A stretch of DNA of 64,000 bases, taken from Candidatus Jordarchaeales archaeon. GTDB taxonomy: Archaea > Asgardarchaeota > Jordiarchaeia > Jordiarchaeales > Freyrarchaeaceae. Position numbers and translations under genes: made by a program. The stretch spans positions 319,673-383,672 of the forward strand of contig JAWAHN010000003.1 in the NCBI GenBank assembly GCA_038889235.1, in the 5' to 3' direction. Positions 1 to 64,000 of the stretch are shown one piece after another. Under the pieces are notes generated by a model. That model saw nothing but the letters and a program-made list of their open reading frames with translations, made no database searches and was not told the origin of the DNA. Numbering within the stretch: position 1 is the stretch's first letter; each line of letters begins with the position of its first letter.

Positions 1-2
1 TG

Positions 3-164
3 GCCTATGCACATGCTTTGAAAACCAAAGCGTACTTCATGACCCTCGACGAAACGCTCAAAAAGTTCCTAGCGGAAAAAGGATACCCGACAAGCATCAT
101 AATAAACCATAAAGAGCTGAGAAATGTCTTTAGTAGGAAGGAGAGGGAAAGTGGACCCCCTTAA
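3..164 (+). CDS. C-terminal fragment of a PIN-like protein (cut by window start)
   Basis: The third forward frame is open from the first base to a TAA at 162-164, giving 53 residues that begin outside the window. The segment TKAYFMTLDETLKKFLAEKG resembles the C-terminal strand and last acidic residue of PIN-domain (VapC-type) ribonucleases, where a 'T-x-D-x-x-L' pattern is common. Only the tail is visible, so the family call is an inference. No antitoxin can be checked because the upstream part is missing. Confidence 0.4.
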   Translation, partial: AYAHALKTKAYFMTLDETLKKFLAEKGYPTSIIINHKELRNVFSRKERESGPP

Positions 165-547
165 TGGGGCAACATAATGGATTTCCATACCGGCGTCAGT
201 TTGTGGACGGAGGTTACGGCCACTTATGGCTTCTAAACGTTCTTAAAACGCTGCCAGAATCGGAGCAGACAGCTTTCATTTGCAAGTTAACCTTTTGAGC
301 GTTGCGTCGACTGGGAGCGTTTTCAGTAGCCCTTCAATTCTCGTCGTTTCCCTTTAATATTTTTCATCGCCCCTAATTTCGGAAACCGTTTCTTGTGGAA
401 GCCGGTAGTTGTCCTGATATTTGCGCTTGAGAGTGTTGAATCATGCACCGCTTTTATGCCACCTGTTTTTCGGAATTAAAAATGTGAGGCCTTTTGAGAT
501 CAACACTGCTTCCGGTTTGAGCGTAAAGATTCTGTGGCGCTTGGTGG
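165..547. other. Intergenic, no gene recognised
   Basis: About 380 bases between the left-edge fragment and the convergent rubrerythrin gene. The short open frames here show no recognisable domain and no ribosome binding site. I see no RNA gene. Confidence 0.5.
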
Positions 548-1096
548 TTAATACTTGATGAAGTTTTTTCCTGGTTCGTCGCAGACAGGGCACCTGTAGG
601 GGGGTTCTCCGACGTGTATGTAGCCGCAGACTGGGCACACATATATTTCCTCTGGCTGCATGTCTTCTCCTTTTTCAACGTGTTTCAGCGCGTTTCTGCA
701 GGCGTTGGCATGGCTTTCTCCAACTTGAGCCAACTGCGTGAAGATCACATATGCCCCGGGGTTTCCGCTTTCAATCGCAGTGTTCGCTGCTTCTATGTAC
801 TGCTTGGTTTCGTCTTCGACATTTGCACACACGTTCAGGTTTTCCCTTGTGGTGCCGACGTTAAACCCCACTTCCCCCCTGAGTTTTTCGACGTCTTCTT
901 TTGTGGCGTCCCTTCCGTAGTAGAGGTGGAAGAAAAGATTTAGGTGTATTTTCTCAGCGCGTGAAAGGGCCTTAAACATTCTGGCGACGTTTACGTAACC
1001 TTCGTCTACTGCTTTTTTCTCTGCCCCCGCGTATAGGAGGGCTGCTTTTAGCTCTGTGAGCATACCCTCGAAGATTAAGTCTTCGAGTTTACCCAT
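548..1096 (-). CDS. rbr: Rubrerythrin
   Basis: A cytoplasmic non-haem iron peroxidase that reduces hydrogen peroxide in anaerobes, using electrons passed through its rubredoxin domain. The 182-residue protein has an N-terminal ferritin-like four-helix bundle with the expected acidic/His ligands (ELKAAL, SRAEKIH, QVGESHAN). It ends in a rubredoxin-like knuckle with CPVC G at residues 154-157 and CPVC at 169-172. The short spacing of the two CxxC pairs is typical of rubrerythrin. The start codon lies three bases after the stop of the longin-like gene upstream (1100-2968), so the two are probably co-transcribed. This predicts an oxygen-sensitive, anaerobic lifestyle. Confidence 0.93.
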   Translation of the reverse strand: MGKLEDLIFEGMLTELKAALLYAGAEKKAVDEGYVNVARMFKALSRAEKIHLNLFFHLYYGRDATKEDVEKLRGEVGFNVGTTRENLNVCANVEDETKQYIEAANTAIESGNPGAYVIFTQLAQVGESHANACRNALKHVEKGEDMQPEEIYVCPVCGYIHVGEPPYRCPVCDEPGKNFIKY

Positions 1097-1099
1097 GCT

Positions 1100-2968
1100 T
1101 TATCCTCCACGGCTTACAACTATCTTTTCTGCTATTGACGCTATGAAGGGGGAAGAGGTTTCCTTCAGCTTACTGACTATGCTTTTCGCCGCCTCGACTC
1201 CCTGGCTTGTTCCGCTTAGCATGTAGAACCTGACGGCCTTCAGGAGCTCGATATCGTGTACGATTGGGGTGTCTCTAAAGAGCTCTGCGGCGGATTCTAT
1301 GCCGTAAGCCACCTGCATGAGCAAGTTCTGTTTGACGCGTTCAAACTCCACGAATAGGGCCGTGTTGCCTATGGCGTCAAGCATGTCGACATAGTAGTGG
1401 ACGAAGTGGTATTCGTTGAAGTTCCAGAATTCCTCCATTTCTGGGCTAGCCAGTTCTATCACGAGGTTTGGTACGTCTGAGAGGAAGATGCCCTTTTCGG
1501 CTGCTAGTCTCGATAGGACGGAGAGGAGGCCGGCGAGTGAAACATAGTACATGTCGAGCATCACCCTATGGGTTTTTCCTAACCCTATGAGCCACTCGGT
1601 CTTGCTCCTAGCGTAGTCGTAGTACTTATCAAGCCGTTTATTGACAAACTCGTCTCCTAACTCCAGCAGTAACCTCAATATGAGGTTGAGCGCAAAGTAA
1701 ATGTTCACGGCCTTGTACCTGTTTGGGTAGTAGAGTCCCTTGTCGACCAGCTCGTCTCTGTAGGACTCGAACAGCTCTAGGATTTGCTTTAAGAGTTTGA
1801 CGCCATCGTCTGGTAAAATGCTCTTTTCCAGTAACCCCCACACTAGAATGAACTGTAGGACATGGAAGTATACGTAGACCTCGGGAGACTTTCTCTTATA
1901 GGCTTCGTCGAACTCCCTCTTGAACCTCCCGTAGAGCGAGAAGACCTCGGAGATGTCCTTCGGTCTTTTGGTTAGTATGTCGAGGAGAAACTTTGTTTCA
2001 ATGGTTAACCCATAGAGGTAGCTTGACTTCCCCTTATGCTTTCTTTCGAGGAAGTCTAGGAGCGGGCCGTACGGCAACGGGGTAAGCAAAATGGAGTACA
2101 CATCAACCTTTTCTCCGCTGAGACCCCTGAAAAACTCCATCTGCTTTTTAACGAATAACTCTCTCCTCCTATTATAGGCGCCCAGCACGAGGAAGGATTC
2201 AAGCTCAGCCTTCAGAAACTCCCTAGCCACTTCGTCCTTAATGGATTCTATTACCGTGTTTATTTCGTCAAGCGGTGGCGCCTCAACTTCTGGGTCGAAT
2301 GAGTTTAAGGTTAGCGCCGCCTTAGCGTAAAGTATCTTCGCCAGTTCTCCACTCTCTTTGTCGTCGAAAAGTGAGGGGGCTGCCTCGACGACTCTAGAAA
2401 AGTCCGCTTTGTAGTATGCATCCACAAGTTCTTTAAGTGTTACCCTGCCTGTGAAGAGCTTCCTTATCTTGCCCAGAATTCCCGGCTTGTAAATTTTGGG
2501 CTTCACCTCGGCGAAGCCTAGTTTCATCCCTTTCCTGACATCCAGTCCTGCGAGTAGGACCTCGGCAAGCCTCTTCACGGAAAGAATTGACGGAGGAGAC
2601 CTGAAAACCACCCTTTCCACTTCTCCGATGACGCGCTGTTTGAGTTCGTCGTCAAACTGGATGCGTAAAGGATCAACACCAGTCCTGTCCAGCCGAGTAA
2701 CGGCCTCGTCGCTTATCTCGATAAGCCTGTCATCCCTCACATCGCTTATCATGACAAGGTTAAACTTCCTACCAAATGCGAAATAGAGATGTAGGTTTTC
2801 AAGCTCAACGTGCCTAACTCTCGACTTGAAAACCTCTTCGACAACTCTTCCTATCGCCACCACTACGCCGGAGAAAAGTACCTGATCAGACTCTAGGAGG
2901 ACACGAACAAGCTCCTTGGCAACCAGAGGAGTTCCACCTTCATCTAGCAATAGGTAGCCGAGAATCAT
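1100..2968 (-). CDS. Longin-like domain plus helical-repeat protein, copy 1
   Basis: A 622-residue cytoplasmic protein of unknown function, paralogous to the protein at 20128-22026. Residues 1-100 (from MILGYLLLDEGGTPLV) alternate strands and helices in the pattern of archaeal longin/roadblock-like regulatory domains: an N-terminal 'yLLd..GtPlv' strand, a helix with VVVAIGRVVEEV, then strands ending LVMISDV. The rest is alpha-helical and TPR-like, with a conserved block near residues 225-265 (ILYAKAALTLNSF) also present in the paralog. I moved the start from 3001 to ATG 2968 because GGAGG lies 8 bases before it and the paralog begins at the same residue. Longin domains often bind small GTPases or scaffold complexes; that role here is inferred. 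Confidence 0.8.
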   Translation of the reverse strand: MILGYLLLDEGGTPLVAKELVRVLLESDQVLFSGVVVAIGRVVEEVFKSRVRHVELENLHLYFAFGRKFNLVMISDVRDDRLIEISDEAVTRLDRTGVDPLRIQFDDELKQRVIGEVERVVFRSPPSILSVKRLAEVLLAGLDVRKGMKLGFAEVKPKIYKPGILGKIRKLFTGRVTLKELVDAYYKADFSRVVEAAPSLFDDKESGELAKILYAKAALTLNSFDPEVEAPPLDEINTVIESIKDEVAREFLKAELESFLVLGAYNRRRELFVKKQMEFFRGLSGEKVDVYSILLTPLPYGPLLDFLERKHKGKSSYLYGLTIETKFLLDILTKRPKDISEVFSLYGRFKREFDEAYKRKSPEVYVYFHVLQFILVWGLLEKSILPDDGVKLLKQILELFESYRDELVDKGLYYPNRYKAVNIYFALNLILRLLLELGDEFVNKRLDKYYDYARSKTEWLIGLGKTHRVMLDMYYVSLAGLLSVLSRLAAEKGIFLSDVPNLVIELASPEMEEFWNFNEYHFVHYYVDMLDAIGNTALFVEFERVKQNLLMQVAYGIESAAELFRDTPIVHDIELLKAVRFYMLSGTSQGVEAAKSIVSKLKETSSPFIASIAEKIVVSRGG

Positions 2969-3173
2969 CGCGAAAACCTCCGGCGAAAGCAGAAACCACA
3001 TTAACCACTCTTCTATTTAACTTTTCTCTCACACTTTTTGAGAGAGCTGAAACCTAGATTCAGAAAGCTCCCTGAAAGTGACTGGAAACAAGTTTGTGAG
3101 CGTTTTCCTATTTAGGGCAGCGGCGCCGAGCAATGGGGTTTTTCGGTGAAAAGTGTTCGCGGCACTAATGCGC

Positions 3174-4859
3174 TTAGCCTGCCTTCTTCATCTTCTCTAT
3201 TTCTCTTTCCCTCAGAATTCTTCTTAGGAGTTTTCCTGCGGGCGTCCTTGGGAGACTGTCCACGAACTCGACTTCCCTTATCCTCTTGTAGCCCGATATT
3301 CTTTCCTTCACCCACTCTATGATTTCCTCAGCACTTACTTTTCCTTTGTATTCCGGTTTTAGGACGATGAAGGCTTTCGGTATCTCTCCCGCCTCAGGGT
3401 CAGGCTTGCCTATGACCGCGACGTCGAGAACTGCTTCATGCCTCAAGATGAGGGATTCAAGCTCAAAAGGCGCCACGGTGTATCCCTTATACTTTATGAC
3501 CTCCTTGATCCTGTCCTGGAACACGAAGAACCCTTCCTCGTCTATGTAGCCTATGTCCCCCGTTCTAAAGAAGCGCTTCCCTGTTTTCGGGTCAACCCAC
3601 CACGCCCTAGCATCCTCCTCCGGCCTCTTCCAGTAGCCCTTAAAAACGTTTGGCCCCGAGATCACGACCTCGCCACTCTTGTTGACGTCCTCTATCTCTT
3701 CGCCTGTCTCTATGTCCACTATTTTTAGTTCTACGTCGGGTAAGGGTATTCCCTGCCTCTCTGTCCTGTCAAGCCTTGCATTTGGATTAGTCGTGCACAT
3801 GGGGCTTGCCTCGGTCATCCCCCAAACCTGGTTGTGGAGCAGATTTGGATTGTTGCACTTTTTGGCAGCCACCTCTCTCATCCTGTCTATTAGAGCCCTA
3901 GCTATCGGCCACGCTCCAGTAGCGAAACATTTCAAGTACCTCCAGTCGTATCTTTTATCAGTGTTTTCAAGGTACATTACGAGCAGCGCGTAGGCTGGCG
4001 GAACAGCCCAAGAAATGGTCGCCTGATACTTCTCTATGTTCTCTGCAAGCTTCTCCAGGTCGAACCTGCCCATTATGACGTAGGTGCCGCCGACGCCAAG
4101 CAGAATGTTGAAGAAGCCGAACTCAGCCATGTGGAACATGGGCATGCTCCCCACATGGGTATCCATGTGGCTGATCCCAAGCGCTGTAGCCAGCTGAATA
4201 GCGTTCACGACAAGGTTATAATGTGTGAGCATTGCCCCCTTCGGCGGCCCAGTTGTCCCGCCAGTGTAACATATCGTGGCTACATCTTCCACCGGGTCGA
4301 TACTAACAGATACGGGTTTTGCCTCCCCGCCTTCAATAAGCTCCTTGAGCCTGTACGTCCCCTCAACGTTGCCCCCAGTCACGATAACCCTCTCAACCTG
4401 CACTCTACTTCTAACATTCTGGAATACCGGGTAGAGGTCGCTATGAATGACAAGGGTTGAAGCCTCTGCGTCACTCATAACTTGCTCGAGCTCGTACTCC
4501 CGATACATAGGGTTGATCGGAACCTGTATCGCTCCAAGCTTCCAGTTCGCATACGTGACTAAAACGTAGTCGGGGGAGTTTGGAAGCATAACGCCAACCC
4601 TACTTCCCTTACGAACCCCAACACGAAGCAAAGAGTTGGCAAGCCTATTAGTTAGCTCACCCAACATGTTGAACGTCATCACTTCAGGTGAATCAAACGT
4701 AAACCTCGGCTCAGCATATATCAAGGCAGTCTTCTCACCATACTTTCTGACGGCGTTATCCAAGTACTCCCCCAGAGAAATTTTTGGATAATAGAGCGAG
4801 GGAAAACCAATTCTATAAGAAAGCTTCCTAACATCCACCAAACCAACCACCCAAGCCAC
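3174..4859 (-). CDS. Acyl-CoA synthetase (AMP-forming), long/medium-chain type
   Basis: An adenylate-forming enzyme of the ANL superfamily that activates a carboxylic acid to acyl-AMP and then acyl-CoA. The 561-residue protein has the P-loop-like motif YTGGTTGPPKG at residues 198-208, the A5 motif (GMTEASP), the A8 hinge after TGD and GFFVFQDRIKEV, and the catalytic lysine in PRTPAGKLLRR near the C-terminus. Length and motifs are normal for the family. The substrate cannot be read from sequence; fatty or aromatic acids are possible. It lies alone between the longin-like gene and a long intergenic region. Confidence 0.92.
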   Translation of the reverse strand: MAWVVGLVDVRKLSYRIGFPSLYYPKISLGEYLDNAVRKYGEKTALIYAEPRFTFDSPEVMTFNMLGELTNRLANSLLRVGVRKGSRVGVMLPNSPDYVLVTYANWKLGAIQVPINPMYREYELEQVMSDAEASTLVIHSDLYPVFQNVRSRVQVERVIVTGGNVEGTYRLKELIEGGEAKPVSVSIDPVEDVATICYTGGTTGPPKGAMLTHYNLVVNAIQLATALGISHMDTHVGSMPMFHMAEFGFFNILLGVGGTYVIMGRFDLEKLAENIEKYQATISWAVPPAYALLVMYLENTDKRYDWRYLKCFATGAWPIARALIDRMREVAAKKCNNPNLLHNQVWGMTEASPMCTTNPNARLDRTERQGIPLPDVELKIVDIETGEEIEDVNKSGEVVISGPNVFKGYWKRPEEDARAWWVDPKTGKRFFRTGDIGYIDEEGFFVFQDRIKEVIKYKGYTVAPFELESLILRHEAVLDVAVIGKPDPEAGEIPKAFIVLKPEYKGKVSAEEIIEWVKERISGYKRIREVEFVDSLPRTPAGKLLRRILREREIEKMKKAG

Positions 4860-6023
4860 CGCTACACAACTACTTTAAGCTTTAAAGTATTTAAAAAATA
4901 TAGATTTTTTAAACGCAAGGCAATAACGTAACCGTATTAAAAACTACACCTTAAAAATCCAAGGGAGCCTTTAACGAAGACGCCTGAGGAAGGATATCAT
5001 AAAGGAGGACTGCGTGAGTTTTAAGCGGGAAAAACAACCTAATGTGGAAAATCGGACCCGGTATGTTTCAATAGGTAAATTTCTCCCTTCTAACACATTT
5101 AGAAATTTTCCTTGTCCATGGATGCTGGGATCGCGCCGGCCGTCTAACTCCACTTTAAAATGCAACGCGTCTATGGCTATGCCTTATAGGGCACGGAGAC
5201 GGTGTGCTGACGCAAAAATTCCTGTTGCAGTCAACCAGCATCTCTGGGTGAATAACTAGGTCAGGAAGTTCTCGCCTCACCAGCCACATCGACCCTGACC
5301 CTCCTTGCCAGGGTTCCGCAAACTCCCCAGCAAACGACGCTAGGCTCAAGAAGGATAAATCGACATTTGGCGTCTGAAAGCCTCTAAAAGAAGCGCCGGG
5401 AGATAAGTTTACAGCGTATCCTTCAACTTTGACAGAACCTAAGCATTAATTGCCAAGATGCAATTTTCCAAAGGAAAAATATTCTCGCTTTCTTTAAGGT
5501 CGTAGGGACAACGAACCCACAACAAGTGCTCATCCAGCAAAAGTTAAGGCATCCAGACTGACAATTACCACCGCACCTCCAAACACCCATCAAACTACTA
5601 GAAGGTTACACGTGCAACAATAATGCTGGTGCCTTCCAAAACATCATACACGGAAACAAGAAGCCAACAAAACGCATGACACCGATTTTTCGAGAACTTC
5701 CTTCAAACCCGGAGTAATAACAACCACAAGTCTAACGAGCAATACTTTCAGACTCATTGAATCTAGAACTAGCTCTTTTCAACGTGAAATACATCCAGAA
5801 ATCTTTGGCAATAGTCCGGCAAGCGATCCGCAAACCAGTCCAGAAGTGCTTTTACTTGAATGGTTGATGCGCGCTTCTCATGGAAACCTCTTATAGGAGG
5901 CTGGATCGGCCCTTTGGAGGGCGCCCATTACGGTCTCCTTTCAAGCCTGGCGAAGCCGTGTGCTGAAAACAGGCTTACGCGAAAACAGTTAATTTATATT
6001 TTCACCTACTCATATTAAATTAC
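4860..6023. other. Long intergenic region, no gene recognised
   Basis: Over 1.1 kb without a convincing gene. Several 60-80 residue open frames occur on both strands, but none shows a family pattern or a good ribosome binding site. The GC-rich stretch at about 5870-5985 contains short self-complementary pieces but matches no RNA family I know. It may be residue of decayed genes. Confidence 0.4.
5993..6002 (+). promoter_or_regulatory. TATA-like promoter element for the 6024 gene
   Basis: An AT-rich TTTATATTTT sits 22 bases before ATG 6024 in a GC-richer context. Archaeal TATA boxes lie about 25 bases before the transcript start, so this would give a nearly leaderless mRNA, consistent with the absence of a Shine-Dalgarno sequence there. 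Confidence 0.5.
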
Positions 6024-7277
6024 ATGAAGGGTGATCTCGGATATATTGTTGAAGTTTTGGATGAAGCTTATGAGCGCTTGAAAGGTTCTTATTTGGAGTC
6101 ATCTGTTCTCGGCCCTGCTAGGATTTACTCTGCCAGGAACGAGGTTGATAGGGAATTTTGGGTGTTGTTTTGTGCATTAGTGGATTTTCAAGTGCCTGTG
6201 ATGAGTGTCTTGAAACCTATGTTGATGGGGCTTATTGAGTTCATGGAAAAGGAGAGGTTAAGGTTCATCGAGCTTATTCATGATGATGAATCGGCTAGAA
6301 GGGTGCTCAGCGAATTTAGCTGGGTTAGTGGTGGGGGCACCAGGAATATAGGTTTCAAGCACAGGTTTGTCAAAATTGACGACATAATCTCTCTTTTCAG
6401 AGTTTTTAGGAAGATCATTGAAGAGAAAGGCTCGCTTGGCTCCTTTGTAAAAGAAGTTTACGAGAAATCATTGAGCAGAGAAGAGCCTGTCGAGGGAGTT
6501 GTCTTCGGACTTGTAAAACTACTCAGCGGTTATGGTGGTAGGCCACCGCTAGTCCCCGTTGAGTGCACGTCTGCCCTTAAACGCTTAAACCTTTTTATGA
6601 GGTGGATGGTTAGACCTTACCCCGACCTTAACCTGTGGAACTTCATCGATAAAAGACACCTTCTCGTTTCCCTAGATGACGGCTTGAGGAGGGTGTTGTC
6701 GAGGGCTTTCTCGGTTAACGTTAGGCCCAACTGGCGTGGCGTCATCGACGCGACAAGGTTCCTAAGAAAGTTAAACCCGGACGACCCAGTGAAGTATGAT
6801 TACCTGCTCTCCAGAGTCTCAATAATGGGGTACTGCGCTAAGGAGCTGGAGAAGTCAAGGTGCTACCTTTGCCCACTTGTGAACCTCTGCGAAGCGTCAA
6901 GGTTCAAGCCTGAGCCACACCACGTTCCCCTAAAGGGGAAAGAGCGGGAGATATTCGAAAAATTTCTTTCTGTTTACGGGGAAGAGTTCGACTCAGTTAC
7001 AACGGAGTACCCATTGGAAGGTTATAGAGCTGACGCGGTTTTACACAGGAGGAGCTGCGAAACTTGGATTGTAGAGGTTGAGGAGAAGCTTAATTATAAC
7101 GCGATAGGGCAAGTGGTGACGTACCGCTACTTATTTTTTAAGACCCGTGGAGTGAAAGCTAAGCCAGTGATAGTGTGTTTGAGGAGCGACAAGAGACTGA
7201 GGGAAGCCTGTGAGGTGGAACAAGGAGTGGAGGTGGTCGAGGTGGGGGTTGAGCAGCATGGCTTTCGCATTGTTTAG
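6024..7277 (+). CDS. DUF2400/EndoIII-like HhH protein fused to a PD-(D/E)xK-like nuclease domain
   Basis: A 417-residue protein with three parts. Residues about 1-270 match the TIGR02757/DUF2400 family, related to helix-hairpin-helix DNA glycosylases, including LNLFMRWMVRP (188-198) and NPDDPVKYD (251-259). Cysteines 271, 280, 283 and 289 (C-x8-C-x2-C-x5-C) resemble the 4Fe-4S loop of endonuclease III. Residues about 320-395 resemble a restriction-endonuclease fold: D337, then WIVEVEEKLN (348-357), then a conserved AIGQVVTYRYLF (360-371). The usual catalytic E-x-K position reads E-V-E, so nuclease activity is uncertain. A DNA repair or defence role is inferred from the folds and from the Csx1 gene 139 bases downstream. 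Confidence 0.75.
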   Translation: MKGDLGYIVEVLDEAYERLKGSYLESSVLGPARIYSARNEVDREFWVLFCALVDFQVPVMSVLKPMLMGLIEFMEKERLRFIELIHDDESARRVLSEFSWVSGGGTRNIGFKHRFVKIDDIISLFRVFRKIIEEKGSLGSFVKEVYEKSLSREEPVEGVVFGLVKLLSGYGGRPPLVPVECTSALKRLNLFMRWMVRPYPDLNLWNFIDKRHLLVSLDDGLRRVLSRAFSVNVRPNWRGVIDATRFLRKLNPDDPVKYDYLLSRVSIMGYCAKELEKSRCYLCPLVNLCEASRFKPEPHHVPLKGKEREIFEKFLSVYGEEFDSVTTEYPLEGYRADAVLHRRSCETWIVEVEEKLNYNAIGQVVTYRYLFFKTRGVKAKPVIVCLRSDKRLREACEVEQGVEVVEVGVEQHGFRIV

Positions 7278-7416
7278 GTTTAGCTTGAATTTTTAGCGTT
7301 TTTCCAGGCGAGTTACGCCTGTTTTGCTTGTTGAGCGCTGTTTTTCTCGTTTTGGTAATTCTAAGTGAAATTTTTATTTTTACTTTGTTCCTTATTCTTG
7401 GTTGGGGGGTATTGTC

Positions 7417-8679
7417 GTGATAGTTCAAGTTTCTGGTGACCCGGATAGGTATAGTAGTGTGAGGTATGTGTTGGGGGATCGTTTTGAGGAGGCTTGTTAT
7501 AGTTCTGAGGCTTTGAGGAGGTTTTTGGGTGACGATGTTTTGCTCTTAGTTCCAGAAAGCCTGGCGGCTAATATTGATGATTTTAGGGAAAAGGTCAGGA
7601 AGAAGGGGTTGAACGAGTTTAAGTTGCACGTGATTCCGGCTGTGGGGGAGTATCTTGTCGATGGTTCTAGGAAGAGGTTTTTGACGAATTTCGATGATGT
7701 TGCCGTCGCAATTTTTCTTCACTTTTTGATGGAAAAACCTGATAGACTTATTGTGGATATATCGACTGGACACAACGTATATACTGTTGCCATGGTTGAG
7801 GCGGCTAGGGGTTATGCCACTTACAGGAAGCTGGAGGACATATTGCAGGGTTCAGAGGGCGAGCCAGAGTTCAACGTGGAGATTGCGTCGTCTCCTCCAA
7901 TAATGAAGGATGTTTCAGAAGTTGGCATTGAGTTGCATCCTTTGTCCGTGAAGGCTTTCTTTTCGCTCCCTGTAGCTGACCCCGACAAGCTACTTGGTAA
8001 AGGTGCTGGCAATGAACTCAAGAAAGTGGCTGGGGAGATAGGTAAGAAGTATACTGACCTCAAGAAGGGTTTTAGGAGCTTGTATGATGAGCTTCAAGTG
8101 GCTTTCAACGCTGTGAGGTACAATGTTCCACTCGCCTTTTACACTCCTGAGGTTCTGGTGCTGAACCTGGACGCAGATGAAGTTGAGGTGGGTATGATTG
8201 AGTTTGTGAAGGAGCTTTTGAAGCCGCTCGACGAAAACGAGGTCGTGAAAAGAATCCCCTTAAGCTTTAGGGCAATTTTAAACGTTTTTTACGCGATAGC
8301 GCTCTACAGGGGGTTCCAAAAGTTTATGAGAAGTCTCAGTGAGCCGAGCATCGAGGAGATCCGTAGAGTGTTCCTGCAACTGTACAAGAAGGAGAGCGTC
8401 GGAGCAGCGGTTAACGAGTACTTCCTGGACAACGAGCTACGCAAGATAGAGGAGCTAAAGGAGAAGATAAGTGGGAAGGTGCGCCTTCTAGACCTCTATA
8501 GTGCCGGATGCACAGCGGAGGGAGTGCTTAGCGGCAGCTCGGATATTAAGAGGAACTTTTTCGCCCACAGTGGATTGCTAAAGGAGTGTACTGAGGTTGA
8601 ACTTAAAAACGGCAAGATATACTTGAGCTGGACGAAGGATAGAGTTGGAGAGATAAAGAAGTGGCTGAAGAAACCGTAG
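7417..8679 (+). CDS. csx1: Orphan CARF-HEPN ribonuclease, Csx1 / MJ1666 type
   Basis: A probable cyclic-oligoadenylate-activated RNase of type III CRISPR immunity. In the 420-residue protein the N-terminal CARF domain begins IVQVSGDPDRYSSVRY and carries the Csx1-type ligand-site strand DISTGHNVYTV. The C-terminal HEPN domain has the catalytic R-x4-H motif as RNFFAH (R379, H384). I prefer GTG 7417 because GGGGGG lies 7 bases before it and the first CARF strand starts there; TTG 7402 is the alternative. No cas operon, cOA-producing Cas10 or repeat array is visible, so the activator must come from elsewhere, or the protein works in another defence context. Confidence 0.82.
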   Translation: MIVQVSGDPDRYSSVRYVLGDRFEEACYSSEALRRFLGDDVLLLVPESLAANIDDFREKVRKKGLNEFKLHVIPAVGEYLVDGSRKRFLTNFDDVAVAIFLHFLMEKPDRLIVDISTGHNVYTVAMVEAARGYATYRKLEDILQGSEGEPEFNVEIASSPPIMKDVSEVGIELHPLSVKAFFSLPVADPDKLLGKGAGNELKKVAGEIGKKYTDLKKGFRSLYDELQVAFNAVRYNVPLAFYTPEVLVLNLDADEVEVGMIEFVKELLKPLDENEVVKRIPLSFRAILNVFYAIALYRGFQKFMRSLSEPSIEEIRRVFLQLYKKESVGAAVNEYFLDNELRKIEELKEKISGKVRLLDLYSAGCTAEGVLSGSSDIKRNFFAHSGLLKECTEVELKNGKIYLSWTKDRVGEIKKWLKKP

Positions 8680-8829
8680 GTTGGTTTGTAAAGCTAAGGC
8701 TGGCGATGACTAAACATGAGGCTTGTGGTTGGCGAAGTGGGCCTTAGTTGAAATCCCACGAGCTCTGGTGGAAGATGGTTTCCTCCTGAGGGACGCCGAT
8801 GCGTGTTTAAGAGGGACATTTAAAAAAGG

Positions 8830-9022
8830 GTTTCCGTTCCCCCTCCTCAGGTACAGCTTTATGTTTCGTTTCGATGCCAGCTTTTTCAGTTTCCTATCAA
8901 AGGTTGCCGGGGGTAGCTTGCCTAAGGAGGCGGTATTAAAGGATCGATGCATCGTTGAAGTGTGATGTGGGAGGCCCACGGTGTGCTTCGCCTCGTCATG
9001 AAGGTCGAGGTCTTCAAAGATG
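8830..9022 (-). pseudogene. Remnant of a PIN-domain (VapC-like) toxin
   Basis: Directly downstream of the dead AbrB-like gene, one reverse frame reads FEDLDLHDEAKHTV and then ATFDRKLKKLASKRNIKLYL. This fits the second half of PIN proteins, where an acidic-His helix is followed by 'TfDrkLkklA'. The N-terminal half with the first catalytic Asp is missing. The position next to an antitoxin remnant supports the call, but similarity by eye is weak. Confidence 0.35.
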
Positions 9023-9286
9023 TCATATTGGGATGCTTGCGACTATTACCACGCGCATCCGCTCATTCCCTTCCTCTACCGACCGCTCTATTTCTTCAGG
9101 ACTTAGCTTCCTTCTGAGCCTTAGCGTCCTCCTTTTCTCGTTCAGCTTCCTTATCAAGATCCCGTCCACCTCGACCTCGAGCATTCCACCCTCTTTTATC
9201 TCGAGGGATTTCGTGACGGAAGCCGGAACCGCAATCTAATAGTTGCAAGCAACCTTCGTCACCAGCACAATATTTACTTCCCTCAC
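9023..9286 (-). pseudogene. AbrB/SpoVT-type antitoxin gene with an in-frame stop
   Basis: From GTG 9284-9286 the frame reads VNIVLVTKVACNY, then a TAG stop at 9236-9238, then IAVPASVTKSLEIKEGGML and a basic tail to TGA 9023-9025. Without the stop this is a complete swapped-hairpin AbrB domain of the VapB class. The stop falls where a Gln (CAG) is usual, so one C-to-T change explains it. It was probably a VapB partner of the PIN remnant downstream. No other lesion is visible in it, so it is recent decay. Confidence 0.6.
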
Positions 9287-9668
9287 ACTATTGAAGAAAC
9301 CTTTAGAATAAAGTTCGACGTAGGATCTTCTTTTTCCTTGATTTTTCTTATTTCTCCAGAGATGATGTAGAGGGAGCTGGTTAGAGAAGCTCCACAGCAA
9401 TTTAACATGCTGGGCTGACGATGACCGAGTTCGTCCTCGCCAGCAAGCTTCATGAAGGCAGGTTCGCAAGCCTCTGCAGAAGCTCAGGGAAGCAAAGCGA
9501 CTAATGGAAACACTTCAAAGAGACAATTTAGATAAGGAACATGTCCAAGTGAAAGAAGACGAAAGATTATTTCACGTCAGCGTCAAAGGTCTTTTGAGGG
9601 GGACGATAGACTCCTTTACTGACAGCACTCGGGGACCGTTGAAAGACGCATTAAAAATAACGGCGGGT
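9287..9668. other. Intergenic, no gene recognised
   Basis: About 380 bases between the dead antitoxin and the membrane-protein gene. The forward 61-residue frame at 9504 has no recognisable pattern. Confidence 0.4.
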
Positions 9669-10718
9669 TTATGTCAGGTCTCCCTCTAGCCAATCACTAG
9701 AAGGCGGCTTACCGGGCGGCCACCGTACCACCTTTTCGAGAGCCATCTTAATATCATAACCAATCTTATTAATTTCATCACGAAAGTAACGGTGGTAACG
9801 AGAGTAACGATGCATCCTGCCTGCTCCGAAGGCCATGAAAGAAAAAACTTTTATGGTTATCTGCGTCCTGTCATTCTCCTTCCTCACAAGCGTGATTGTG
9901 AATGTGGGACGCGTTAGAAGGCTGAATGAGGGTATTGGAAGGGGAGTGATTATTATCTCTGGAATGATTTTTATCTTTGTAAGGGTGAGGGATGTTTTGT
10001 ACTTATCGTGTCCTCCTCTTTCGTGTTTTTCTATTGCGTTTGATATCCTTTCGGTTCCCGCGTGGAGAAGCATTAGTCCGGCGGATAGCGGAATAAAGGA
10101 GGATAAGGTGAATCTCATTGCGGAAGCAAAAAGTTCATTGGAAAAATTGACCAACATGAATAATTGGAGCTGGAAAGCTGTGAATTCGGACCTAAGAACC
10201 GAAATGTACGAAAAGAGAAATAAGTAATTGAGTGTGGGTATGCCGCCGGTTACACCCCCTACCTGTGAAAGTCCGGACAGAAATGCTGGTAAAAGAAGGG
10301 TGAGACTGATGTATGAGAACTTATACTGGAAAATTTTTCTTGTAAGATACCAAGCCACCATTTGTGTGGCAATAAAAATTGCGATCGCTCCTTTAAAGCA
10401 GAATGTAAAAGTTACTTCATTGCTGAGCGTCATGGGGATTACGAAGACAAGGCATAAGAAAAAGAATACAGTATCATATGGGGGTGTCATGTTAAAAGCT
10501 ATGGAATGGGCCAAGAATACTAGAAAAGACCATAATGTTATGGAGTAACTGAGAACCATTGGTGACCAGAACAGTATGCCGAAGATGTAGAGAAGGAATG
10601 CGCCCACAATTACTTCGGCGTAACCTTTATCTTCGCTGGGCCTAAACTTGAATTTGAATTTCTTGGACAAAATATCGACACATTCTTCTATACTAAGGGG
10701 AACAGTGAAAGTTAACAA
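9669..10718 (-). CDS. Polytopic membrane protein, unknown
   Basis: The 349-residue product has about seven hydrophobic segments between residues 36 and 225 (for example AFLLYIFGILFWSPMVL, TVFFFLCLVFVIPMTL, YISLTLLLPAFLSGL). A soluble, basic C-terminal part of about 110 residues is rich in His/Arg/Tyr near residue 310. No transporter signature is visible. It has no evident operon partner and sits among decayed genes, so it may itself be accessory. The first ATG is used; no clear ribosome binding site was seen. Confidence 0.6.
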   Translation of the reverse strand: MLTFTVPLSIEECVDILSKKFKFKFRPSEDKGYAEVIVGAFLLYIFGILFWSPMVLSYSITLWSFLVFLAHSIAFNMTPPYDTVFFFLCLVFVIPMTLSNEVTFTFCFKGAIAIFIATQMVAWYLTRKIFQYKFSYISLTLLLPAFLSGLSQVGGVTGGIPTLNYLFLFSYISVLRSEFTAFQLQLFMLVNFSNELFASAMRFTLSSFIPLSAGLMLLHAGTERISNAIEKHERGGHDKYKTSLTLTKIKIIPEIIITPLPIPSFSLLTRPTFTITLVRKENDRTQITIKVFSFMAFGAGRMHRYSRYHRYFRDEINKIGYDIKMALEKVVRWPPGKPPSSDWLEGDLT

Positions 10719-11291
10719 TCCTTACATTTCCCCCCACGTAGCAGCATCTTCGAAAAAATACAATACTTTGTTTTTTTCTTATATTCATTGTGGTTTTTGG
10801 TATACGTTACGTCAGCTATATGGTGTCAACCTACTTTTCTTTGCCTGCTTCATGGATTAATTGTTGGAGCGCGTTCGGGGTCACGTAACATGATTGGCGG
10901 ATTTCGGGTGCGGTATTATAATTTGGCAGTTGCAAGTGACCTTTGCTAGACGGGCACAAACTTTTTGCTCTAGGTTAAGGTGTATCTCTTTCTTCGCTTC
11001 TAGCGTTCTATTCAGTGTTTTTCCTTGTTTTTAATTGTATGGATCGCTGGTGCTGAGTCTTAGCTTTTCCGGTGCAACCTTGATGTCTTTCTGCTTGAGT
11101 GGTTCTTCGCTGCTGGTTTTTACGTCTAGAGTTTGGTAGAGGACGCGCTTCTAACTGCATCTACCAGATAGAGGACGACCAAGAAAACGAAGAATAGTTA
11201 CTAAGGGGCAAGCTGGTTTATTTTTTTAAGCCAAAGTTTTTATTCTTGATTCAAATGTTCAGTGAGTTTTAGCGAAAATTGGTGGGGTATT
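10719..11291. other. Intergenic, no gene recognised
   Basis: About 570 bases of AT-richer sequence upstream of the broken SBBP gene. No open frame of note and no RNA gene seen. Confidence 0.4.
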
Positions 11292-11795
11292 GTGAATAAA
11301 TGGGTAAAAGTATGTGGAGGACGTCGTAATGCTCCTGTAGATTTTGCTGGTAGTGTTGCCTTTGACGAAGAAGGGAACATTATTGTGGCTGAAAGCACGG
11401 GCTCCTTTGGTGCTGGAAAAGTGACGTTTGGGTTTTGAAGCTTAATGAGTATGGGGATGCGATGGCAGAGGACGTATGGAGGAGAAGGTGACGACTTTGC
11501 TGAGGACGTTACTGTCGATGATAACGGGAACATTGTTGTGGTTGGAAGCACCGAGACGTTTTCGGCGGGAGATTACCCTGCGACCATGGTTTTGTGTCTG
11601 GGTCCTGACGGTGAGGTTTACAGCTCCCTCAAAAGATTCACAGTTACGAGTACAAACACGTTCCCAATCGTGACCAAAGCGTATTCCTCACTCACGCCAG
11701 CCAAAGTATCGTATGCGCGCTTGGAGCTACTAAATACATGGAAAACAACGACGGACACCAAAGCCACGGTAACTGTATTGGCGCCGCCACAATAA
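11292..11795 (+). pseudogene. SBBP-repeat beta-propeller protein, frameshifted remnant
   Basis: From GTG 11292 one frame encodes a propeller blade (FDEEGNIIVAES, SFGAG) and stops at 11436-11438. A second frame across 11421-11465 encodes DVWVLKLNEYGDAM, the expected continuation. A third, from about 11460, continues WQRTYGGEGDD, DDNGNIVVVGST and a Thr-rich tail to 11795. The three pieces join into a normal 'GtyDvwVlKLn..G...WqrtYGG' SBBP pattern only with two frameshifts. Such proteins are usually exported; no signal peptide remains. It is a truncated, dead copy. Confidence 0.75.
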
Positions 11796-11887
11796 GATAA
11801 AACAAAAGAACCTCTAAGCGGCAAACCAATTGCTTTTGTATGATTATTTTTGCCTTCCATGAGAGTTGAGGTCCTTTAGTGGTGTTG

Positions 11888-12200
11888 CTAGTCGATTTTT
11901 ATTTCGGATATGTTCTCCAGAACTAGCTGGTCGCCGTATGCTCCTGTGCTTACTGCTCCGCTATTATTGATTTGTGGGTCTGGGATTATTTTCTTCACTA
12001 AAAGGAGCCCTGTCACGTAAATGGTTTTCCCCCACGAGTTCTTCATGATTTTCCAATTCTGGAATGTAAACGATGTCGTTCTTCAACTTTAGGCAGGGGC
12101 CCGATTTGCAGTTGACAACTAGGCCACTCAGGGTAACCCGTCTACCAAACATTCCTTCCGAAATGGAGTCAAGGGCTTTTCCGTCATCCGCGTTCACCAA
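11888..12200 (-). pseudogene. OB-fold-like small protein, single frameshift
   Basis: The reverse frame from TTG 12200 reads RRVTLSGLVVNCKSGPCLKL and DIVYIPE, then goes astray. The neighbouring frame continues NSWGKTIYVTGLLLVKKIIP and AYGDQLVLENISEIKID to a TAG at 11888-11890. Joined, they form one coherent protein with two 'G(K)xVxVxGxL' strands, as in small OB-fold nucleic-acid or signal proteins. The shift lies at about 12045-12065. It is either a pseudogene or a local sequence error; the many broken neighbours favour decay. Confidence 0.6.
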
Positions 12201-12313
12201 CTTGGATTAAGAAACCAACGTTGTTTTATTTAACAGCGGCTCACCTAATTAGATTATTGGCTGTTGCCAGGCTTCATGATCATTTTTGTCTATGTTAGAT
12301 AGTTTATCTCTAA

Positions 12314-12754
12314 TTAGGAAGCTTCCTTTTTTGCTACTCGCATTCTTTCGGCTGCCTCGTCGAACATCCTCCTAACCCCATCCAGGTATTGTTTGTCTGC
12401 GTGTATTATTATTCCTTCATTGAAGAGGTCGTATGCGGTCATTCTCGCTTCTTCACATAGAAGCTTGAACTCTTCAAGTGATAACACGTGGTACTCAACG
12501 CTGTGCCTCCTTATGATCACCGGTGGGAGGTCAAGCCTTTTCCAGTGCGGCCCCGAAACGCCCTCACATACTAGGATTACGTCTATGTCGCTTCCAGGAT
12601 GCCAGTCACCTCTAGCGAATCTTCCAACAACTCCGATAAGCTTGACCTTCTCGCCCGACGGGTCTATGATGGCCCTAACTTCGTGCATCTTTTTCTTCAG
12701 CTCTTCGATAATCTCCTCACGAAGTCTATCACGCTCCTCGCTGCCTCCAGACAT
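12314..12754 (-). CDS. MNT-type nucleotidyltransferase (antitoxin of an MNT/HEPN pair)
   Basis: A minimal nucleotidyltransferase of 146 residues. The core motif GRFARGDWHPGSDIDVIL gives the G-[x]-R-G-D loop and the two metal-binding Asp of the polymerase-beta superfamily, with the third acidic residue likely in the SVEYHVLS strand. In two-gene MNT/HEPN modules such proteins act as antitoxins, often by AMP-ylating the HEPN toxin. The HEPN gene just upstream is frameshifted (12697-13114) and overlaps this start by 58 bases. A later in-frame ATG (near 12688) would avoid the overlap. The gene itself is intact. Confidence 0.8.
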   Translation of the reverse strand: MSGGSEERDRLREEIIEELKKKMHEVRAIIDPSGEKVKLIGVVGRFARGDWHPGSDIDVILVCEGVSGPHWKRLDLPPVIIRRHSVEYHVLSLEEFKLLCEEARMTAYDLFNEGIIIHADKQYLDGVRRMFDEAAERMRVAKKEAS

Positions 12755-13114
12755 TTCTCAGCATCCTTCTTTCCATACAGCTCGTAGGCGGCTAACTCCA
12801 TTCCCGGGGGAAGATTTGGGTATTCTCGGTGGGGTGTAGTGTTTGTAAGCAGTTTAGCCTGCCATTCGAGGAAGCCTACCTGCACCCCGTAAATCTTCCC
12901 CGTCTCTAAGAGGAGGACGTAAACTGAATGGCCTCGCGTCTCGACGCCCTTCCTATATAGGGCGGATTTGAGGGCTTTCTCCGCCGCCTGCTGCGAGTGA
13001 AAGCATGAAGCGGCGTAGTGTAAGGTTTTCAGGAGCCTCAGCTACGGCCAAGTCCTCCACAGCGTCTTTAAGCCACCTTTCAGCTTCAGCATCCCATCGG
13101 GACAGTGCAACCAC
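12697..13114 (-). pseudogene. HEPN-domain protein, single frameshift
   Basis: From GTG 13114 the frame reads RWDAEAERWLKDAVEDLAVA, then breaks at about 13015-13035. The adjacent frame continues LHYAASCFHSQQAAEKALKS and SVYVLLLET, and ends with AEKCLEAARSVIDFVRRL before TGA at 12697. This is the classic HEPN layout (W..dA..Dl; acF.sQQAaEkaLK; dAe.cl..A..vi..v). One indel destroys it. It lies directly upstream of the MNT gene, so it was the toxin half of an MNT/HEPN module. Confidence 0.75.
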
Positions 13115-13247
13115 CAACTAGCAGGACGACTGTGGTTAATTCAGGCGTTTCAGGGTATTTAGGTTGCCGTGGCTTTCCGGTTATACGTGTTGCTTCTTTC
13201 ATGGCGCGAACTTCTTTTATAGATTGCAGTTCAGGTTTTTCTTGGTG

Positions 13248-13553
13248 GTGGCTTTTGGTGATGTTGATGTTGTTTCTGAGTGCTTGAGGAGTATTGATGG
13301 GGTTGAGTTCGCCATATGGTTTGGCTCCAGCTGCAGGGGGAGGGTGCGCAAGTTTAGTGACTTGGATATTGGGATTTACGTTTCAAGGGACCTGAGCGTC
13401 CGGGAGCTGATGAACAAGATTCCCTTTCTTGAGAGGCTTGTTGATTTGAAGATCCTGAACGACGCTCCGCCTCCTTCAACTTCTCATAAATTGTACCTTT
13501 CAGCCTTTTTCAGCTGGCGGCGTCCCCGCCCTCATATAACCGAAACCACATAA
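13248..13553 (+). pseudogene. Truncated MNT nucleotidyltransferase fragment
   Basis: From about GTG 13248 the frame encodes VEFAIWFGSSCRGRVRKFSD followed by LDIGIYVS and VDLKILNDAPP, a standard MNT fold (FGS..RG, SD-x-D, then the third strand VDL). It loses similarity right after NDAPP, where homologues continue for 40 or more residues. No HEPN partner follows. It is a second, separate MNT gene beside the module on the opposite strand. Confidence 0.6.
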
Positions 13554-13754
13554 ATCTTTCACAACTTGGTATAATTCTTCGCCAGATACGCCCAACACAA
13601 ACACCTCTAACGGACGGCTACTCTTTCCGCACAAATACCGTTAACATCAATAGAAAGGGGCGGCGATAGGAAAATCCTGAAAAACGAACTCAAGAAAAGT
13701 GCTTCCAGTTTGCTGAAAGTAGGTGTGTTGAGGGTGGAGGCTACTCATTTGTGG

Positions 13755-14249
13755 TTAGATTTCGAGCCATTCTTCAGCGGGATTTACGACCTTAACATTG
13801 TATTTTTTCCCGATAGTCAAGAAGTGTTTGTCCAGTGAGTAAACCACGTTAACGTAGTTTTTCACCGGGATAAAGCACAGGAAGTCCCACACGTGGATGC
13901 CAGTCTCCTTGCAGGCTTCAACAGACTCCTTTACGTGTCCTAGGCTCGTCGGGATTTTTACTATTCCGTCGTCTTCCATTATTCCCACAACGATTCTTAG
14001 GGCTTCATCTAGGGGAACCCTGTAGCCTCTAAAGGCGAGAACATGGAAGATCTCCGCAACCTGGTGCAAAGTCATATATATTCTGAGTTTTTCAAACTCG
14101 TCCTCGAAAAACCTTCTGCAAGACTCGTGAAGCCTGAAGGCCCTCTCGTAATCCTCCTTCGATCTAAACTTTTCCATGGCGGGTCTTTTCTTCGCTATGC
14201 TCCAGACCTCCGTATCGACGAAGGCCCTAATCAATATCTTCTCCCTCAT
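13755..14249 (-). CDS. PIN-domain ribonuclease, VapC-like toxin
   Basis: A 164-residue PIN protein. The first catalytic Asp is in ILIRAFVDTEVW, the middle acidic helix carries TLHQVAEIFHVL, the third acidic site is in HVWDFLC and the last in VYSLDKHFL, followed by the final strand YNVKVVNP. PIN toxins cleave tRNA, rRNA or mRNA with Mg2+. I choose ATG 14249 rather than 14279 because it begins just before the first strand and gives a short 23-base overlap with the ribbon-helix-helix antitoxin gene upstream. The insert between the first two motifs is longer than in most VapC proteins. Confidence 0.78.
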   Translation of the reverse strand: MREKILIRAFVDTEVWSIAKKRPAMEKFRSKEDYERAFRLHESCRRFFEDEFEKLRIYMTLHQVAEIFHVLAFRGYRVPLDEALRIVVGIMEDDGIVKIPTSLGHVKESVEACKETGIHVWDFLCFIPVKNYVNVVYSLDKHFLTIGKKYNVKVVNPAEEWLEI

Positions 14250-14448
14250 ACTCTCTAAGGTCTTCAGGCTCCATGCCATCGACAGGCTTCAAAATAAGAT
14301 CCTTAACACTTAACCCTCTCCGTCTTGACAGGTAATTCAGGAGAGCGTCGACGATCAGGTCCCTCATCGGTCTCCCCTCCTCAACAGCCCTCCTTTTAAG
14401 TTCCCTGTAAAGATCGTCCGGTAGAACAATGGTTGTCTTCACACCCAT
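14227..14448 (-). CDS. Ribbon-helix-helix antitoxin (CopG/VapB-like)
   Basis: A 73-residue protein whose N-terminus KTTIVLPDDLYRELKRRAVE is a textbook ribbon-helix-helix strand and first helix, followed by RPMRDLIVDALLNYL as the second helix. The acidic C-terminal tail (EPEDLREYEGEDID) is the likely toxin-binding part. Its gene precedes and overlaps the PIN gene, forming an intact toxin-antitoxin operon that probably autorepresses through this protein. Confidence 0.82.
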   Translation of the reverse strand: MGVKTTIVLPDDLYRELKRRAVEEGRPMRDLIVDALLNYLSRRRGLSVKDLILKPVDGMEPEDLREYEGEDID

Positions 14449-14867
14449 AGACCCACCACGTAAGCATTACCGTAAAGACATATTTAAGGCTTACCGTATT
14501 TATGGAAAATATGTGAACAAGGGCGCAGTGAGAATTTTCAACAGTCATGCAGGTCATACCCGTTTTTGAAGTCGGCTTTGAAAAAGTCCATTCCGGGCCT
14601 GATAGTAGTTTCTGTGCTTCCTTGCGTCGCCCACGAGAACCGTGCAGAACATGCAACCCCTCGTTAGAGTCTTTTTGCTTGTGTAAGTGTCGGTGTGTTT
14701 GTGGGCCACCTTAGCGTAAATTTTTACAATGATGGATTGGGTGCAGGTTGCCAGACAGGTGTCTGCCAACGTGGTGATATGAGCTCGCCAGCAGGGTTAC
14801 AGGTTTATCTTCTCAGCAGGCTGGTGGTTATAGCTTAGTGCTGGTTGGAAAGTTGGCTAAGTGCGCG
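14449..14867. other. Intergenic between two toxin-antitoxin modules
   Basis: About 420 bases with no recognisable gene. An AT-rich stretch at 14480-14505 upstream of the ribbon-helix-helix gene may hold its promoter. Confidence 0.4.
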
Positions 14868-15323
14868 CTATTCCAGTATTTCGTCTAGTTCGGATACGCG
14901 TATGATTGATACCTCTTTAATGTCTTCGAAGTGTTTTTCGTTGTCGAGTACTACTACGGGGGTTGGGCTTTCCTCTGAGAGACGTAGTGAGAGGGCTGCT
15001 GAGGAGAGGTCCCCCCACGGTTTTTCACCATATTTGAGCTTTAGCATTCCGAGCTTAATTGTCGTTTCGGCGTCGTAGACCACGCTGAATGTGGCGTAGG
15101 CAGACCTGACCACCTGTTCCGGCTTCACGTTCCTGGCGGTGCCTTGCTTCTCCTTTATGATCCTGCTCATTACTTTATATGCTTCTGCAAGGTTGTTTGG
15201 GTGCATGTATATTCTAATTTCACCGTTCTCATGCTTTAGGACGGCTTTCCTAACTTTATCGGAGCCGGCCTCGCTGGTGAATAGGAGTAGGAATGGTCCC
15301 GTATCGAAGACGAGCCTTTTCAC
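14868..15323 (-). CDS. vapC: PIN-domain ribonuclease, VapC-like toxin
   Basis: A 151-residue PIN protein beginning KRLVFDTGPFLLLF (first Asp), with NNLAEAYKV (Glu), PWGDLSSAALSLRL (Asp) and VVVLDNEKHFEDI (last acidic site). It is a predicted Mg2+-dependent RNase toxin. Its ATG overlaps the stop of the AbrB-type antitoxin upstream by four bases, the usual translational coupling of VapBC operons. It is the second intact PIN module within 2 kb. Confidence 0.85.
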   Translation of the reverse strand: MKRLVFDTGPFLLLFTSEAGSDKVRKAVLKHENGEIRIYMHPNNLAEAYKVMSRIIKEKQGTARNVKPEQVVRSAYATFSVVYDAETTIKLGMLKLKYGEKPWGDLSSAALSLRLSEESPTPVVVLDNEKHFEDIKEVSIIRVSELDEILE

Positions 15324-15604
15324 CCAGAACCCCGCCGAAGAAGCTCTTTCTCTCTTTGATCCTCGCCTCCTCCCTTCAACTCTTTTTCTCGCTCCTCAAG
15401 CAGGACTTTAGTGGCTTCCGCTCCTTCAAGGAAGCCGAAGAGCTCAGAGATTCGGGGGGTCCGCTCGATCAATAACCTAGTTTCATCGATGGGTCTAAAG
15501 GTGACCTCAACTCCCTCCCTGTAACCGTACTTCTCCCTTATCTCCTTCGGTATAACCACTTGGCCCTTACGGGAGATCTTCGCCTTATACTCCATAAACT
15601 TCAC
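15320..15604 (-). CDS. vapB: AbrB/VapB-type antitoxin
   Basis: A 94-residue DNA-binding protein. Residues 5-45 (YKAKISRKGQVVIPKEIREK onward) are a swapped-hairpin AbrB domain. The rest is a charged tail (LLEEREKELKGGGEDQREKE) likely to wrap the toxin. It lies immediately upstream of and overlaps the VapC gene by four bases. It probably represses its own operon. Confidence 0.87.
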   Translation of the reverse strand: MKFMEYKAKISRKGQVVIPKEIREKYGYREGVEVTFRPIDETRLLIERTPRISELFGFLEGAEATKVLLEEREKELKGGGEDQREKELLRRGSG

Positions 15605-16010
15605 CCAGAAAACAATCAGTAAGGAGCCTCTAAAAATCTTACGTCTTACTTCTTACGGTAAGACCATCTCTAACTAGTTTTACCATTAGAGGACTCGCCT
15701 GCTTAGGAAGCCTAACGTGTTTAACGCCTCTTAAGCAACCTCTCCGAGGCCTTCAGCGCAGAGGGCCACCGCTGAACGCAAGTAGGGCGATTACTACCTT
15801 TCCACCCCCTCGGCTTTTTCACACACTCTCCCGCCTACTCTAAAAGAGACCACTTAAGCAGCACCCTTTCCCAATGCCATACATTTCCAGATGATCAGAT
15901 GTGCTCATCGGGCGAGCAGCCACATCGACGTGGTTTTTCACTGGAGTGATGCGGATAAGCCCATACGTGGGTGAGGTCTCCCTAAATGCCTGAACTATTT
16001 TTGGTTTGGC
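15605..16010. other. Intergenic, no gene recognised
   Basis: About 400 bases upstream of the VapBC operon. The first 60 bases are AT-rich and may contain the vapB promoter. Nothing else was recognised. Confidence 0.35.
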
Positions 16011-16905
16011 TCAGCTGTGCTTCTGCTTGCGTTTCATGGCTACGTGAGCCGTATTTAGGTTGTAGCTCTTGACGTATTTGAGCCAAAATAATGGCGACGC
16101 GACAGGCTGCAACAATCATCCACCACCACTTCATGCTTAACTTGTAGTTATGAGGGTTTTCGTCTTTTCCTAGCTTCCGGAAGACGAAGAGGTATTCGTG
16201 GTGTATTTAGGAGGAAGTCCGGTGGCGTTCCCCCTCTGGCCTTTCAGTCCAATACTCGTTGGCGGTCTTAGCTGGACCAAACCCACTTCTCCCTACTCTT
16301 CTTGACGTTCCACTAGCACTTTATGATGTCTTCTTGGAGGATGAAGCCTGCGTCTAGGAACTGTTGCATCACACTGAATTATACCCGGGACGTAGTGTTT
16401 GTGCTTCCTCGTGTCGTCCACGAAGACCACGCAGAACCTTCCAGGTTTGAGGACTCTGAAGCTCCTCAGCTGCCTCCCGCACCCCCTTAAGATACTCCTC
16501 TAGGTTGTAAACTTGGGAGAGGGCACCTCAATCTCCTTCTGCTTGGAGTATGGAATTATGTTTGCGTAGGGAGGATGTGTGGCTATTAAGTCGACGGATT
16601 CATCCTCTACTAGGTTGAGGTTTCGTGCGTCACCATGGTTAAACACTGAATTTGGCTCCTCCCAGTCTGAGCCGATGAGACTACGGTTAAGGTTCAACAC
16701 GTCAGATGCCAGGGTGCACGCCTCGTAGCTTATGTCTACGCCGATCGCGTTTCTGCCCAAGAGCTTACACTCGACCAGAGTTGTTCCTCCACCACCATCT
16801 ACAAGGACAAGCTCGCTGGACTTACTGTAGCGGAGTATAAGGCAACTTCGGTGGACCAGTTCCCACGGTAATCTCCCTTTTATATGTGGCCCAGTCCCCC
16901 TTTAT
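16011..16905 (-). pseudogene. DNA methyltransferase (N4/N6-type), multiply frameshifted
   Basis: Reading right to left, pieces in different frames spell a complete methylase. GDYRGNW is near 16875, followed by VDGGGGTTLVECKLLGRNAI (SAM-binding motif I), then the longest open piece at 16500-16760 with DLIATHPPYANIIPYS (catalytic [DN]PPY). Next come FRVLKPGRFCVVFVDDTRKH, then FLDAGFILQEDIIKC with a TAG at 16313-16315, then HEYLFVFRKLGKDE near 16160-16200. At least four indels and one stop are needed. The frame that ends at TGA 16011 (KYVKSYNLNTAHVAMKRKQ) may be its tail or another fragment. It is a dead DNA modification enzyme with no restriction partner seen. Confidence 0.8.
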
Positions 16906-17241
16906 CCGGAAAGCTCCAACATGGGTTTCAAAGCTGAAATTTTCGGGCCGACACCCTGAAAATCATGATTTTAATTAGCACAGGCATGAATACTCGACGG
17001 ACATTAATGGCGTGTTCGAAGTGTATTCCTTAGAGGTTGGCTGCACCTTCACACCCCCTGTTGAAGCTTAAAATCTCGATAAGAGATGTTCCGCAAGGGC
17101 TTCTGCCGCTTCCAAATCTCGTCGGCGGTTTCCGAAAGTAGCGAGAAACTTAGAGTAAAAACTTGGGAAAAGGTAATTTCTAAGTGCCGACAATAAGTTT
17201 TTGATAACTTGTCTCGGGAGGGAAAGGGTATAGCTTTGTCT

Positions 17242-18414
17242 ATGAATGATATTGAGAGGTTGAGGGACGACATTGGCCCCGAGTACGTTATTCAGATGTA
17301 TGATCCTGTTTCGCGCATGCGTGCGGTCGTGGTCATTGATACCGCTGTTTTTGGAGTCGCTGCCGGCGGCATCAGGATGCTCCCAGACATAACTACCGAG
17401 GAGATCATCCACCTGGCTAGGGCGATGACCTACAAGTTCGCTATTCTTGATATCCCCGTTGGAGGCGCTAAATCCGGGATATTTGCTGACCCATCCTCTC
17501 CTGACAGAGACAGAATAATTGACTCATACGGGCGCCACATCACACCCTTCCTTAAGCAGTTGATGTATATCCCCGGCGCCGACATGGGAACCTCTGACAG
17601 GGATGTTGCAAGGATATACGAGGTTGCAGGGGTAAAGGAGTTGGCCCCCAGCGGGCTGACGCTCAGGGAGAAGGAGGGTATGCCGCTTGAAGACCACTTG
17701 ACAGGCTACGGAGTGGTGGTAGCTGCTAAAACAGCGTGCGAGCTTATTAGCCTAAGCATTAATGGGGCAACAGTGGCCATCGAGGGGTTCGGCAAAGTTG
17801 GAGGGGGAGTGGCACGCTACATGGCTAGGTCGGGGGCAAAAGTTGTCGCGGTATCCACAATTGAGGGCGCCGTGTACAACCCTGACGGCTTAGACGTCGA
17901 GAAAATGCTCGAGATGAGGAAGAAGCTGGGAGACAAAGTCGTCCTCGAATATGAGAATGGAGAGCACATAGGGAGGGAGGAGCTTTTCACCCTTCCAGTC
18001 GACATCCTCGTTCCTGGAGCTAGGCCTTACGTTATCAACAAGGGCAACGCGGACAAAATCCAAGCGAAGCTAATAGCTCCTGGGGCAAATATCCCGGTAA
18101 CAGACGAAGCCGATGAAATTCTGTTGCAGAGGGGTGTGGTCGTCTTGCCGGACTTCGTCGCAAACTCTGGAGGCGTAATCGCCGCTACACTGGACAGGAT
18201 GAGCGCCACAGAGGAGAAGGCGTTCAAGGTCGTTGAAGAGAAAATATCCTCCCTAACCAGGGAGGTCCTATCCAAAGCCCTGAAGGAAAATATGTCGCCC
18301 ACAAAGTTGGCCAAGGAAATGGCGTTAGAAAAAGTCAGGAGAGCCATAAAAGATAGGAGACAGCTTCAGGCAGAAGAACTCGAGAGGATAGTTAGAAAGA
18401 AAATCGAAGTGTAA
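17242..18414 (+). CDS. gdhA: Glutamate dehydrogenase (Glu/Leu/Phe/Val dehydrogenase family)
   Basis: Interconverts glutamate with 2-oxoglutarate and ammonia using NAD(P). The protein has the substrate-binding segment AAGGIRMLPD, the catalytic lysine region DIPVGGAKSGIF (GGAKSG instead of the more common GGAKGG), and GADMGTSDRDVA. The Rossmann nucleotide loop is GFGKVGGG, and the C-terminal substrate site is FVANSGGV. Its 390 residues are slightly short of the usual 410-420 for archaeal enzymes. I take ATG 17242; TTG 17236 and 17209 are possible. Leu or another amino acid cannot be excluded as substrate. Confidence 0.9.
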   Translation: MNDIERLRDDIGPEYVIQMYDPVSRMRAVVVIDTAVFGVAAGGIRMLPDITTEEIIHLARAMTYKFAILDIPVGGAKSGIFADPSSPDRDRIIDSYGRHITPFLKQLMYIPGADMGTSDRDVARIYEVAGVKELAPSGLTLREKEGMPLEDHLTGYGVVVAAKTACELISLSINGATVAIEGFGKVGGGVARYMARSGAKVVAVSTIEGAVYNPDGLDVEKMLEMRKKLGDKVVLEYENGEHIGREELFTLPVDILVPGARPYVINKGNADKIQAKLIAPGANIPVTDEADEILLQRGVVVLPDFVANSGGVIAATLDRMSATEEKAFKVVEEKISSLTREVLSKALKENMSPTKLAKEMALEKVRRAIKDRRQLQAEELERIVRKKIEV

Positions 18415-18880
18415 ACGCGTCCTAACACCCCTAAACCCCGTTCCACACGCAAGTAGCCACGGTCTACGTCCCCGACGGCTCCTCGACGGAAGGCGATTCA
18501 ACCAAGAACTGCTCCGTCAAATTAATACTTCCGATAGTGGGGTGTTCGCGCTCAGAAGTATCTTGAGAACCCCGTTTGCGGTATTAACTGCTCCAGTTAG
18601 CTTTTCTTTGAAGTGCTCCGAGTTCACCGTTAACGGCATAAGCAACCTTTCCCGGACACAGACCTACTAGTCACACTAAGCGCGGGCTGAAGGAGGGCAA
18701 CGCCTCTTTAAATGGTAGGCACTTGGAGTACGGTTGTTTGTCCGGGCCTCACACGCTAGGCGCGTTTTAAGCAGTAAAAGTCTCGTAGAAGCTGCATCGA
18801 AACATGCAAAGAATAGGCGGCGCTATACAGATGTGCGCCGCCGTCCTTTCAGGTATGCGTTTCCCCCCGGGGTCGCTGAG
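18415..18880. other. Intergenic; possible transposase remnant
   Basis: About 465 bases between convergent genes. A reverse frame around 18530-18650 reads KEKLTGAVNTANGVLKILLS, which loosely recalls the last helix after the zinc finger of IS605-type TnpB proteins, but the cysteines are not visible in frame. Otherwise nothing recognised. Confidence 0.25.
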
Positions 18881-19843
18881 CTAACCCCTGCCGGCTTTAA
18901 CTACCCTTCTTTGGAGCCACGAAGTGTACCTTCCGGGGGCTACCGCACCTAAGTACAACAGCACTACTGCTGTTACCATGAACACGAAGCCGGCTAACAG
19001 AAGCACGGTTAAGCCGCCCAGCAAGGTGTCAAGGACGTTGAAGAGGAAGAATACCAGCAGCATAACGAAACCTAGAGCAATAGTTTTGAGCCTAGCTGCC
19101 TTAATGCGGTCTTTCTCGTCTGAAGCCTTACCACGCAGGAAGACTATCACCTGGATTATCGCGACCAGGTTGACGAGCAGCAGTAAGCCGTCCGAAATAA
19201 GCCCTATGTCTGGGTGTAGTTGTATGCTGAGTTCTGGGAGGGGGTCTAGTGCTCCGAGCACTCCTGCCTTCAGCTGCATGTCCAGCAAGCTAAACCTCGG
19301 AGCGTACGCTCCAAACCAGTTCATGGGGGATACCGTTACGAGTAGGAGTATTGATAGTGGTGTGAGTACTGTTGCTTCTCTTTTGATTCCTGGGTCTTTT
19401 TGCTCAGCCATCCAGTGGCCGAACTTGAGCATGAAGTAAGGAGCTATGCCTGCAAAAGCCACAGCCAAAGGGGCCCAGTGGGAGAAGGCGGGCGAGTGCC
19501 AGGAAAACGGGTTAAACGACATTCCTGTGGCTATGAAGGATCCTAGCCCGATAGAGGTGGCTGCGGCTCCCAGCGCGTAGAATGCTAGTGCTAGGGCGAA
19601 GTACTCTATTACGCGTCTCCCCACCCCAACAAGCGGCCTTGAAGCCCTGTAGGCAGAAAGTGCAAGGACAGCTGCCACTGCAGCTGTTGCGCCATAGGTG
19701 ATACAGAAAATCCATAACTTTGGATCGGCAATAGATGGTATGGCTCCGAGAGCAATCTCTGTGGGAACAGTGTAGGCAGTGTAGGCGACCGCGAGAGCGA
19801 GGACGACTGCTGTGAACAGTACAGTGTAACCTTTCGGCGTCAC
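18881..19843 (-). CDS. Polytopic membrane protein, paralog A of an inverted pair
   Basis: A 320-residue integral membrane protein of unknown function with about eight hydrophobic helices (near residues 8-28, 43-63, 81-106, 123-140, 165-180, 215-235, 255-275 and 280-300). It is closely related to the protein at 22140-23093. The central region is identical in sequence (LKFGHWMAEQKDPGIKREAT; NWFGAYAPRFSLLDMQ), and so is the underlying DNA in three blocks, while the N- and C-terminal ends differ. It diverges from the longin-like gene at 20128 across a 280-base promoter region. A role with that protein at the membrane is inferred from synteny. Confidence 0.78.
   Translation of the reverse strand: MTPKGYTVLFTAVVLALAVAYTAYTVPTEIALGAIPSIADPKLWIFCITYGATAAVAAVLALSAYRASRPLVGVGRRVIEYFALALAFYALGAAATSIGLGSFIATGMSFNPFSWHSPAFSHWAPLAVAFAGIAPYFMLKFGHWMAEQKDPGIKREATVLTPLSILLLVTVSPMNWFGAYAPRFSLLDMQLKAGVLGALDPLPELSIQLHPDIGLISDGLLLLVNLVAIIQVIVFLRGKASDEKDRIKAARLKTIALGFVMLLVFFLFNVLDTLLGGLTVLLLAGFVFMVTAVVLLYLGAVAPGRYTSWLQRRVVKAGRG
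19208..19622 (-). repeat. Left arm of a 415-base near-identical inverted repeat
   Basis: The reverse complement of this interval matches 22361-22775. Three blocks are base-for-base identical: 19556-19622 with 22361-22427 (67 bases), 19343-19452 with 22531-22640 (110 bases), and 19208-19321 with 22662-22775 (114 bases). The stretches between are diverged but aligned. The arm lies inside membrane paralog A. Identity at synonymous positions indicates recent gene conversion. Confidence 0.92.
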
Positions 19844-20003
19844 AATCTCTCACCTAATAGTTTACGTAAGAGGGGAGGATGCATAAAAAGCCTCCTTTTT
19901 CTGATGCGTGTAAACCCCGGGGAGAAGAGGGCTGTCCCGGGTTTCACGCGAACACAAACTCTATTTGGCACCGGGTACCAGCCAGGACGCTTTAAACCAT
20001 TCG

Positions 20004-20013
20004 ATATATATTT
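20004..20013 (+). promoter_or_regulatory. TATA-like element upstream of longin-like copy 2
   Basis: ATATATATTT at the middle of the divergent intergenic region, preceded by a purine-poor TTTAAACC context. It would give a leader of roughly 90 bases before ATG 20128. It could also serve the opposite strand, because the sequence is nearly symmetric. Confidence 0.35.
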
Positions 20014-20127
20014 ATCAAGACATTTTCTAGAGATTTCTATATACAATGCTTCTACGAGATGAGTGTCGAGTCGAGTTAGCGGAGTCCGAGGAAGAATAGA
20101 GACTTTAGAAACAGCGTGGTGGTTGCG

Positions 20128-22026
20128 ATGATAATAGGGTACATGTTGCTTAGCGCTGGGGGAATACCGGTAGTTACTAGCAGTGCTATGGATATGATGG
20201 GGGATATGGAGTCCCTGTTCGCGGGAGCTATGACCGCCATAAATAGTATAATAGCGGAGGTCATGAAGACTAGGGTTAGGTATGTGAGGACGGAAAAATA
20301 CCACCTGTACTTCAGCTACTCTAGTGAGTTGACACTTGTGCTCATCTCTGAGGTTGAGGAACCCAGGCTGCATCAACTGGCTGACGCCGCGCTGAGCGAG
20401 GTGTTAAGGACGATCGATGACCCTTCAAGGCTCGCGTACGACTCTGACGCACAGAACTTCGTAAGCAAGGTGATCAGGGAGGTCCTCGCTAAGCGTCTAC
20501 CTCCAATATCGGTCATAAGCAAGGTTGCAGATATGCTAGCCGCATTATCAGATAGTATTAGAGGAGGCATGAAGCTAGGTCTGGGCAAAATAATTTTCAT
20601 TCCAAGGGAGTTGAAAGTGGAAAAGGTGGAGGTGAAGGCTAAGGGGAAGGGGGACATCAAAAAACTCGTCGAACTGTTCTTGAACGGGGACTTAGAGAGC
20701 GTCGTCGAGGAGGCGCCGGCGTTTTTCGAGTCGGATCTGGCGAGGATCCTCTACGCTAAGGCTGCCTTAAAGATAAACTCTTTTCCGCCAGAGGTGAAGG
20801 CCCCGTCTCTAGATAGGGTCTACTCCGTTATACTAAGCGTGAAGGACGACTTGGCAAGGTCTCTTCTCGCGGCGGAGCTGAGGAGGTTCCTAGAGGCGGG
20901 AACATACTATGAGAGAGAGAAACTGATTGAGGAAAAACTCTTCGAGCTAAGTGAGAAATTTAAGTTGGACTACGAGGGCGCCGGAGCGGTTTACATAGCC
21001 CTAACGTTGCCGGCGGGGAGAAGGGAGCTGCTAGAACTGGCTGAGCAGCTCATCGGAGAGCAATACCAGTATTTCAGGCAAATTTTGAAGACTACTCCCT
21101 CACTTCTGAAGTCATCCATCCTGAGTATAGGGGAGACAGAGGGGTGGAGCGCCGCTGTCGGTAGAGTGAAGTACGAGTCAAAGAGAGTGACACCGGGGCC
21201 GGTGGAGGCATCCTACAACTACCTCCTAGCCTTTCAGCTCGCCATACTATGTGGCTTAGTTGAGGGGGGCTTGGACTTCGAAGCCGGCCGCGAACTGCTC
21301 AGCGACGCCATAAGGGAAGCTGAGAAGAAGTATGATTCTCTAAGAAAGCTGTCTAAAAACGTTCCCAGCGACGTGCTGGCGGCAAACTACTGGTTCACCT
21401 ATAACGCTCTCACGGGCATACTGATGTTCACTCTTCCCGCCGAAGATATAGAGAAGGAGATGTTAAAGTATGGGGAGAGGATAGCTGAAGTAGTAAGCTG
21501 GCTTATGGATGCAGCTAAGAGGAACAGGATTTCAGTGGACATGTACATCTTGGCAATGGCTGGGATGCTAGCGGCATACTCGCGACTGATGTTCCTCCTA
21601 GGGACCCCGATCCCGGACCTTCCATACTACGTTAAGCAGTTAGCCATCCCCGAGCTGGAACGCATATGGGACTACTCCCCCCACCACTACCTACACTTGG
21701 TCATGGACTGCCTTGAAGCATTAGGCCACACGGCAAGCTTCCTACCCATGGAAACAGCGAGGAAAAACATACTAAAGGAAATAGCAGCAAACCTGGAGGA
21801 AATATACAAGACAGCCAGTCACACGCCTGTAATGTCTATTCTCGCAGCTCTAAGCGCCACAAGGTTTTACGTCCTATGCGGAGACGAAGAGGCAAAAGAG
21901 AAAGCAAGAAAGCTTGCGGAAAAAATCTCGGAGGTAAACGAGTTCTTCGCCTCACTTGTTGAAAAAACCATAAACATAGATAAAGCCCTGAGGAGGAAGC
22001 CGTCCCCATACGACGTGTTTGTATAG
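20128..22026 (+). CDS. Longin-like domain plus helical-repeat protein, copy 2
   Basis: A 632-residue paralog of the 1100-2968 gene. The N-terminal domain begins MIIGYMLLSAGGIPVV and runs through AMTAINSIIAEV, YHLYFSYSS and LTLVLISEVEE, the same strand-helix pattern as copy 1, as in archaeal longin/roadblock-like modules. A helical-repeat region follows with the shared block ILYAKAALKINSFPPEV. I prefer ATG 20128 over GTG 20116 because GGTGG lies 5 bases before it and copy 1 starts at the equivalent residue. It ends 113 bases before, and on the same strand as, membrane paralog B, and diverges from paralog A. It sits between the two arms of the inverted repeat. Confidence 0.8.
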   Translation: MIIGYMLLSAGGIPVVTSSAMDMMGDMESLFAGAMTAINSIIAEVMKTRVRYVRTEKYHLYFSYSSELTLVLISEVEEPRLHQLADAALSEVLRTIDDPSRLAYDSDAQNFVSKVIREVLAKRLPPISVISKVADMLAALSDSIRGGMKLGLGKIIFIPRELKVEKVEVKAKGKGDIKKLVELFLNGDLESVVEEAPAFFESDLARILYAKAALKINSFPPEVKAPSLDRVYSVILSVKDDLARSLLAAELRRFLEAGTYYEREKLIEEKLFELSEKFKLDYEGAGAVYIALTLPAGRRELLELAEQLIGEQYQYFRQILKTTPSLLKSSILSIGETEGWSAAVGRVKYESKRVTPGPVEASYNYLLAFQLAILCGLVEGGLDFEAGRELLSDAIREAEKKYDSLRKLSKNVPSDVLAANYWFTYNALTGILMFTLPAEDIEKEMLKYGERIAEVVSWLMDAAKRNRISVDMYILAMAGMLAAYSRLMFLLGTPIPDLPYYVKQLAIPELERIWDYSPHHYLHLVMDCLEALGHTASFLPMETARKNILKEIAANLEEIYKTASHTPVMSILAALSATRFYVLCGDEEAKEKARKLAEKISEVNEFFASLVEKTINIDKALRRKPSPYDVFV

Positions 22027-22082
22027 GCAGGAAATCCTCTCTTCGAGAGAGCAACGCAGCCGGGTGAAAGAACGTCTCAAAT

Positions 22083-22093
22083 AAAACTATATA
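22083..22093 (+). promoter_or_regulatory. TATA-like element for membrane paralog B
   Basis: AAAACTATATA lies about 50 bases before GTG 22140, and a GGAGG ribosome binding site follows at 22128-22132. The spacing fits a short-leader transcript, so paralog B can probably be expressed independently of the longin-like gene upstream. Confidence 0.45.
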
Positions 22094-22139
22094 GACGCCG
22101 GCTTTTTTGTAAAGGTGAGTTGAGTGTGGAGGAGTTGTT

Positions 22140-23093
22140 GTGGAGCCTAAGGGTTATGTTGCGCTTTTTGCTGTAGTAGCCTTCGCCTTCGCGTTTGTCT
22201 ACACCACTTACACTATTCCAGCGCAGGCGGCTCTCGGAGCGATTCCTTACTTTGTTGACGCTAGAGTACGGGTTGCTCATTTTGTTTACGGGGGTATAAC
22301 TGTAGTTGCGGCGCTTTTGGCACTATTTGCCTACAAGGCTTCGAGACCCCTGGTTGGGGCGGGGAGACGCGTAATAGAGTACTTCGCCCTAGCACTAGCA
22401 TTCTACGCGCTGGGAGCCGCAGCCACCACCATAGGACTAGCATTTTTCATAATCACGGGAATGTCGTTCAATCTAACCACATGGCATGGACTCGTCTACC
22501 CCTGCTGTATTCCCGTGGCAATGATGTTTTCAGGCATAGCTCCTTACTTCATGCTCAAGTTCGGCCACTGGATGGCTGAGCAAAAAGACCCAGGAATCAA
22601 AAGAGAAGCAACAGTACTCACACCACTATCAATACTCCTAGTAGCAATGACGCTTCCTACGAACTGGTTTGGAGCGTACGCTCCGAGGTTTAGCTTGCTG
22701 GACATGCAGCTGAAGGCAGGAGTGCTCGGAGCACTAGACCCCCTCCCAGAACTCAGCATACAACTACACCCAGACGTAAGGCTCCTCGCAAATGGTCTAC
22801 TATTATTCGTCAACTTGGTGGCATTAATCCAGATAATCGTGTTTTTGCGTCGTAGAATTGTGAGTGAGACGGAGCACTTGAAGGCTGCCAGGCTCAGAAC
22901 GGTACTATTCGGCTTCCTAGCTATGCTAGGATTCTTCGCCTGCTACACACTTGACGCGTTGATGGGAGGAGGTTACACTGTCCCATTGTTTGTTGGCTTC
23001 GTCTTCGGCATAACAGCTTTAATATTGTTGTATATTGGAGTGGCGGCTCCCAAGTGGTACACGTCATGGATCCAGAAAAGAGCAAAAAGTTAA
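22140..23093 (+). CDS. Polytopic membrane protein, paralog B of an inverted pair
   Basis: A 317-residue integral membrane protein with about eight hydrophobic helices, colinear with paralog A (18881-19843). The start GTG has GGAGG 7 bases upstream. The central third is protein- and DNA-identical to A, while the segment around residues 108-132 (TGMSFNLTTWHGLVYPCCIP versus FNPFSWHSPAFSHW) and the termini have diverged. That suggests variable loops with a homogenised core. No known transporter or sensor signature is visible. The gene context is the longin-like protein directly upstream. Confidence 0.78.
   Translation: MEPKGYVALFAVVAFAFAFVYTTYTIPAQAALGAIPYFVDARVRVAHFVYGGITVVAALLALFAYKASRPLVGAGRRVIEYFALALAFYALGAAATTIGLAFFIITGMSFNLTTWHGLVYPCCIPVAMMFSGIAPYFMLKFGHWMAEQKDPGIKREATVLTPLSILLVAMTLPTNWFGAYAPRFSLLDMQLKAGVLGALDPLPELSIQLHPDVRLLANGLLLFVNLVALIQIIVFLRRRIVSETEHLKAARLRTVLFGFLAMLGFFACYTLDALMGGGYTVPLFVGFVFGITALILLYIGVAAPKWYTSWIQKRAKS
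22361..22775 (+). repeat. Right arm of a 415-base near-identical inverted repeat
   Basis: Counterpart of 19208-19622 on the opposite strand, inside membrane paralog B. The distance between arms is about 2.7 kb and contains the entire longin-like gene plus the N-terminal coding parts of both membrane genes. Recombination between arms would invert that segment and exchange the two N-terminal parts. Confidence 0.92.
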
Positions 23094-23859
23094 ACAAGCA
23101 GAAAAGATGCAGCCCCCGCAATTACTAACTTTTGCCATTGAACACGTCAACAGGCAGCTAAACTTTCTCAAAAGGCATTCATACATCAAAAAACTCACCA
23201 CAAATCGTAAGTTCAAATAGAAAGTTGGAACGAAAACCAACGTGACCTCACACTAGGAGACTGCTAGCTAAAAAATCCTAGAAAGACTTTAAAGGAGCAT
23301 TCATTCTGGCTCAAGCCCTCCCAACACCTTTTAACTCTTTTTTACTTTAAGGCAGAAATCGGCCTTTTAATTTCTAATACGGAAATTTTTAAGGGAGCTA
23401 TGAAGAGAGCCTAAGTAAATCTCTCAAATTTTTCAACTACATACAACACCCCTTTACTCCTCGTGAATTGAAAATCTTGGTTTCGGCACGCTTATTGCAT
23501 CCCTTTTACCCGTACTTTTCCTCTACTGGCTTACGCTTTCAAACCTCACAAACTGATTTAAGTAAAAAACAAGCCAGAAGCGATGCGAAACACAATCAAC
23601 TATTGCTTATCTACTATTAAGAGGATTCACGGGGGTCTAAATTTAGCTCATCGCACGTAAATTTTACTTAATAAAGCAATCATTCATCCATTTACATAAA
23701 ATCCAAATCCTAAAAGAAGTTCACCAAATAGTTGAAAATCTCAACACAGAATACCCCTGCCTCTTTTTAAGTGAAATTTTAAGTAACATAAGTTTTTATT
23801 TTTGTGTCAATCATAATTATTTTAGTTATAATTATTTTAGTCAGGGTGGTTGGGGAGTA
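23094..23859. other. AT-rich intergenic region
   Basis: About 770 bases, markedly AT-rich from 23330 onward compared with the flanking genes. No gene recognised. The last 60 bases contain repeated TAATTATTTTAG units at 23811-23841 (two tandem, imperfect copies) just before the next gene, which may be promoter or operator elements. Confidence 0.4.
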
Positions 23860-24876
23860 ATGGGAGCCGTTCCTTTGTTTGACCGTAGTGTGGTTAAAAT
23901 AACGTCTATTTTCGTCGCTGTAATGTTAGGCATTGTTCATCCTGCCTTTTGCTTCTTAACTTGTAAGAACCAATTTATTGAAACAATTTCTTTCTCGGGT
24001 TTAACGTTTGCTACTTTATTTGGCATCGGTATTCTTTCAGGACTCCTACTGTGGGTCTGGTTAGGTAAGGAGCTGGGGCATAGGGCTTTTGGTGTTTGTG
24101 ATTTTGAAAGTCCAACTAGAAGAATTGTCTTTGCGTGGTCCTTGGTTATTCCTGCTTCACTTCTCGTAGCAACGCCAACTCTATCTGTACTGACTATTCT
24201 GTATATAATTGGCCTACTCGAACTTTTCCCTGCAACATTTCTTAGCATCTTTGCAGTTATACTTGGTTTTTTTATCATATGGATCCTGATGAACAATGTC
24301 CAGTTCAGAGAATCCATTGAGGTTTATCCAAAACCAATCATAATGCTCACTATGATTATATTATTTATTACAGCATTAGTCGTAGTCCTCTATTTTATTT
24401 ATGTTTCAATTAGCAATTGGCAAAACAACCTTCGGATTCTATTTTTTATCTTACCATCACTATGGCTCCTGCTCACTAAAACGATCCCTATCCTAAATTT
24501 GCCTGAAGCCGGATCAATTGTACTTTTCTCGGGAGTGCTCCTATCTATATATATCATTACGGGCGCTGTGATCTTCATATTCTATGCTTTTAGGTATATT
24601 GAAGAAACTAGAAAAGAAGTTACTAGCAATCAAGGTTTAATTATTGTTATGAAAGCAGGTGAAAATAAGGATGTTAAGTGGGAAGAATTAAAAAGAGAGT
24701 TTTCAAGTCTAAGGGGAGAGGTTTGGGCAAGTTTACCTTACTTGGATGAAGATTCGGTAGAAATTCTTGAAGAAATTCCCGAAGATACGAAAGTACATAT
24801 TATCACAGGCGTGGTGAACAGTAAGTTTAAAGAAAAAAATACAAAATTTAAAACGAAAAAAATTACGAATAGTTAA
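23860..24876 (+). CDS. Membrane protein with PLD-like C-terminal domain, first part (frame broken at A7 run)
   Basis: This frame encodes about eight transmembrane helices (residues 10-260) followed by a soluble domain starting near residue 265. The segment GEVWASLPYLDEDSVEIL and the strand KVHIITG resemble the start of phospholipase-D-like half domains. The reading frame drifts into Lys/Asn-rich sequence after an A7 run at 24833-24839 and stops at 24876. Removing one A joins it smoothly to the second part (24842-25144). AT content is higher than in neighbouring genes, suggesting transfer. Start ATG 23860 follows GGTTGGGGAG. Confidence 0.6.
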   Translation: MGAVPLFDRSVVKITSIFVAVMLGIVHPAFCFLTCKNQFIETISFSGLTFATLFGIGILSGLLLWVWLGKELGHRAFGVCDFESPTRRIVFAWSLVIPASLLVATPTLSVLTILYIIGLLELFPATFLSIFAVILGFFIIWILMNNVQFRESIEVYPKPIIMLTMIILFITALVVVLYFIYVSISNWQNNLRILFFILPSLWLLLTKTIPILNLPEAGSIVLFSGVLLSIYIITGAVIFIFYAFRYIEETRKEVTSNQGLIIVMKAGENKDVKWEELKREFSSLRGEVWASLPYLDEDSVEILEEIPEDTKVHIITGVVNSKFKEKNTKFKTKKITNS

Positions 24877-25144
24877 AATAAGTAAAAAAGAACAAGATAG
24901 CCCTGTGATCCATGATAGAATTGTAGTAGCTACTAATAAAATTCTAATTATAGGAACAGATATTAAAAAGTCAAGCCTTAACAAAGATACATTAATTTTA
25001 AGTCTTCAAACCGATAAAATCAAAGACGTAGAGAAATTGGTTAACCTTTTGAAAGAATACTGGAATAAAAAGGACTACGAATTGGAAGAGCAACACAATG
25101 CACGTAGAGAAACAATATATCAATACCGAGACGAAAAGGAATAA
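24842..25144 (+). pseudogene. C-terminal part of the split membrane/PLD-like gene
   Basis: In the +1 frame relative to the first part, sequence from 24842 reads continuously QNLKRKKLRIVKISKKEQDS, then VIHDRIVVATNKILIIGTDI and KKSSLNKDT to TAA at 25142-25144. The HDR....liiGtDikksSL pattern is typical of PLD-like phosphodiesterase C-terminal sites. It has no credible start of its own other than GTG 24905. It is best read as the end of the 23860 gene, either dead or expressed through slippage at the A7 run. Confidence 0.6.
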
Positions 25145-26162
25145 CGTTAACAGAATGTTAGAAGAAATTAGTTAATTTAACTCGATAACTTAATTGTGTT
25201 CATAATGAAAATTATTTTTATCTTCGCTTAAATTCTTGTAAAGAGATTCGTTAATTTTAGGTTTATTGTGCGTGGTGTCTTTGGTTCGTCTTTGAAGTGT
25301 TCTTCTGTGTCTTTGTATTTTTGTCTTCGCAACTTCCCCTTTTTTGTACTTCTTTTCTTGTGACGCAGATGCTTTCTTTATGTTTTTTGCTCTTATTTTT
25401 CGATGAGTTGGTTAGATGTGTGATTTTTGGGTTTGTTTGGCTTAGCGGTGGGATGAAGATAGTTTATCGTGAATGTGTTGTACCGGGGACTTGTTGAGCT
25501 CGACTATTGTTCCGATCTCGTGCTCTGCTCTTTTTCGTATAGTGGGGGACGTTGAATCTTAATATGTTGAGTCTTATTTGGAGGTAGAGTTCATTTTTTT
25601 CTGAATTTTCGACCTCACTTGTGAGGCATTTGTAGAGTCTGTTAATGAATTGTTTTCGTTACGCAGCTCCGTTCGTAGGAGTTTTGAGCTCAATAGAATC
25701 TGAAAAACCAGGATCCGCTTCGGCTTATTCGGGACTGAATGGTTCATGTTCTTCAATTGATTGTTATGCTTGCTGAATGTTAATTTGCTGATGGAGGTAA
25801 TTAGTTTTCTCGTGACATTAGGATTCATAGAAGTAAATTTTACTGAAGGAGGTTTAGAAGCGAATTATGAAAGAATTAAGGAAGTTCCTCGGGAAGGCAA
25901 GAGAACAAGAGATTTACGGATTCAACCTTTGGTCGAGAAGGCGATGTTCCGAAAGACCGACATGAAAAGCACAAGGAAAACTTAAAAGACAAATAAAAAG
26001 GCCATATAGAGGCGAAAGAGCCGCAAAACATGGGGATTGAAGGGAGGGTGGGTGTCTTCTTTTTGTGGCGGTGTCTTTTTGAGGTGAAACGAGTTTCTTG
26101 CGTGTTGGGGGTTTGAAGCGTTTTGTGTGGTGGGGTGAGTTTTATGTGTGATGGAAGGAGGT
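25145..26162. other. AT-rich region with a possible winged-helix remnant
   Basis: About 1 kb without an intact gene. The forward frame at 25761-25985 contains NLLMEVISFLVTLGFIEVNF, which looks like the last helix and wing of a winged-helix regulator. The same frame further up (about 25614-25700) encodes EAFVESVNELFSLRSSVRRS, separated by stops. It may be a decayed DNA-binding protein, with low confidence. Confidence 0.3.
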
Positions 26163-26873
26163 TTAACGGTTTTTTCTTAGTAGGGCTTTTAGTATTCTGA
26201 CTATTTGTTTAACTGTTTGGCTCCAGAGGAAGGGTATTGTTCTCCACGTGTGTGAGTATCCGACGGCGGGTATTGAGAGTATGATTCGGGAGAGTATTGT
26301 TGCGAGTATTCGGTGTGCTGGGAAGAGTTTAAGGGTTGTGGCTAAGTACCATGTTTGGATGGTGTCTCTTTCGACGTAGTGGTGGATTACTCCTATGCTT
26401 GGCAGCGTTACCCATTTTCCTTTCTTTTTGACATGTCTGTAGAGGATGTCGTCTTCGCAGTGGAAGACTTTTGGAGGGTTGTAGTCGAAGAATACTTCTC
26501 TTTTTATCAGGGTGTTGCAGATGAAAAGTGTTTCTCTGGTGTGGACTGGTTTTATCTTGTTGGTGACCTTCTTGTAGGCTTCGACGTGTATGTTGTCGTC
26601 TACGCGCACCGTTGAAACTGCTACAACGTTTGGCTGCCTGGCGAACTTGCTGACGACCTCGAACCAGTTTGGCGGAATTACGACGTCGTCGTCGAACATG
26701 GCTATCCATTCGGTTTTACACTTTATCGCTCCTATCTTTCTCGCTACGGAAAGCGGCCTCGAAGTCTCAAAAACCACGTTGTTAACCCATGGTGCGCTCG
26801 CAAGAACTTCTAAGAGGCGAGGGTTCACCCTCGAGGGGTTCCTAGTCGGAATTAAAACATCAACCTTATCCAT
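26163..26873 (-). CDS. Glycosyltransferase family 2 (GT-A fold)
   Basis: A 236-residue protein with the GT-A start MDKVDVLIPTRNPSRVNPRL, the donor-binding DxD-like motif MFDDDVVIPPNWFE, and a catalytic acidic site in VFHCEDDILYRHV. It transfers a sugar from a nucleotide-sugar, probably for surface glycans or protein N-glycosylation. The C-terminal 60 residues are hydrophobic/basic (HRILATILSRIILSIPAVG) and may associate with the membrane. I use ATG 26873, immediately before the first strand, rather than 26921. It has no glycan-cluster neighbours. Confidence 0.83.
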   Translation of the reverse strand: MDKVDVLIPTRNPSRVNPRLLEVLASAPWVNNVVFETSRPLSVARKIGAIKCKTEWIAMFDDDVVIPPNWFEVVSKFARQPNVVAVSTVRVDDNIHVEAYKKVTNKIKPVHTRETLFICNTLIKREVFFDYNPPKVFHCEDDILYRHVKKKGKWVTLPSIGVIHHYVERDTIQTWYLATTLKLFPAHRILATILSRIILSIPAVGYSHTWRTIPFLWSQTVKQIVRILKALLRKNR

Positions 26874-27874
26874 AACGTGCACCAACACGCACGTTAGAGC
26901 CTTAAAGATTTCGCATGCCACGCATACAAAAATTTTGTCCCCTTACCTTGAGGAGAGGAAAAGGCATCGCACGTCAAACCACGTGCACATGAACACGCAA
27001 CCTGCAAATTTCTCCTTTCACACACCCCTTTATACCAAGAGGCATCTCCATGCGGACTTATAGTAACGCTTAGCATTCAACACTTACATTTCCATTTGAG
27101 TCACTTGGAAGCAACGCAGAAACCCTTCGAAGACACACAAGCTACGCTAGCCGGCTTCGAGCGAGTAATCCTCTTTTTCGTTAAGCCCTTCCTTCAACCT
27201 ACCCGAAGATTAACGTTCAAGTAATACACCCTTCAAACTTAGAAGTTCTACGAACTATTTATATGCCGCTCAAGAAGTCGAGGCAGAGGTTGTGTCTGCA
27301 CTTTTCGTGGTAAGACTTTGTTTCAACGTGTTTTTGTGCATAATGCATGATGTATATTATTGGTTGGAGGTGGTTTCCTACTGTTAGGATAGGTGGTGAG
27401 GCTGGGAGGGGTTATTGTTTGGTTGATTTTTGGGGTTCGAGGGATTTCGGTCGGCTGTGATATCGCCGCCAGGCGAGGTAGACTTTTCGAGACGAACCTA
27501 GAGGATGGTTCGTGATTTGGTTTGGATGGTTTGTCTTTTGGCAGCCAAGGGGGTTTTATACAGTGGCGTGTCACAATGCCGGGTTAGGTGAGGCTGTGGC
27601 CCTAATTGGGAAAGTTCGTCTTGAAAGTTTTAGGGAGTGGGGTTTTGCTTGCTGACAGGAGTTTTGTCGAGAGATGTGAGCTCGTTGAGAAGTTTGCATG
27701 GGACGTGCAACTTCCAGGAGGCTGGACGAGTGTGCCGTGTCATTTTTCAAGGAGTATTACGTTGGAGGGGTTACTTTTGGTGTTTTAGATTTTGCCTCAA
27801 TAGGTTTTTAGAGTTGCGCGTTTTTACTATCGTGATAGTGGTTTGTTTGGTTTTTGGGTCCTTATGGACGCGTT
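26874..27874. other. Intergenic, no gene recognised
   Basis: About 1 kb. Open frames here are short and show no family pattern. It lies upstream of a decayed MNT/HEPN pair and may be old remnants. Confidence 0.35.
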
Positions 27875-28330
27875 TTGGACAGGCTTGTTGAGCGCTTGAA
27901 GGAGCGCTTTGACCTCGTTAGTGTGGTTGTTTTCGGGTCTGTGGCGAGGGGGATTTCAGGAGTGATAGTGACATAGATGTTTTGATCGTGGCTGACAACC
28001 TGCCTGACAGGTATGAGCGTTTTAAGATTTTCGACGAGGTAGAGAGGTGTCTGGAGGGTGAGCTGAACGAGTTGAGGAGAGCTGGGTTTAGCGCACTCAT
28101 CAACCCGATAATTAAGTCTGTCGAGGAGGCTGGTAGGTTTTCCCACTCTACTTAGACATGGTTGAGGACGCCGTCATACTTACGATAGGGACGGCTTCTT
28201 TAGGGGGATTCTCGATAGGCTTAGGAGGAGACTAAAGGAGCCTGGGGCTAAACGGGTGCGCCTAGGAAAAAAGTGGTACTGGGTTTTGAAGGAGGACTAC
28301 CGTTTCGGGGAGGTTATAAAGATTGAATAA
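27875..28330 (+). pseudogene. MNT nucleotidyltransferase with several frameshifts
   Basis: The frame from TTG 27875 reads DRLVERLKERFDLVSVVVFG, then SVARG, and breaks in a G5 run at 27948-27952. With one more G it continues DFRSDSDIDVLIVADNLPDR, giving the GS..RG...SDiDvl signature. Another shift near 28140 leads to LYLDMVEDAVIL, and a third near 28180 to DRDGFFRGILDRLRRRLKE and VLKEDYRFGEVIKIE, ending at TAA 28328-28330. This is the long MNT type with a C-terminal extension. It is dead unless the G run is misread. A HEPN gene follows after seven bases. Confidence 0.72.
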
Positions 28331-28337
28331 CGTGGGA

Positions 28338-28749
28338 ATGGCAGCGTCATACTTGGAGGAAGCTTTGAGGAGGATTAGGTGGCTGAGTGGGCTCTCAACG
28401 AGGGGGCTACGCCTATTGCATCAGGCAGTCGCAGGAAGCCGTAGAGCTGGCGTTAAAGGCAGCGTTGAGAGTGGTGGGAGTTGAGCCTCCAAAGTGGCAT
28501 GACGTCAGCCCAGTCTTGTTGGAGAGCCGTGGACGTTTCCCTAAGTGGTTTGACGAGAAAATAGATGAGCTAGCGTCAACGTCGAGGTGGCTTAGGCGTG
28601 AGAGGGAGCCCAGCATGTATGGCGACGAGGAGAGCGGTCTACCTCCGCAAAAGCTTTACACGAAAATCTACGCGGAGAGAGTGCTTAACGAAGCGAGAAA
28701 CACCGTTAAGCTAGTTCACAGGCTAGTCCGGGAAGGGCTGAATAAGTGA
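28338..28749 (+). pseudogene. HEPN-domain protein with frameshifted N-terminus
   Basis: From ATG 28338 the frame reads ASYLEEALRRIR, shifts to AEWALNEG, and shifts again to AYAYCIRQSQEAVELALKAA. It then stays open: PPKWHDVSPVL, WLRREREPSMYGDEE, and YAERVLNEARNTVKLVHRLV to the stop at 28749. The order and spacing match HEPN partners of MNT proteins. The open part from 28387 (120 residues) might still be translated, but it lacks the first helix. The two indels parallel those of the MNT gene just upstream. Confidence 0.7.
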
Positions 28750-28830
28750 GCTGAGGCACTTTTGCACAGTCTTTAGCCAAAAATAGTTAGCACCATCTTT
28801 TTCAAAAGTTGTTTGAACCTGTTCTGCAGG

Positions 28831-29250
28831 TTACCTCTGCTTTTTCTTTGTCACTTTCACGATTCCCTCATCTGCATCCACAACTACGTGGTCTCCCGTT
28901 TCTATTACTTCAAGAGGGTTCCTGTCTAGGTTGTCTATGAAGGGTATCTGTGCGAGTATTGCTCCCGTCAAGAGTATTTCTTCGCTTTTCACGTTGATTA
29001 TGGCTGCTGGAGCCGTGCCACGCTTCTTCATGGCGTAGACGGCGAAGGGGTTGTACGTCGTTCCTTTCCCGTAGGGGAATACGAGGACTTTCCCCTTAAC
29101 GCTTTTCCCCTCTATTTCGTGCCCTTTCTCGATCACTATCCCAGTGTTCGGGTCTACGCCTCCAACGAAGGATATCGGCTGCCTTGAGACTAGCGCTTCT
29201 CCCTCAGCCTTCCCCCCAACCAGTCCACGTCCCTTCAAAACCAGGCTCAT
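28831..29250 (-). CDS. Aconitase-X small subunit; phosphomevalonate dehydratase small subunit
   Basis: Swivelling domain of the AcnX heterodimer, 139 residues. It has the family's SRQPISFVGGVDPNTGIV, KGKVLVFPYGKGTTYNPFAV and GTAPAAIINVKSEEILLTGA segments, which supply the phosphate/carboxylate-binding side of the active site. In archaea this two-subunit enzyme dehydrates (R)-5-phosphomevalonate to trans-anhydromevalonate 5-phosphate in the modified mevalonate pathway. I set the start at ATG 29250: it overlaps the TAA of the large-subunit gene (TAATG), an arrangement indicating tight coupling. The longer frame to 29292 runs over the large-subunit coding end. Confidence 0.88.
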   Translation of the reverse strand: MSLVLKGRGLVGGKAEGEALVSRQPISFVGGVDPNTGIVIEKGHEIEGKSVKGKVLVFPYGKGTTYNPFAVYAMKKRGTAPAAIINVKSEEILLTGAILAQIPFIDNLDRNPLEVIETGDHVVVDADEGIVKVTKKKQR

Positions 29251-30488
29251 TACTTTCCCCTCCACCTCCCGGTTAATGCCGCCTGTATGCATTCACGCGT
29301 GCTCCCATAAAGGTGTTCGACTCCTGGAGCGTAGTAGGCTGACCTCGGAGAGTTTGTTGCTACGACTTTAACGCCTCTCGCAGCGAAGGGCGCGCCGGGC
29401 CCCATGCAAATGTTAGTAACGACTAGGCCGCCTGCTTTCTCAATTGTCTGTGTCCACCCAGCCTTGTCAGCCACGACCTTAACCTGGTAGGATGTCCCAA
29501 CCCAGAGCTTTACACCGTCATGCACTTTTTTGCCCTCAAGCATACTGGCTATCTCCCTTATCTCGCTGTACGTCAGATGTGGGCAACCAAAGTTCACCAT
29601 GTCAACCTTGTCCTCGCCGGTAGTGGAGATCTCATCGTACGCCGCCTTTACGTCCGACATGTCAACCTGGACTTTCTCGGGCTTCTCCCCTCCGCACGCT
29701 GCCTCGAGCGTTGGGGCCTCCGGGGTCAAACCGGGTATGTGGAACATGGGTATAGCTCCGCTGACGTGGAGCGGTGAGGCGATAGCCCTAAGCTGTTCTA
29801 AACTGAGCTTTTTCGGGAGGCCAATGAACGCGGGAATCTCGGTGCCCACAACTTTTCCCACGTGGAACGCCAGCGCCCCCCAGTCGGCGTCGCTAAACTC
29901 CTTGAAGTCAAGCCTACTGCAGTCGACCACAACACGCGCCCTTCTGTTCTCCTTCAACAATAACCCGTACTCGGGCGCCCTCCCTGTGATCGCAACACAG
30001 TAGTTCGTTACTATTCCATCCATGTTTCCGCGCGCTCCGAGAACGGAGTTAGCGAAAACAACTCCGGCGGAGCCAGTCCACGAGAAGACGTCGCCCGGCA
30101 TAAGGAAGTCTCCGAGGAGGTACTGGATGCATGTGCCCATAGGTATGACGCCCATCTTGAGGGAGTAGCTGAAGATCTGCTCTGCAAGCTGCTTTATCTC
30201 CGGCGAGTTCCCGTATATGGTGCCGACCTCCTCCCAGTGCTCGTAGTCTATGCCCCAGGGATGCCTCGTCGTGAAACACCTGAAGCGTGCACCACCCTGA
30301 ATAAGCCTCTCATACCACTCAACCTCTTCGAGAAACAGTCCGGCAGCGACGTGCGCGCTCTTGGCTTCAACCATCCTCTCCGCACCGTAAGCCTCGGCAA
30401 CTTTTACAAGTATCCTCATAGCTTCCTGGGTAGCAGCTCCATACTCCCCGTCAAACATCCTTTCTTCTTCCTTCGTGAGGAAGACCAC
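29250..30488 (-). CDS. Aconitase-X large subunit; phosphomevalonate dehydratase large subunit
   Basis: Catalytic Fe-S subunit, 412 residues. It begins LTKEEERMFDGEYGAATQEA, the standard AcnX opening, and includes AKSAHVAAG, MGTCIQYLLGD, WTGSAGVVFANSVLGAR, VNFGCPHLTYSEI and NICMGPGAP. Cysteines in the GTC, FGCPH and ICMG segments are the expected cluster ligands. Together with the small subunit it feeds isopentenyl diphosphate synthesis for archaeal lipids. AcnX homologues elsewhere dehydrate cis-3-hydroxyproline, but the split two-gene form in an archaeon favours the mevalonate role. No other mevalonate-pathway gene is adjacent. Confidence 0.9.
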   Translation of the reverse strand: MVFLTKEEERMFDGEYGAATQEAMRILVKVAEAYGAERMVEAKSAHVAAGLFLEEVEWYERLIQGGARFRCFTTRHPWGIDYEHWEEVGTIYGNSPEIKQLAEQIFSYSLKMGVIPMGTCIQYLLGDFLMPGDVFSWTGSAGVVFANSVLGARGNMDGIVTNYCVAITGRAPEYGLLLKENRRARVVVDCSRLDFKEFSDADWGALAFHVGKVVGTEIPAFIGLPKKLSLEQLRAIASPLHVSGAIPMFHIPGLTPEAPTLEAACGGEKPEKVQVDMSDVKAAYDEISTTGEDKVDMVNFGCPHLTYSEIREIASMLEGKKVHDGVKLWVGTSYQVKVVADKAGWTQTIEKAGGLVVTNICMGPGAPFAARGVKVVATNSPRSAYYAPGVEHLYGSTRECIQAALTGRWRGK

Positions 30489-30771
30489 AACCCTCCCTCC
30501 GGTAGGAAGAATACGGAGCAGGCGAAGCTATTAAAAGTTTTTAGGGGGAAGTGCGGAAGATGCTCACGTGGCGGAAGAACACAGGCCTCCCGAAAACCGT
30601 ACTTCAAGCTCAAAGTTAGTTGTCACGTTGCAGACTCCTTCACCTGTAAAAACCCGCTCTGAAGGTTCGGGCTCCGGCGGCCCCTGTACTTTTCGAGGTT
30701 TTAAGTTCCCCCGTACATGTGTTTATGTTTGAAAACGTGGTGGTGGAAAGCCAATGGGTTTATGAATGAGC

Positions 30772-31319
30772 TTCAGAGGCTGAAGAGGGATGAAGTACTT
30801 TTCACACGTTATTTTTGAGTTCATCTAGGGGAAGCAAGATGAGAGCCTCGGAGTGCTGGAGGGGCACATATTGGAGACTTGCGGATGAAGAGCTTAAGCG
30901 AGCCGTGACTGAGGATAGGGTTAAGGGACATGATTTTTGACAAATTCTTTAGCTCTGAGAGATTTACAGAGATTCCCTTTAAAGAGTAAAGGGAGAGGTT
31001 GAGCTAACGTAGATTAAGCATTTACGAGCTCTCACAGGGGAGCGGAGTACGTTAAAACGAAGTGTGAGCGGAGCTACGAGTACAAGCCGGTCAAGATACT
31101 CGTGGGGGTTTGAGGTCCTATTCTTCGCCAAAAAGTCTTTGAGATCCTGGCGGCGATATGGGAGGATGAAGGGAGAGGGGGAGGTGAATGACACGAAAGT
31201 AACGATCTCGGTTATCAGGCTTTAGAAGAGGTCCTAAAACCCTTAGAGGAGGATTTCGGTGTAACAAGGAGGTTGCCGAGGACCTTAAAGTTGAAACGTT
31301 AAGGGCACTAAAAGTGTAA
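30772..31319 (+). pseudogene. Heavily decayed gene of unknown family
   Basis: From ATG 30772 pieces in all three frames form one plausible protein: LGVLEGHILETC, DEELKRAVTEDRVKGHDF, DKFFSSERFTEIPFKE, EYVKTKCERSYEYKPVKILV, FEVLFFAKK, VFEILAAIWEDEG, YQALEEVLKPLEEDFG, and VAEDLKVETLRALKV to TAA 31317-31319. At least six indels or stops interrupt it. I do not recognise the family; the product would be a soluble, charged, mostly helical protein of about 180 residues. It is the most degraded of the pseudogenes here. Confidence 0.5.
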
Positions 31320-31367
31320 GGTCGACTTCCCCCCGGGATTGAGCGGTTGAAGCAAATAGGGGACGCT

Positions 31368-32024
31368 TTACTCTTGCCGGCTGGAATACAACAGGATTAC
31401 ATGGGTGTTTGGGGCGAGAAATATTTCGGCTGGGCTGACGCCGAAGTCTGTTAATGGTGACCAGAAGGGGACGCCGTCCACGTCTGGCCCGCACGGTACA
31501 CCGGCTACTGTGACGGACGCCTTGTAAGCTGCCCAGACTATTTCACTGCAGTAGTAGCTGTCCCCGTATATTCTCTTCTGGAAACAGTTCCAGTTACATG
31601 GCTTCCCCACCTGGTTGAGGGCGAAGAGCGCCGCTGCGAGCCTAACATTTATGGGGGCGTTGACTCTGAGCACGCAGAACTCCTCACACTCTAATACGTA
31701 CTGAAGGGGGCTGCAAACCACCCCCCTCACGGTTCCCTCCACCACCATCCCCCAGCCAACGTATATCATTGCGTGAGTCCAGTAAGGCGAGTAACGTACA
31801 CCCACTAGGAGGTCTTCTACTCCGCTCCCCCTAACGAGTATTATGTCCCCGGGCTGGACTACCTCTTTAAGGCGGCGCTCGGCGGAGTCCTTGTCCGATA
31901 CGTGTTCGCACGTCGTGAAGGCAACATCCGTGAGCTGCGCTGGGAAAAGGTTGCAAAAGTTGACCACTAGTGGCAACGTAACTACTAAGGGTAAAGCTAA
32001 TAGGACAAGGACTCGGCGCTTCAT
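31368..32024 (-). CDS. Secreted YiiX/YaeF-like permuted papain-fold cysteine hydrolase
   Basis: A 218-residue protein with a signal peptide or membrane anchor at residues 1-22 (KRRVLVLLALPLVVTLPLVV). The permuted papain (NlpC/P60-related) motifs follow: VVQPGDIILVRGSG, YWTHAMIYVGWG with the catalytic His, and GDSYYCSEIVWAAYKA with the catalytic Cys. Family members hydrolyse amide bonds in peptides or lipids. It has many extra cysteines (FTTCEH, LECEEFC, NWNCF), which could form disulfides outside the cell. It is monocistronic. Confidence 0.8.
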   Translation of the reverse strand: MKRRVLVLLALPLVVTLPLVVNFCNLFPAQLTDVAFTTCEHVSDKDSAERRLKEVVQPGDIILVRGSGVEDLLVGVRYSPYWTHAMIYVGWGMVVEGTVRGVVCSPLQYVLECEEFCVLRVNAPINVRLAAALFALNQVGKPCNWNCFQKRIYGDSYYCSEIVWAAYKASVTVAGVPCGPDVDGVPFWSPLTDFGVSPAEIFLAPNTHVILLYSSRQE

Positions 32025-33178
32025 AGAAACCTCGCTCCGCCACTAACCTCGTAGCTGGAGAGCTTATTTAGTTAACGCACAGTGCAATTCACACTTCACT
32101 AGTCAAAAAAGACTATTTCGTGGTCTTAGGGAACGGGAGCAAAATGGAGTGAAAGCTTAGGAGCCGGTGGGACGAAAACGTAAAGCAAGAGTTTTAGAGT
32201 TCTAAAAAAAAAAGGTAAAGTTTGTTTCTTGTCTTTATGAAGCGGTGGCTGGCTGAGCTTCCTCTTTTCGCTGTGACAGTCTTTGAGAACATAACTGCAA
32301 AAGTTCTTGAAAGATTTGTTAGAGGTTTGAGAGGTTGTTAAAGCGAATAAAATCTAACTTAGAATTCCGCCACCACGTTTCCTCTAAAACTATTACCTAG
32401 CACTGCTCCACGTCGCTACTAGTTCCACCTCGACTCAAGGCTGCTCTAGAGACAAAAAACACCGCAAGCAAATTCACAGCCAGCACATCCAACCACCTTT
32501 TTAACTAGAAGTTAGCGAGTGGAATATTCTAGGAGAAGACTTGAAAGCCTTAACTACAACCAGCCTTCAAGTGGGCTAAAAGCAACCTCTGCACGAACGA
32601 TAAAAAAAACCGAAAAATAGTAGGAATAGAGAAGCTGGGATCATCTTTCTTTTGCCAACATTCTATCCGGCATTAATGCTTCCCCCTTAGCATAATAGGG
32701 GCCGTTAATCCAACCCTGCCGTCATCGTAGAAAACGAAAAGTGAAAGGGGAGCTTTTCACCCTTCTGGCGGCCAAGTAAAAACACAGGAAACAAGGGAGA
32801 CATCACCAATACTCACCGGTGGAGTAGGGCTTAAGCTCAACCAGCACAACGATGGAGGAACTGATACCTAAACTTTCCAGCTTGCCACCTTAGTCGTCAA
32901 AATAGACTGAAAGGTATGGTCTCTTGGAGGAGAAAACGCTTGCCCCTTATCGAGTAGCAGAAATGTTAAAAATCTGATAGCCAAAATGGGGCTTTGCGAA
33001 CGTTTTTGTCCTCTAATTACTACTATTATTCCTGTGATGGAGGATGCCACTTAAGTTATGGCTTTTATCATTTAATGCTGTTCTTCCATTGCGCTGGTGT
33101 TTATTACGCCACGTGTTTTATCGACATGTTTGAACATTGAAGAGGTGCGGCTCCCTGCTTTTGTTTTTCGGCATTGTT
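32025..33178. other. Long intergenic region, no gene recognised
   Basis: About 1.15 kb without a credible gene. It holds an A10 run at 32204-32213 and a 34-codon frame at about 32237 (MKRWLAELPLFAVTVFENIT...) with no known relatives. It is otherwise featureless to the eye. Confidence 0.4.
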
Positions 33179-33877
33179 TTACTTTTTCTTAATGTATTTC
33201 TTGAGAGCGGTGAAGGCGCATCTCCGCACCCATTCGTCCTTGTCTCCCATCATGTCTTTGAGCTTCTTTACTACTCCTGGAGCGGTGAGCCCTCTTTCGG
33301 CGTACTTTGCGAGTGCGATTGCTGCTAGCCCGCACACTTTCTTGTCCTCGTCGCTTAGAAGCCTAACAAGTTTTTCAAGCGCACCTCGATCTGTCTTCTT
33401 TTTCGTAGCGTAGACTGCAAGTGCTATGGCTGCGTAGCCTCGTGTGGTGTTCTTCTCGTCATCCAGCAGCTTGACTAGCTTTTCTAGCGCTTTCGAGTCA
33501 ACTATCCCTTTGTCAGCGTATTTTGCAAGCGCATAGGCCGCGTAACCTCGAACGAAGCCGTCCTCGTCTTCAAGCAGTTTAACAAGCTTCTTTGTAGCTT
33601 TCGGCTCCGTTAAGTTTCTGTCGGCATACTTTGCGAGGGCGTATGCGGCGTTCCCGCGCGTCACAGCGTTCTCGTCATCCAATAGCTCGACGAGTTTCTT
33701 GGGCACGCTGGGCTCAGTTACCCCTCTCAAGGCGTATTTTGCGAGCGCGTAGGCCGCGTAGCCGCGCATTTCTCCATCGTCAGAGTCCAGCATTTCGATG
33801 AGTTTTTCAATAGACTCTGGGATTGCAAATCCTCTTTCAACGTACTCTACAAATCTTTCCGCCACATCCTCCCTCAC
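33179..33877 (-). CDS. HEAT-repeat protein
   Basis: A 232-residue protein made of about six tandem 37-residue alpha-helical repeats. Each has the pattern 'KLVKLLdDE...rGyAAyALAKYA' (for example GYAAYALAKYADKGI, GLAAIALAKYAERGL). Repeats 1-5 are extremely alike, indicating recent internal duplication. Such HEAT/Armadillo solenoids bind proteins and are also found in phycocyanobilin-lyase-like proteins. No partner is evident from neighbours. The gene is followed by a run of T in the transcript direction. Confidence 0.85.
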   Translation of the reverse strand: MREDVAERFVEYVERGFAIPESIEKLIEMLDSDDGEMRGYAAYALAKYALRGVTEPSVPKKLVELLDDENAVTRGNAAYALAKYADRNLTEPKATKKLVKLLEDEDGFVRGYAAYALAKYADKGIVDSKALEKLVKLLDDEKNTTRGYAAIALAVYATKKKTDRGALEKLVRLLSDEDKKVCGLAAIALAKYAERGLTAPGVVKKLKDMMGDKDEWVRRCAFTALKKYIKKK

Positions 33878-34459
33878 GCAGCCCCCACCTCAGACAGAAG
33901 CCAGAAGCTACCTTCCGAGTCTCTCTGGGAAGAAAGGGGATCTCGCAGGATTTATTTTTTGTGTTGCATTTAGAATGGATAACGCAAAGACTCGCGGGGG
34001 ATCTGACCAGGGAAGACAGAGGGCATGAATTTCCGCACTAAGTCAGCGAGTGACAACTCTACTAACAGTGAGCAAATAGCTTTACCACTCGGAGGTTTAA
34101 GTGGATCCGCACACATGGAGGCGCGGGCGGAATAGTAGACTAGCAAAGTAGCGTGCCACCGGACTCTTATTCTTCGTAGGGGCTATTTAGGGAAGCGAGT
34201 AGGCGAGACAAGAACCTTGGGTTTTTCAGAGGAGCTCTAAAAATTCTTTGCTGTTTTCTGGCAGTTTAGACGGCTTGGGTCACGTGAAATGTTGCTCGGC
34301 GCTCAACAGCGAGGCCTCGGTCTTTCAGCTTCCCCAGACTATTTGCCTACTTTTGAGTCCTAGTTAGAGAGGCTTCTGTTCACGTTTTTAAGAAGCTATT
34401 TATTTATGATGTTTGAATTACAGTATCACTTATTGTGGAACCTTTTCGGAGGGAGTTTA
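33878..34459. other. Divergent intergenic region
   Basis: About 580 bases between the HEAT-repeat gene (leftward) and the FGGY kinase (rightward). A TATA-like TTTATTTATGA at 34399-34409 lies about 50 bases before GTG 34460. No gene recognised. Confidence 0.4.
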
Positions 34460-35995
34460 GTGGCTGGGTTTGTTGTTGCCTGGGATTTTGGGACAAGCAG
34501 CGTTAAGAGTGTTGTGTGCACGACTGAGGGCGAGATTGTCGGCTCCGCTGTGGCTGGTTACGAGCTCTACCATCCTCAGCCTGGGTGGGCGGAGCAGAAT
34601 CCTAAAGAGTGGTGGGCTGCCGTTTCCAAGTCGACAAGGGAGGCTGTTGAAGCCGCTAAGGTTAGCGTGGGCGATATTGAGGCTGTCTCCATCTCGGCGC
34701 AGATGGCTGGACTGGTGCCAGTCGACCGGAGAGGGGAGCCGCTTAGGCCGGCGATAATATGGCTTGACAACAGGGCTGAGAAGCAGGCTAAGCAGCTGGC
34801 GGGCAACATAATTTCTATGCTTCTGACCTTTGTGAGGATAACTGGCGGGGCCCCGGGACCTAAGGATGTGGTATCGAAGATCGTCTGGCTTAAGGAGAAC
34901 GAGCCGCAAGTGTTCGAGAAGGCGTACAAGTTCCTTGACGCGAAGGACTACATCATTTTCAGGCTTACAGGCAAGTACTACACTTCTTGGGACTGTGCAA
35001 GCGTAACTTGGATGTTTGACAGTAGGAAGGGGAAGATGAAATGGTCTGAGACTATATGCAGGAAGGCTGGCATACCAATAGAGAAGCTCTGTGAGCCTGT
35101 TCCGTCGCCTACGATAGTCGGTGAGTTGACGGCTGACGCAGCTAAAGACCTCGGGCTTAAAGAGGGAACGCCGGTGGTCTGCGGTTGCGGGGACATCACG
35201 GCTGCTACCGTTGGGAGCGGGGCTGTGAGGGAGAAGCAGGTCCACGCGTATATAGGGACTAGCAGCTGGGTTGTGGCCCCTGTGAGGGACAGAAAGCTAA
35301 GCATAAGGTACTACATTGGCTCACTCTGCAGCGCCGACCCAACGAAGTACATTTTGGTTGGTGAACAGGAGTGCTCGGGTGTCTGCTACAGGTGGCTTAG
35401 AGACAATCTAGGTTACAAGTATGTGGTTGAAGGTGAAAGGGAGAGGCTGGAGGCTTACAAGATCATGGATAGGGTGGCGGCGGAGGCTGAACCAGGCTCG
35501 AAGAAATTGATCTTTACCCCGTGGATGTACGGTGAGCGCTCACCTCTAAACGACCACACTGTTAGAGGCGGATTCATAAATTTGAGTCTGACGCATAGCG
35601 AGGCACATGTTTTGAGGGCGGTGCTCGAAGGGGTAGCATACCACATGCGGTGGATTCTTGAAGGGGTGCAGAAGCTCATAGGCAAAGTTACCTCGATCAA
35701 CCTTATAGGAGGCGGGGCTCAAAGCGACTTGTGGTGCCAGATAATAGCAGATGTCACGGGGTCCGTGGTTAGGCAAATGAAGGACCCGCTGGAAGCGGGG
35801 TCCCGAGGCGCAGCACTCACAGCCTCCGTGGCTTTAGGCTACTACAAGAGCTTCGACGAGCTTGAGAAAGTCGTCCCGGTCAGAAAGGAGTTCGAGCCAA
35901 ACCCGGCAAACAGGGAAATATATGACGAACTTTACCAGAAGTTCAAATTGGTGTACAAAAAGCTGAAGAAGATGTACAAGGAGCTCAACAAGTAA
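34460..35995 (+). CDS. FGGY-family carbohydrate kinase (xylulokinase-like)
   Basis: An ATP-dependent sugar kinase of 511 residues with an actin/hexokinase fold. It has the N-terminal phosphate loop VAWDFGTSSVKSVV, AEQNPKEWWAAV, the substrate loop AIIWLDNRAEKQAKQL, the second phosphate loop AYIGTSSWV and the FGGY signature IGGGAQSDLWCQIIADVTGS. I use GTG 34460 because GGAGGGA lies 5 bases upstream; the frame from 34406 adds 18 unrelated residues. The sugar is not certain (xylulose, ribulose or another ketose). No sugar transporter or isomerase neighbours are present. Confidence 0.87.
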   Translation: MAGFVVAWDFGTSSVKSVVCTTEGEIVGSAVAGYELYHPQPGWAEQNPKEWWAAVSKSTREAVEAAKVSVGDIEAVSISAQMAGLVPVDRRGEPLRPAIIWLDNRAEKQAKQLAGNIISMLLTFVRITGGAPGPKDVVSKIVWLKENEPQVFEKAYKFLDAKDYIIFRLTGKYYTSWDCASVTWMFDSRKGKMKWSETICRKAGIPIEKLCEPVPSPTIVGELTADAAKDLGLKEGTPVVCGCGDITAATVGSGAVREKQVHAYIGTSSWVVAPVRDRKLSIRYYIGSLCSADPTKYILVGEQECSGVCYRWLRDNLGYKYVVEGERERLEAYKIMDRVAAEAEPGSKKLIFTPWMYGERSPLNDHTVRGGFINLSLTHSEAHVLRAVLEGVAYHMRWILEGVQKLIGKVTSINLIGGGAQSDLWCQIIADVTGSVVRQMKDPLEAGSRGAALTASVALGYYKSFDELEKVVPVRKEFEPNPANREIYDELYQKFKLVYKKLKKMYKELNK

Positions 35996-36907
35996 CTTAC
36001 GTCTTAACCTTCAACTATTTTTGATTTTATGTGGCGCCCTACCTCCTCCTGGTTGCTATGTGGAGTTCCACTGGAGCACCCAATGGCAGGCGGTATTCGT
36101 CCATTGCTTTTGTAAGGATTTCCACGTAAAGATTTTCATGTCGACCTTTCCGGCACCACGATTAAGATGCTATAAATTGTTGTTCTATCTTCTGCGACCC
36201 GACTATAACGTATACTTTAGCGTTTGGGAATGATTCCCCAGCGCTGCCTCAACTACGCTTTGAGCGTAATCCCTTCACTTCTAAGATGTTGAAAGTGGTA
36301 GCCAGCCGGGCTTAACAACGTCTTCAACCCCCTTAAGAAGTGCGGAGGATCTCTGCGGCTTCTAACAGGCCGTGGACATCCTTCTCAGAGTAATATACTT
36401 CGCCATGTCTGCTTTCGGTTTAGGCCCCTCTAAGTTCCTCTTTAAACTTTTGACGAACAAGCTCACTTTTTCGGACACGTCTCCAAGAAAGTTCCTTTTC
36501 AGGGGACTTTGAAAGAAAGCTTGGCAAGCTTCTCATGCCGCGGCCACGGACACTTTTCAAGTGACTTGTAGCATACCGCACTTAATGTATGTTCGAATGA
36601 ATTGTTCCGCAGGGAACACAGCTAGGTTAGGGGGTCGAATGCCCCTTCTAGCTTTCCTGAGAAGCTTTCCGTTCGCTTCTCTAGTCCGGCGATGTATTCT
36701 CCACTCAAAGTCCAGCCACTCTTTTCTGGGTTTGCCAGCATAACCAAGTGTGAAGGCTTAATAAAAGTGCTTAATTCAGAAAGCCGTAGGAGATAGGAGA
36801 AGGTCGATTCCGCCAACCGACCGCGGAACCCGGGGTTTTTCCTCGCGTCTTTCACGGCAACCATTATATCTTTGACTGTATTTTTCCTCACTCTTGGGGG
36901 TTGCGGC
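35996..36907. other. Intergenic, no gene recognised
   Basis: About 900 bases. A reverse open frame covers 36622-37158, but most of it is antisense to the next gene; its tail (HLVMLANPEKSGWTLSGEYI) has no known relatives. No RNA gene recognised. Confidence 0.35.
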
Positions 36908-38026
36908 TTGGCTGAGTTAGAGGACCACGTCCTTCTAATTCTGTCTATTAAGAAAACGGGGAAGCTATTTGAGGGAGACCACATATGCGAAAAGGTTTCG
37001 AGGGATGCAAAGGTCTCCGAAGACGATGTCAGGAGGGTGCTTGCAAGACTCGTAAAGGAGGGATTGATTGAGGAGGCGGGCGGAAAGTACCGAATACTTC
37101 CAAAGGGCCTGGAGCGTTTAGAGGGAAGAATTGGGAGTGTTTGGAGCCAGCTCAACAAATCCTACCGAGCTGTTTATCTTGCGAGGAAATACTACCCGAA
37201 GGTTGCAAGGCTCATGATACCCTACCTTGAAGGCAGGCCCGTTGCCGTGGTCAAGGTTTTCTCGGATGACAGTGACCCAATCAACAAGTTTAGCCCGTCG
37301 TTTGTAAGGTATGCGAAGTATAAGCCGGCGAAGCAACCGATACTTGTCAATAGCGAGAGGGAGCTCCTCGACCTCGTAGACCAGCATGCAGTCGACTTTT
37401 TCCCCGTTATACACGGGGCTGACGCTAGGAGACCGGACTGGCTCGTGTTTGAAGTAAGCGCAGGAAGAAAGTTTGGAGGCGACCTTGCTCCAGTTAAACT
37501 CGTCTGTAAGATTGCTTGCGAGTGTTTAAGGGATTACGGTGTCAAGCCTGCCGTTAAGTTTTCGGGCTCAAGGGAACTTCAGGTTTGGGCCATGTTCGGC
37601 GAGCACGGTCTCCCACGCGGATACAGGGACTACTTCACACTATACAGGGAAATTGTTTCATTCGTTCAGAGGAGGGTTGAGGAGAGGATTCAAGGCGGCG
37701 AAGGGAAAGAGCTACTCTACAAGGTTACGCGTAAGGGTAAGCCTGCGACGACGACGCAGGTGGCCAAGGAAGAGGAGCGGGAGGACCAGGTGCTCATAGA
37801 CCCCTCCTTGATTAAGCCGAACGGGGCGATTAGGGCCCCATACTCGATGAACTATGAAACTTGGCTGACGTCTTACCCCGTTAACGACTTGGAGGGATTT
37901 GACCCGGAGATGGCCACCATAGAGAACACTCTTAGGGTCATGCCGGAGTTTAAGCTTGAAAAGTCAGACCCTCAGACGCTCATAGAAGCCGTCCTAAAGG
38001 AGAAGGGAAAGCAAGAGCACTTGTAA
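36908..38026 (+). CDS. Archaeo-eukaryotic primase (PriS-like) protein with N-terminal winged helix
   Basis: About 372 residues. The first 80 residues (LEDHVLLILSIKKTGKLFEG, VRRVLARLVKEGLI) form a winged helix-turn-helix. The rest follows the layout of AEP primase-polymerases: a strand PDWLVFEVSAG at the usual metal-binding position, AVKFSGSRELQVWAMF at the 'K-S-G-(S/G)-x-G-x-H' nucleotide site, and the late segment IRAPYSMNYETWLTSYPV. The usual D-x-D reads E-V-S and the usual G/H reads E/Q, so catalysis is doubtful. Start TTG 36908 follows GGGGG; ORF extension to 36872 is possible. A pyrimidine-dimer glycosylase gene follows, suggesting a DNA-repair context. Confidence 0.6.
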   Translation: MAELEDHVLLILSIKKTGKLFEGDHICEKVSRDAKVSEDDVRRVLARLVKEGLIEEAGGKYRILPKGLERLEGRIGSVWSQLNKSYRAVYLARKYYPKVARLMIPYLEGRPVAVVKVFSDDSDPINKFSPSFVRYAKYKPAKQPILVNSERELLDLVDQHAVDFFPVIHGADARRPDWLVFEVSAGRKFGGDLAPVKLVCKIACECLRDYGVKPAVKFSGSRELQVWAMFGEHGLPRGYRDYFTLYREIVSFVQRRVEERIQGGEGKELLYKVTRKGKPATTTQVAKEEEREDQVLIDPSLIKPNGAIRAPYSMNYETWLTSYPVNDLEGFDPEMATIENTLRVMPEFKLEKSDPQTLIEAVLKEKGKQEHL

Positions 38027-38308
38027 CAGGAGACTTTTCACCATGCTGCCGAGCATGGAGACTTACACGGTTTAAAGCGAACTTTTCCTCAACGTTTCCT
38101 CACGGAAGCTTAAACATCTATTTCTCCTAGTTGTAAAAAGCGTGCTCCTTCTATTACAGGTTTAGTTCGGTGTTAGAGTTTGCTGGAAGCATTTCGCCAG
38201 GAGGGTTTTATGGAAATGTTTAAGAGCTAGCAGGATCGAGGAGCGTTCCTACGCTTCGAAGAAGCACCGCCTTGAAGGGTGACAAGAGGGTTGTAGTTGC
38301 GTGGGAGC

Positions 38309-38773
38309 ATGAGGATTTGGTCTCTTCATCCAAAGTTTCTTGACGCTAGAGGGCTTGTAGCTCTTTGGAGGGAAACTTTGCTCGCAAGAAAAGTTTTGGA
38401 AGGGAAGACCAAGGGGTACAGGAGGCATCCGCAGCTTGAAAGGTTTAAGAGGTTCAGGGAGCCTGTGGCCGCCATAAACTCCTACTTGTATTTCGTTTTC
38501 GAGGAGGCTGCAAGGAGGGGCTACCACTTTGACCAAGGAAAAATCTACTCCACGCCGATACTTGAAAGGGTGATTCCGGTCACAAACCTTCAGCTGAAGT
38601 TTGAGTTCGAACACCTACTTTCAAAGCTCAGGGTGAGAGATCCGAGCCACGCTGAGAGAATCGCCGGCGAAAAGCTGGACTGCAACCCGGTGTTCTTCGT
38701 CGTCGAAGGAGAAATAGAGCCGTGGGAAAAGCGTTCTCCGCTCGGTCCTCGAACAAACATGAACGATTTTTAA
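38309..38773 (+). CDS. Pyrimidine dimer DNA glycosylase / endonuclease V family
   Basis: A 154-residue protein beginning RIWSLHPKFLDARGLVALWR, the hallmark N-terminus of the T4 endonuclease V-like family, followed by YRRHPQLERFK and AAINSYLYFVFEEA. These enzymes excise UV-induced cyclobutane dimers and nick the DNA. ATG 38309 is preceded by GTGGGAG; the residue after Met (Arg) is at the family's usual position. The C-terminal 55 residues extend past the domain core. It lies 280 bases downstream of the primase-like gene on the same strand. Confidence 0.85.
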   Translation: MRIWSLHPKFLDARGLVALWRETLLARKVLEGKTKGYRRHPQLERFKRFREPVAAINSYLYFVFEEAARRGYHFDQGKIYSTPILERVIPVTNLQLKFEFEHLLSKLRVRDPSHAERIAGEKLDCNPVFFVVEGEIEPWEKRSPLGPRTNMNDF

Positions 38774-39146
38774 TCTTTCCCGGCGAGCTTGTCGGGCTGC
38801 CGGCTGAGAAGTGTTCACTAGACTTAGAAAAAGCCACTCGACAGCTGAGACTCCCAACCTTCGTCTAATGCGAACACTCGAAAGGCGGCGGTTGGATTCA
38901 GGATCCTCGAAAAAGCTGGGGTTCAGCAGCGGTTGCAACAGCAACATTGTTGTCGATGCCAAACTTTTAAGAGCAGTTCTCTAGCACGTAAAACTTCCAC
39001 GAGCCCTATTAAGGGTCAAGGTTTACTGTTGTACCTTTAATTTGTGCTCCCTCGCTTGGCCCCTTTTCAGTGGGCGCGTTTCTGACAAGCGGTGTTAGAA
39101 TTACTTGACATCGAGCAGCCCACCGAGCCACTGTTCTGCGTGCATT
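38774..39146. other. Convergent intergenic region
   Basis: About 370 bases between the glycosylase gene and the VapC gene. No gene recognised. Confidence 0.4.
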
Positions 39147-39605
39147 TCACTTCGTGGCGAAGAACTCCCTGAGCGTGACTACTTTTAACCCTAAAGACCT
39201 CATGTAGTTTTTGACTTCGTCTTTGAGAAGGTGCCTGTCCTCTGTCAGCATGTCTTCGGAGTAAAGCACGGCGACCGCTAGGTTTACTGCGTCCGAGGCG
39301 TAAAGATTCAAACTTATTTCTAGGTCTTTTGCCTTGTCTAAAAGTTTGGAGAGAGGGGCGACCTCTATGAAGCCCAGGCTTTCCATTTCTCTCAGCAGGC
39401 TGTACGCCTGAACGATTTTCGCTTCATTGTACCTCGCTTTCACCAGCGCCCTCACGACTTCCAGGTATGTCCACTCGGAGATCACTGGGGTAACCCTCGA
39501 CGAGAGAGTTTCGTCGCGCAGTTTTAACGCCTCCCTCTCGTGCTCCTCGCCGGCCTTAAACCACTTAACTACGACGGAGGAGTCTACGCATATCCTCGCG
39601 GTCAA
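39147..39605 (-). CDS. vapC: PIN-domain ribonuclease, VapC toxin
   Basis: A 152-residue PIN protein with catalytic acids in RICVDSSVVVKWF, EWTYLEVVRALV, NLYASDAVNLAVAVLY and MLTEDRHLLKD. It has standard VapC length and motif spacing. It overlaps the antitoxin gene upstream by four bases. It is the third intact PIN toxin-antitoxin pair of the window and the only one outside the 12-16 kb cluster. Confidence 0.87.
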   Translation of the reverse strand: MTARICVDSSVVVKWFKAGEEHEREALKLRDETLSSRVTPVISEWTYLEVVRALVKARYNEAKIVQAYSLLREMESLGFIEVAPLSKLLDKAKDLEISLNLYASDAVNLAVAVLYSEDMLTEDRHLLKDEVKNYMRSLGLKVVTLREFFATK

Positions 39606-39847
39606 CCTTCATCCTCTTCCTCGTGGGATCTCACAACGATCTCGGTCAGGCTCGGCATATCCTCCGTCCCTTTTCTGATTTCGTCGAAGCGCCTTGAAAG
39701 CTCGCCAGCCTTGTAGTGTCTCACCAGTAGCTGGAGAGCCCTGGAGAACGCTTCAGTCTTACTGCTGAAGTACCCCTTTCTGACCAGCTCCTCCACCGCC
39801 CTAACTATTCCCTCATCAAGCTTAAGGTTCACTTGAACTTTAGCCAT
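39602..39847 (-). CDS. Ribbon-helix-helix antitoxin (VapB/ParD-like)
   Basis: An 81-residue protein starting KVQVNLKLDEGIVRAVEELV then SKTEAFSRALQLLVRHY, a ribbon-helix-helix domain. The acidic tail (SHEEEDEG) likely neutralises the PIN toxin. It is encoded first in the operon and overlaps vapC. An AT-rich TATACTCCACTGTATA-like segment upstream (39850-39866) is palindromic and could be its operator. Confidence 0.83.
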   Translation of the reverse strand: MAKVQVNLKLDEGIVRAVEELVRKGYFSSKTEAFSRALQLLVRHYKAGELSRRFDEIRKGTEDMPSLTEIVVRSHEEEDEG

Positions 39848-39995
39848 ACATTATACCTCCACTGTATAGATAAAAAGTCTAGATTAAAAGTGTTTTCACA
39901 ACGTGAAGCAAGCACACCACGCCTCTCGACACACCCTCGCTTTGACGGCGACTTTTTAAGCACAGTTCGATGCTTGTGACTGTGGAGGCGGTTCC

Positions 39996-41588
39996 ATGCC
40001 CAGCGGGTTAATCAGCGGTGAAGCTGACTGCTGCGCAGCAGTCGTCATCTTAGACGGGTGCAGCGTTAAAATGCTCAGAAGAGCGCACACTCCAGTGATA
40101 AGCGAGGTCGCCAAAGCAGGCGCCGCCACATTTAGGTGCCGCTCCGTCGCCCCGACAGCCACGTACACCGGTCACGCCTCGATAGTCACGGGCACCACAC
40201 CTGAAGTGCACGGAATTGTCGGAAACTTCTTCTATGACAAGGCTGAGAGGAGAGTGGTCTGGTTTGACGTCGACGACGTCAACTCATACCTGGAAGCGCC
40301 GACGATTTTCGAGATCATTGGAGGCGGGGGGTGCGTCGGTGAGCCTGTTACGAGGGGGGCAACATTCAAAGTGTCCAAGGAGGATGTTCAGGCTAGGAGT
40401 GTGTGGGAGCAGGACTCTTACGCGATTTCCAAGGCTATAAGAATGGTCGAAGACGAGAGGCCGGCGCTCCTCGTGGTTAACATGCCGGGGGTTGACGGAG
40501 TGGGGGAGAGGTATGGTGCCTCGAGCAAGGAGTCCTCTAGAATACTGGAGGAGGACGATAAGCTGATCGGGAGGTTGCAGGAGGCCTTAGAGGAGTGCTA
40601 TGAGGACTACCTGCTCGTGGTGACAGCTGACCACGGAATGGTTGACGTTAGGGAAAACGTGGATGTTAAGGCTTTATTGGAGGAGTTTAACCCTGTGGTT
40701 TGCGCTTCGCACAGGTTTGCCCACATATACTTGGAGGACGTGGAAGGAGCTGAGAGACTCCTCAAAAGGGATGGGAGGTTTAGTGTGGTTGTCTCGCGCG
40801 ACGAAGCTGGGCTGATCTCCCTTAGGAGTGCACGCGCCGGGGACCTTATGGTCGCGGCTAAGCCGGGCTACGAGCTTAGCGAGCAAAGACTTAAGGGGAG
40901 CCATGGGGGTTTAAGCGTGGATGAGGTCTTCGTCCCACTTGTGGTAAGTAAACCGGAGTACGCGGATATAGTTAGGGAAGGTGCGTCAATAATGGATGTT
41001 GCAAGGATCGTCAAAAGGTATCTCGTCGAGAGGAAGTGCGTGAGGGAGGCGAGGCGGCTGCTTGAAAACGTGGACCCAGCACATGGATGGGAGCACGTGG
41101 AGAGGGTTCTCGCCTACTCTACGCGTTTAGCCTTGAAGTATGGGGGAGACGTTGAAACCGTGAGGCTTGCAAGCATACTTCACGACGTCGGTAAAGGAGT
41201 GGAGGGAGCCGACCACGCTGAGAGGAGCGCCGACGTGGCTGTCTCGCTCCTCCGCGGGGTGCTACCAGGCGACAGGGTCGATAAGATTTCCAGGGTTATC
41301 TTGCGCCACCACGCAGATCCAAACGAGCTGGAGGAGCTGGAAGAAGCTGTCCTCTGGGACTGTGACAAGCTTGACGCGCTGGGCGTCGTAGGCTTCGCAA
41401 GGTGCTTGGAAGAGGAGGGGTGGAAAAAGGGGGGTATAAGTAGCGCGGTGAAGCACTTGGAAAGGGACACTGCAGCGTTCGCCGAGAACATGCACTTTGA
41501 GGAGACAAGGCGTCTCGCGAGACTTAAGTTGAGGTGGGGAAAATGGGTCTTAGAAAGACTGGCCGCCGAAACAGGCTGGCGTTTTTGA
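39996..41588 (+). CDS. Alkaline-phosphatase-superfamily phosphodiesterase fused to an HD phosphohydrolase
   Basis: A 530-residue two-enzyme fusion. Residues 12-350 are a type I phosphodiesterase/nucleotide pyrophosphatase: metal-binding VVILDG, nucleophile Thr in PTATYTGHASIVTGTTPEVH, VTADHGM and KGSHGGLS. Residues about 362-530 are an HD domain with HGWEHVERVLAYS, ASILHDVGKG, ILRHHAD and DCDKLDALG, the complete H...HD...D set. A linked two-step dephosphorylation of a nucleotide or phosphodiester metabolite is inferred. Both metal centres look intact. It is monocistronic, with a divergent VapB gene upstream. Confidence 0.85.
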   Translation: MPSGLISGEADCCAAVVILDGCSVKMLRRAHTPVISEVAKAGAATFRCRSVAPTATYTGHASIVTGTTPEVHGIVGNFFYDKAERRVVWFDVDDVNSYLEAPTIFEIIGGGGCVGEPVTRGATFKVSKEDVQARSVWEQDSYAISKAIRMVEDERPALLVVNMPGVDGVGERYGASSKESSRILEEDDKLIGRLQEALEECYEDYLLVVTADHGMVDVRENVDVKALLEEFNPVVCASHRFAHIYLEDVEGAERLLKRDGRFSVVVSRDEAGLISLRSARAGDLMVAAKPGYELSEQRLKGSHGGLSVDEVFVPLVVSKPEYADIVREGASIMDVARIVKRYLVERKCVREARRLLENVDPAHGWEHVERVLAYSTRLALKYGGDVETVRLASILHDVGKGVEGADHAERSADVAVSLLRGVLPGDRVDKISRVILRHHADPNELEELEEAVLWDCDKLDALGVVGFARCLEEEGWKKGGISSAVKHLERDTAAFAENMHFEETRRLARLKLRWGKWVLERLAAETGWRF

Positions 41589-41729
41589 ACGTCTTTCGCA
41601 GACTGGCATGGAATACTGGTTGGAAACCTATTTCGACAAAACTTATATTTGAGAAAGCTTCAACTTTAAGCTGGAATGTTCATAGTTTGTAGTTGTACTT
41701 TTTGAGAGTCATTGCATGGAGGTTGGCTC

Positions 41730-42557
41730 TTGAAAGTTATAGTGAAGGACGATGACGTGGATCTCTCCCGCGTCATTCGTAACGCTTCCGCTGGGGACGA
41801 AATAGTGCTAGAGAGAGGGGACTACATCGTCGGGGACGCGATAGTTAACGCTAACTTGTCTATCACGGGTAAGGGTGGCGGGCTGACGAGACTCATAATT
41901 GAAGGAGACGGCATCATCTGTGACGGGGTGATGAGTCTCAAAATAGAGGGGTTGTCGTTCATCAGCTCAAGTGAGGGGGGAATATTCAATGTTAGGTATG
42001 GAAGAGTCGAGATGGTTAACTGCGAGTTCGCGGAGTGTAGGTCGTCTTCCTTCGAGATCGAGGTCGGAGTGGCCGTGCTCGACGGTTGCAGTTTCTGCAG
42101 AAACGAATACGGACTGCTGTCGAGGGAGGGAAGTGTGGTTTCCGTTAGAAACTGCAAGTTCTCAGATAACCAAGCTGCAGCCATCTGGATTGAGGGGGGA
42201 GACGTTAAAATCGAGAACAGCTTCTTCGAAAATAACGGGCTAGGCGTTGCGGCCACATGGAATTCCAGGGTTAAGCTCACCGGGAATACATTCGTAAATC
42301 ACAGGTTTGACCCGGCAGTGGTGGTCATGGAAAGAGCAAGCGCGGTGCTACTCGGAAATTCCTTCAGTAATTGTCGCTGTGGGGTCCTCGTCTCCCGCTA
42401 CTCGACGGTCACCATAGAGGAAAACACGTTCACCTCTTGCGGGGATGCTCGAACGCCAGCCATATCTATCAGCAGCAACTGCAGCATTAAGGGAAACATT
42501 CTTGAATCAAACAAGTTTTCAGAGCTACGCGGCGCCCCCCTAGAAGTTTTCAAGTAG
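41730..42557 (+). CDS. Right-handed beta-helix (pectate-lyase-like / NosD-like) repeat protein
   Basis: A 275-residue protein of repeating 'n.f..n..gv......v.v.nn.F..n' coils from about residue 40 to 265 (VRNCKFSDNQAAAIWIEGGD; KLTGNTFVNHRFDPAVVV; IEENTFTSCGDARTPAIS). No signal peptide is seen, so it appears cytoplasmic, unlike most relatives. TTG 41730 has GGAGG 7 bases upstream. No catalytic residues of pectate lyases are identifiable. It converges on, and overlaps by eight bases, the HTH/zinc-ribbon gene. Confidence 0.8.
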   Translation: MKVIVKDDDVDLSRVIRNASAGDEIVLERGDYIVGDAIVNANLSITGKGGGLTRLIIEGDGIICDGVMSLKIEGLSFISSSEGGIFNVRYGRVEMVNCEFAECRSSSFEIEVGVAVLDGCSFCRNEYGLLSREGSVVSVRNCKFSDNQAAAIWIEGGDVKIENSFFENNGLGVAATWNSRVKLTGNTFVNHRFDPAVVVMERASAVLLGNSFSNCRCGVLVSRYSTVTIEENTFTSCGDARTPAISISSNCSIKGNILESNKFSELRGAPLEVFK

Positions 42558-42861
42558 TCCGGCGGGGGACCGCTTTAAAGGATGGGCTTGAAACGCGCTC
42601 TGCCTTGCACTTGGGGCACCTCGAAGGCTTTTTTGGTTCCTGTATGTTGAAGACGTAGCCGCATTTCAGGCAGCGTGGGGGAAGCATTACAAGCTGCCAT
42701 TCTGAGTTCTGTGATGAACGGGCGATGTGCCTAATATCGTCAAGCACGTCCTTTTTATCTAATCCGAGAAGGTGGGATATCTCGTCCACGCTCAGTGGTG
42801 TGTCGCTCTCCTTTAACAATCTGAAGATTTTCTCGCGACGTGTCTCCCAAAAATCGGGCAA
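42550..42861 (-). CDS. HTH plus zinc-ribbon transcription regulator (COG3357-like)
   Basis: A 103-residue protein. Residues 8-50 form a winged helix (KIFRLLKESDTPLSVDEISH, KDVLDDIRHIAR). Residues 64-85 form a zinc ribbon with CLKCGYVF and CPKCKAE. This small regulator type is widespread in archaea. Its start directly abuts the stop of the metallophosphoesterase gene upstream, so they share an operon. Its targets are unknown. Confidence 0.85.
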   Translation of the reverse strand: MPDFWETRREKIFRLLKESDTPLSVDEISHLLGLDKKDVLDDIRHIARSSQNSEWQLVMLPPRCLKCGYVFNIQEPKKPSRCPKCKAERVSSPSFKAVPRRTT

Positions 42862-43602
42862 CTATGTCGCCTCCCTTTCCAGCTTCAACACCAGCGGGGA
42901 GAAACACCTCTTATCGCAGGCAACGTTAAACACTCTCACACGTCCAACCACGGCTTCCAAGCTGTCGTCGCGGCATCTGTGACTGTGACCGTGAAACACA
43001 TAGTCCACCTCGTAGGCCTCCAGTAGCTCCATGAACTTTGAAGCACCGCAGGTTTCTATCAGCGGGTCCCCTTTAACAGTTTCGGGTGTAGGGGAGAAGT
43101 GCAGTACAACTATTTTCAGCTTTGCATCCTCTATGCTCTTTAACCCCGCCTCTAGCTTTCTAAGCTCAGCATTAGTGGTCTTTACAGCCTTCTCGTACTT
43201 CTCGCGTTCGACGCTAAACCTGGAGCTAAAGGAGTAGTCGTACCACCCCATGGTTCCAGCTACCCCGATGCCCAAGTCGTCTAGAAGATATCCCTCCCCG
43301 TCTAGCATCTTTATGTCCCCCGGGGATGAGAGAACCCTCTGAAGACTTGGATCGTACCACTTGTCGTGGTTTCCCGGCACCATGAAGCGGTACCTAGCAT
43401 TAACGGAGCGGAGGAGGTCTAAGGCCTGCCTCACCCTGGCGTCGTAACGCCTAGACATGGATAGGTCGCCGCAGAAGAAGAAGACGCTAACCGGGAGGTA
43501 GTCGAGCTTCCTCACACAGCTCTCGATGTTCTCAAGGGTGAAAACCTCTCTAAACTTGCCCTTCATTCCTATGTGGAAGTCTCCTGTTGCAGCTATGAGC
43601 AA
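42862..43602 (-). CDS. Calcineurin-like metallophosphoesterase
   Basis: A 246-residue dinuclear metal phosphoesterase with all five family motifs: GDFHIG (D-x-H), FFCGDLS (GD), PGNHDKW (GNHD), VVLHFSPTPET (His) and FHGHSHRC (GHxH). It may hydrolyse nucleic acid or nucleotide phosphodiesters; the substrate is unknown. It is the first gene of a two-gene operon with the HTH/zinc-ribbon regulator. Length is normal. Confidence 0.9.
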   Translation of the reverse strand: MLIAATGDFHIGMKGKFREVFTLENIESCVRKLDYLPVSVFFFCGDLSMSRRYDARVRQALDLLRSVNARYRFMVPGNHDKWYDPSLQRVLSSPGDIKMLDGEGYLLDDLGIGVAGTMGWYDYSFSSRFSVEREKYEKAVKTTNAELRKLEAGLKSIEDAKLKIVVLHFSPTPETVKGDPLIETCGASKFMELLEAYEVDYVFHGHSHRCRDDSLEAVVGRVRVFNVACDKRCFSPLVLKLEREAT

Positions 43603-43744
43603 TTTAGGCTCCCCAGCCTTTTAGCACTGAAGTGCACTAGGAGACAAGGCGTGGAGCGATAAGTTTTTTTCGGCGTCGACCGAACTCATGTGATAAACAG
43701 CACCTAAAACGCCTCTCTAGGAGGGGTGTTTAACGGTCACAGGC

Positions 43745-44578
43745 GTGTTCTTTCACAAGGAGTTCAAGGGCAAAAGTTGGCCCGTTATAGGCGACAAGTT
43801 CGCCGGCTTCCCGGAGGCTTTAGGCAACCTCTTAGACAACCCAAAAATAGTTTTAATAGAGCCGAAAGAGGTCTCGGAGAGCCTTCTCTTGAAAGTCCAC
43901 ACGAGGGAGCTCGTCGAGAACTTGAAAAGAGCTTGGTACTGCAAGGGTGCACTTCTCTCGGTTGGCGGCTGCCTAGAAGCCGCGGAGAAAACCCTAATAG
44001 GGGAGCTTGAAAACGCCCTAGTCTTCGTGGTCGCGGCAGGACACCACGCGGGGCCATCGCACGCCTGGGGTGGAACATACGTGTCGTGCACCGGTCCAAC
44101 CATAACGTACCTCAAAGAGACGTACGGCGGGAAAAAGCGCTACGTGATATTTGACACGGACTCGCATCATGGCGACGGGACTAGGGCTATCTTCATGGGG
44201 CAGCGCGACGTGCTGCACGTGTGCTTCTGTAGCCAGAACCTCGTTGAAGACGAGGGAACGAAGGTGGACGTGGACGTTGGGTGGAACACGACTGACGAGG
44301 AGTATCTGCGCTTAGTGGAGGAGGAGTTTGTCCCGAGAGCAAGGAAGTTTAGGCCACACCTCATAATACACAAGCTCGGGCACGATATCTGTCGGGGTGA
44401 CTACGGTGATAGGGGGGTAACTGAGAAAGCCTGCATAGAGACCGTGCGCATTGTCGCAGAGTTAGCGGAAGATGTTTGCGATGGAAAGTATGTTGTCCTA
44501 ACTCATGGAGGCGACAGAAGGGACCTCGCCGAGAAAATATACCCCGAAGCTGTAAAAGTGCTCGCGAAGATAGCGTGA
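43745..44578 (+). CDS. Histone-deacetylase-superfamily hydrolase, divergent
   Basis: A 277-residue protein of the arginase/HDAC fold. It contains AAGHHAGPSHAWGGTY (paired active-site His) and FDTDSHHGDGTRAIF, the D-x-D-x-H-H-G-D-G-T zinc motif. The last zinc Asp is probably in KLGHDICRGDYGD. The usual catalytic GGGY segment reads THGGDRRDLAEK, without the Tyr. Relatives deacetylate acetyl-lysine, acetylpolyamines or acetoin-type substrates; this one's substrate is unclear. GTG 43745 is the only reasonable start. It is monocistronic. Confidence 0.8.
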   Translation: MFFHKEFKGKSWPVIGDKFAGFPEALGNLLDNPKIVLIEPKEVSESLLLKVHTRELVENLKRAWYCKGALLSVGGCLEAAEKTLIGELENALVFVVAAGHHAGPSHAWGGTYVSCTGPTITYLKETYGGKKRYVIFDTDSHHGDGTRAIFMGQRDVLHVCFCSQNLVEDEGTKVDVDVGWNTTDEEYLRLVEEEFVPRARKFRPHLIIHKLGHDICRGDYGDRGVTEKACIETVRIVAELAEDVCDGKYVVLTHGGDRRDLAEKIYPEAVKVLAKIA

Positions 44579-44605
44579 GCACTCAGAAACTTCTTTTCTT
44601 TTCCC

Positions 44606-46132
44606 TCATTCCTCTAGTTTCATGCCACAGTAGGGGCAGTAATCACACCCTTCAGCTAGAACGTTCCCACAAAACCGGCACGTAAACGCCCGCGTAACAT
44701 ACCACCCTGGCACCCCGCCACCTAAATTGTAGAACCAGAAAGTCAGTCCAACCGTGCGAATGACCAAAGCAATGCTCAACAGGAAACTCGTTAGTAGGCA
44801 TCCACCGAGTATGGATGGGGAAACAAATGCTACAAGGTTGAAATCTAGGGGCGGATGGAGAAATAGTAGCGGCAGCATGGGAAGCATGAAGGCCAAAGTT
44901 AGGACGGCGAGAACTGGTGAAGACGCCGTTAAAAACGTAAAATATGCAATTGAGACGATTGTGAGCGAGACTGCTTCGAGGACCAGTAACACGATGAAAG
45001 TCTTCAGCATTACTCCCGTGGTGAGCTCTCTGCTCCTCCTCAGCGCTTCCCTCACTCCGGTTCCCTCTACAATGACCGCTTGTGGAGCCAAGGCGTAAAT
45101 CACCGAGAAGAATATCCCAGGTACTATTAGTAGGAGCAAGCCTAAATTAACTACGAGTTTTACTACTATTATTGTTGCTGCGAGTTTGAAGAAGCGCTTG
45201 ACGCTTAACTGCAAGCTTTTAAGCAGCATAGGTCTCCCCTGAGACGCTACCCCGTATGCGAAAGCTACGGCAAACCCTAAGACGAGAACCCACAAAGCGA
45301 AGGCAGCTAGAAGCGATACCACAGTGAGAGCGAGGAAGAAGGAGAACGAGGCAGCTGGCAGGCCTACATGCTGAAGTGCTAAGTAGGGTGACATTAGGAG
45401 GAGTGATAGCGTGGGCAAGAGACTATGTACTAGGAGTAGGAGGCCCATTGGAAGCATCACGTATGACAGTGTTACTGGAGTAAGCTTGAACGCTCCAATG
45501 AGCACGCCCCCGACTCCTGTAAAGGAGGGCTGAGTCAGCCTAGAAAACCCCCCGACTACAGCGAAAGCTAATATGATGAAACCCAATATGAGTATGAAGC
45601 GGAACAGAGTGGTGAACGGATTCTCATGGGGCAATGTGAAGGCAACATTGCTTTGAACCATTAGCAGCGCGGGCTGGTCTCCCTGGTTTTCCCACAAAAC
45701 TATCAGAAGGTAATAGTTCTTGGTTATCGGGGTGAGGACAAAAGTCGTCGACAGTATTTCAGTGTCGAGGAGTACGTCAAACGGAAGCGAAGTGGAGACC
45801 GTGTCTAGCCTGGTGGGGTGGACACCGTAAACCTTGAACTTTAAAGGCTGGTTTGACACCGTTACTCCAAAAACGCAGCTTAGCGGGGAAGGGAGTGCCA
45901 GAAACGTGAAAACACTTTCTTTTGGAGGAAGGTAGACTAGGGAGAAGCCTTCCGAGGGAGTATTTGGAAGGTAGGGTAAAGGCATGATGTAGGAGGGGTA
46001 CATGTAACAGGACGTGTAAAAGGTTACATTAGGGGAAACAGAGAGAGCGAAAAGAGAAAACAGGATCAAAGCAATGGACAGGAGCATGGAAGCCTTGTGA
46101 ATCCCGCTAAATGACCGCGCGGAGCCAGACAT
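44606..46132 (-). CDS. Large membrane protein with C-terminal zinc ribbon
   Basis: A 508-residue protein. An N-terminal helix (residues 13-33) is followed by a ~130-residue extracytoplasmic beta-rich domain, then at least seven transmembrane helices from about residue 185 to 475 (FILILGFIILAFAVVGG, LGLLLLIVPGIFFSVIYALA). A cytoplasmic zinc ribbon CRFCG...CPYCG closes the protein at residues 486-503. The LLLLIVPGIFF block and following ALRRSRELTTG resemble glycerophosphoryl-diester-phosphodiesterase-type membrane domains of unknown role. It is a single gene, convergent with the HDAC-like gene. Confidence 0.7.
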   Translation of the reverse strand: MSGSARSFSGIHKASMLLSIALILFSLFALSVSPNVTFYTSCYMYPSYIMPLPYLPNTPSEGFSLVYLPPKESVFTFLALPSPLSCVFGVTVSNQPLKFKVYGVHPTRLDTVSTSLPFDVLLDTEILSTTFVLTPITKNYYLLIVLWENQGDQPALLMVQSNVAFTLPHENPFTTLFRFILILGFIILAFAVVGGFSRLTQPSFTGVGGVLIGAFKLTPVTLSYVMLPMGLLLLVHSLLPTLSLLLMSPYLALQHVGLPAASFSFFLALTVVSLLAAFALWVLVLGFAVAFAYGVASQGRPMLLKSLQLSVKRFFKLAATIIVVKLVVNLGLLLLIVPGIFFSVIYALAPQAVIVEGTGVREALRRSRELTTGVMLKTFIVLLVLEAVSLTIVSIAYFTFLTASSPVLAVLTLAFMLPMLPLLFLHPPLDFNLVAFVSPSILGGCLLTSFLLSIALVIRTVGLTFWFYNLGGGVPGWYVTRAFTCRFCGNVLAEGCDYCPYCGMKLEE

Positions 46133-46361
46133 AAAACCACCATACCGCAGCTTCTAACCCATGAGGCAGGAAAACCAGGCGTCAGCAGCTAGTCAACGTT
46201 TACCCGGACAAGAGTTGCAACAGCTGCCCACACGTGCCCCTCAATCCCCCTGAGATCCCTCCGGAGACTTCCACCCTGTGACGGGCCATTTAAAATAAAA
46301 AACTTTTCTATTCCTTCAAGTACCAGAGTTAGGGGAGTAGCTGGAGCACTAGCCCGGCGGC

Positions 46362-47183
46362 TTAGAGAGGTCTAGCTACCTGTGAAGCCACCAGTATCTT
46401 CTTCGACACACGTTCTCTTTCCCTTAACTGCCTAAGAAGCTCCCTATCTATAGCTTCCTTGACCGCGCTCCTGATAGCGTAGCCTCCGATGTGAAGATAA
46501 GTGTCACCTATCGTCTTGTCGTACTGCATGGACGCAGTGCACGGGTAGGCATGGTGTGCTTCAGCTATCCTCTCGTTCAGCCTATAGATCCTCGTCAGTT
46601 TTATCTGTTGCATGACGTAGAAAGTGCTCCCGCAGGGCGCTGTTCTGACGACGCGACCCCTCACTATCATATCTCCCTCAATCTCGACTTCGACGACTGG
46701 CCTGCCAACCCTACACTCCCTGACGAAGCGGTCTATTATGTCGCCCGTCCCCCTCTCGTCTAGGGTGCAAAAAGGCCTAGGGAAGGCGCTCACAACACCC
46801 TTCTCTTCAAGACTTTTCTCCACCTGCTTCTGCAAGCCAACCGGGCACCAGCTTCCATCTTCAATGGGAACTATAACCCCCTTAGCCCCCATGACCTCAG
46901 CTAAACTGGATACACTTGCAAGAATATCATGGTGCACTCCAACAACGATTAGCAGGTCGCATTTCGGTGCGTCTCTTGGAAAGTATTCTTCTGGGTTTTC
47001 CAAGAAAGGGGGAGTGTCCCGGGGGACTCTGTGAAGACCGTAGATGTATCCTGCAAAAGAGCCATATTCGCGTCTACAGTGTTCACACGCGTCACCACAA
47101 GAAGTGCAAAACGTGGAAAAGTTTATGAGGTTGCCAGCGACCTTTTCCCCAAAATCGTCCCCATAAAGGATGTATATCTTCAA
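46362..47183 (-). CDS. DUF166 family protein
   Basis: A 273-residue archaeal protein of the DUF166 family. It begins KIYILYGDDFGEKVAGNLIN and has the cysteine-rich FCTSCGDACEHCRREY, which is likely to bind a metal or cluster. Later it has VVGVHHDIL, WCPVGLQKQVEKSLEE and YVMQQIKLTRIYRLNE. Some databases label the family thymidylate-synthase-like; I see no evidence here for that reaction. Orphan gene. Confidence 0.75.
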   Translation of the reverse strand: MKIYILYGDDFGEKVAGNLINFSTFCTSCGDACEHCRREYGSFAGYIYGLHRVPRDTPPFLENPEEYFPRDAPKCDLLIVVGVHHDILASVSSLAEVMGAKGVIVPIEDGSWCPVGLQKQVEKSLEEKGVVSAFPRPFCTLDERGTGDIIDRFVRECRVGRPVVEVEIEGDMIVRGRVVRTAPCGSTFYVMQQIKLTRIYRLNERIAEAHHAYPCTASMQYDKTIGDTYLHIGGYAIRSAVKEAIDRELLRQLRERERVSKKILVASQVARPL

Positions 47184-47613
47184 AAATGAACCCTCTCAAA
47201 CTTATCCAAAGAAAAGGATCCGTCAATAAAATATATAATTATTGACAATAATTCCTAAATTTATGCCGCATTTTTGTAATAAAATATTAGCAGGATTTTG
47301 CGGGGACAATTTAGCTTCGGTTAAAGTGCATCCACAATTGAAGGGTTAAGACCTCTCTAAAAACCTTTGAAGGAGCTTTTGTGTGAAGACCTCCTGGGCG
47401 TAGACCGAGCTTGGGCTTGCATAGACAGAGCAGAGACCCCTGGCGAGCTTTTTGGTAGAGGTGGCTATTCAGGTGTTCTATAGACGCTGGAAGTGAAGTC
47501 TGGGTCTTGCGAGATTCGATCAGCTACACCGTTCCGGCTTAAGAAACATTTATTTCTGCTTTTCTAGCTTTTTACGAGAATGTGAAAGGATATTTGTGGA
47601 GGGGCTAGGAGAG
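47184..47613. other. Divergent intergenic region
   Basis: About 430 bases between DUF166 and the MoaD-like gene. The AT-rich segment 47225-47295 (TAAAATATATAATTATTGAC) is a good candidate promoter for DUF166. No gene recognised. Confidence 0.4.
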
Positions 47614-47901
47614 GTGAAGGTTAAGGTTGCATTTATTCACGTGATAGCTAAGGAGGTTGGGGTGAGGGAGGAGGAGGTTGAAGTTGAAGGAGGCGCGAGC
47701 CTGAAGGATTTGCTCGATTTGCTGGTTAGGAGGCATGGTGAAGCCTTCAAGAAGTATGTCTATGACAGCGATAAAGGTGAGGTTAGGGGGTACGCCATAG
47801 TAACTGTGAACGGGAACGTGGTTCAAAGAAGTAGAGTGAGAGACGTTAAGTTGAATGAGGGGGACCGAGTGTTCTTCGGAATAGGTGCAGGTGGAGGGTG
47901 A
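47614..47901 (+). CDS. MoaD/ThiS-family sulfur-carrier (beta-grasp) protein
   Basis: A 95-residue ubiquitin-like protein with strands KVKVAFIHVIAKEVG, then GASLKDLLDLLVRRHGEAF, AIVTVNGNVV, and EGDRVFFGIGAGGG. The C-terminal Gly-Gly is the site that is adenylated and thiocarboxylated. Such proteins donate sulfur for molybdopterin or tungstopterin, or act as small archaeal modifiers. I prefer GTG 47614 (GGAGGGG 9 bases upstream); GTG 47596 with AAGGA is an alternative. No moa genes are adjacent, so the pathway is not fixed. Confidence 0.85.
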   Translation: MKVKVAFIHVIAKEVGVREEEVEVEGGASLKDLLDLLVRRHGEAFKKYVYDSDKGEVRGYAIVTVNGNVVQRSRVRDVKLNEGDRVFFGIGAGGG

Positions 47902-48138
47902 TCGGTCTAAGAACACAAAAAAGCTGCTACTTCATCTAGGTCTAAGAATCCCGGGTTTAAAGTCCCCCAAACTGGGGGTGTTTGCACTGCCAAGTTTGTA
48001 GTCTATGCTTTGAGGGAACGTCTGCTTAACCTAGGGTCATGCGCGTCCTTTTCGGGGGCTGACCTATGTCGGGTGGACTTTCCTCTGGCGTAGGGGTGAG
48101 GCTTCCGGAAACTTGCCTACCTTGCCCAGCTACTATTT

Positions 48139-48723
48139 TTATTTTTGCTGCCAGAAGTTGCCCTTGTAATGTTGTACCGCTGGGCACCCTAGACACTTGT
48201 TCTTCTGGAAGTACTGGCAGTCCTTGCACTTGGTCTTGGAGCCGCACGGAGGGGACTCTACAGGTTTAAAGTTCATTTTCAGTGGAACTATGAAGCTCCT
48301 GACGGCTGATATCACAATGTTGAACTCCACACTTTGAACATTGCTGTTCGGCCTAATGTGTGAGTCGACTATTGTTTCTATAGTTTCAATGTTTTCCCCT
48401 ACGAATAGCATGCAAACATTGCTCCTCCCCGACACTAGGAATCCATTTACAAAGTAGGGGCAGTCCTTGAAGCTTTCGAGGAGCTCCAAGGGGTTCTTTG
48501 CGGTGATCTCTACTTTCGCCAGGTAGAGGCCAACCTTCGTTGGGTCCACGCCCACAACCTTCGACAGAACACCTGAGGCTTTAAGCTTCCTCAACCTTAC
48601 AGCGACTGAGGGCTGAGAAATCCCTATCTGCTCCGCTATGTACTCCTGAGGGGCGTCGGGGTTTTCACCCAAGATGGTCAAAATAGCCTTATCCTTATTG
48701 TCCAGCTTGACGAAGAGAGACAT
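48139..48723 (-). CDS. Lrp/AsnC-family regulator with C-terminal cysteine cluster
   Basis: A 194-residue transcription regulator. Residues 5-60 carry the HTH (NKDKAILTILGENPDAPQEY, QPSVAVRLRKLKASGVL), and residues about 65-145 a RAM ligand-binding domain (YLAKVEITAKNPLELLES). An unusual tail of about 35 residues has the pattern C-x5-C-x2-C-x7-C-x2-C (CGSKTKCKDC, KCLGCPA), suited to bind Zn or an Fe-S cluster. ATG 48723 (MSLFVKLDNKDKA) fits the family start; the frame to 48765 adds 14 residues. An inverted repeat and TATA-like box lie upstream. It could act as a redox- or metal-responsive Lrp. Confidence 0.85.
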   Translation of the reverse strand: MSLFVKLDNKDKAILTILGENPDAPQEYIAEQIGISQPSVAVRLRKLKASGVLSKVVGVDPTKVGLYLAKVEITAKNPLELLESFKDCPYFVNGFLVSGRSNVCMLFVGENIETIETIVDSHIRPNSNVQSVEFNIVISAVRSFIVPLKMNFKPVESPPCGSKTKCKDCQYFQKNKCLGCPAVQHYKGNFWQQK

Positions 48724-48782
48724 GGGGAACACCCTCGGGCGAACAACCGCCACTCCATTAGCCAATACAATCTGAGACTTAA

Positions 48783-48815
48783 TAAGATATAATGGTTTAT
48801 TACATCTAAGTAATA
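48783..48815 (-). promoter_or_regulatory. Promoter and candidate operator of the Lrp gene
   Basis: On the reverse strand a TTATATCTTA TATA-like box (48783-48792) lies about 60 bases before ATG 48723. Directly upstream is an inverted repeat TATTAC-N6-GTAATA (48798-48815), a size and AT-rich character usual for Lrp-type operators. Autoregulation is inferred. Confidence 0.5.
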
Positions 48816-49015
48816 CAACATATAGATAAGTGGTGCCCTTTGACTGTTTTCAATAACATTGAAGCTTGCCCGGGGTTATGTGGCTCCTCGGCCTGTTTTT
48901 ACGGATTTCGCTTTAGTGGCGAATTCTTTAAAAAGCTCTGCGGGTAACTGAGATGGAAGAAAGCGTCGGGGATGACAAATAGTTAGAGAGAACGTTTAGC
49001 TCTAGGTGGTTTACC

Positions 49016-49813
49016 ATGGAGTTTGAAAAAGTGTTAAAAGAAGTTGACGAGGTCACAATTACTAGAGCGATCATAAAGTCTGCGTCCGAGGATTGGGTTA
49101 GGATCGCTGATTCGGATGCCGTGGTAGTCGGCGCCGGTCCTTCGGGGCTAACGGCGGCCAGGTACATTGCAGAGGCTGGTTTTAGGACCGTGGTGTTTGA
49201 GAGGCGGCTGTCGTACGGTGGGGGTATAGGTGGGGGCGGCATGCTTTGGCACAAGGTGGTGGTTTCCCAGCCCGCTGACGAGATACTCAGGGATATCGGG
49301 TGCAGGCTTGAGGAGGCAGCTGAGGGAGTGTACGTTGTGGATGCAGCTGAGATGCTTGCTCGCCTAGCTACCGCTGCTGTGGATGCTGGAGCCAAGGTGA
49401 TATTCGGTGTTACAGTTGAGGACCTCATGTACACGCCGAACCCGTTAAGGGTGACGGGTGTTGTTGTGCAATGGAGCGCTGTAGGCCTCGCGGGGCTCCA
49501 CGTGGACCCTGTGGCTGTCAGGGCTAGAGCGGTGATAGACTGCACAGGACACGACGCTGAAGTTCTGAGGGTCGCCTCAAAGAAGATACCTGAACTCAAC
49601 TTGGAGATTGTCGGTGAGAGGTCGATGAACGCGCCTTACGGTGAGAGGTTCGTGGTTGAAAAGACAGGGGAGGTGTGCCCGGGCCTTTACGTTTCGGGGA
49701 TGGCTGTCTGCGCCCTATATGGTGGTCCGAGGATGGGGCCTATTTTCAGCGGAATGCTGCTTTCCGGCAGGAAGGTTGCCAGGGAGGTCGTCAAGCGTCT
49801 GAGCGAGTCCTAA
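49016..49813 (+). CDS. thi4: Thiazole synthase Thi4 (ADP-thiazole synthase)
   Basis: Makes the thiazole moiety of thiamin from NAD, glycine and sulfur. The 265-residue protein has the dinucleotide fold VVVGAGPSGLTAARY (GxGxxG at 39-44), the ERRLSYGGGIGGGGML loop, and GLHVDPVAVRA in which His162 stands where suicidal eukaryotic enzymes have Cys. Archaeal His-type Thi4 proteins are catalytic and use free sulfide. MAVCALYGGPRMGPIF closes the family pattern. AGGTGG lies 7 bases before ATG 49016. Its 3' end overlaps the convergent QueF-like gene by 23 bases. Confidence 0.92.
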   Translation: MEFEKVLKEVDEVTITRAIIKSASEDWVRIADSDAVVVGAGPSGLTAARYIAEAGFRTVVFERRLSYGGGIGGGGMLWHKVVVSQPADEILRDIGCRLEEAAEGVYVVDAAEMLARLATAAVDAGAKVIFGVTVEDLMYTPNPLRVTGVVVQWSAVGLAGLHVDPVAVRARAVIDCTGHDAEVLRVASKKIPELNLEIVGERSMNAPYGERFVVEKTGEVCPGLYVSGMAVCALYGGPRMGPIFSGMLLSGRKVAREVVKRLSES

Positions 49814-50564
49814 TGCCCCTCCTCCACTTTTTCGAAACCACCGCCTTGACGCCACTCCTCTCCTCAAAAACCGCCTCTACCTCCACCAGCTCCGGCTCGA
49901 CAGCGTTCACTATGTCGCTTAGAATGGTTGATACAACCTCCTCGTGGTGCATGCGCCTCTCCTTGAAGGTTTCGAAGTAGTCTTTGAGCGACTCGTACTC
50001 TATCAGCCTGCTTGCAGGAGAGTACTTGATCTTTATGGCCGCCCTGTCAGGGGTGCCTGTGACGGGGCATATGCATGCAAACCCTTCGTAGGTGAAGGTA
50101 GCCTCGTGCTCGCCCTGAAAGTTTGGAATGGTCCTCAGCCTCACCCGCTTCTTCCCGAGCTCTTCGAGGAGCGAGAGGAGCTCACTTGGTGACCGAGCCA
50201 TGGCACTCGCTATGTAGAGGGGCCACGGCGACCTGACCTTCTCGGGACAGTAAGCTATGACTTGCTTGCCGGCGAGGGCTGAGAGGAGCGCTTCAACCGT
50301 CGCCCCGAAGCTCGGCTTAGTGGCTATAAGGACGATGACGTCAGCCTCCCTGCACCTCTCAATGTCCTTCGTGACTATCTCACGGCACAACTCCGGTTTG
50401 TCTCTGAAGTCATCCACGCCACCATAGTCGGCGCCGGCAAACTGGTCTATGACATTGTATCCAGCAGACCTTATGACGTCTTGGAGCCTGAGGATCTCGT
50501 CCTTTCCACCGTACCCGACCGAGCCGCAAACTAGAACCTTAAGCCTGCCGCTCAACCAGCTCAC
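49791..50564 (-). CDS. Nucleoside 2-deoxyribosyltransferase-like domain fused to QueF-like (archaeosine synthase type) domain
   Basis: A 257-residue fusion. Residues 8-115 look like a nucleoside deoxyribosyltransferase/DUF4406-type Rossmann domain: KVLVCGSVGYGGKDEILRL, READVIVLIATKPSFGATVE (E91 at the nucleophile position) and GKQVIAYCPEK. Residues 142-230 are QueF/QueF-L: PNFQGEHEATFTYEG, ICPVTGTPDRAA with C166 and D173, the ESLKDYFETF motif (191-200) and HHEEVVSTIL. QueF-like proteins in Thermoproteota convert preQ0 in tRNA to archaeosine; true QueF reduces preQ0. The amidinotransferase role is favoured by lineage. Convergent with thi4. Confidence 0.8.
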   Translation of the reverse strand: MSWLSGRLKVLVCGSVGYGGKDEILRLQDVIRSAGYNVIDQFAGADYGGVDDFRDKPELCREIVTKDIERCREADVIVLIATKPSFGATVEALLSALAGKQVIAYCPEKVRSPWPLYIASAMARSPSELLSLLEELGKKRVRLRTIPNFQGEHEATFTYEGFACICPVTGTPDRAAIKIKYSPASRLIEYESLKDYFETFKERRMHHEEVVSTILSDIVNAVEPELVEVEAVFEERSGVKAVVSKKWRRGIRTRSDA

Positions 50565-50737
50565 CGAGTGGAGGAGAAAACCTCTGGGAGAATTAAATCT
50601 GCCGAGCTGGGTACGCTAAGTTTACTGGGCGCACAATGAACCCTTCAGGGGGTGCCACTCGTAGTTTTAATCGTGACATTTTTAGGGCAGGTTGACAGGG
50701 GGATTTCATGTACACCTTATGAGACGGAGGGTTCAAA

Positions 50738-51502
50738 GTGGAAGTTTGGCGCTATATAGACTTCGACATAGTCGATCCGCCAACCAGCGGAGCTTTAGCT
50801 GAAGCAATCTTAATTGCGCGCTCCGAGGGAAAGTGTCCGGACACCTTCTTCATCTACAGAAGAAAGCCGCCGGCGGTCTCCATAGGATACTTCCAATCGG
50901 TGAGCAACACTGTCAACATTGAAGCATGCCGCAGGCTTGGAGTAGAGGTAAGCAGGAGGATAACGGGTGGCGGCGCCATATACTCGGACGAGAACGGGAT
51001 AATATACAGCATAGTGGTGAGCGAAAGCAACCCAAAGGTTCCAAGGAACATAGCCGAGTCCTACGGCGTACTCTGCAGGGGAATAATCGAGGCACTAAAG
51101 CTATTCGGGCTCGAAGCAGTCTTCCAGCCAGTCAACGACATACTAGTAGAAGGGAGGAAAATAAGTGGAAGCTCACAAACGAGAAGGAAGGGCGTCGTAC
51201 TTCACCACGGGACACTCCTCGTGAAAGCAGACATAGAAACCATGAAGAAAGTGCTCAAAATACCAGAGGAAAAAATGAGCGACAAGCAGGCTAAAAGCCT
51301 TGAAGAAAGAGTCACAAGCCTAGAAAGACTCCTAGGGAGAAAAGTGAGCATAGAAGAAGCCAAAGAAGCAGTGAAAAAAGGATTCGAAAAAGCGTTAAAC
51401 GTAAAGTTCGAGGAAGGAGAACTTACAGACTACGAGAAGAAGCTCGTCGAGCGACTAGTGAAGGAAAAATACTCGCGCGACGAGTGGAACTTCAAGAGGT
51501 AG
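50738..51502 (+). CDS. lplA: Lipoate-protein ligase A family
   Basis: A 254-residue biotin/lipoate ligase-fold enzyme. It has SIGYFQSVSNTVN, the RRITGGGAIYSDENGIIYSI lipoyl-AMP loop and NDILVEGRKISGSSQTRR with the catalytic Lys. GVVLHHGTLLV follows, then a C-terminal accessory helical part (SLEERVTSLERLLGRKVSIE). It attaches lipoate or octanoate to lipoyl-domain proteins such as GcvH. The two radical SAM genes 1.2-4 kb downstream suggest that it works with a LipS1/LipS2-type lipoyl synthase. GTG start 50738. Confidence 0.88.
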   Translation: MEVWRYIDFDIVDPPTSGALAEAILIARSEGKCPDTFFIYRRKPPAVSIGYFQSVSNTVNIEACRRLGVEVSRRITGGGAIYSDENGIIYSIVVSESNPKVPRNIAESYGVLCRGIIEALKLFGLEAVFQPVNDILVEGRKISGSSQTRRKGVVLHHGTLLVKADIETMKKVLKIPEEKMSDKQAKSLEERVTSLERLLGRKVSIEEAKEAVKKGFEKALNVKFEEGELTDYEKKLVERLVKEKYSRDEWNFKR

Positions 51503-51512
51503 AGAAGTAGAG

Positions 51513-51640
51513 GCGGGGGCGGCCCAGAAAAATTCGCGTCTGGGTGGGGGGAGGAGGGAGAGGAGGAGGGAGGGGAGGAGGGAAAACCAGCTGGGCCGCC
51601 CCCGCTGGTTGGAGGGAGGGGAGGAGGGAGGTAAGAGTGA
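51513..51640. repeat. 15-base perfect inverted repeat enclosing a polypurine GGGAGG tract
   Basis: GCGGGGGCGGCCCAG (51513-51527) is exactly complementary to 51591-51605. Between the arms lies a nearly pure G/A tract of about 40 bases of GGAGG/GGGAGG units, and after the right arm a second such tract continues to about 51634. The left arm starts 10 bases after the lplA stop. The structure could form a hairpin terminator and, in the loop, a G-quadruplex. Confidence 0.8.
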
Positions 51641-51763
51641 ATTTTTATTTTTCGTCAAAAAAACAAAGAAGAAGCTCAATATATAAACTTTACGTATTTA
51701 CGTTCTTGAAGAAAATATATCTCTTTATTAATCTTTATACGTGTATTTTTTTACAAACTTAAA

Positions 51764-52648
51764 TTATAGAGGTGACAAAAAACAGGTGTTCTTTTTACTT
51801 TTTTGAGTGGCTTCGTAGATGGCTTCTAGGAACTCTTCGAGCGTTGGGCTCCACTGAAGGTATACTATCATCTTCCTCGTGCCGTGTAAGATCGTTCCTT
51901 GAACGCTTGCCTTGCAGCATCTGACCACGTAGCAGTCGGCTTCCACACGCGCCTTGCGTGCAAGATGGGCGGGGCACATGTCGACCAGCCTTACTTTGAG
52001 CGAGGGGTTTACTTCTCTGAGCGTTGCTAGGGTTACAGGACACCCTAGGAGCGTGTAGTTTCCTTCTATGCTTGCTATTCTCTCGGCGTCCCTGTCGAGG
52101 GTGAGTATGCTGTCTGACTCATCTATCTTGCACGGCGTTATGAGGTTTCTTTCTCCCCTAACTAGGTCGAGTATGTTGACCACGGTTGCTGAGAACTTTG
52201 TGTCGCGTCTCACCAGCCCCTCTGCAACCGCCTTGTTGGCGTAGTCTACTAGTTTTGGGGGTGGGGGTTCCACCTCCACCAAATGGACATGAATCCCCGG
52301 TGGCTCGAAAAAGGCTAGGCCTATGTGTTGATACCTTGCCTTGTATGCCACGCAGCGCACCCTTCCAGCGACGAACTTGGAGGTGGCGGATAAGACCTCT
52401 CTTTTCGATGAGGGGTCGACGTCTATGCTGACGAAGAGTGTTTCGCTCTCACTGCTGGTCTGCTGAACTTCCACTACTTTTCTCAGGAACCCGTCCCCTT
52501 CAGACCTCACTCTAAATGAGCGCCACTCGCCTCCCTCGCCTGCCAACACATACTCTGTCAGATGGAAGATGCGCTTTCCCAAGAGGTCTTCGGCTTCAAC
52601 CTTACCCTCAACTACCTTGACTTTTTGCGGGTGAACTACCTTGGGCAT
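51764..52648 (-). CDS. Conserved-looking protein of unknown function next to a radical SAM enzyme
   Basis: A 294-residue soluble protein I do not recognise. Notable segments are FVSIDVDPSSKREVLSATSK, YQHIGLAFFEPPGIHVHLVE, and a Cys-rich stretch VDMCPAHLARKARVEADCYV followed by VVRCCKAS. Together with LLGCPVTL this gives five cysteines near the C-terminal third, possibly a cluster or thiol site. It starts 12 bases after the radical SAM stop (52661), so it is the second gene of that operon. A role in lipoyl assembly is inferred only from position. ATG 52648 is the first codon of the open frame with a reasonable context. Confidence 0.6.
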   Translation of the reverse strand: MPKVVHPQKVKVVEGKVEAEDLLGKRIFHLTEYVLAGEGGEWRSFRVRSEGDGFLRKVVEVQQTSSESETLFVSIDVDPSSKREVLSATSKFVAGRVRCVAYKARYQHIGLAFFEPPGIHVHLVEVEPPPPKLVDYANKAVAEGLVRRDTKFSATVVNILDLVRGERNLITPCKIDESDSILTLDRDAERIASIEGNYTLLGCPVTLATLREVNPSLKVRLVDMCPAHLARKARVEADCYVVRCCKASVQGTILHGTRKMIVYLQWSPTLEEFLEAIYEATQKSKKNTCFLSPL

Positions 52649-52660
52649 CGCAAACCCACG

Positions 52661-53683
52661 CTACAAGTCTCTTTGTGGTACTATGTCGCAGGCCGTGCAT
52701 TTGAGACACATTGTTCTGAACTTACGCGTGTCCAGTCCGGTCTCGTCGAGGACTTCCTTGTAGTTCACCGCGTGCCTTATCATCCTCTCTGCACTTGGTC
52801 TTCTAGCCTTGCCTCCAGTGGCCTCAGATAGTCTCTCAGCCACGGCAGGGTGGATGCTTAGGGGTCTAAGTGACGCCACGACACCCATCCACGCCAGGGC
52901 CCTTGCGCCCTCGTCTATAGACTGCTCTGGCTCGCCTAACCCAACTATTATGTTTGAGCAAACCTTGTTCTCTCCGAAGACCTCGACCGCGTACCTCACC
53001 ATTTCGAGGTTAACGTCGTAGTCTATGTCTGGGCAGACCCTTCTAAATGTTTCAGGGTCGTAGCTCTCAACGTTTATCTTTATCTCGTCCGCTCCAGCCT
53101 CGTAGAGCATGTCTATATGGCGCCGCTCTGTTACCAGTGGCTCAACCCCTATTGGGAGGCTGTCCCCGAAGTGCTCCCTTAGCGCCTTAACAACGCTAGC
53201 CATGTGCTTCACGCTTTCTTCCGGACTGTCAGGGACGCCTGTCGTGAGGGCTACCCCTTTGATTTTCTCCCTCACCCTATTGACTATTCTGACGACCACT
53301 TCTTCTCTCATCGTGCGTCTGTTGACGTGGGAGGAGAGAAGGGGAGTTACGCAGAAGCGGCAGTTGAAGCGGCACCTAGAGTCGAGGTTGAGGAACGCTT
53401 GCTCTGGGCAGTGGAGGACGCTCTCAACTTCGATCGCAGGGTAAAGCTCACCTTGGAAGAGTATCCCTTTTCTGGGGATGTACGAGCAAACGTTAGTGGT
53501 TGGCGAGATTTGGAGGCGGACGAGTCTGCCTTCGAAGCCGAAAAAGGCGCAGTCGATCCCAGCGGTTGGGCCGGCCGTTGAGCGGTCTGGCGTGTAGAGC
53601 AGCTGTTTCTTGTCCGCCACACGTATCATACCATGCTCTAAGAGTTTGGCTTTGAGCAGTGTTGCTTTTGGGACATCCAACAC
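52661..53683 (-). CDS. Radical SAM protein, probable lipoyl synthase component (LipS1-like)
   Basis: A 340-residue radical SAM enzyme. The cluster motif is SRCRFNCRFC (C104-x3-C108-x2-C111), followed by TPLLSSHVNRRTM, GVALTTGVPDSPEE and VGLGEPEQSIDEGARAL. A C-terminal CLKCTACD (C326, C329, C332) probably binds an auxiliary 4Fe-4S cluster that would supply sulfur. Biotin-synthase-like proteins of this shape in Thermococcus are LipS1/LipS2, which together insert the two sulfurs of lipoate. Here the gene is divergent from the second radical SAM gene across 64 bases and near lplA. Assigning S1 rather than S2 is tentative. Confidence 0.7.
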   Translation of the reverse strand: MLDVPKATLLKAKLLEHGMIRVADKKQLLYTPDRSTAGPTAGIDCAFFGFEGRLVRLQISPTTNVCSYIPRKGILFQGELYPAIEVESVLHCPEQAFLNLDSRCRFNCRFCVTPLLSSHVNRRTMREEVVVRIVNRVREKIKGVALTTGVPDSPEESVKHMASVVKALREHFGDSLPIGVEPLVTERRHIDMLYEAGADEIKINVESYDPETFRRVCPDIDYDVNLEMVRYAVEVFGENKVCSNIIVGLGEPEQSIDEGARALAWMGVVASLRPLSIHPAVAERLSEATGGKARRPSAERMIRHAVNYKEVLDETGLDTRKFRTMCLKCTACDIVPQRDL

Positions 53684-53747
53684 TTTACACCTTTCTCGTC
53701 AAAGTTTTATTCTTAGGGAGACTTGTTTAAGTGACCTGCGTGAACGG

Positions 53748-54779
53748 GTGAAGCCCTTGAAGAAAAACCTTGCGGAGATACTCGAGAAAGCCATCCAGAA
53801 GCCGTTGACGGCCGGTGAAGCTGAGCGGCTCCTAGCGGAGCGAGGGCACATAGACGATCTCCTAAGGGTGGCGAGGGAGGTGACTGAGGAGCAGGGGGGG
53901 AGAGTGTTAAAAGTTTACGCTCCATCCAAGCGTTTTCCGCCAATATCGGTGACGGGTGGGAGGTGCGAGCTTAACTGTGCACATTGCGGTGGACACTACC
54001 TTTCCCACATGATCCCAGCCGAGACGCCTGAGAGACTTTACGAGGTTTGCGTCGGCCTTTACGAGAAGGGGGCTGTGGGCTGCCTTATAAGTGGGGGGAG
54101 CACTAGTGGAGGGTACGTTCCTCTTGGACCCTTTATCGGGGCGATTAGGAGAGTTAAGGCTGAAACGGGCTTGATTTTGAACGTCCACACGGGGCTTGTG
54201 GACGACGTGCTTGCAAGGCAGCTGGCTGAGGCTGGGGTGGATGTGGTTTCTCTGGACGTTGTAGGTGACACTGAGACTGTGAGGGCGGTTTACGGGCTTG
54301 ACAGGAGGGCTGAAGACTACTTTGAAGCTTTGCACAGGCATGTTAAGGCAGGTTTAAAGCACGTTGTACCCCACATATGCGTCGGGCTGCACTATGGGGA
54401 GTTGAGAGGGGAGTTAAAGGCGCTTGAGGCTGTTAAGTCTGTGAAGCCGAAGAAGCTTGTGTTCATAGTTCTCACTCCGACTAAGGGGACCCGGATGGAG
54501 GGTGTCGCGCCTCCGAGCCCGCTGGACGTGGTGAAGGTCATGGCTGTTGCGAGGCTCGTGATGAAGGACACGAAGATAATTTTGGGGTGCATGAGGCCGG
54601 CTGGAAGGGTGAGGGAGAAGCTCGACGTGCTCGCGCTGGACGTCGTAGACGGAATTGTTCTGCCTGTGAGGGAGGCGGTTAGGGAGGCCGAGAGAAGGGG
54701 GTTCGCCGTTGAGAAGCTTGAGTCTTGTTGCGCTATTCCACAAGAGCTTGAGGTTGCGGCCAGCCGGAAGGGCTACTAG
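53748..54779 (+). CDS. Radical SAM protein, probable lipoyl synthase component (LipS2-like)
   Basis: A 343-residue radical SAM protein with GGRCELNCAHCGGHYLSHMI (C73-x3-C77-x2-C80), GCLISGGSTSGGYVPL, ILNVHTGLVDD and a late Cys pair in LESCCAIPQELE that may bind a second cluster. The GGHYL.HMIP segment is characteristic of archaeal biotin-synthase-like proteins shown in Thermococcus to be lipoyl synthase partners. GTG 53748 is the only in-frame start after the shared promoter region; the open frame back to 53610 runs antisense into the divergent radical SAM gene. It converges with the hydrolase gene (4-base overlap). Confidence 0.7.
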   Translation: MKPLKKNLAEILEKAIQKPLTAGEAERLLAERGHIDDLLRVAREVTEEQGGRVLKVYAPSKRFPPISVTGGRCELNCAHCGGHYLSHMIPAETPERLYEVCVGLYEKGAVGCLISGGSTSGGYVPLGPFIGAIRRVKAETGLILNVHTGLVDDVLARQLAEAGVDVVSLDVVGDTETVRAVYGLDRRAEDYFEALHRHVKAGLKHVVPHICVGLHYGELRGELKALEAVKSVKPKKLVFIVLTPTKGTRMEGVAPPSPLDVVKVMAVARLVMKDTKIILGCMRPAGRVREKLDVLALDVVDGIVLPVREAVREAERRGFAVEKLESCCAIPQELEVAASRKGY

Positions 54780-55528
54780 ATGTTTCTCTCAACCCAGCTT
54801 AGGATTCCCTTCACGGCCTCCCTGTTCCCTCTGACGTGGTGCCCAACTCCCTTTACGATCAGCATGTCTTTAGGGGGCCTAGCTGCCTCAAATAACTTGT
54901 ATGCTTCTTCCACGGGGAAGATCTCGTCTTCCTCACCGTGGACTACCAGTAGGGGCTTCGGGGAGACCTTGTGTATGAACAGCTTCGGGTTTAGCTCCCT
55001 TAGGTCTCGCTCTAGGTTCTCCAGCCATTTGTCTCCAAGCCTTATTATTCCCGCGGAGCCAGCCAGTCTGACCCCTTCCCGGAGCATTTGAGCGAAGCGC
55101 TCTGTGTCGTAGGGGCATGAGCAGCATGCGAAGCCACTCACCCTGCCGTCTGTTGCAGCGACGCTCGCAGCAGCTATGGCGCCCATGCTGAAGGCGACGA
55201 CGAAAAACTTGTTTAAGCTAGTCTCTCCGAGCGAGGAGATGTAACTTATCACGTCGCGCAGGTTCTTGGACCACGATGAGAGGGAGAAGTAGCCGCCGCT
55301 TCCAACAGTACCCTGAAAGTTGAATATGACGCTTACGAAGCCCTTGCTGGCAAACTCCTCCGCTAAAGTCGAGTAACCTTTCTCCTCCACCGGTCTTGCC
55401 TCACGCGGCAAACCGTGGCAGAAGCACACGGCAACCTCCTTAGCGCCTTCGCCGGGTAAGTATATGGCTCCTCTGAGAGGTATTCCTCCGCTAGAGACCG
55501 AGAAGGGTTTAACCTTCAAATGGGCCAC
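54776..55528 (-). CDS. Alpha/beta hydrolase
   Basis: A 250-residue serine hydrolase with the nucleophile elbow VVAFSMGAIAA (A-x-S-x-G), the acid in VVHGEEDEIFPVEEA and the His in VKGVGHHVRGN. CFCHGLPREARP supplies the oxyanion loop. It resembles dienelactone-hydrolase/acylaminoacyl-peptidase-like esterases; the substrate is unknown. Its 3' end overlaps the convergent radical SAM gene by four bases. A TTTAAAC-type promoter may lie just upstream of 55528. Confidence 0.85.
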   Translation of the reverse strand: MAHLKVKPFSVSSGGIPLRGAIYLPGEGAKEVAVCFCHGLPREARPVEEKGYSTLAEEFASKGFVSVIFNFQGTVGSGGYFSLSSWSKNLRDVISYISSLGETSLNKFFVVAFSMGAIAAASVAATDGRVSGFACCSCPYDTERFAQMLREGVRLAGSAGIIRLGDKWLENLERDLRELNPKLFIHKVSPKPLLVVHGEEDEIFPVEEAYKLFEAARPPKDMLIVKGVGHHVRGNREAVKGILSWVERNI

Positions 55529-55598
55529 CGGGCTTCTAGCGATAACGGCTTAGTTTTAGTTCAAGGTTTAAAGGCGGTTAAAAGATTTCTCCTTCACT

Positions 55599-57869
55599 TT
55601 AGACCACATCTACTTGTCTTTCACTAATGGTTTGCGGCTTTTTCTTCACCAGTGATTCCACGAAATCTTCTATTACCTTGCCGTAGAATCTTACCGCTCC
55701 TTCTTGCACCGAGACTGTTGCAACTGGCGGGTTTTCCGCGTCTACTGGGGCTATTAAGACCTCTTTGTCGTCGATCACCAGGCCCCAGAACGCCGCCTCC
55801 CTGCACCAGTAAATTTCCACGTTGTCTAGCAAAGCAAGCTCTCTCAAGATAGGGAGTTCCACAGCCACTTGAACAGCTATCTTCACTTTCACATCGCTTC
55901 TCACCTGCTTAACAGCTTCTAGGACCTCGTTGTGAGGCTGGGGGAGGACCAGTGTAACAGACTTCTTAGCCCGACCCAGCATTCCGGCCATGTGCTTGGC
56001 TATGGAGTTTTTCCCTACAATCGTCCACGTGCCGCTGTACACTGGAGCAACTTCTAACGAGCTGTTCCACACGTCCTCCAGCGTTTTAACGCCATCCTCC
56101 ATCCTGGAGACGACATCCTCCATGGCATTCTCGGTCCTTTTGCCTGCTTCCTCTAGGCTGCCCGCCGCGGCTTCGAGATCGCGCACCGCTTTTTGGTTGA
56201 TTGCCCCCACTCTTTCGGAGATCTTCCTTTTAACTTCCACAAGTTTATCGCTTTGCTCTCTTCTCAAGTCCTTAACGAGAGCCTCGCCCTTCATATCGTA
56301 CTCGTGCAGCCTCTCTTGAATAGTCTGCGATAGTTTCCTACGCAGGATTAGCGCACTGAACTCTAGAAGCTTGACGGCTTCGGCGACGCTCTTCGTGTAG
56401 GATGACAGGAGGTCTATTACCTCCTTCGCGTATGACGAAAGGGAGGCCACAAGACTCCTAGTTAGGTTCTTGAACTCGTCGCGCATAAATGATAGCACCG
56501 CGTTTGTCGTGTCCTCGCAGCTCCTAGTGCTTCTTAGGAGTGAAGAGTTTATTTCGTCAGTGACCTTTGATTCGAAAAGTTCCGGGAACACGCCAAGCCT
56601 ATCTTCGATATCCCTCTTGATAGATTGGAGAGCGTTCTTCAGGTTTTCCTGCTCCTCGTTGATTGTGCTGGTAACATTCTTTACTACTTCATCTTCAACG
56701 GTTCTCAAAGTGTCAGCTTCGATGGCCAGTATTTCGTTGTAACTTTCTTGAACAGAGGTCGCCAGCTTTAACAGCTCACGTGACCAAGCTTCCAGGGCCG
56801 ACTTGATCCTGGAAATGCCAGACGACCCGAAAAAGGACGTTTTAATATTGCTGATGAATTCCAGCTCCTTTGCCACGACTAGTGCCCTACTGACTAGCTC
56901 GTTGAGTTTAGAGTGGAGGACTTTAAAGGCTTCAAGCTCCCTCCGGATTCCGCTGGCAACGGTTTGCACGAACTTTCTACTGCCGGATTGGAGGAGGCTG
57001 CTTACCCTAACAGCGACCCCTTCAACTAGCCAGCTCGCATCAACCTCGCACTTCTCGGTGAACGCCCTCAGCTGCTTCATCTCCTCTCCTATGGTTTTCC
57101 CGAGAAACTGCACCAGTTCTTCGACAACCCTGACGTGGTTTTTGTAGTGGTTTTCAAGCAATGCCTCCATGTGCGCTGCAAGCTGGTCCAATCTTCTAGA
57201 AACCTCGTTCTGGAGGGCCCCTATGAGCTTTATTTGAGCATCAACCACAGCGCGCACGCTGCCGTCAACACGCTTTAAAAACTCTTGCGTCATCTCAGAA
57301 AGGGAGACAGCATTCCCCTCAAAACGGTCAACTTCCACCATTTTAACCATTGAAGTTGACAAGAAAGAGCTTAGTAACTCCTCTACTGAAACGGCAACCC
57401 CCCTTAAGACGTCACTACCCTCCTCAACAAATTTCGCATATCTCTTCGCTACAGAATCCATCAGAGAAGCCATGTCACCAGACGTACCCTCAAGCTCAAC
57501 CGATATACATGAAGCAACCTGCTTCGAAAGCTCACGAAGGCGCTTAGAGGCCTCCTCGAAGTAAGAGGAAACCTCGCCCTTGAGAGCGTTTATCTCCCCC
57601 AAAGTCCTCTCGTAAAGTTCTATGAAAAGTTCTAAGAAGGGTGTGAGCGCCACATAACGGTCGACAACTGCTGGAAGTTTGCGCAGAAAGCCACGCTCAA
57701 CAAGTCGGTCGACAACGTCTCTAACAGACTCGTAGGGAAGTGACAGGTGAGAGGCCAAGTCGTATACCGAAAATTCGCCCAGAGAAAGTGCAACAAGATA
57801 AACGTTAACTTCACTTTCACTAAGGCCAAACTGTCCCAACAACTCTTTTGAAACTATTTTCAGAGGCAT
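55599..57869 (-). CDS. Giant TrmB-like regulator with long coiled coil
   Basis: A 756-residue protein of three parts. Residues 1-80 are a TrmB-type winged helix (LLGQFGLSESEVNVYLVALS, VRDVVDRLVERGFLRKL). Residues about 85-625 are almost entirely alpha-helical with heptad-like patterns (KRLRELSKQV; LKNALQSIKRDIEDRL; RKISERVGAINQ), reminiscent of chemoreceptor or SMC coiled coils. Residues about 630-750 (YSGTWTIVGKNSIAKHMAGM, VTLVLPQPHNEVLEAV) match the PLD-like effector domain usually attached right after the TrmB helix. Normal TrmB proteins have about 250-350 residues, so roughly 500 residues are inserted. Multimeric DNA bridging or signal transduction is an inference. Confidence 0.8.
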   Translation of the reverse strand: MPLKIVSKELLGQFGLSESEVNVYLVALSLGEFSVYDLASHLSLPYESVRDVVDRLVERGFLRKLPAVVDRYVALTPFLELFIELYERTLGEINALKGEVSSYFEEASKRLRELSKQVASCISVELEGTSGDMASLMDSVAKRYAKFVEEGSDVLRGVAVSVEELLSSFLSTSMVKMVEVDRFEGNAVSLSEMTQEFLKRVDGSVRAVVDAQIKLIGALQNEVSRRLDQLAAHMEALLENHYKNHVRVVEELVQFLGKTIGEEMKQLRAFTEKCEVDASWLVEGVAVRVSSLLQSGSRKFVQTVASGIRRELEAFKVLHSKLNELVSRALVVAKELEFISNIKTSFFGSSGISRIKSALEAWSRELLKLATSVQESYNEILAIEADTLRTVEDEVVKNVTSTINEEQENLKNALQSIKRDIEDRLGVFPELFESKVTDEINSSLLRSTRSCEDTTNAVLSFMRDEFKNLTRSLVASLSSYAKEVIDLLSSYTKSVAEAVKLLEFSALILRRKLSQTIQERLHEYDMKGEALVKDLRREQSDKLVEVKRKISERVGAINQKAVRDLEAAAGSLEEAGKRTENAMEDVVSRMEDGVKTLEDVWNSSLEVAPVYSGTWTIVGKNSIAKHMAGMLGRAKKSVTLVLPQPHNEVLEAVKQVRSDVKVKIAVQVAVELPILRELALLDNVEIYWCREAAFWGLVIDDKEVLIAPVDAENPPVATVSVQEGAVRFYGKVIEDFVESLVKKKPQTISERQVDVV

Positions 57870-58174
57870 CCCCTTTCCCGCCTGAAGAATTCACTAATTA
57901 ATTATGGATTTTTCAAAATAATTAATCTTTTTCGGTAAAAATCGCATTGGCCTCATCGCCATCTTTGGAGAGAACAAGGAGGAGGGGGAGGAGGGCGTGT
58001 TGGGAGGAGGGGAGAGATTCCGGCTCGGCCGGTTAAAACTTTTAAGCAGTGTGGCATATAAATTTTTTCATAAAAGCATTACCATTGTTAAAAACATTCA
58101 TTATTTGAAGACCAGAAATTGAATAAATCGCAATAACCATTTAATTTGCAACCAGGATAACGAATTAAAGTTGA
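57870..58174. other. Intergenic region with polypurine tract
   Basis: About 300 bases upstream of the TrmB-like gene. Segment 57977-58012 is a G/A tract (GGAGGAGGGGGAGGAGGG and GGGAGGAGGGG) like that at 51541-51634. The sequence around 58022-58034 (CGGCTCGGCCGG) is GC-palindromic, and the rest is AT-rich. No gene recognised. Confidence 0.5.
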
Positions 58175-58864
58175 TTAGTCAGCCAGGCTGTTTGCCCGCT
58201 GCTGCTCCTCTGTGCTGTTTATGTGGAAGCCGCAGACAGAGCAGTAAACGGGATTGGAGCGGAACTCTGCCTTGCAGTTTGGGCATATAGTTTTAACTGT
58301 GCCCCCGTCTAGTAGTTCCACGGTGTTTCTGCGCTTCGATGTGAGTATTTTCGACGTGTAAGCGCCTAGTCCTAGAGCTAGGACAGCGAAGAGGTATCCT
58401 GTGGTGTAAGTTATGATGGGGTTTGCTTGCATGAGTGTTAGGAGGAGCCAGGTGTATGTGTGCCTTGTGCTAAGCCCCCAGAGGAACACGAATGTGATGA
58501 AAAGAAGGGTGAGCGACGATGACTTGAGTGTGCCTTTAGGGTCATTGGAGAGCGCGGCGAGTATGAAGCTGGTTGAGAACCAGAGGAACATGACTGGTAT
58601 TCTGAAGTCGAGCTCCGCTAAGTAGTAGAGAGGGATGTTGTGGAGGAGAGCTGTCGGTGGGACGGGCTTGTAGTTGAAGGCAGTTGACAGGGCGACCTGT
58701 ATAACGCTAATAAGCCTGCCAGAGAAGTCGTAGCCGTAGATTGGCTGGGAGAAAAGGCTTAGCTCGATGTTGAAGAGGAAGTTTATGGCTAGGAGGACGA
58801 AGGATGTGGCGAGTATGGGTTCGAAATCTTTGACTTGTTGTTGGATGTTTTTCATGGAGCTCAC
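58175..58864 (-). CDS. Membrane protein with C-terminal zinc ribbon
   Basis: A 229-residue protein with about five transmembrane helices (residues 17-37, 48-65, 88-106, 116-132, 150-168) and a cytoplasmic zinc ribbon near residues 192-212 (CPNCKAEFRSNPVYCSVCG). Its function is unknown. It is the last gene of a probable leftward operon with the tRNA-binding protein, geranylgeranyl reductase and ferredoxin. It shares its architecture, but not visible sequence, with the 44606-46132 protein. Confidence 0.7.
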   Translation of the reverse strand: MSSMKNIQQQVKDFEPILATSFVLLAINFLFNIELSLFSQPIYGYDFSGRLISVIQVALSTAFNYKPVPPTALLHNIPLYYLAELDFRIPVMFLWFSTSFILAALSNDPKGTLKSSSLTLLFITFVFLWGLSTRHTYTWLLLTLMQANPIITYTTGYLFAVLALGLGAYTSKILTSKRRNTVELLDGGTVKTICPNCKAEFRSNPVYCSVCGFHINSTEEQQRANSLAD

Positions 58865-58914
58865 CGGTTTGCTGTGACTCGAGAGAGGGGGTTGCTGGAC
58901 ATTTTTAGTGCCGT

Positions 58915-59241
58915 CTACCGGACTCTGGTTCCTGGGGGGACGTCTTCTTCGACCGTTAGGGGGACTGGTCTTCCGTTGACGTCCGCTGCGAGAAGCATGC
59001 CTCTCGACTCGACTCCCATGAACTTTTTCGGCTCAAGGTTTGCGAGTACTACCACCTTCTTCCCCACAATGCTCTCGGGGGGTATATACTCCGCGATTCC
59101 CGCCACAATTTGTCTAGGCTCGTTTTCCCCTATGTCAACTAGTAGTTTCACGAGCTTTCTTGAGGACGCCACTTTCTCCGCTTTGACCACCTTGCCTACA
59201 CGGATGTCCATTTTCGCGAAGTCTTCCAGTGAGACGGTCAA
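58915..59241 (-). CDS. tRNA-binding domain protein (MetRS beta/C-terminal-like)
   Basis: A 108-residue OB-fold protein of the EMAP-II/Arc1p/CsaA type. It has FAKMDIRVGKVVKAEKVASS, LLVDIGENEPRQIVAGIAEY, GKKVVVLANLEPKKFMGVES and RGMLLAADVNG, the full family signature. In many archaea this is a free-standing homolog of the methionyl-tRNA synthetase C-terminal domain that improves tRNA binding. It starts 13 bases after the geranylgeranyl reductase stop, indicating co-transcription. Confidence 0.92.
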   Translation of the reverse strand: MTVSLEDFAKMDIRVGKVVKAEKVASSRKLVKLLVDIGENEPRQIVAGIAEYIPPESIVGKKVVVLANLEPKKFMGVESRGMLLAADVNGRPVPLTVEEDVPPGTRVR

Positions 59242-59254
59242 CCAACATCCTCCT

Positions 59255-60469
59255 CTACTGCACTAGCTGCAGCTTTCTCAACTCGTTGAGCAGCTTTAGG
59301 AGCTTGACATTCCCCTTAGCGGCGGCTCTTAGAACGACGCCTATCTTCTTCCCGGCTGTTAGCTCTACCACGTTCTCGCCTGTAAGTACTTTTGCCAACT
59401 CGTCCAGGACCTCGTCGTCTGTTTCCTCGAGAAGGTTTCTAAGAGCCAGCATCTGGCTGAACTCGTGCCCATACTTCTCTCTCCAGAGGACCTCGTACTT
59501 CGAGAGGGCTTTCTCGCTCACATCCCCTTTCTCTATGCATTCCATCGCCACTTTTCCAGCTATGCTGCCGCAAACTATAGCGTACCCCATGCCACCCCCA
59601 GTTATCGGGTGAACTTGCCCAGCCGCATCACCCACAAGCATAAGTCCGTCGGCGACGTTCTTGGCGTTGGGGCCTCCTAGGGGTATTGCTCCAACCCTGA
59701 ACTCGATCGGCTTCGCATTCTTGCAAAGCTCTTTTCCGCGCGGGTTATTCTTTATGAAGTCCATTAGGTATTCGTACGCGGTTTTCTCTCCCATTCCGGC
59801 TCCTATCCCTATTCCAACATTAGCCCTGTTCTCGCTCTTGGGGAAAACCCAGATGTACCCTCTCGGTGCAACTTTACGTCCGAGGTAAAACTCCATGAGG
59901 TCGACGTCCTCTATGTGGACTCCAACCATTTCGAACTGAGCGCTAACGTCTAGGTCCCGTGGCTTAATGAACTTCCTCAGCCCCGAGATTCGAGCAACCG
60001 TGCTGTTGACACCGTCAGCTCCAACGACCACCTCCCCCCGTACTTCAACCTTGTTCCCGAAGTAGCGTGCCACGACACCGGAGACCTTGCCATCTTCGTA
60101 AATTAAGTCGACTACGTTTGCGCCAACCATCACATCGGCCCCAAGCTCGCATGCGCGTGCAAGAAGCTCCTTGTCGAAAACACGTCTGTCGACGATATAC
60201 CCTTCAACCTCACTTTTGGCGTAGACCACTGGTGTCAAGTTTGGACTGAAAATCTTGAACCCCCTGATAGGGTTCACTATGGCTCTCTTGGGAATATCTA
60301 TCTCGGCTATGCTTGGACCTGTCTTACCGATGGCCTCGCCACAGTGGACAGGGACTCCCACGTTCGTCTTTCTTTCAAGTATTACAACCTTGCCGCCGGC
60401 TTTAAGGGCGGATATTGCTGTCGACGTGCCACCTGGCCCAGCACCAACAACAACCAAGTCGTACTTCAT
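59255..60469 (-). CDS. Geranylgeranyl reductase (digeranylgeranylglycerophospholipid reductase)
   Basis: An FAD enzyme that hydrogenates the isoprenoid chains of archaeal membrane lipids. The 404-residue protein has KYDLVVVGAGPGGTSTAISA, the PVHCGEAIGKTG loop, VGADGVNSTVARISGL, and LMLVGDAAGQVHPITGGGMG for FAD. The RANVGIGIGAGM segment is normal for the family. I use ATG 60469 with GGAGGGGGA 4-5 bases upstream; the frame to 60484 adds five residues over the ribosome binding site. A ferredoxin gene ends 16 bases upstream and probably supplies its electrons. Confidence 0.92.
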   Translation of the reverse strand: MKYDLVVVGAGPGGTSTAISALKAGGKVVILERKTNVGVPVHCGEAIGKTGPSIAEIDIPKRAIVNPIRGFKIFSPNLTPVVYAKSEVEGYIVDRRVFDKELLARACELGADVMVGANVVDLIYEDGKVSGVVARYFGNKVEVRGEVVVGADGVNSTVARISGLRKFIKPRDLDVSAQFEMVGVHIEDVDLMEFYLGRKVAPRGYIWVFPKSENRANVGIGIGAGMGEKTAYEYLMDFIKNNPRGKELCKNAKPIEFRVGAIPLGGPNAKNVADGLMLVGDAAGQVHPITGGGMGYAIVCGSIAGKVAMECIEKGDVSEKALSKYEVLWREKYGHEFSQMLALRNLLEETDDEVLDELAKVLTGENVVELTAGKKIGVVLRAAAKGNVKLLKLLNELRKLQLVQ

Positions 60470-60485
60470 ACATTCCCCCTCCAAA

Positions 60486-60659
60486 CTACTTAGACTCGAC
60501 GGTTATCGCTCCAACCGGGCACACGCCCGCGCAGACGCCACAGTCATTACAGAGCTCGCTGTTCACAGTTAACCCCCTTTCGGAAACACTTATAGCTCCT
60601 CTAGGACACACGCTTGCGCATCCGGAACAAACTCCACAAAGCTCATCATTGACCCTCAA
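60486..60659 (-). CDS. 2[4Fe-4S] ferredoxin
   Basis: A 57-residue protein from TTG 60659 (GGAGG 7 bases upstream) to TAG 60486-60488. It has two complete cluster motifs, CGVCSGCASVCPRGAI and CNDCGVCAGVCPVGAI, each C-x2-C-x2-C-x3-C-P, arranged as an internal duplication. It is immediately upstream of, and on the same strand as, geranylgeranyl reductase. In methanogens a neighbouring ferredoxin is the known electron donor of this reductase, which makes that role likely here. It is shorter than 60 codons and easily missed. Confidence 0.9.
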   Translation of the reverse strand: MRVNDELCGVCSGCASVCPRGAISVSERGLTVNSELCNDCGVCAGVCPVGAITVESK

Positions 60660-60778
60660 GCGGAACCCTCCATATGCTAAGGACGCGAAAACGTTAACGG
60701 CAAAACCATTAGATTAGCTATCCTTATAAAGGATTCCCGGGAGGCGGTGGGGGAACAAAATAAAAAGAGGGAGTTTTA

Positions 60779-61120
60779 TTATGCTTGGGCACCCCTAGCC
60801 ATCGCGTACAAGCCGAAGAGCCCTAGTATTAAGCACGCTGCAACCACGACGTCGGAGTAGTAGACGTATATCGTGTTTCCTGTTGGTAGCACGTTGTTGA
60901 GGAAGAAGCCACCGTACTGCGCCTTTATCGCCCATATAACGGTGTCCATTCTTGTAACAGTGCCATACATTGTCGGAATCTCTATTATTGGGGGCAGTAT
61001 TCCGAGGTCGACCATTGTGGTAATGTTGTAGATTAAGTGCTGCTGGGAGTATGCCATGAAGAATAGAATTGCGGCTACAAGAATCATTAGTAAACCTGTG
61101 AGGACCATTCCAGCTTTCAA
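60779..61120 (-). CDS. Small two-helix membrane protein
   Basis: A 113-residue protein with a transmembrane helix at residues 5-24 (MVLTGLLMILVAAILFFMAY) and another at 88-106 (DVVVAACLILGLFGLYAMA). A roughly 60-residue loop between them is probably outside the cell. No family recognised. An AT-rich promoter-like segment (TTAATAAACATTTA region) lies just upstream at 61150-61185. Confidence 0.65.
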   Translation of the reverse strand: MKAGMVLTGLLMILVAAILFFMAYSQQHLIYNITTMVDLGILPPIIEIPTMYGTVTRMDTVIWAIKAQYGGFFLNNVLPTGNTIYVYYSDVVVAACLILGLFGLYAMARGAQA

Positions 61121-61260
61121 GAGAACACTCTCCTCCCAAACCCCTTGCCTAATTAAAGAGTAAGTAAATGTTTATTAACCTTTTTATGAGGGCAGTTCAC
61201 GGTTTGAGCGAGGCGACGAATTTTGAGGCGTTAGTAATTCAAAACATGAGGGGGCCCGGT

Positions 61261-61353
61261 GCAGGCTAGCTTGGTTTTCTGTGTGGCCCGCCATGGAGGA
61301 CACCGTAGATCATCGCTTGGCCAGCTTGCTCCCGGTGCACTCTGTGGCGGGCC
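61261..61353. repeat. Intergenic inverted repeat, possible structured RNA or terminator
   Basis: GGCCCGCCA at 61285-61293 pairs exactly with TGGCGGGCC at 61345-61353, with a 51-base loop. A direct repeat CCCGGTGCA occurs at 61255-61263 and 61331-61339. The region 61230-61390 is GC-rich compared with the AT-rich sequence to its left and encodes no gene I recognise. It lies just past the 3' end of the TIM-barrel gene. Confidence 0.5.
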
Positions 61354-61394
61354 TAGCTTAAGCTTTGGCTGGACACTCAGATATATGTTTCCGT

Positions 61395-62234
61395 TCAGCA
61401 CTCCTTGGCAAACGAGAGCTTTTCCAGCGTGCTTAGTATGTCTCCAAGTTTTCCGCTCACTTCTAGGACTACGAGTTTTACTTTTCCCGCCAACTGGGAA
61501 GCTAGGTTCAAGATTTGCCTGTTTACTGGAGTGTCCGTGTAGGGGTGGTGGTCCCAAAAAATTGGAGCGGCCTTTAGATCCTTGAGCGTGAATTCTTCTA
61601 TCTTTTCGTGGAGGAAGCTCACATGGAGCTCGGCGATGCGCAGACCCTTGAGGTTTAAGCTTTCAAGCGGCACCTCTCTGTACGCGCAGTTGACGGCTAG
61701 GTGGCCGAGATCTAGGAGTAGTGGTGTGACCCTTGAAATTAGACGGAGTTCCTCTTCGTCGAAGCCGACAGCCCTTGACCGCTCGTCGCCCCCGTATATG
61801 TTTTCGAGGGAAAGTGTACCCGGGTTGGTTAAGCCTTGCACTAACTTGCAGAAGGCTTGTATGTTTTCCAAGCATTTTTCGAACGGAAGTAGCTCACCCT
61901 CGATCGTGAAGTCTCCCGGCCCCTTTATACGCCCTCTTAGCCCGGCGTGAACACCGTAGACCTCCCAGCCCCCAAGCATCCTCTTCGCGCGTTCAACCAT
62001 TCTGGCAGCCATCTCCGCCGTGGGTTCAGGGTTAACTGCCGGTTCCATCATGAAAGACTCCTCCCCCGGAGCTAGGGCGGGGAGGTTGTGTATGGTTTTA
62101 ATCAATCCGCCCAAAACGTTGCAAAGCCCCTTGTTTTGTTCTATGCTTCCTATTCCGAGCTCGTAGCCGTCCACGTATTTCCGCACTTCGAGGAGTTCGC
62201 TCAAAGAGTGCTTGGCGGTGGATATAAGCAGCAA
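61395..62234 (-). CDS. Sugar phosphate isomerase/epimerase-like TIM barrel (AP endonuclease 2 family)
   Basis: A 279-residue protein with a xylose-isomerase-like TIM barrel. It starts LLISTAKHSLSELLEVRKYV, and metal ligands are probable in YGVHAGLRG (His), LSLENIYGG (Glu), LLLDLGHLAV (Asp/His), IAELHVSFLHEK (His) and LVVLEVSG (Glu). No pathway is implied by neighbours. Its start lies divergent to the Nudix gene. Confidence 0.82.
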   Translation of the reverse strand: MLLISTAKHSLSELLEVRKYVDGYELGIGSIEQNKGLCNVLGGLIKTIHNLPALAPGEESFMMEPAVNPEPTAEMAARMVERAKRMLGGWEVYGVHAGLRGRIKGPGDFTIEGELLPFEKCLENIQAFCKLVQGLTNPGTLSLENIYGGDERSRAVGFDEEELRLISRVTPLLLDLGHLAVNCAYREVPLESLNLKGLRIAELHVSFLHEKIEEFTLKDLKAAPIFWDHHPYTDTPVNRQILNLASQLAGKVKLVVLEVSGKLGDILSTLEKLSFAKEC

Positions 62235-62463
62235 CCAGGAAACCTCCAGAAGAGTCCTTTGATGCTACACCGTAGTGGGAAACATTAATTTTTCTAGGTA
62301 CCATTGTTGGCTTGCACCTTTCACCATGCCGTTCAGGGGCTTGGAATGTTTTGGTTCCGAGCGAAGCCTTTCTGCAAGGCAAAAACCCTTGGAAATGCCG
62401 CTCTTGGAGAGTGGCAGGTATGGTGAACCTGCCGCGTAAACGAGTCAGTGGTGGGTGACATGG

Positions 62464-63114
62464 TTGGTGGACAAGGGCGATGAACTCATTGCTTGCGTCA
62501 AATTGGAGGACGGGAAGGTTAAAATTTACCCTTTGAGTAGGGAGGAAGCGCATGAAGCTGATGTTCCTCACATAGTGGTTAGGGTGCTCGGCTTTAGCAG
62601 GGATGGATTGCTGTTGGTTCAGAAGAGGTCTAAGCTTAAAAGGAGTAACCCTGGGAGATATACGGACACTGCTTCCGGGCACGTGGCCCCCAGCGAGGCT
62701 GCAAGTGCTGAGGGTTTGTTTCTGGCGGCTGAAAGGGAACTCTTCGAGGAGATGGGGGTTCACGGTAAGCTATCCTTTTTCACTGGGCCGGTTTACGACG
62801 AGGGTGATAGCGAGATAAACTACGTGTTTATAGCTCTCGTTGAGGGGGCTCCAGGGTTCAGCGACGAGGTGGATGCTGCGGGAAGCGGGTTTAAAACACC
62901 TGAAGAGCTTAGGGCGATGCTCGACACAGAGGACTTCGTCCCATTAGCGAGGGAAATGTGGTCGCAGTTCTTGGAACTTTACCCTACAAGTGAAGACGTC
63001 AAAAAACTGGCGATGAACTTCAAGGATAGGGAAGGACTGGAGAAGCTGGCGGAAAAGCTGGATGAAGGTTTGAGGCTGCTGCTTTCGCGGAAAAAGATTC
63101 CCAGAGGAGTTTAG
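62464..63114 (+). CDS. Nudix hydrolase (IPP-isomerase-like domain)
   Basis: A 216-residue protein. The Nudix box ends AAERELFEEMGV, matching REUxEExGU, with the upstream Gly in ASGHVAPSEAASAEG, so the box carries a small insertion relative to Gx5Ex7. VVRVLGFSRDGLLLVQKRS precedes it. The C-terminal 50 residues are helical and basic. TTG 62464 gives the start MVDKGDELIACVKLE with GGTGG about 9 bases upstream; GTG 62455 is possible. It hydrolyses a nucleoside-diphosphate-linked compound or could act as an isopentenyl diphosphate isomerase-like enzyme; the former is safer. Confidence 0.83.
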   Translation: MVDKGDELIACVKLEDGKVKIYPLSREEAHEADVPHIVVRVLGFSRDGLLLVQKRSKLKRSNPGRYTDTASGHVAPSEAASAEGLFLAAERELFEEMGVHGKLSFFTGPVYDEGDSEINYVFIALVEGAPGFSDEVDAAGSGFKTPEELRAMLDTEDFVPLAREMWSQFLELYPTSEDVKKLAMNFKDREGLEKLAEKLDEGLRLLLSRKKIPRGV

Positions 63115-63188
63115 GGGGGCTGAGTGCACTAAGTTTAATTAGATATTTCGGGTAATTTTTTCTTGAACTCCTCGAGGGAGGTAACGTA

Positions 63189-64000
63189 TTGGTTAGTGAT
63201 GTCGCCCTTAATGCTCCCGGGAAGCGCGTTCTGCTTTTGGGGAACGAAGCGGTTGCTAGAGGTGCCTTGGAGGCTGGCGTCGGATTTGCTTCCGGATACC
63301 CTGGAACCCCTGCTTCCGAAGTTCTAGACACCCTCGTCGAGGTCGCGAAAGAGTTTCCCGGGCTCGTCTCCCAGTACTCCGTCAACGAGTACGTTGCCTT
63401 GGAGACCGCGATAGGCGCCAGCTGGAGCGGTGTGCGGGCGATTTGCGCCATGAAAATGGTTGGAATGAACGTGGCCTCAGACCCACTTTTCACGTTCTGC
63501 TACTGCGGCGTCGGTCCTGGAGGCGGGCTGGTGATAGTTAACGGAGGAGACCCCAGCTGCATTTCAAGCACAAACGAGCAGGACAACCGCTACTACGGTT
63601 TACATGCTCACATGCCCGTGGTTGAGCCCTCAAACCCGCAGGAGTGCAAGGACTTTACGGTCACTTCTTTCGACATCTCTGAGAAGTTCGATGTCCCAGT
63701 TATGCTCAACCTGACAGCCAGAACAAGCCACTCTCTAGGGCCCGTGGTTTTAGGGGAGTTGAAGGCCCCGAAAGAAGAGGGGTACTTTGTGAAGAACTGG
63801 GGTAAGTACTTCAGCGCCCTGGTGATTGCCGTTGCAAACAAGCAAAAGCTTCTCAGGAACATGGCTAAGCTAGCGGAAGACTACGCTTACAAGACGCCGC
63901 TCAACAGGGTACTTGAGGGGAGCAGGAAGATCGGAATAGTGACTTCTGGCGTATCCTACAACTACACGCTGGAAGCCTTAGACATTTTGAAGCTCTACGA
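63189..64000 (+). CDS. iorA: Indolepyruvate:ferredoxin oxidoreductase alpha subunit, 5' part (cut by window end)
   Basis: The frame is open from TTG 63189 (GGGAGGT 6 bases upstream) to the window end, 270 residues. It begins with the IorA pattern KRVLLLGNEAVARGALEAGV, then FASGYPGTPASEVLD, EYVALETAIGASWSGVRAI, AMKMVGMNVASDPLF, VNGGDPSCISSTNEQDNRYY and MPVVEPSNPQECKDF. This is the pyrimidine-binding half of a thiamin-diphosphate 2-oxoacid oxidoreductase. It decarboxylates aryl-pyruvates to acyl-CoA and reduces ferredoxin in amino-acid fermentation. The thiamin-binding C-terminal half and iorB lie beyond the window. Confidence 0.9.
   Translation, partial: MVSDVALNAPGKRVLLLGNEAVARGALEAGVGFASGYPGTPASEVLDTLVEVAKEFPGLVSQYSVNEYVALETAIGASWSGVRAICAMKMVGMNVASDPLFTFCYCGVGPGGGLVIVNGGDPSCISSTNEQDNRYYGLHAHMPVVEPSNPQECKDFTVTSFDISEKFDVPVMLNLTARTSHSLGPVVLGELKAPKEEGYFVKNWGKYFSALVIAVANKQKLLRNMAKLAEDYAYKTPLNRVLEGSRKIGIVTSGVSYNYTLEALDILKLY

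Follow-up and report, generated by a model that had tools for sequence, protein, structure and literature searches.

Three tracts of base-for-base identity were found between two membrane genes, A and B, that lie on opposite strands on either side of a longin-like gene in the genome of Candidatus Jordarchaeum (Asgard; the genus is placed in the Asgard class Jordarchaeia, PMC9723677). The tracts are well supported as recent ectopic gene conversion, a known process of which this locus is a clean case. The whole account, to which a probability of about 0.78 was assigned, is that B is the conserved partner of the longin gene, that A is a duplicate belonging to this lineage, and that the three tracts were converted by homologous-recombination repair. 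Conversion between A and B is an ordinary process that can be seen clearly here, and data of this kind are scarce for uncultured Asgard archaea; the gene set adds weight, and the recurrent pairing of longin and 7TM genes is more interesting than the recombination event itself.

Identical tracts in two inverted membrane genes

The stretch of DNA analysed (the window, 64,000 nucleotides) carries gene A at 18881–19843 (minus strand, 320 aa), the longin-solenoid gene at 20116–22026 (plus strand, 636 aa) and gene B at 22140–23093 (plus strand, 317 aa). The divergent starts of A and the longin gene are separated by 272 nt (19844–20115), inside the segment that a flip would move, and the longin gene is separated from B by 113 nt (22027–22139). 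Three exact inverted pairs were located, with the A copy on the minus strand and the B copy on the plus strand: block 1 (67 nt; 19556–19622 in A, 22361–22427 in B), block 2 (110 nt; 19343–19452 and 22531–22640) and block 3 (115 nt; 19208–19322 and 22661–22775). The first two lengths agree with those in the earlier note, which had put the third at 114. Divergent stretches separate the blocks, of 103 nt between blocks 1 and 2 and of 20 nt between blocks 2 and 3 (19323–19342 on the minus strand in A, 22641–22660 on the plus strand in B), and the wider arms (19129–19696 and 22287–22854) are 82% complementary. No further inverted match of at least 50 bases, nor any direct one, was found in the 64-kb window, and no third copy of the A/B sequence was found elsewhere in the same genome. 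Elsewhere in the window, two adjoining small genes at 14868–15604 (minus strand) resemble, by eye, a PIN-domain toxin and an AbrB-type antitoxin, and a further PIN-like frame lies at 13755–14279.

Proteins A and B are 66% identical. Within the blocks, none of the 91 codons capable of synonymous change differed silently between the two genes, against 50 of 86 same-residue codons outside them (58%; Fisher p 5.6e-21), and the block edges were sharp in the nucleotide comparison; the silent-site contrast marks the blocks as the result of recent recombination, neither of chance nor of selection on the protein. A tandem pair of 7TM genes in another Asgard genome (G137), at an amino acid identity (69%) near that of A and B, served as a control, and its longest identical run was at most 16 nt. 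The blocks are 100% identical between A and B, yet share only 65–77% DNA identity with the orthologue in a second Jordarchaeum genome (G003); they are closer to each other than to the orthologue, while the flanking sequence ties B to its orthologues. Old duplication followed by uniform divergence was ruled out by the same contrast, the blocks having no silent divergence at all and the remainder having it at about 58% of codons. As a fallback, the earlier note had proposed recent gene conversion that preserves a shared core between diverging ends, and this is borne out by the silent-site contrast, the sharp edges, the control pair and the tree described below.

The identity could in principle reflect constraint on the nucleotides themselves, by an overlapping antisense gene or an RNA element that holds the blocks identical with no recombination; antisense open frames at 18924–19439 (plus strand) and 22544–22813 (minus strand) do overlap blocks 2 and 3. 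Block 1 lies outside these frames, however, and the DNA identity of the blocks to the G003 orthologue does not exceed what the remainder of the gene would lead one to expect, which rules out antisense coding as the cause and leaves constraint of this kind a negligible chance. A faulty assembly or polishing step, in which reads from A and B were mixed in near-identical parts to give a false identity, was considered improbable. The tracts, at 67–115 nt, are shorter than the size of a read pair, and the genome is a draft (2.14 Mb in 8 contigs, contamination estimate 3.3%), but the locus lies inside a 470-kb contig, all three genes are open, and the 20- and 103-nt patches with their many differences were kept distinct; mixing would also need prior near-identity. 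In the 20-nt patch, which holds many differences, A is nearer to the G003 DNA than B is (0.71 against 0.48, over 21 nt only).

Gene conversion was not seen as a habit of the family. In ten tandem 7TM pairs the longest identical run was 10–16 nt in all but one, and the 50-nt run in the exception (G109, locus L097) arises only because its two open frames overlap, and was rejected as conversion. The homogenisation is particular to the A/B locus.

Descent of A and direction of conversion

The longin gene and B form a conserved operon, found also in two relatives: in G003 and in a genome of another Asgard family (G036) a single B orthologue lies downstream of the longin gene and co-directional with it. 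The longin gene of a further Jordarchaeum genome (G001) sits at a contig end. The other three Jordarchaeum genomes yielded no A, which might have been missed, as they are 70–83% complete. Outside the blocks, sites in the N-terminal part and loop favoured B over A as the closer relative by 27 to 6 against G003 and by 21 to 8 against G036, and those in the C-terminal part by 18 to 11 (G003; alone not significant) and 20 to 8 (G036). A tree of the outside-block parts paired A with B (AU 0.97, against 0.008 and 0.04 for the alternatives). The N-terminal part on its own does not resolve the tree, and an older duplication is the less probable reading. In the tree of all outside parts the A branch was 0.64 long and the B branch 0.16. 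Given the grouping, the long A branch and the orthologue-like sequence of B at both ends, A is most simply taken as a fast-evolving, lineage-specific duplicate.

The shared block sequence is as near to G003 (63/97 identical) as B is elsewhere (0.59; A outside the blocks, 0.46), which favours B as the donor. The log likelihood ratio for B as donor was 6.5, on an estimate that presumes like constraint within and beyond the blocks, and conversion most likely ran from B into A.

Conversion carries less risk for inverted than for direct neighbours, since recombination between direct copies deletes the intervening DNA. In the account that we prefer, A would be a copy of B made within this Jordarchaeum lineage, with a rate of evolution since then about four times that of B. 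The two nearby inverted copies would then have engaged in ordinary homologous-recombination repair, presumably resolved for the most part with no crossover, by which three tracts were copied, probably from B to A. Helices 3–5 and the long loop would thereby have stayed alike in both proteins, which drifted apart in their N-terminal and C-terminal helices and in one loop. Counting against this account, several short tracts, or repair in patches, must be assumed to explain the divergent stretches of 20 and 103 nt. With lower confidence, conversion may have been tolerated or favoured where a shared core contacts the same partner.

Consequences of a possible inversion between the arms

The segment was inverted in silico at the midpoint of each block in turn, and in all three cases both membrane genes stayed open, giving chimeras 320 and 317 aa long. 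After such a flip the longin gene points left. Downstream of it still come the unchanged 113-nt gap and then the beginning and N-terminal half of B; the exchange affects the C-terminal parts of A and B alone. The earlier note had expected the longin gene to become co-directional with A instead of B, a misleading statement that applies to the C-terminal tail of A only: the longin gene and the 5' half of B stay together and the C-terminal parts change places. A flip cannot switch the partner of the longin gene at the level of the promoter or of the N-terminal part.

No site-specific recombinase was found in the 64-kb window and no recombinase family match on the contig that holds it (C3); a tyrosine-integrase match was obtained only on contig C2 and serine-recombinase matches on C1 and C2. 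Inversion by general recombination is possible. If a crossover between the arms occasionally inverted the 2.8–3.5 kb segment, both orientations would be present in populations with no dedicated recombinase at work. Inverted arms with exact identity over 67–115 nt and the open chimeras at all three blocks are consistent with such flipping, which has precedents in the Saccharomyces flip/flop region, where homogenised inverted gene pairs cause repeated re-inversion (PMC9731477), and in Wolbachia insertion sequences, where short terminal inverted repeats recombine (PMC3004938). The yeast precedent has 4-kb repeats, however, and one orientation alone was observed here, in the one genome that represents the species. 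Both ends of B are orthologue-like, as expected if no net exchange of ends has taken place; as a frequent switch would show the present phase half the time, this weighs only about 2 to 1 against flipping. Taken together, recurrent inversion, the main proposal of the earlier note, is not supported and was judged unlikely.

Far less probable still is a programmed switch, that is, a regulated inversion (phase variation) that swaps the C-terminal parts of two membrane receptors and so changes their specificity. Its geometry would resemble the exchange of gene ends by shufflons, in which the interior stays constant and the tails are exchanged, and the C-terminal parts of A and B do differ (55/104 identical). 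Against it, the recombinase matches lie on other contigs (C1 and C2) and none is near, no short conserved inverted site was seen and the identical tracts lie within coding regions, and no relative showed the arrangement with A.

The longin–7TM gene pair and comparison with known systems

An AlphaFold2 model of the longin-solenoid protein (pLDDT 82 overall, 57–82 in the N-terminal longin part) has an N-terminal fold of two strands, a helix, three strands and two helices (residues ~5–100), followed by an alpha-solenoid. The best solved fold matches were to AP sigma subunits, CPLANE Fuzzy, Mon1 and Sec22b (best E 0.0045, none below 0.001). No curated longin family matched above its cut-off (Fuz_longin_1, 13.1 bits against 26.1), and no PDB sequence matched the longin-solenoid alignment. 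'Longin-like', the name used in the earlier note, is fair on the modelled fold and the solved-fold matches, with the sequence match below cut-off. A second longin-solenoid gene lies in the same window at 1100–3001 (minus strand), followed by a ferritin-like/rubredoxin-type gene at 548–1096 (minus strand); this pair recurs in G029 and G047 (L054, 5047–7496; L057, 5259–7715) at about 52% and 42–43% identity.

The model of B has eight membrane helices (pLDDT 80; loop 182–210 low), and according to the alignment the first of these is absent from most relatives, which thus have seven. On this model block 1 corresponds to helix 3, block 2 runs from the last part of helix 4 through a loop into the first part of helix 5, and block 3 is the long loop between helices 5 and 6. 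From the basic residues of the loops, read by eye under the positive-inside rule, the C-terminus, the loops at 68–74, 147–153 and 242–246 and the block 2 loop are predicted to be cytoplasmic, and the long loop of block 3 would face outward. No Pfam or NCBIfam family fitted A or B, no PDB sequence matched them, and no relatives of B were found in named genomes or viral contigs. A fold search placed rhodopsins and GPCRs at the top (best E 0.017, TM-score up to ~0.5); at this E value, and with no conserved lysine in the last helix of the family alignment where rhodopsins bind retinal, membership of either group was ruled out. By its sequence profile, found in 116 of 228 Asgard genomes and 38 of 62 genera, the family to which A and B are assigned is an unnamed, Asgard-wide 7TM family.

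Fifty non-redundant 7TM sites were inspected, picked mostly by score and contig extent with ten added for side-by-side copies, and a longin profile was built from the longin parts and widened by iteration. A longin gene was the immediate neighbour at 29 of the 50 sites, a rate that, the choice of sites being non-random, is not that of a random sample. The profile matched 31 of 453 open reading frames, every one of them beside a 7TM gene (gap −10 to 360 nt), and no other frame of the inspected loci. The longin gene lay just upstream of the 7TM gene and co-directional with it (often overlapping), or head to head with it; no case of a longin gene downstream of the 7TM gene was seen at the inspected sites. 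Two 7TM genes stood in tandem at ten sites other than the A/B locus, nine of them behind a longin gene, and the Jordarchaeum order 7TM–longin–7TM combines both arrangements. Longin–7TM pairs, often longin–7TM–7TM, were recorded at loci L095–L105, L111, L043, L049, L050, L052, L058, L064–L074, L083, L090–L092 and L109. The G137 tandem pair (L085/L094) has no longin-profile neighbour. In G147 the neighbour of the 7TM gene (L075, 2420–3220, minus strand, 267 aa, starting MIVILSHFHTKIGPSIF) gave no match to the longin profile; by eye it may be a distant longin- or roadblock-type protein.

The longin–7TM and longin–7TM–7TM sets in other Asgards suggest a longin protein working with two 7TM subunits, and A and B are best read as its paired membrane partners, in which conversion would keep a common core. 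On gene order, and with lower confidence, the longin protein may work at the membrane with one or two related 7TM-type subunits. A broader reading joins a membrane module shared across Asgards (a longin protein, with or without alpha-solenoid, on one or two 7TM proteins of the new family) to inverted, homogenised arms in this Jordarchaeum that could exchange C-terminal ends by inversion. As a whole it was given slightly less than an even chance; its membrane-module part is supported by gene order. No description of the recurrent longin–7TM pair was found in the openly accessible papers searched.

Shufflons and invertible type I specificity loci are bacterial systems for the invertible exchange of gene ends. 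As in these, a flip would keep the interior while two genes swapped their C-terminal parts; unlike them, the present locus has no adjacent recombinase, short sites, second orientation or intact/silent cassettes. The Saccharomyces flip/flop region (PMC9731477) is alike in that related inverted genes flank others and are homogenised within one lineage, and differs in its 4-kb repeats and two orientations, against coding tracts of 67–115 nt and one known orientation here. Microbial rhodopsins and GPCRs share with the 7TM family the seven-helix architecture, a putative common-core orientation and the top fold matches, but the family has no significant fold match, PDB sequence match or conserved last-helix lysine to link it to them.

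Asgard longin-domain proteins have been reviewed alongside roadblock and TRAPPC3 proteins, in a text that makes no mention of transmembrane partners of longin proteins (PMC10933270). Asgard genomes encode many longin and roadblock proteins, and partners are known for few of them because small GTPase genes, according to a survey of one genome (PMC10933270), generally lie outside operons with their genes. The longin–7TM pair offers a concrete candidate membrane partner for one longin group, and such a candidate bears on the origin of eukaryotic-type membrane-recruitment machinery. The present protein resembles the reviewed longin-domain proteins in its N-terminal domain, modelled as a longin fold, and differs from them, as do its relatives, in its long alpha-solenoid fusion and in its pairing with a 7TM-type membrane protein.
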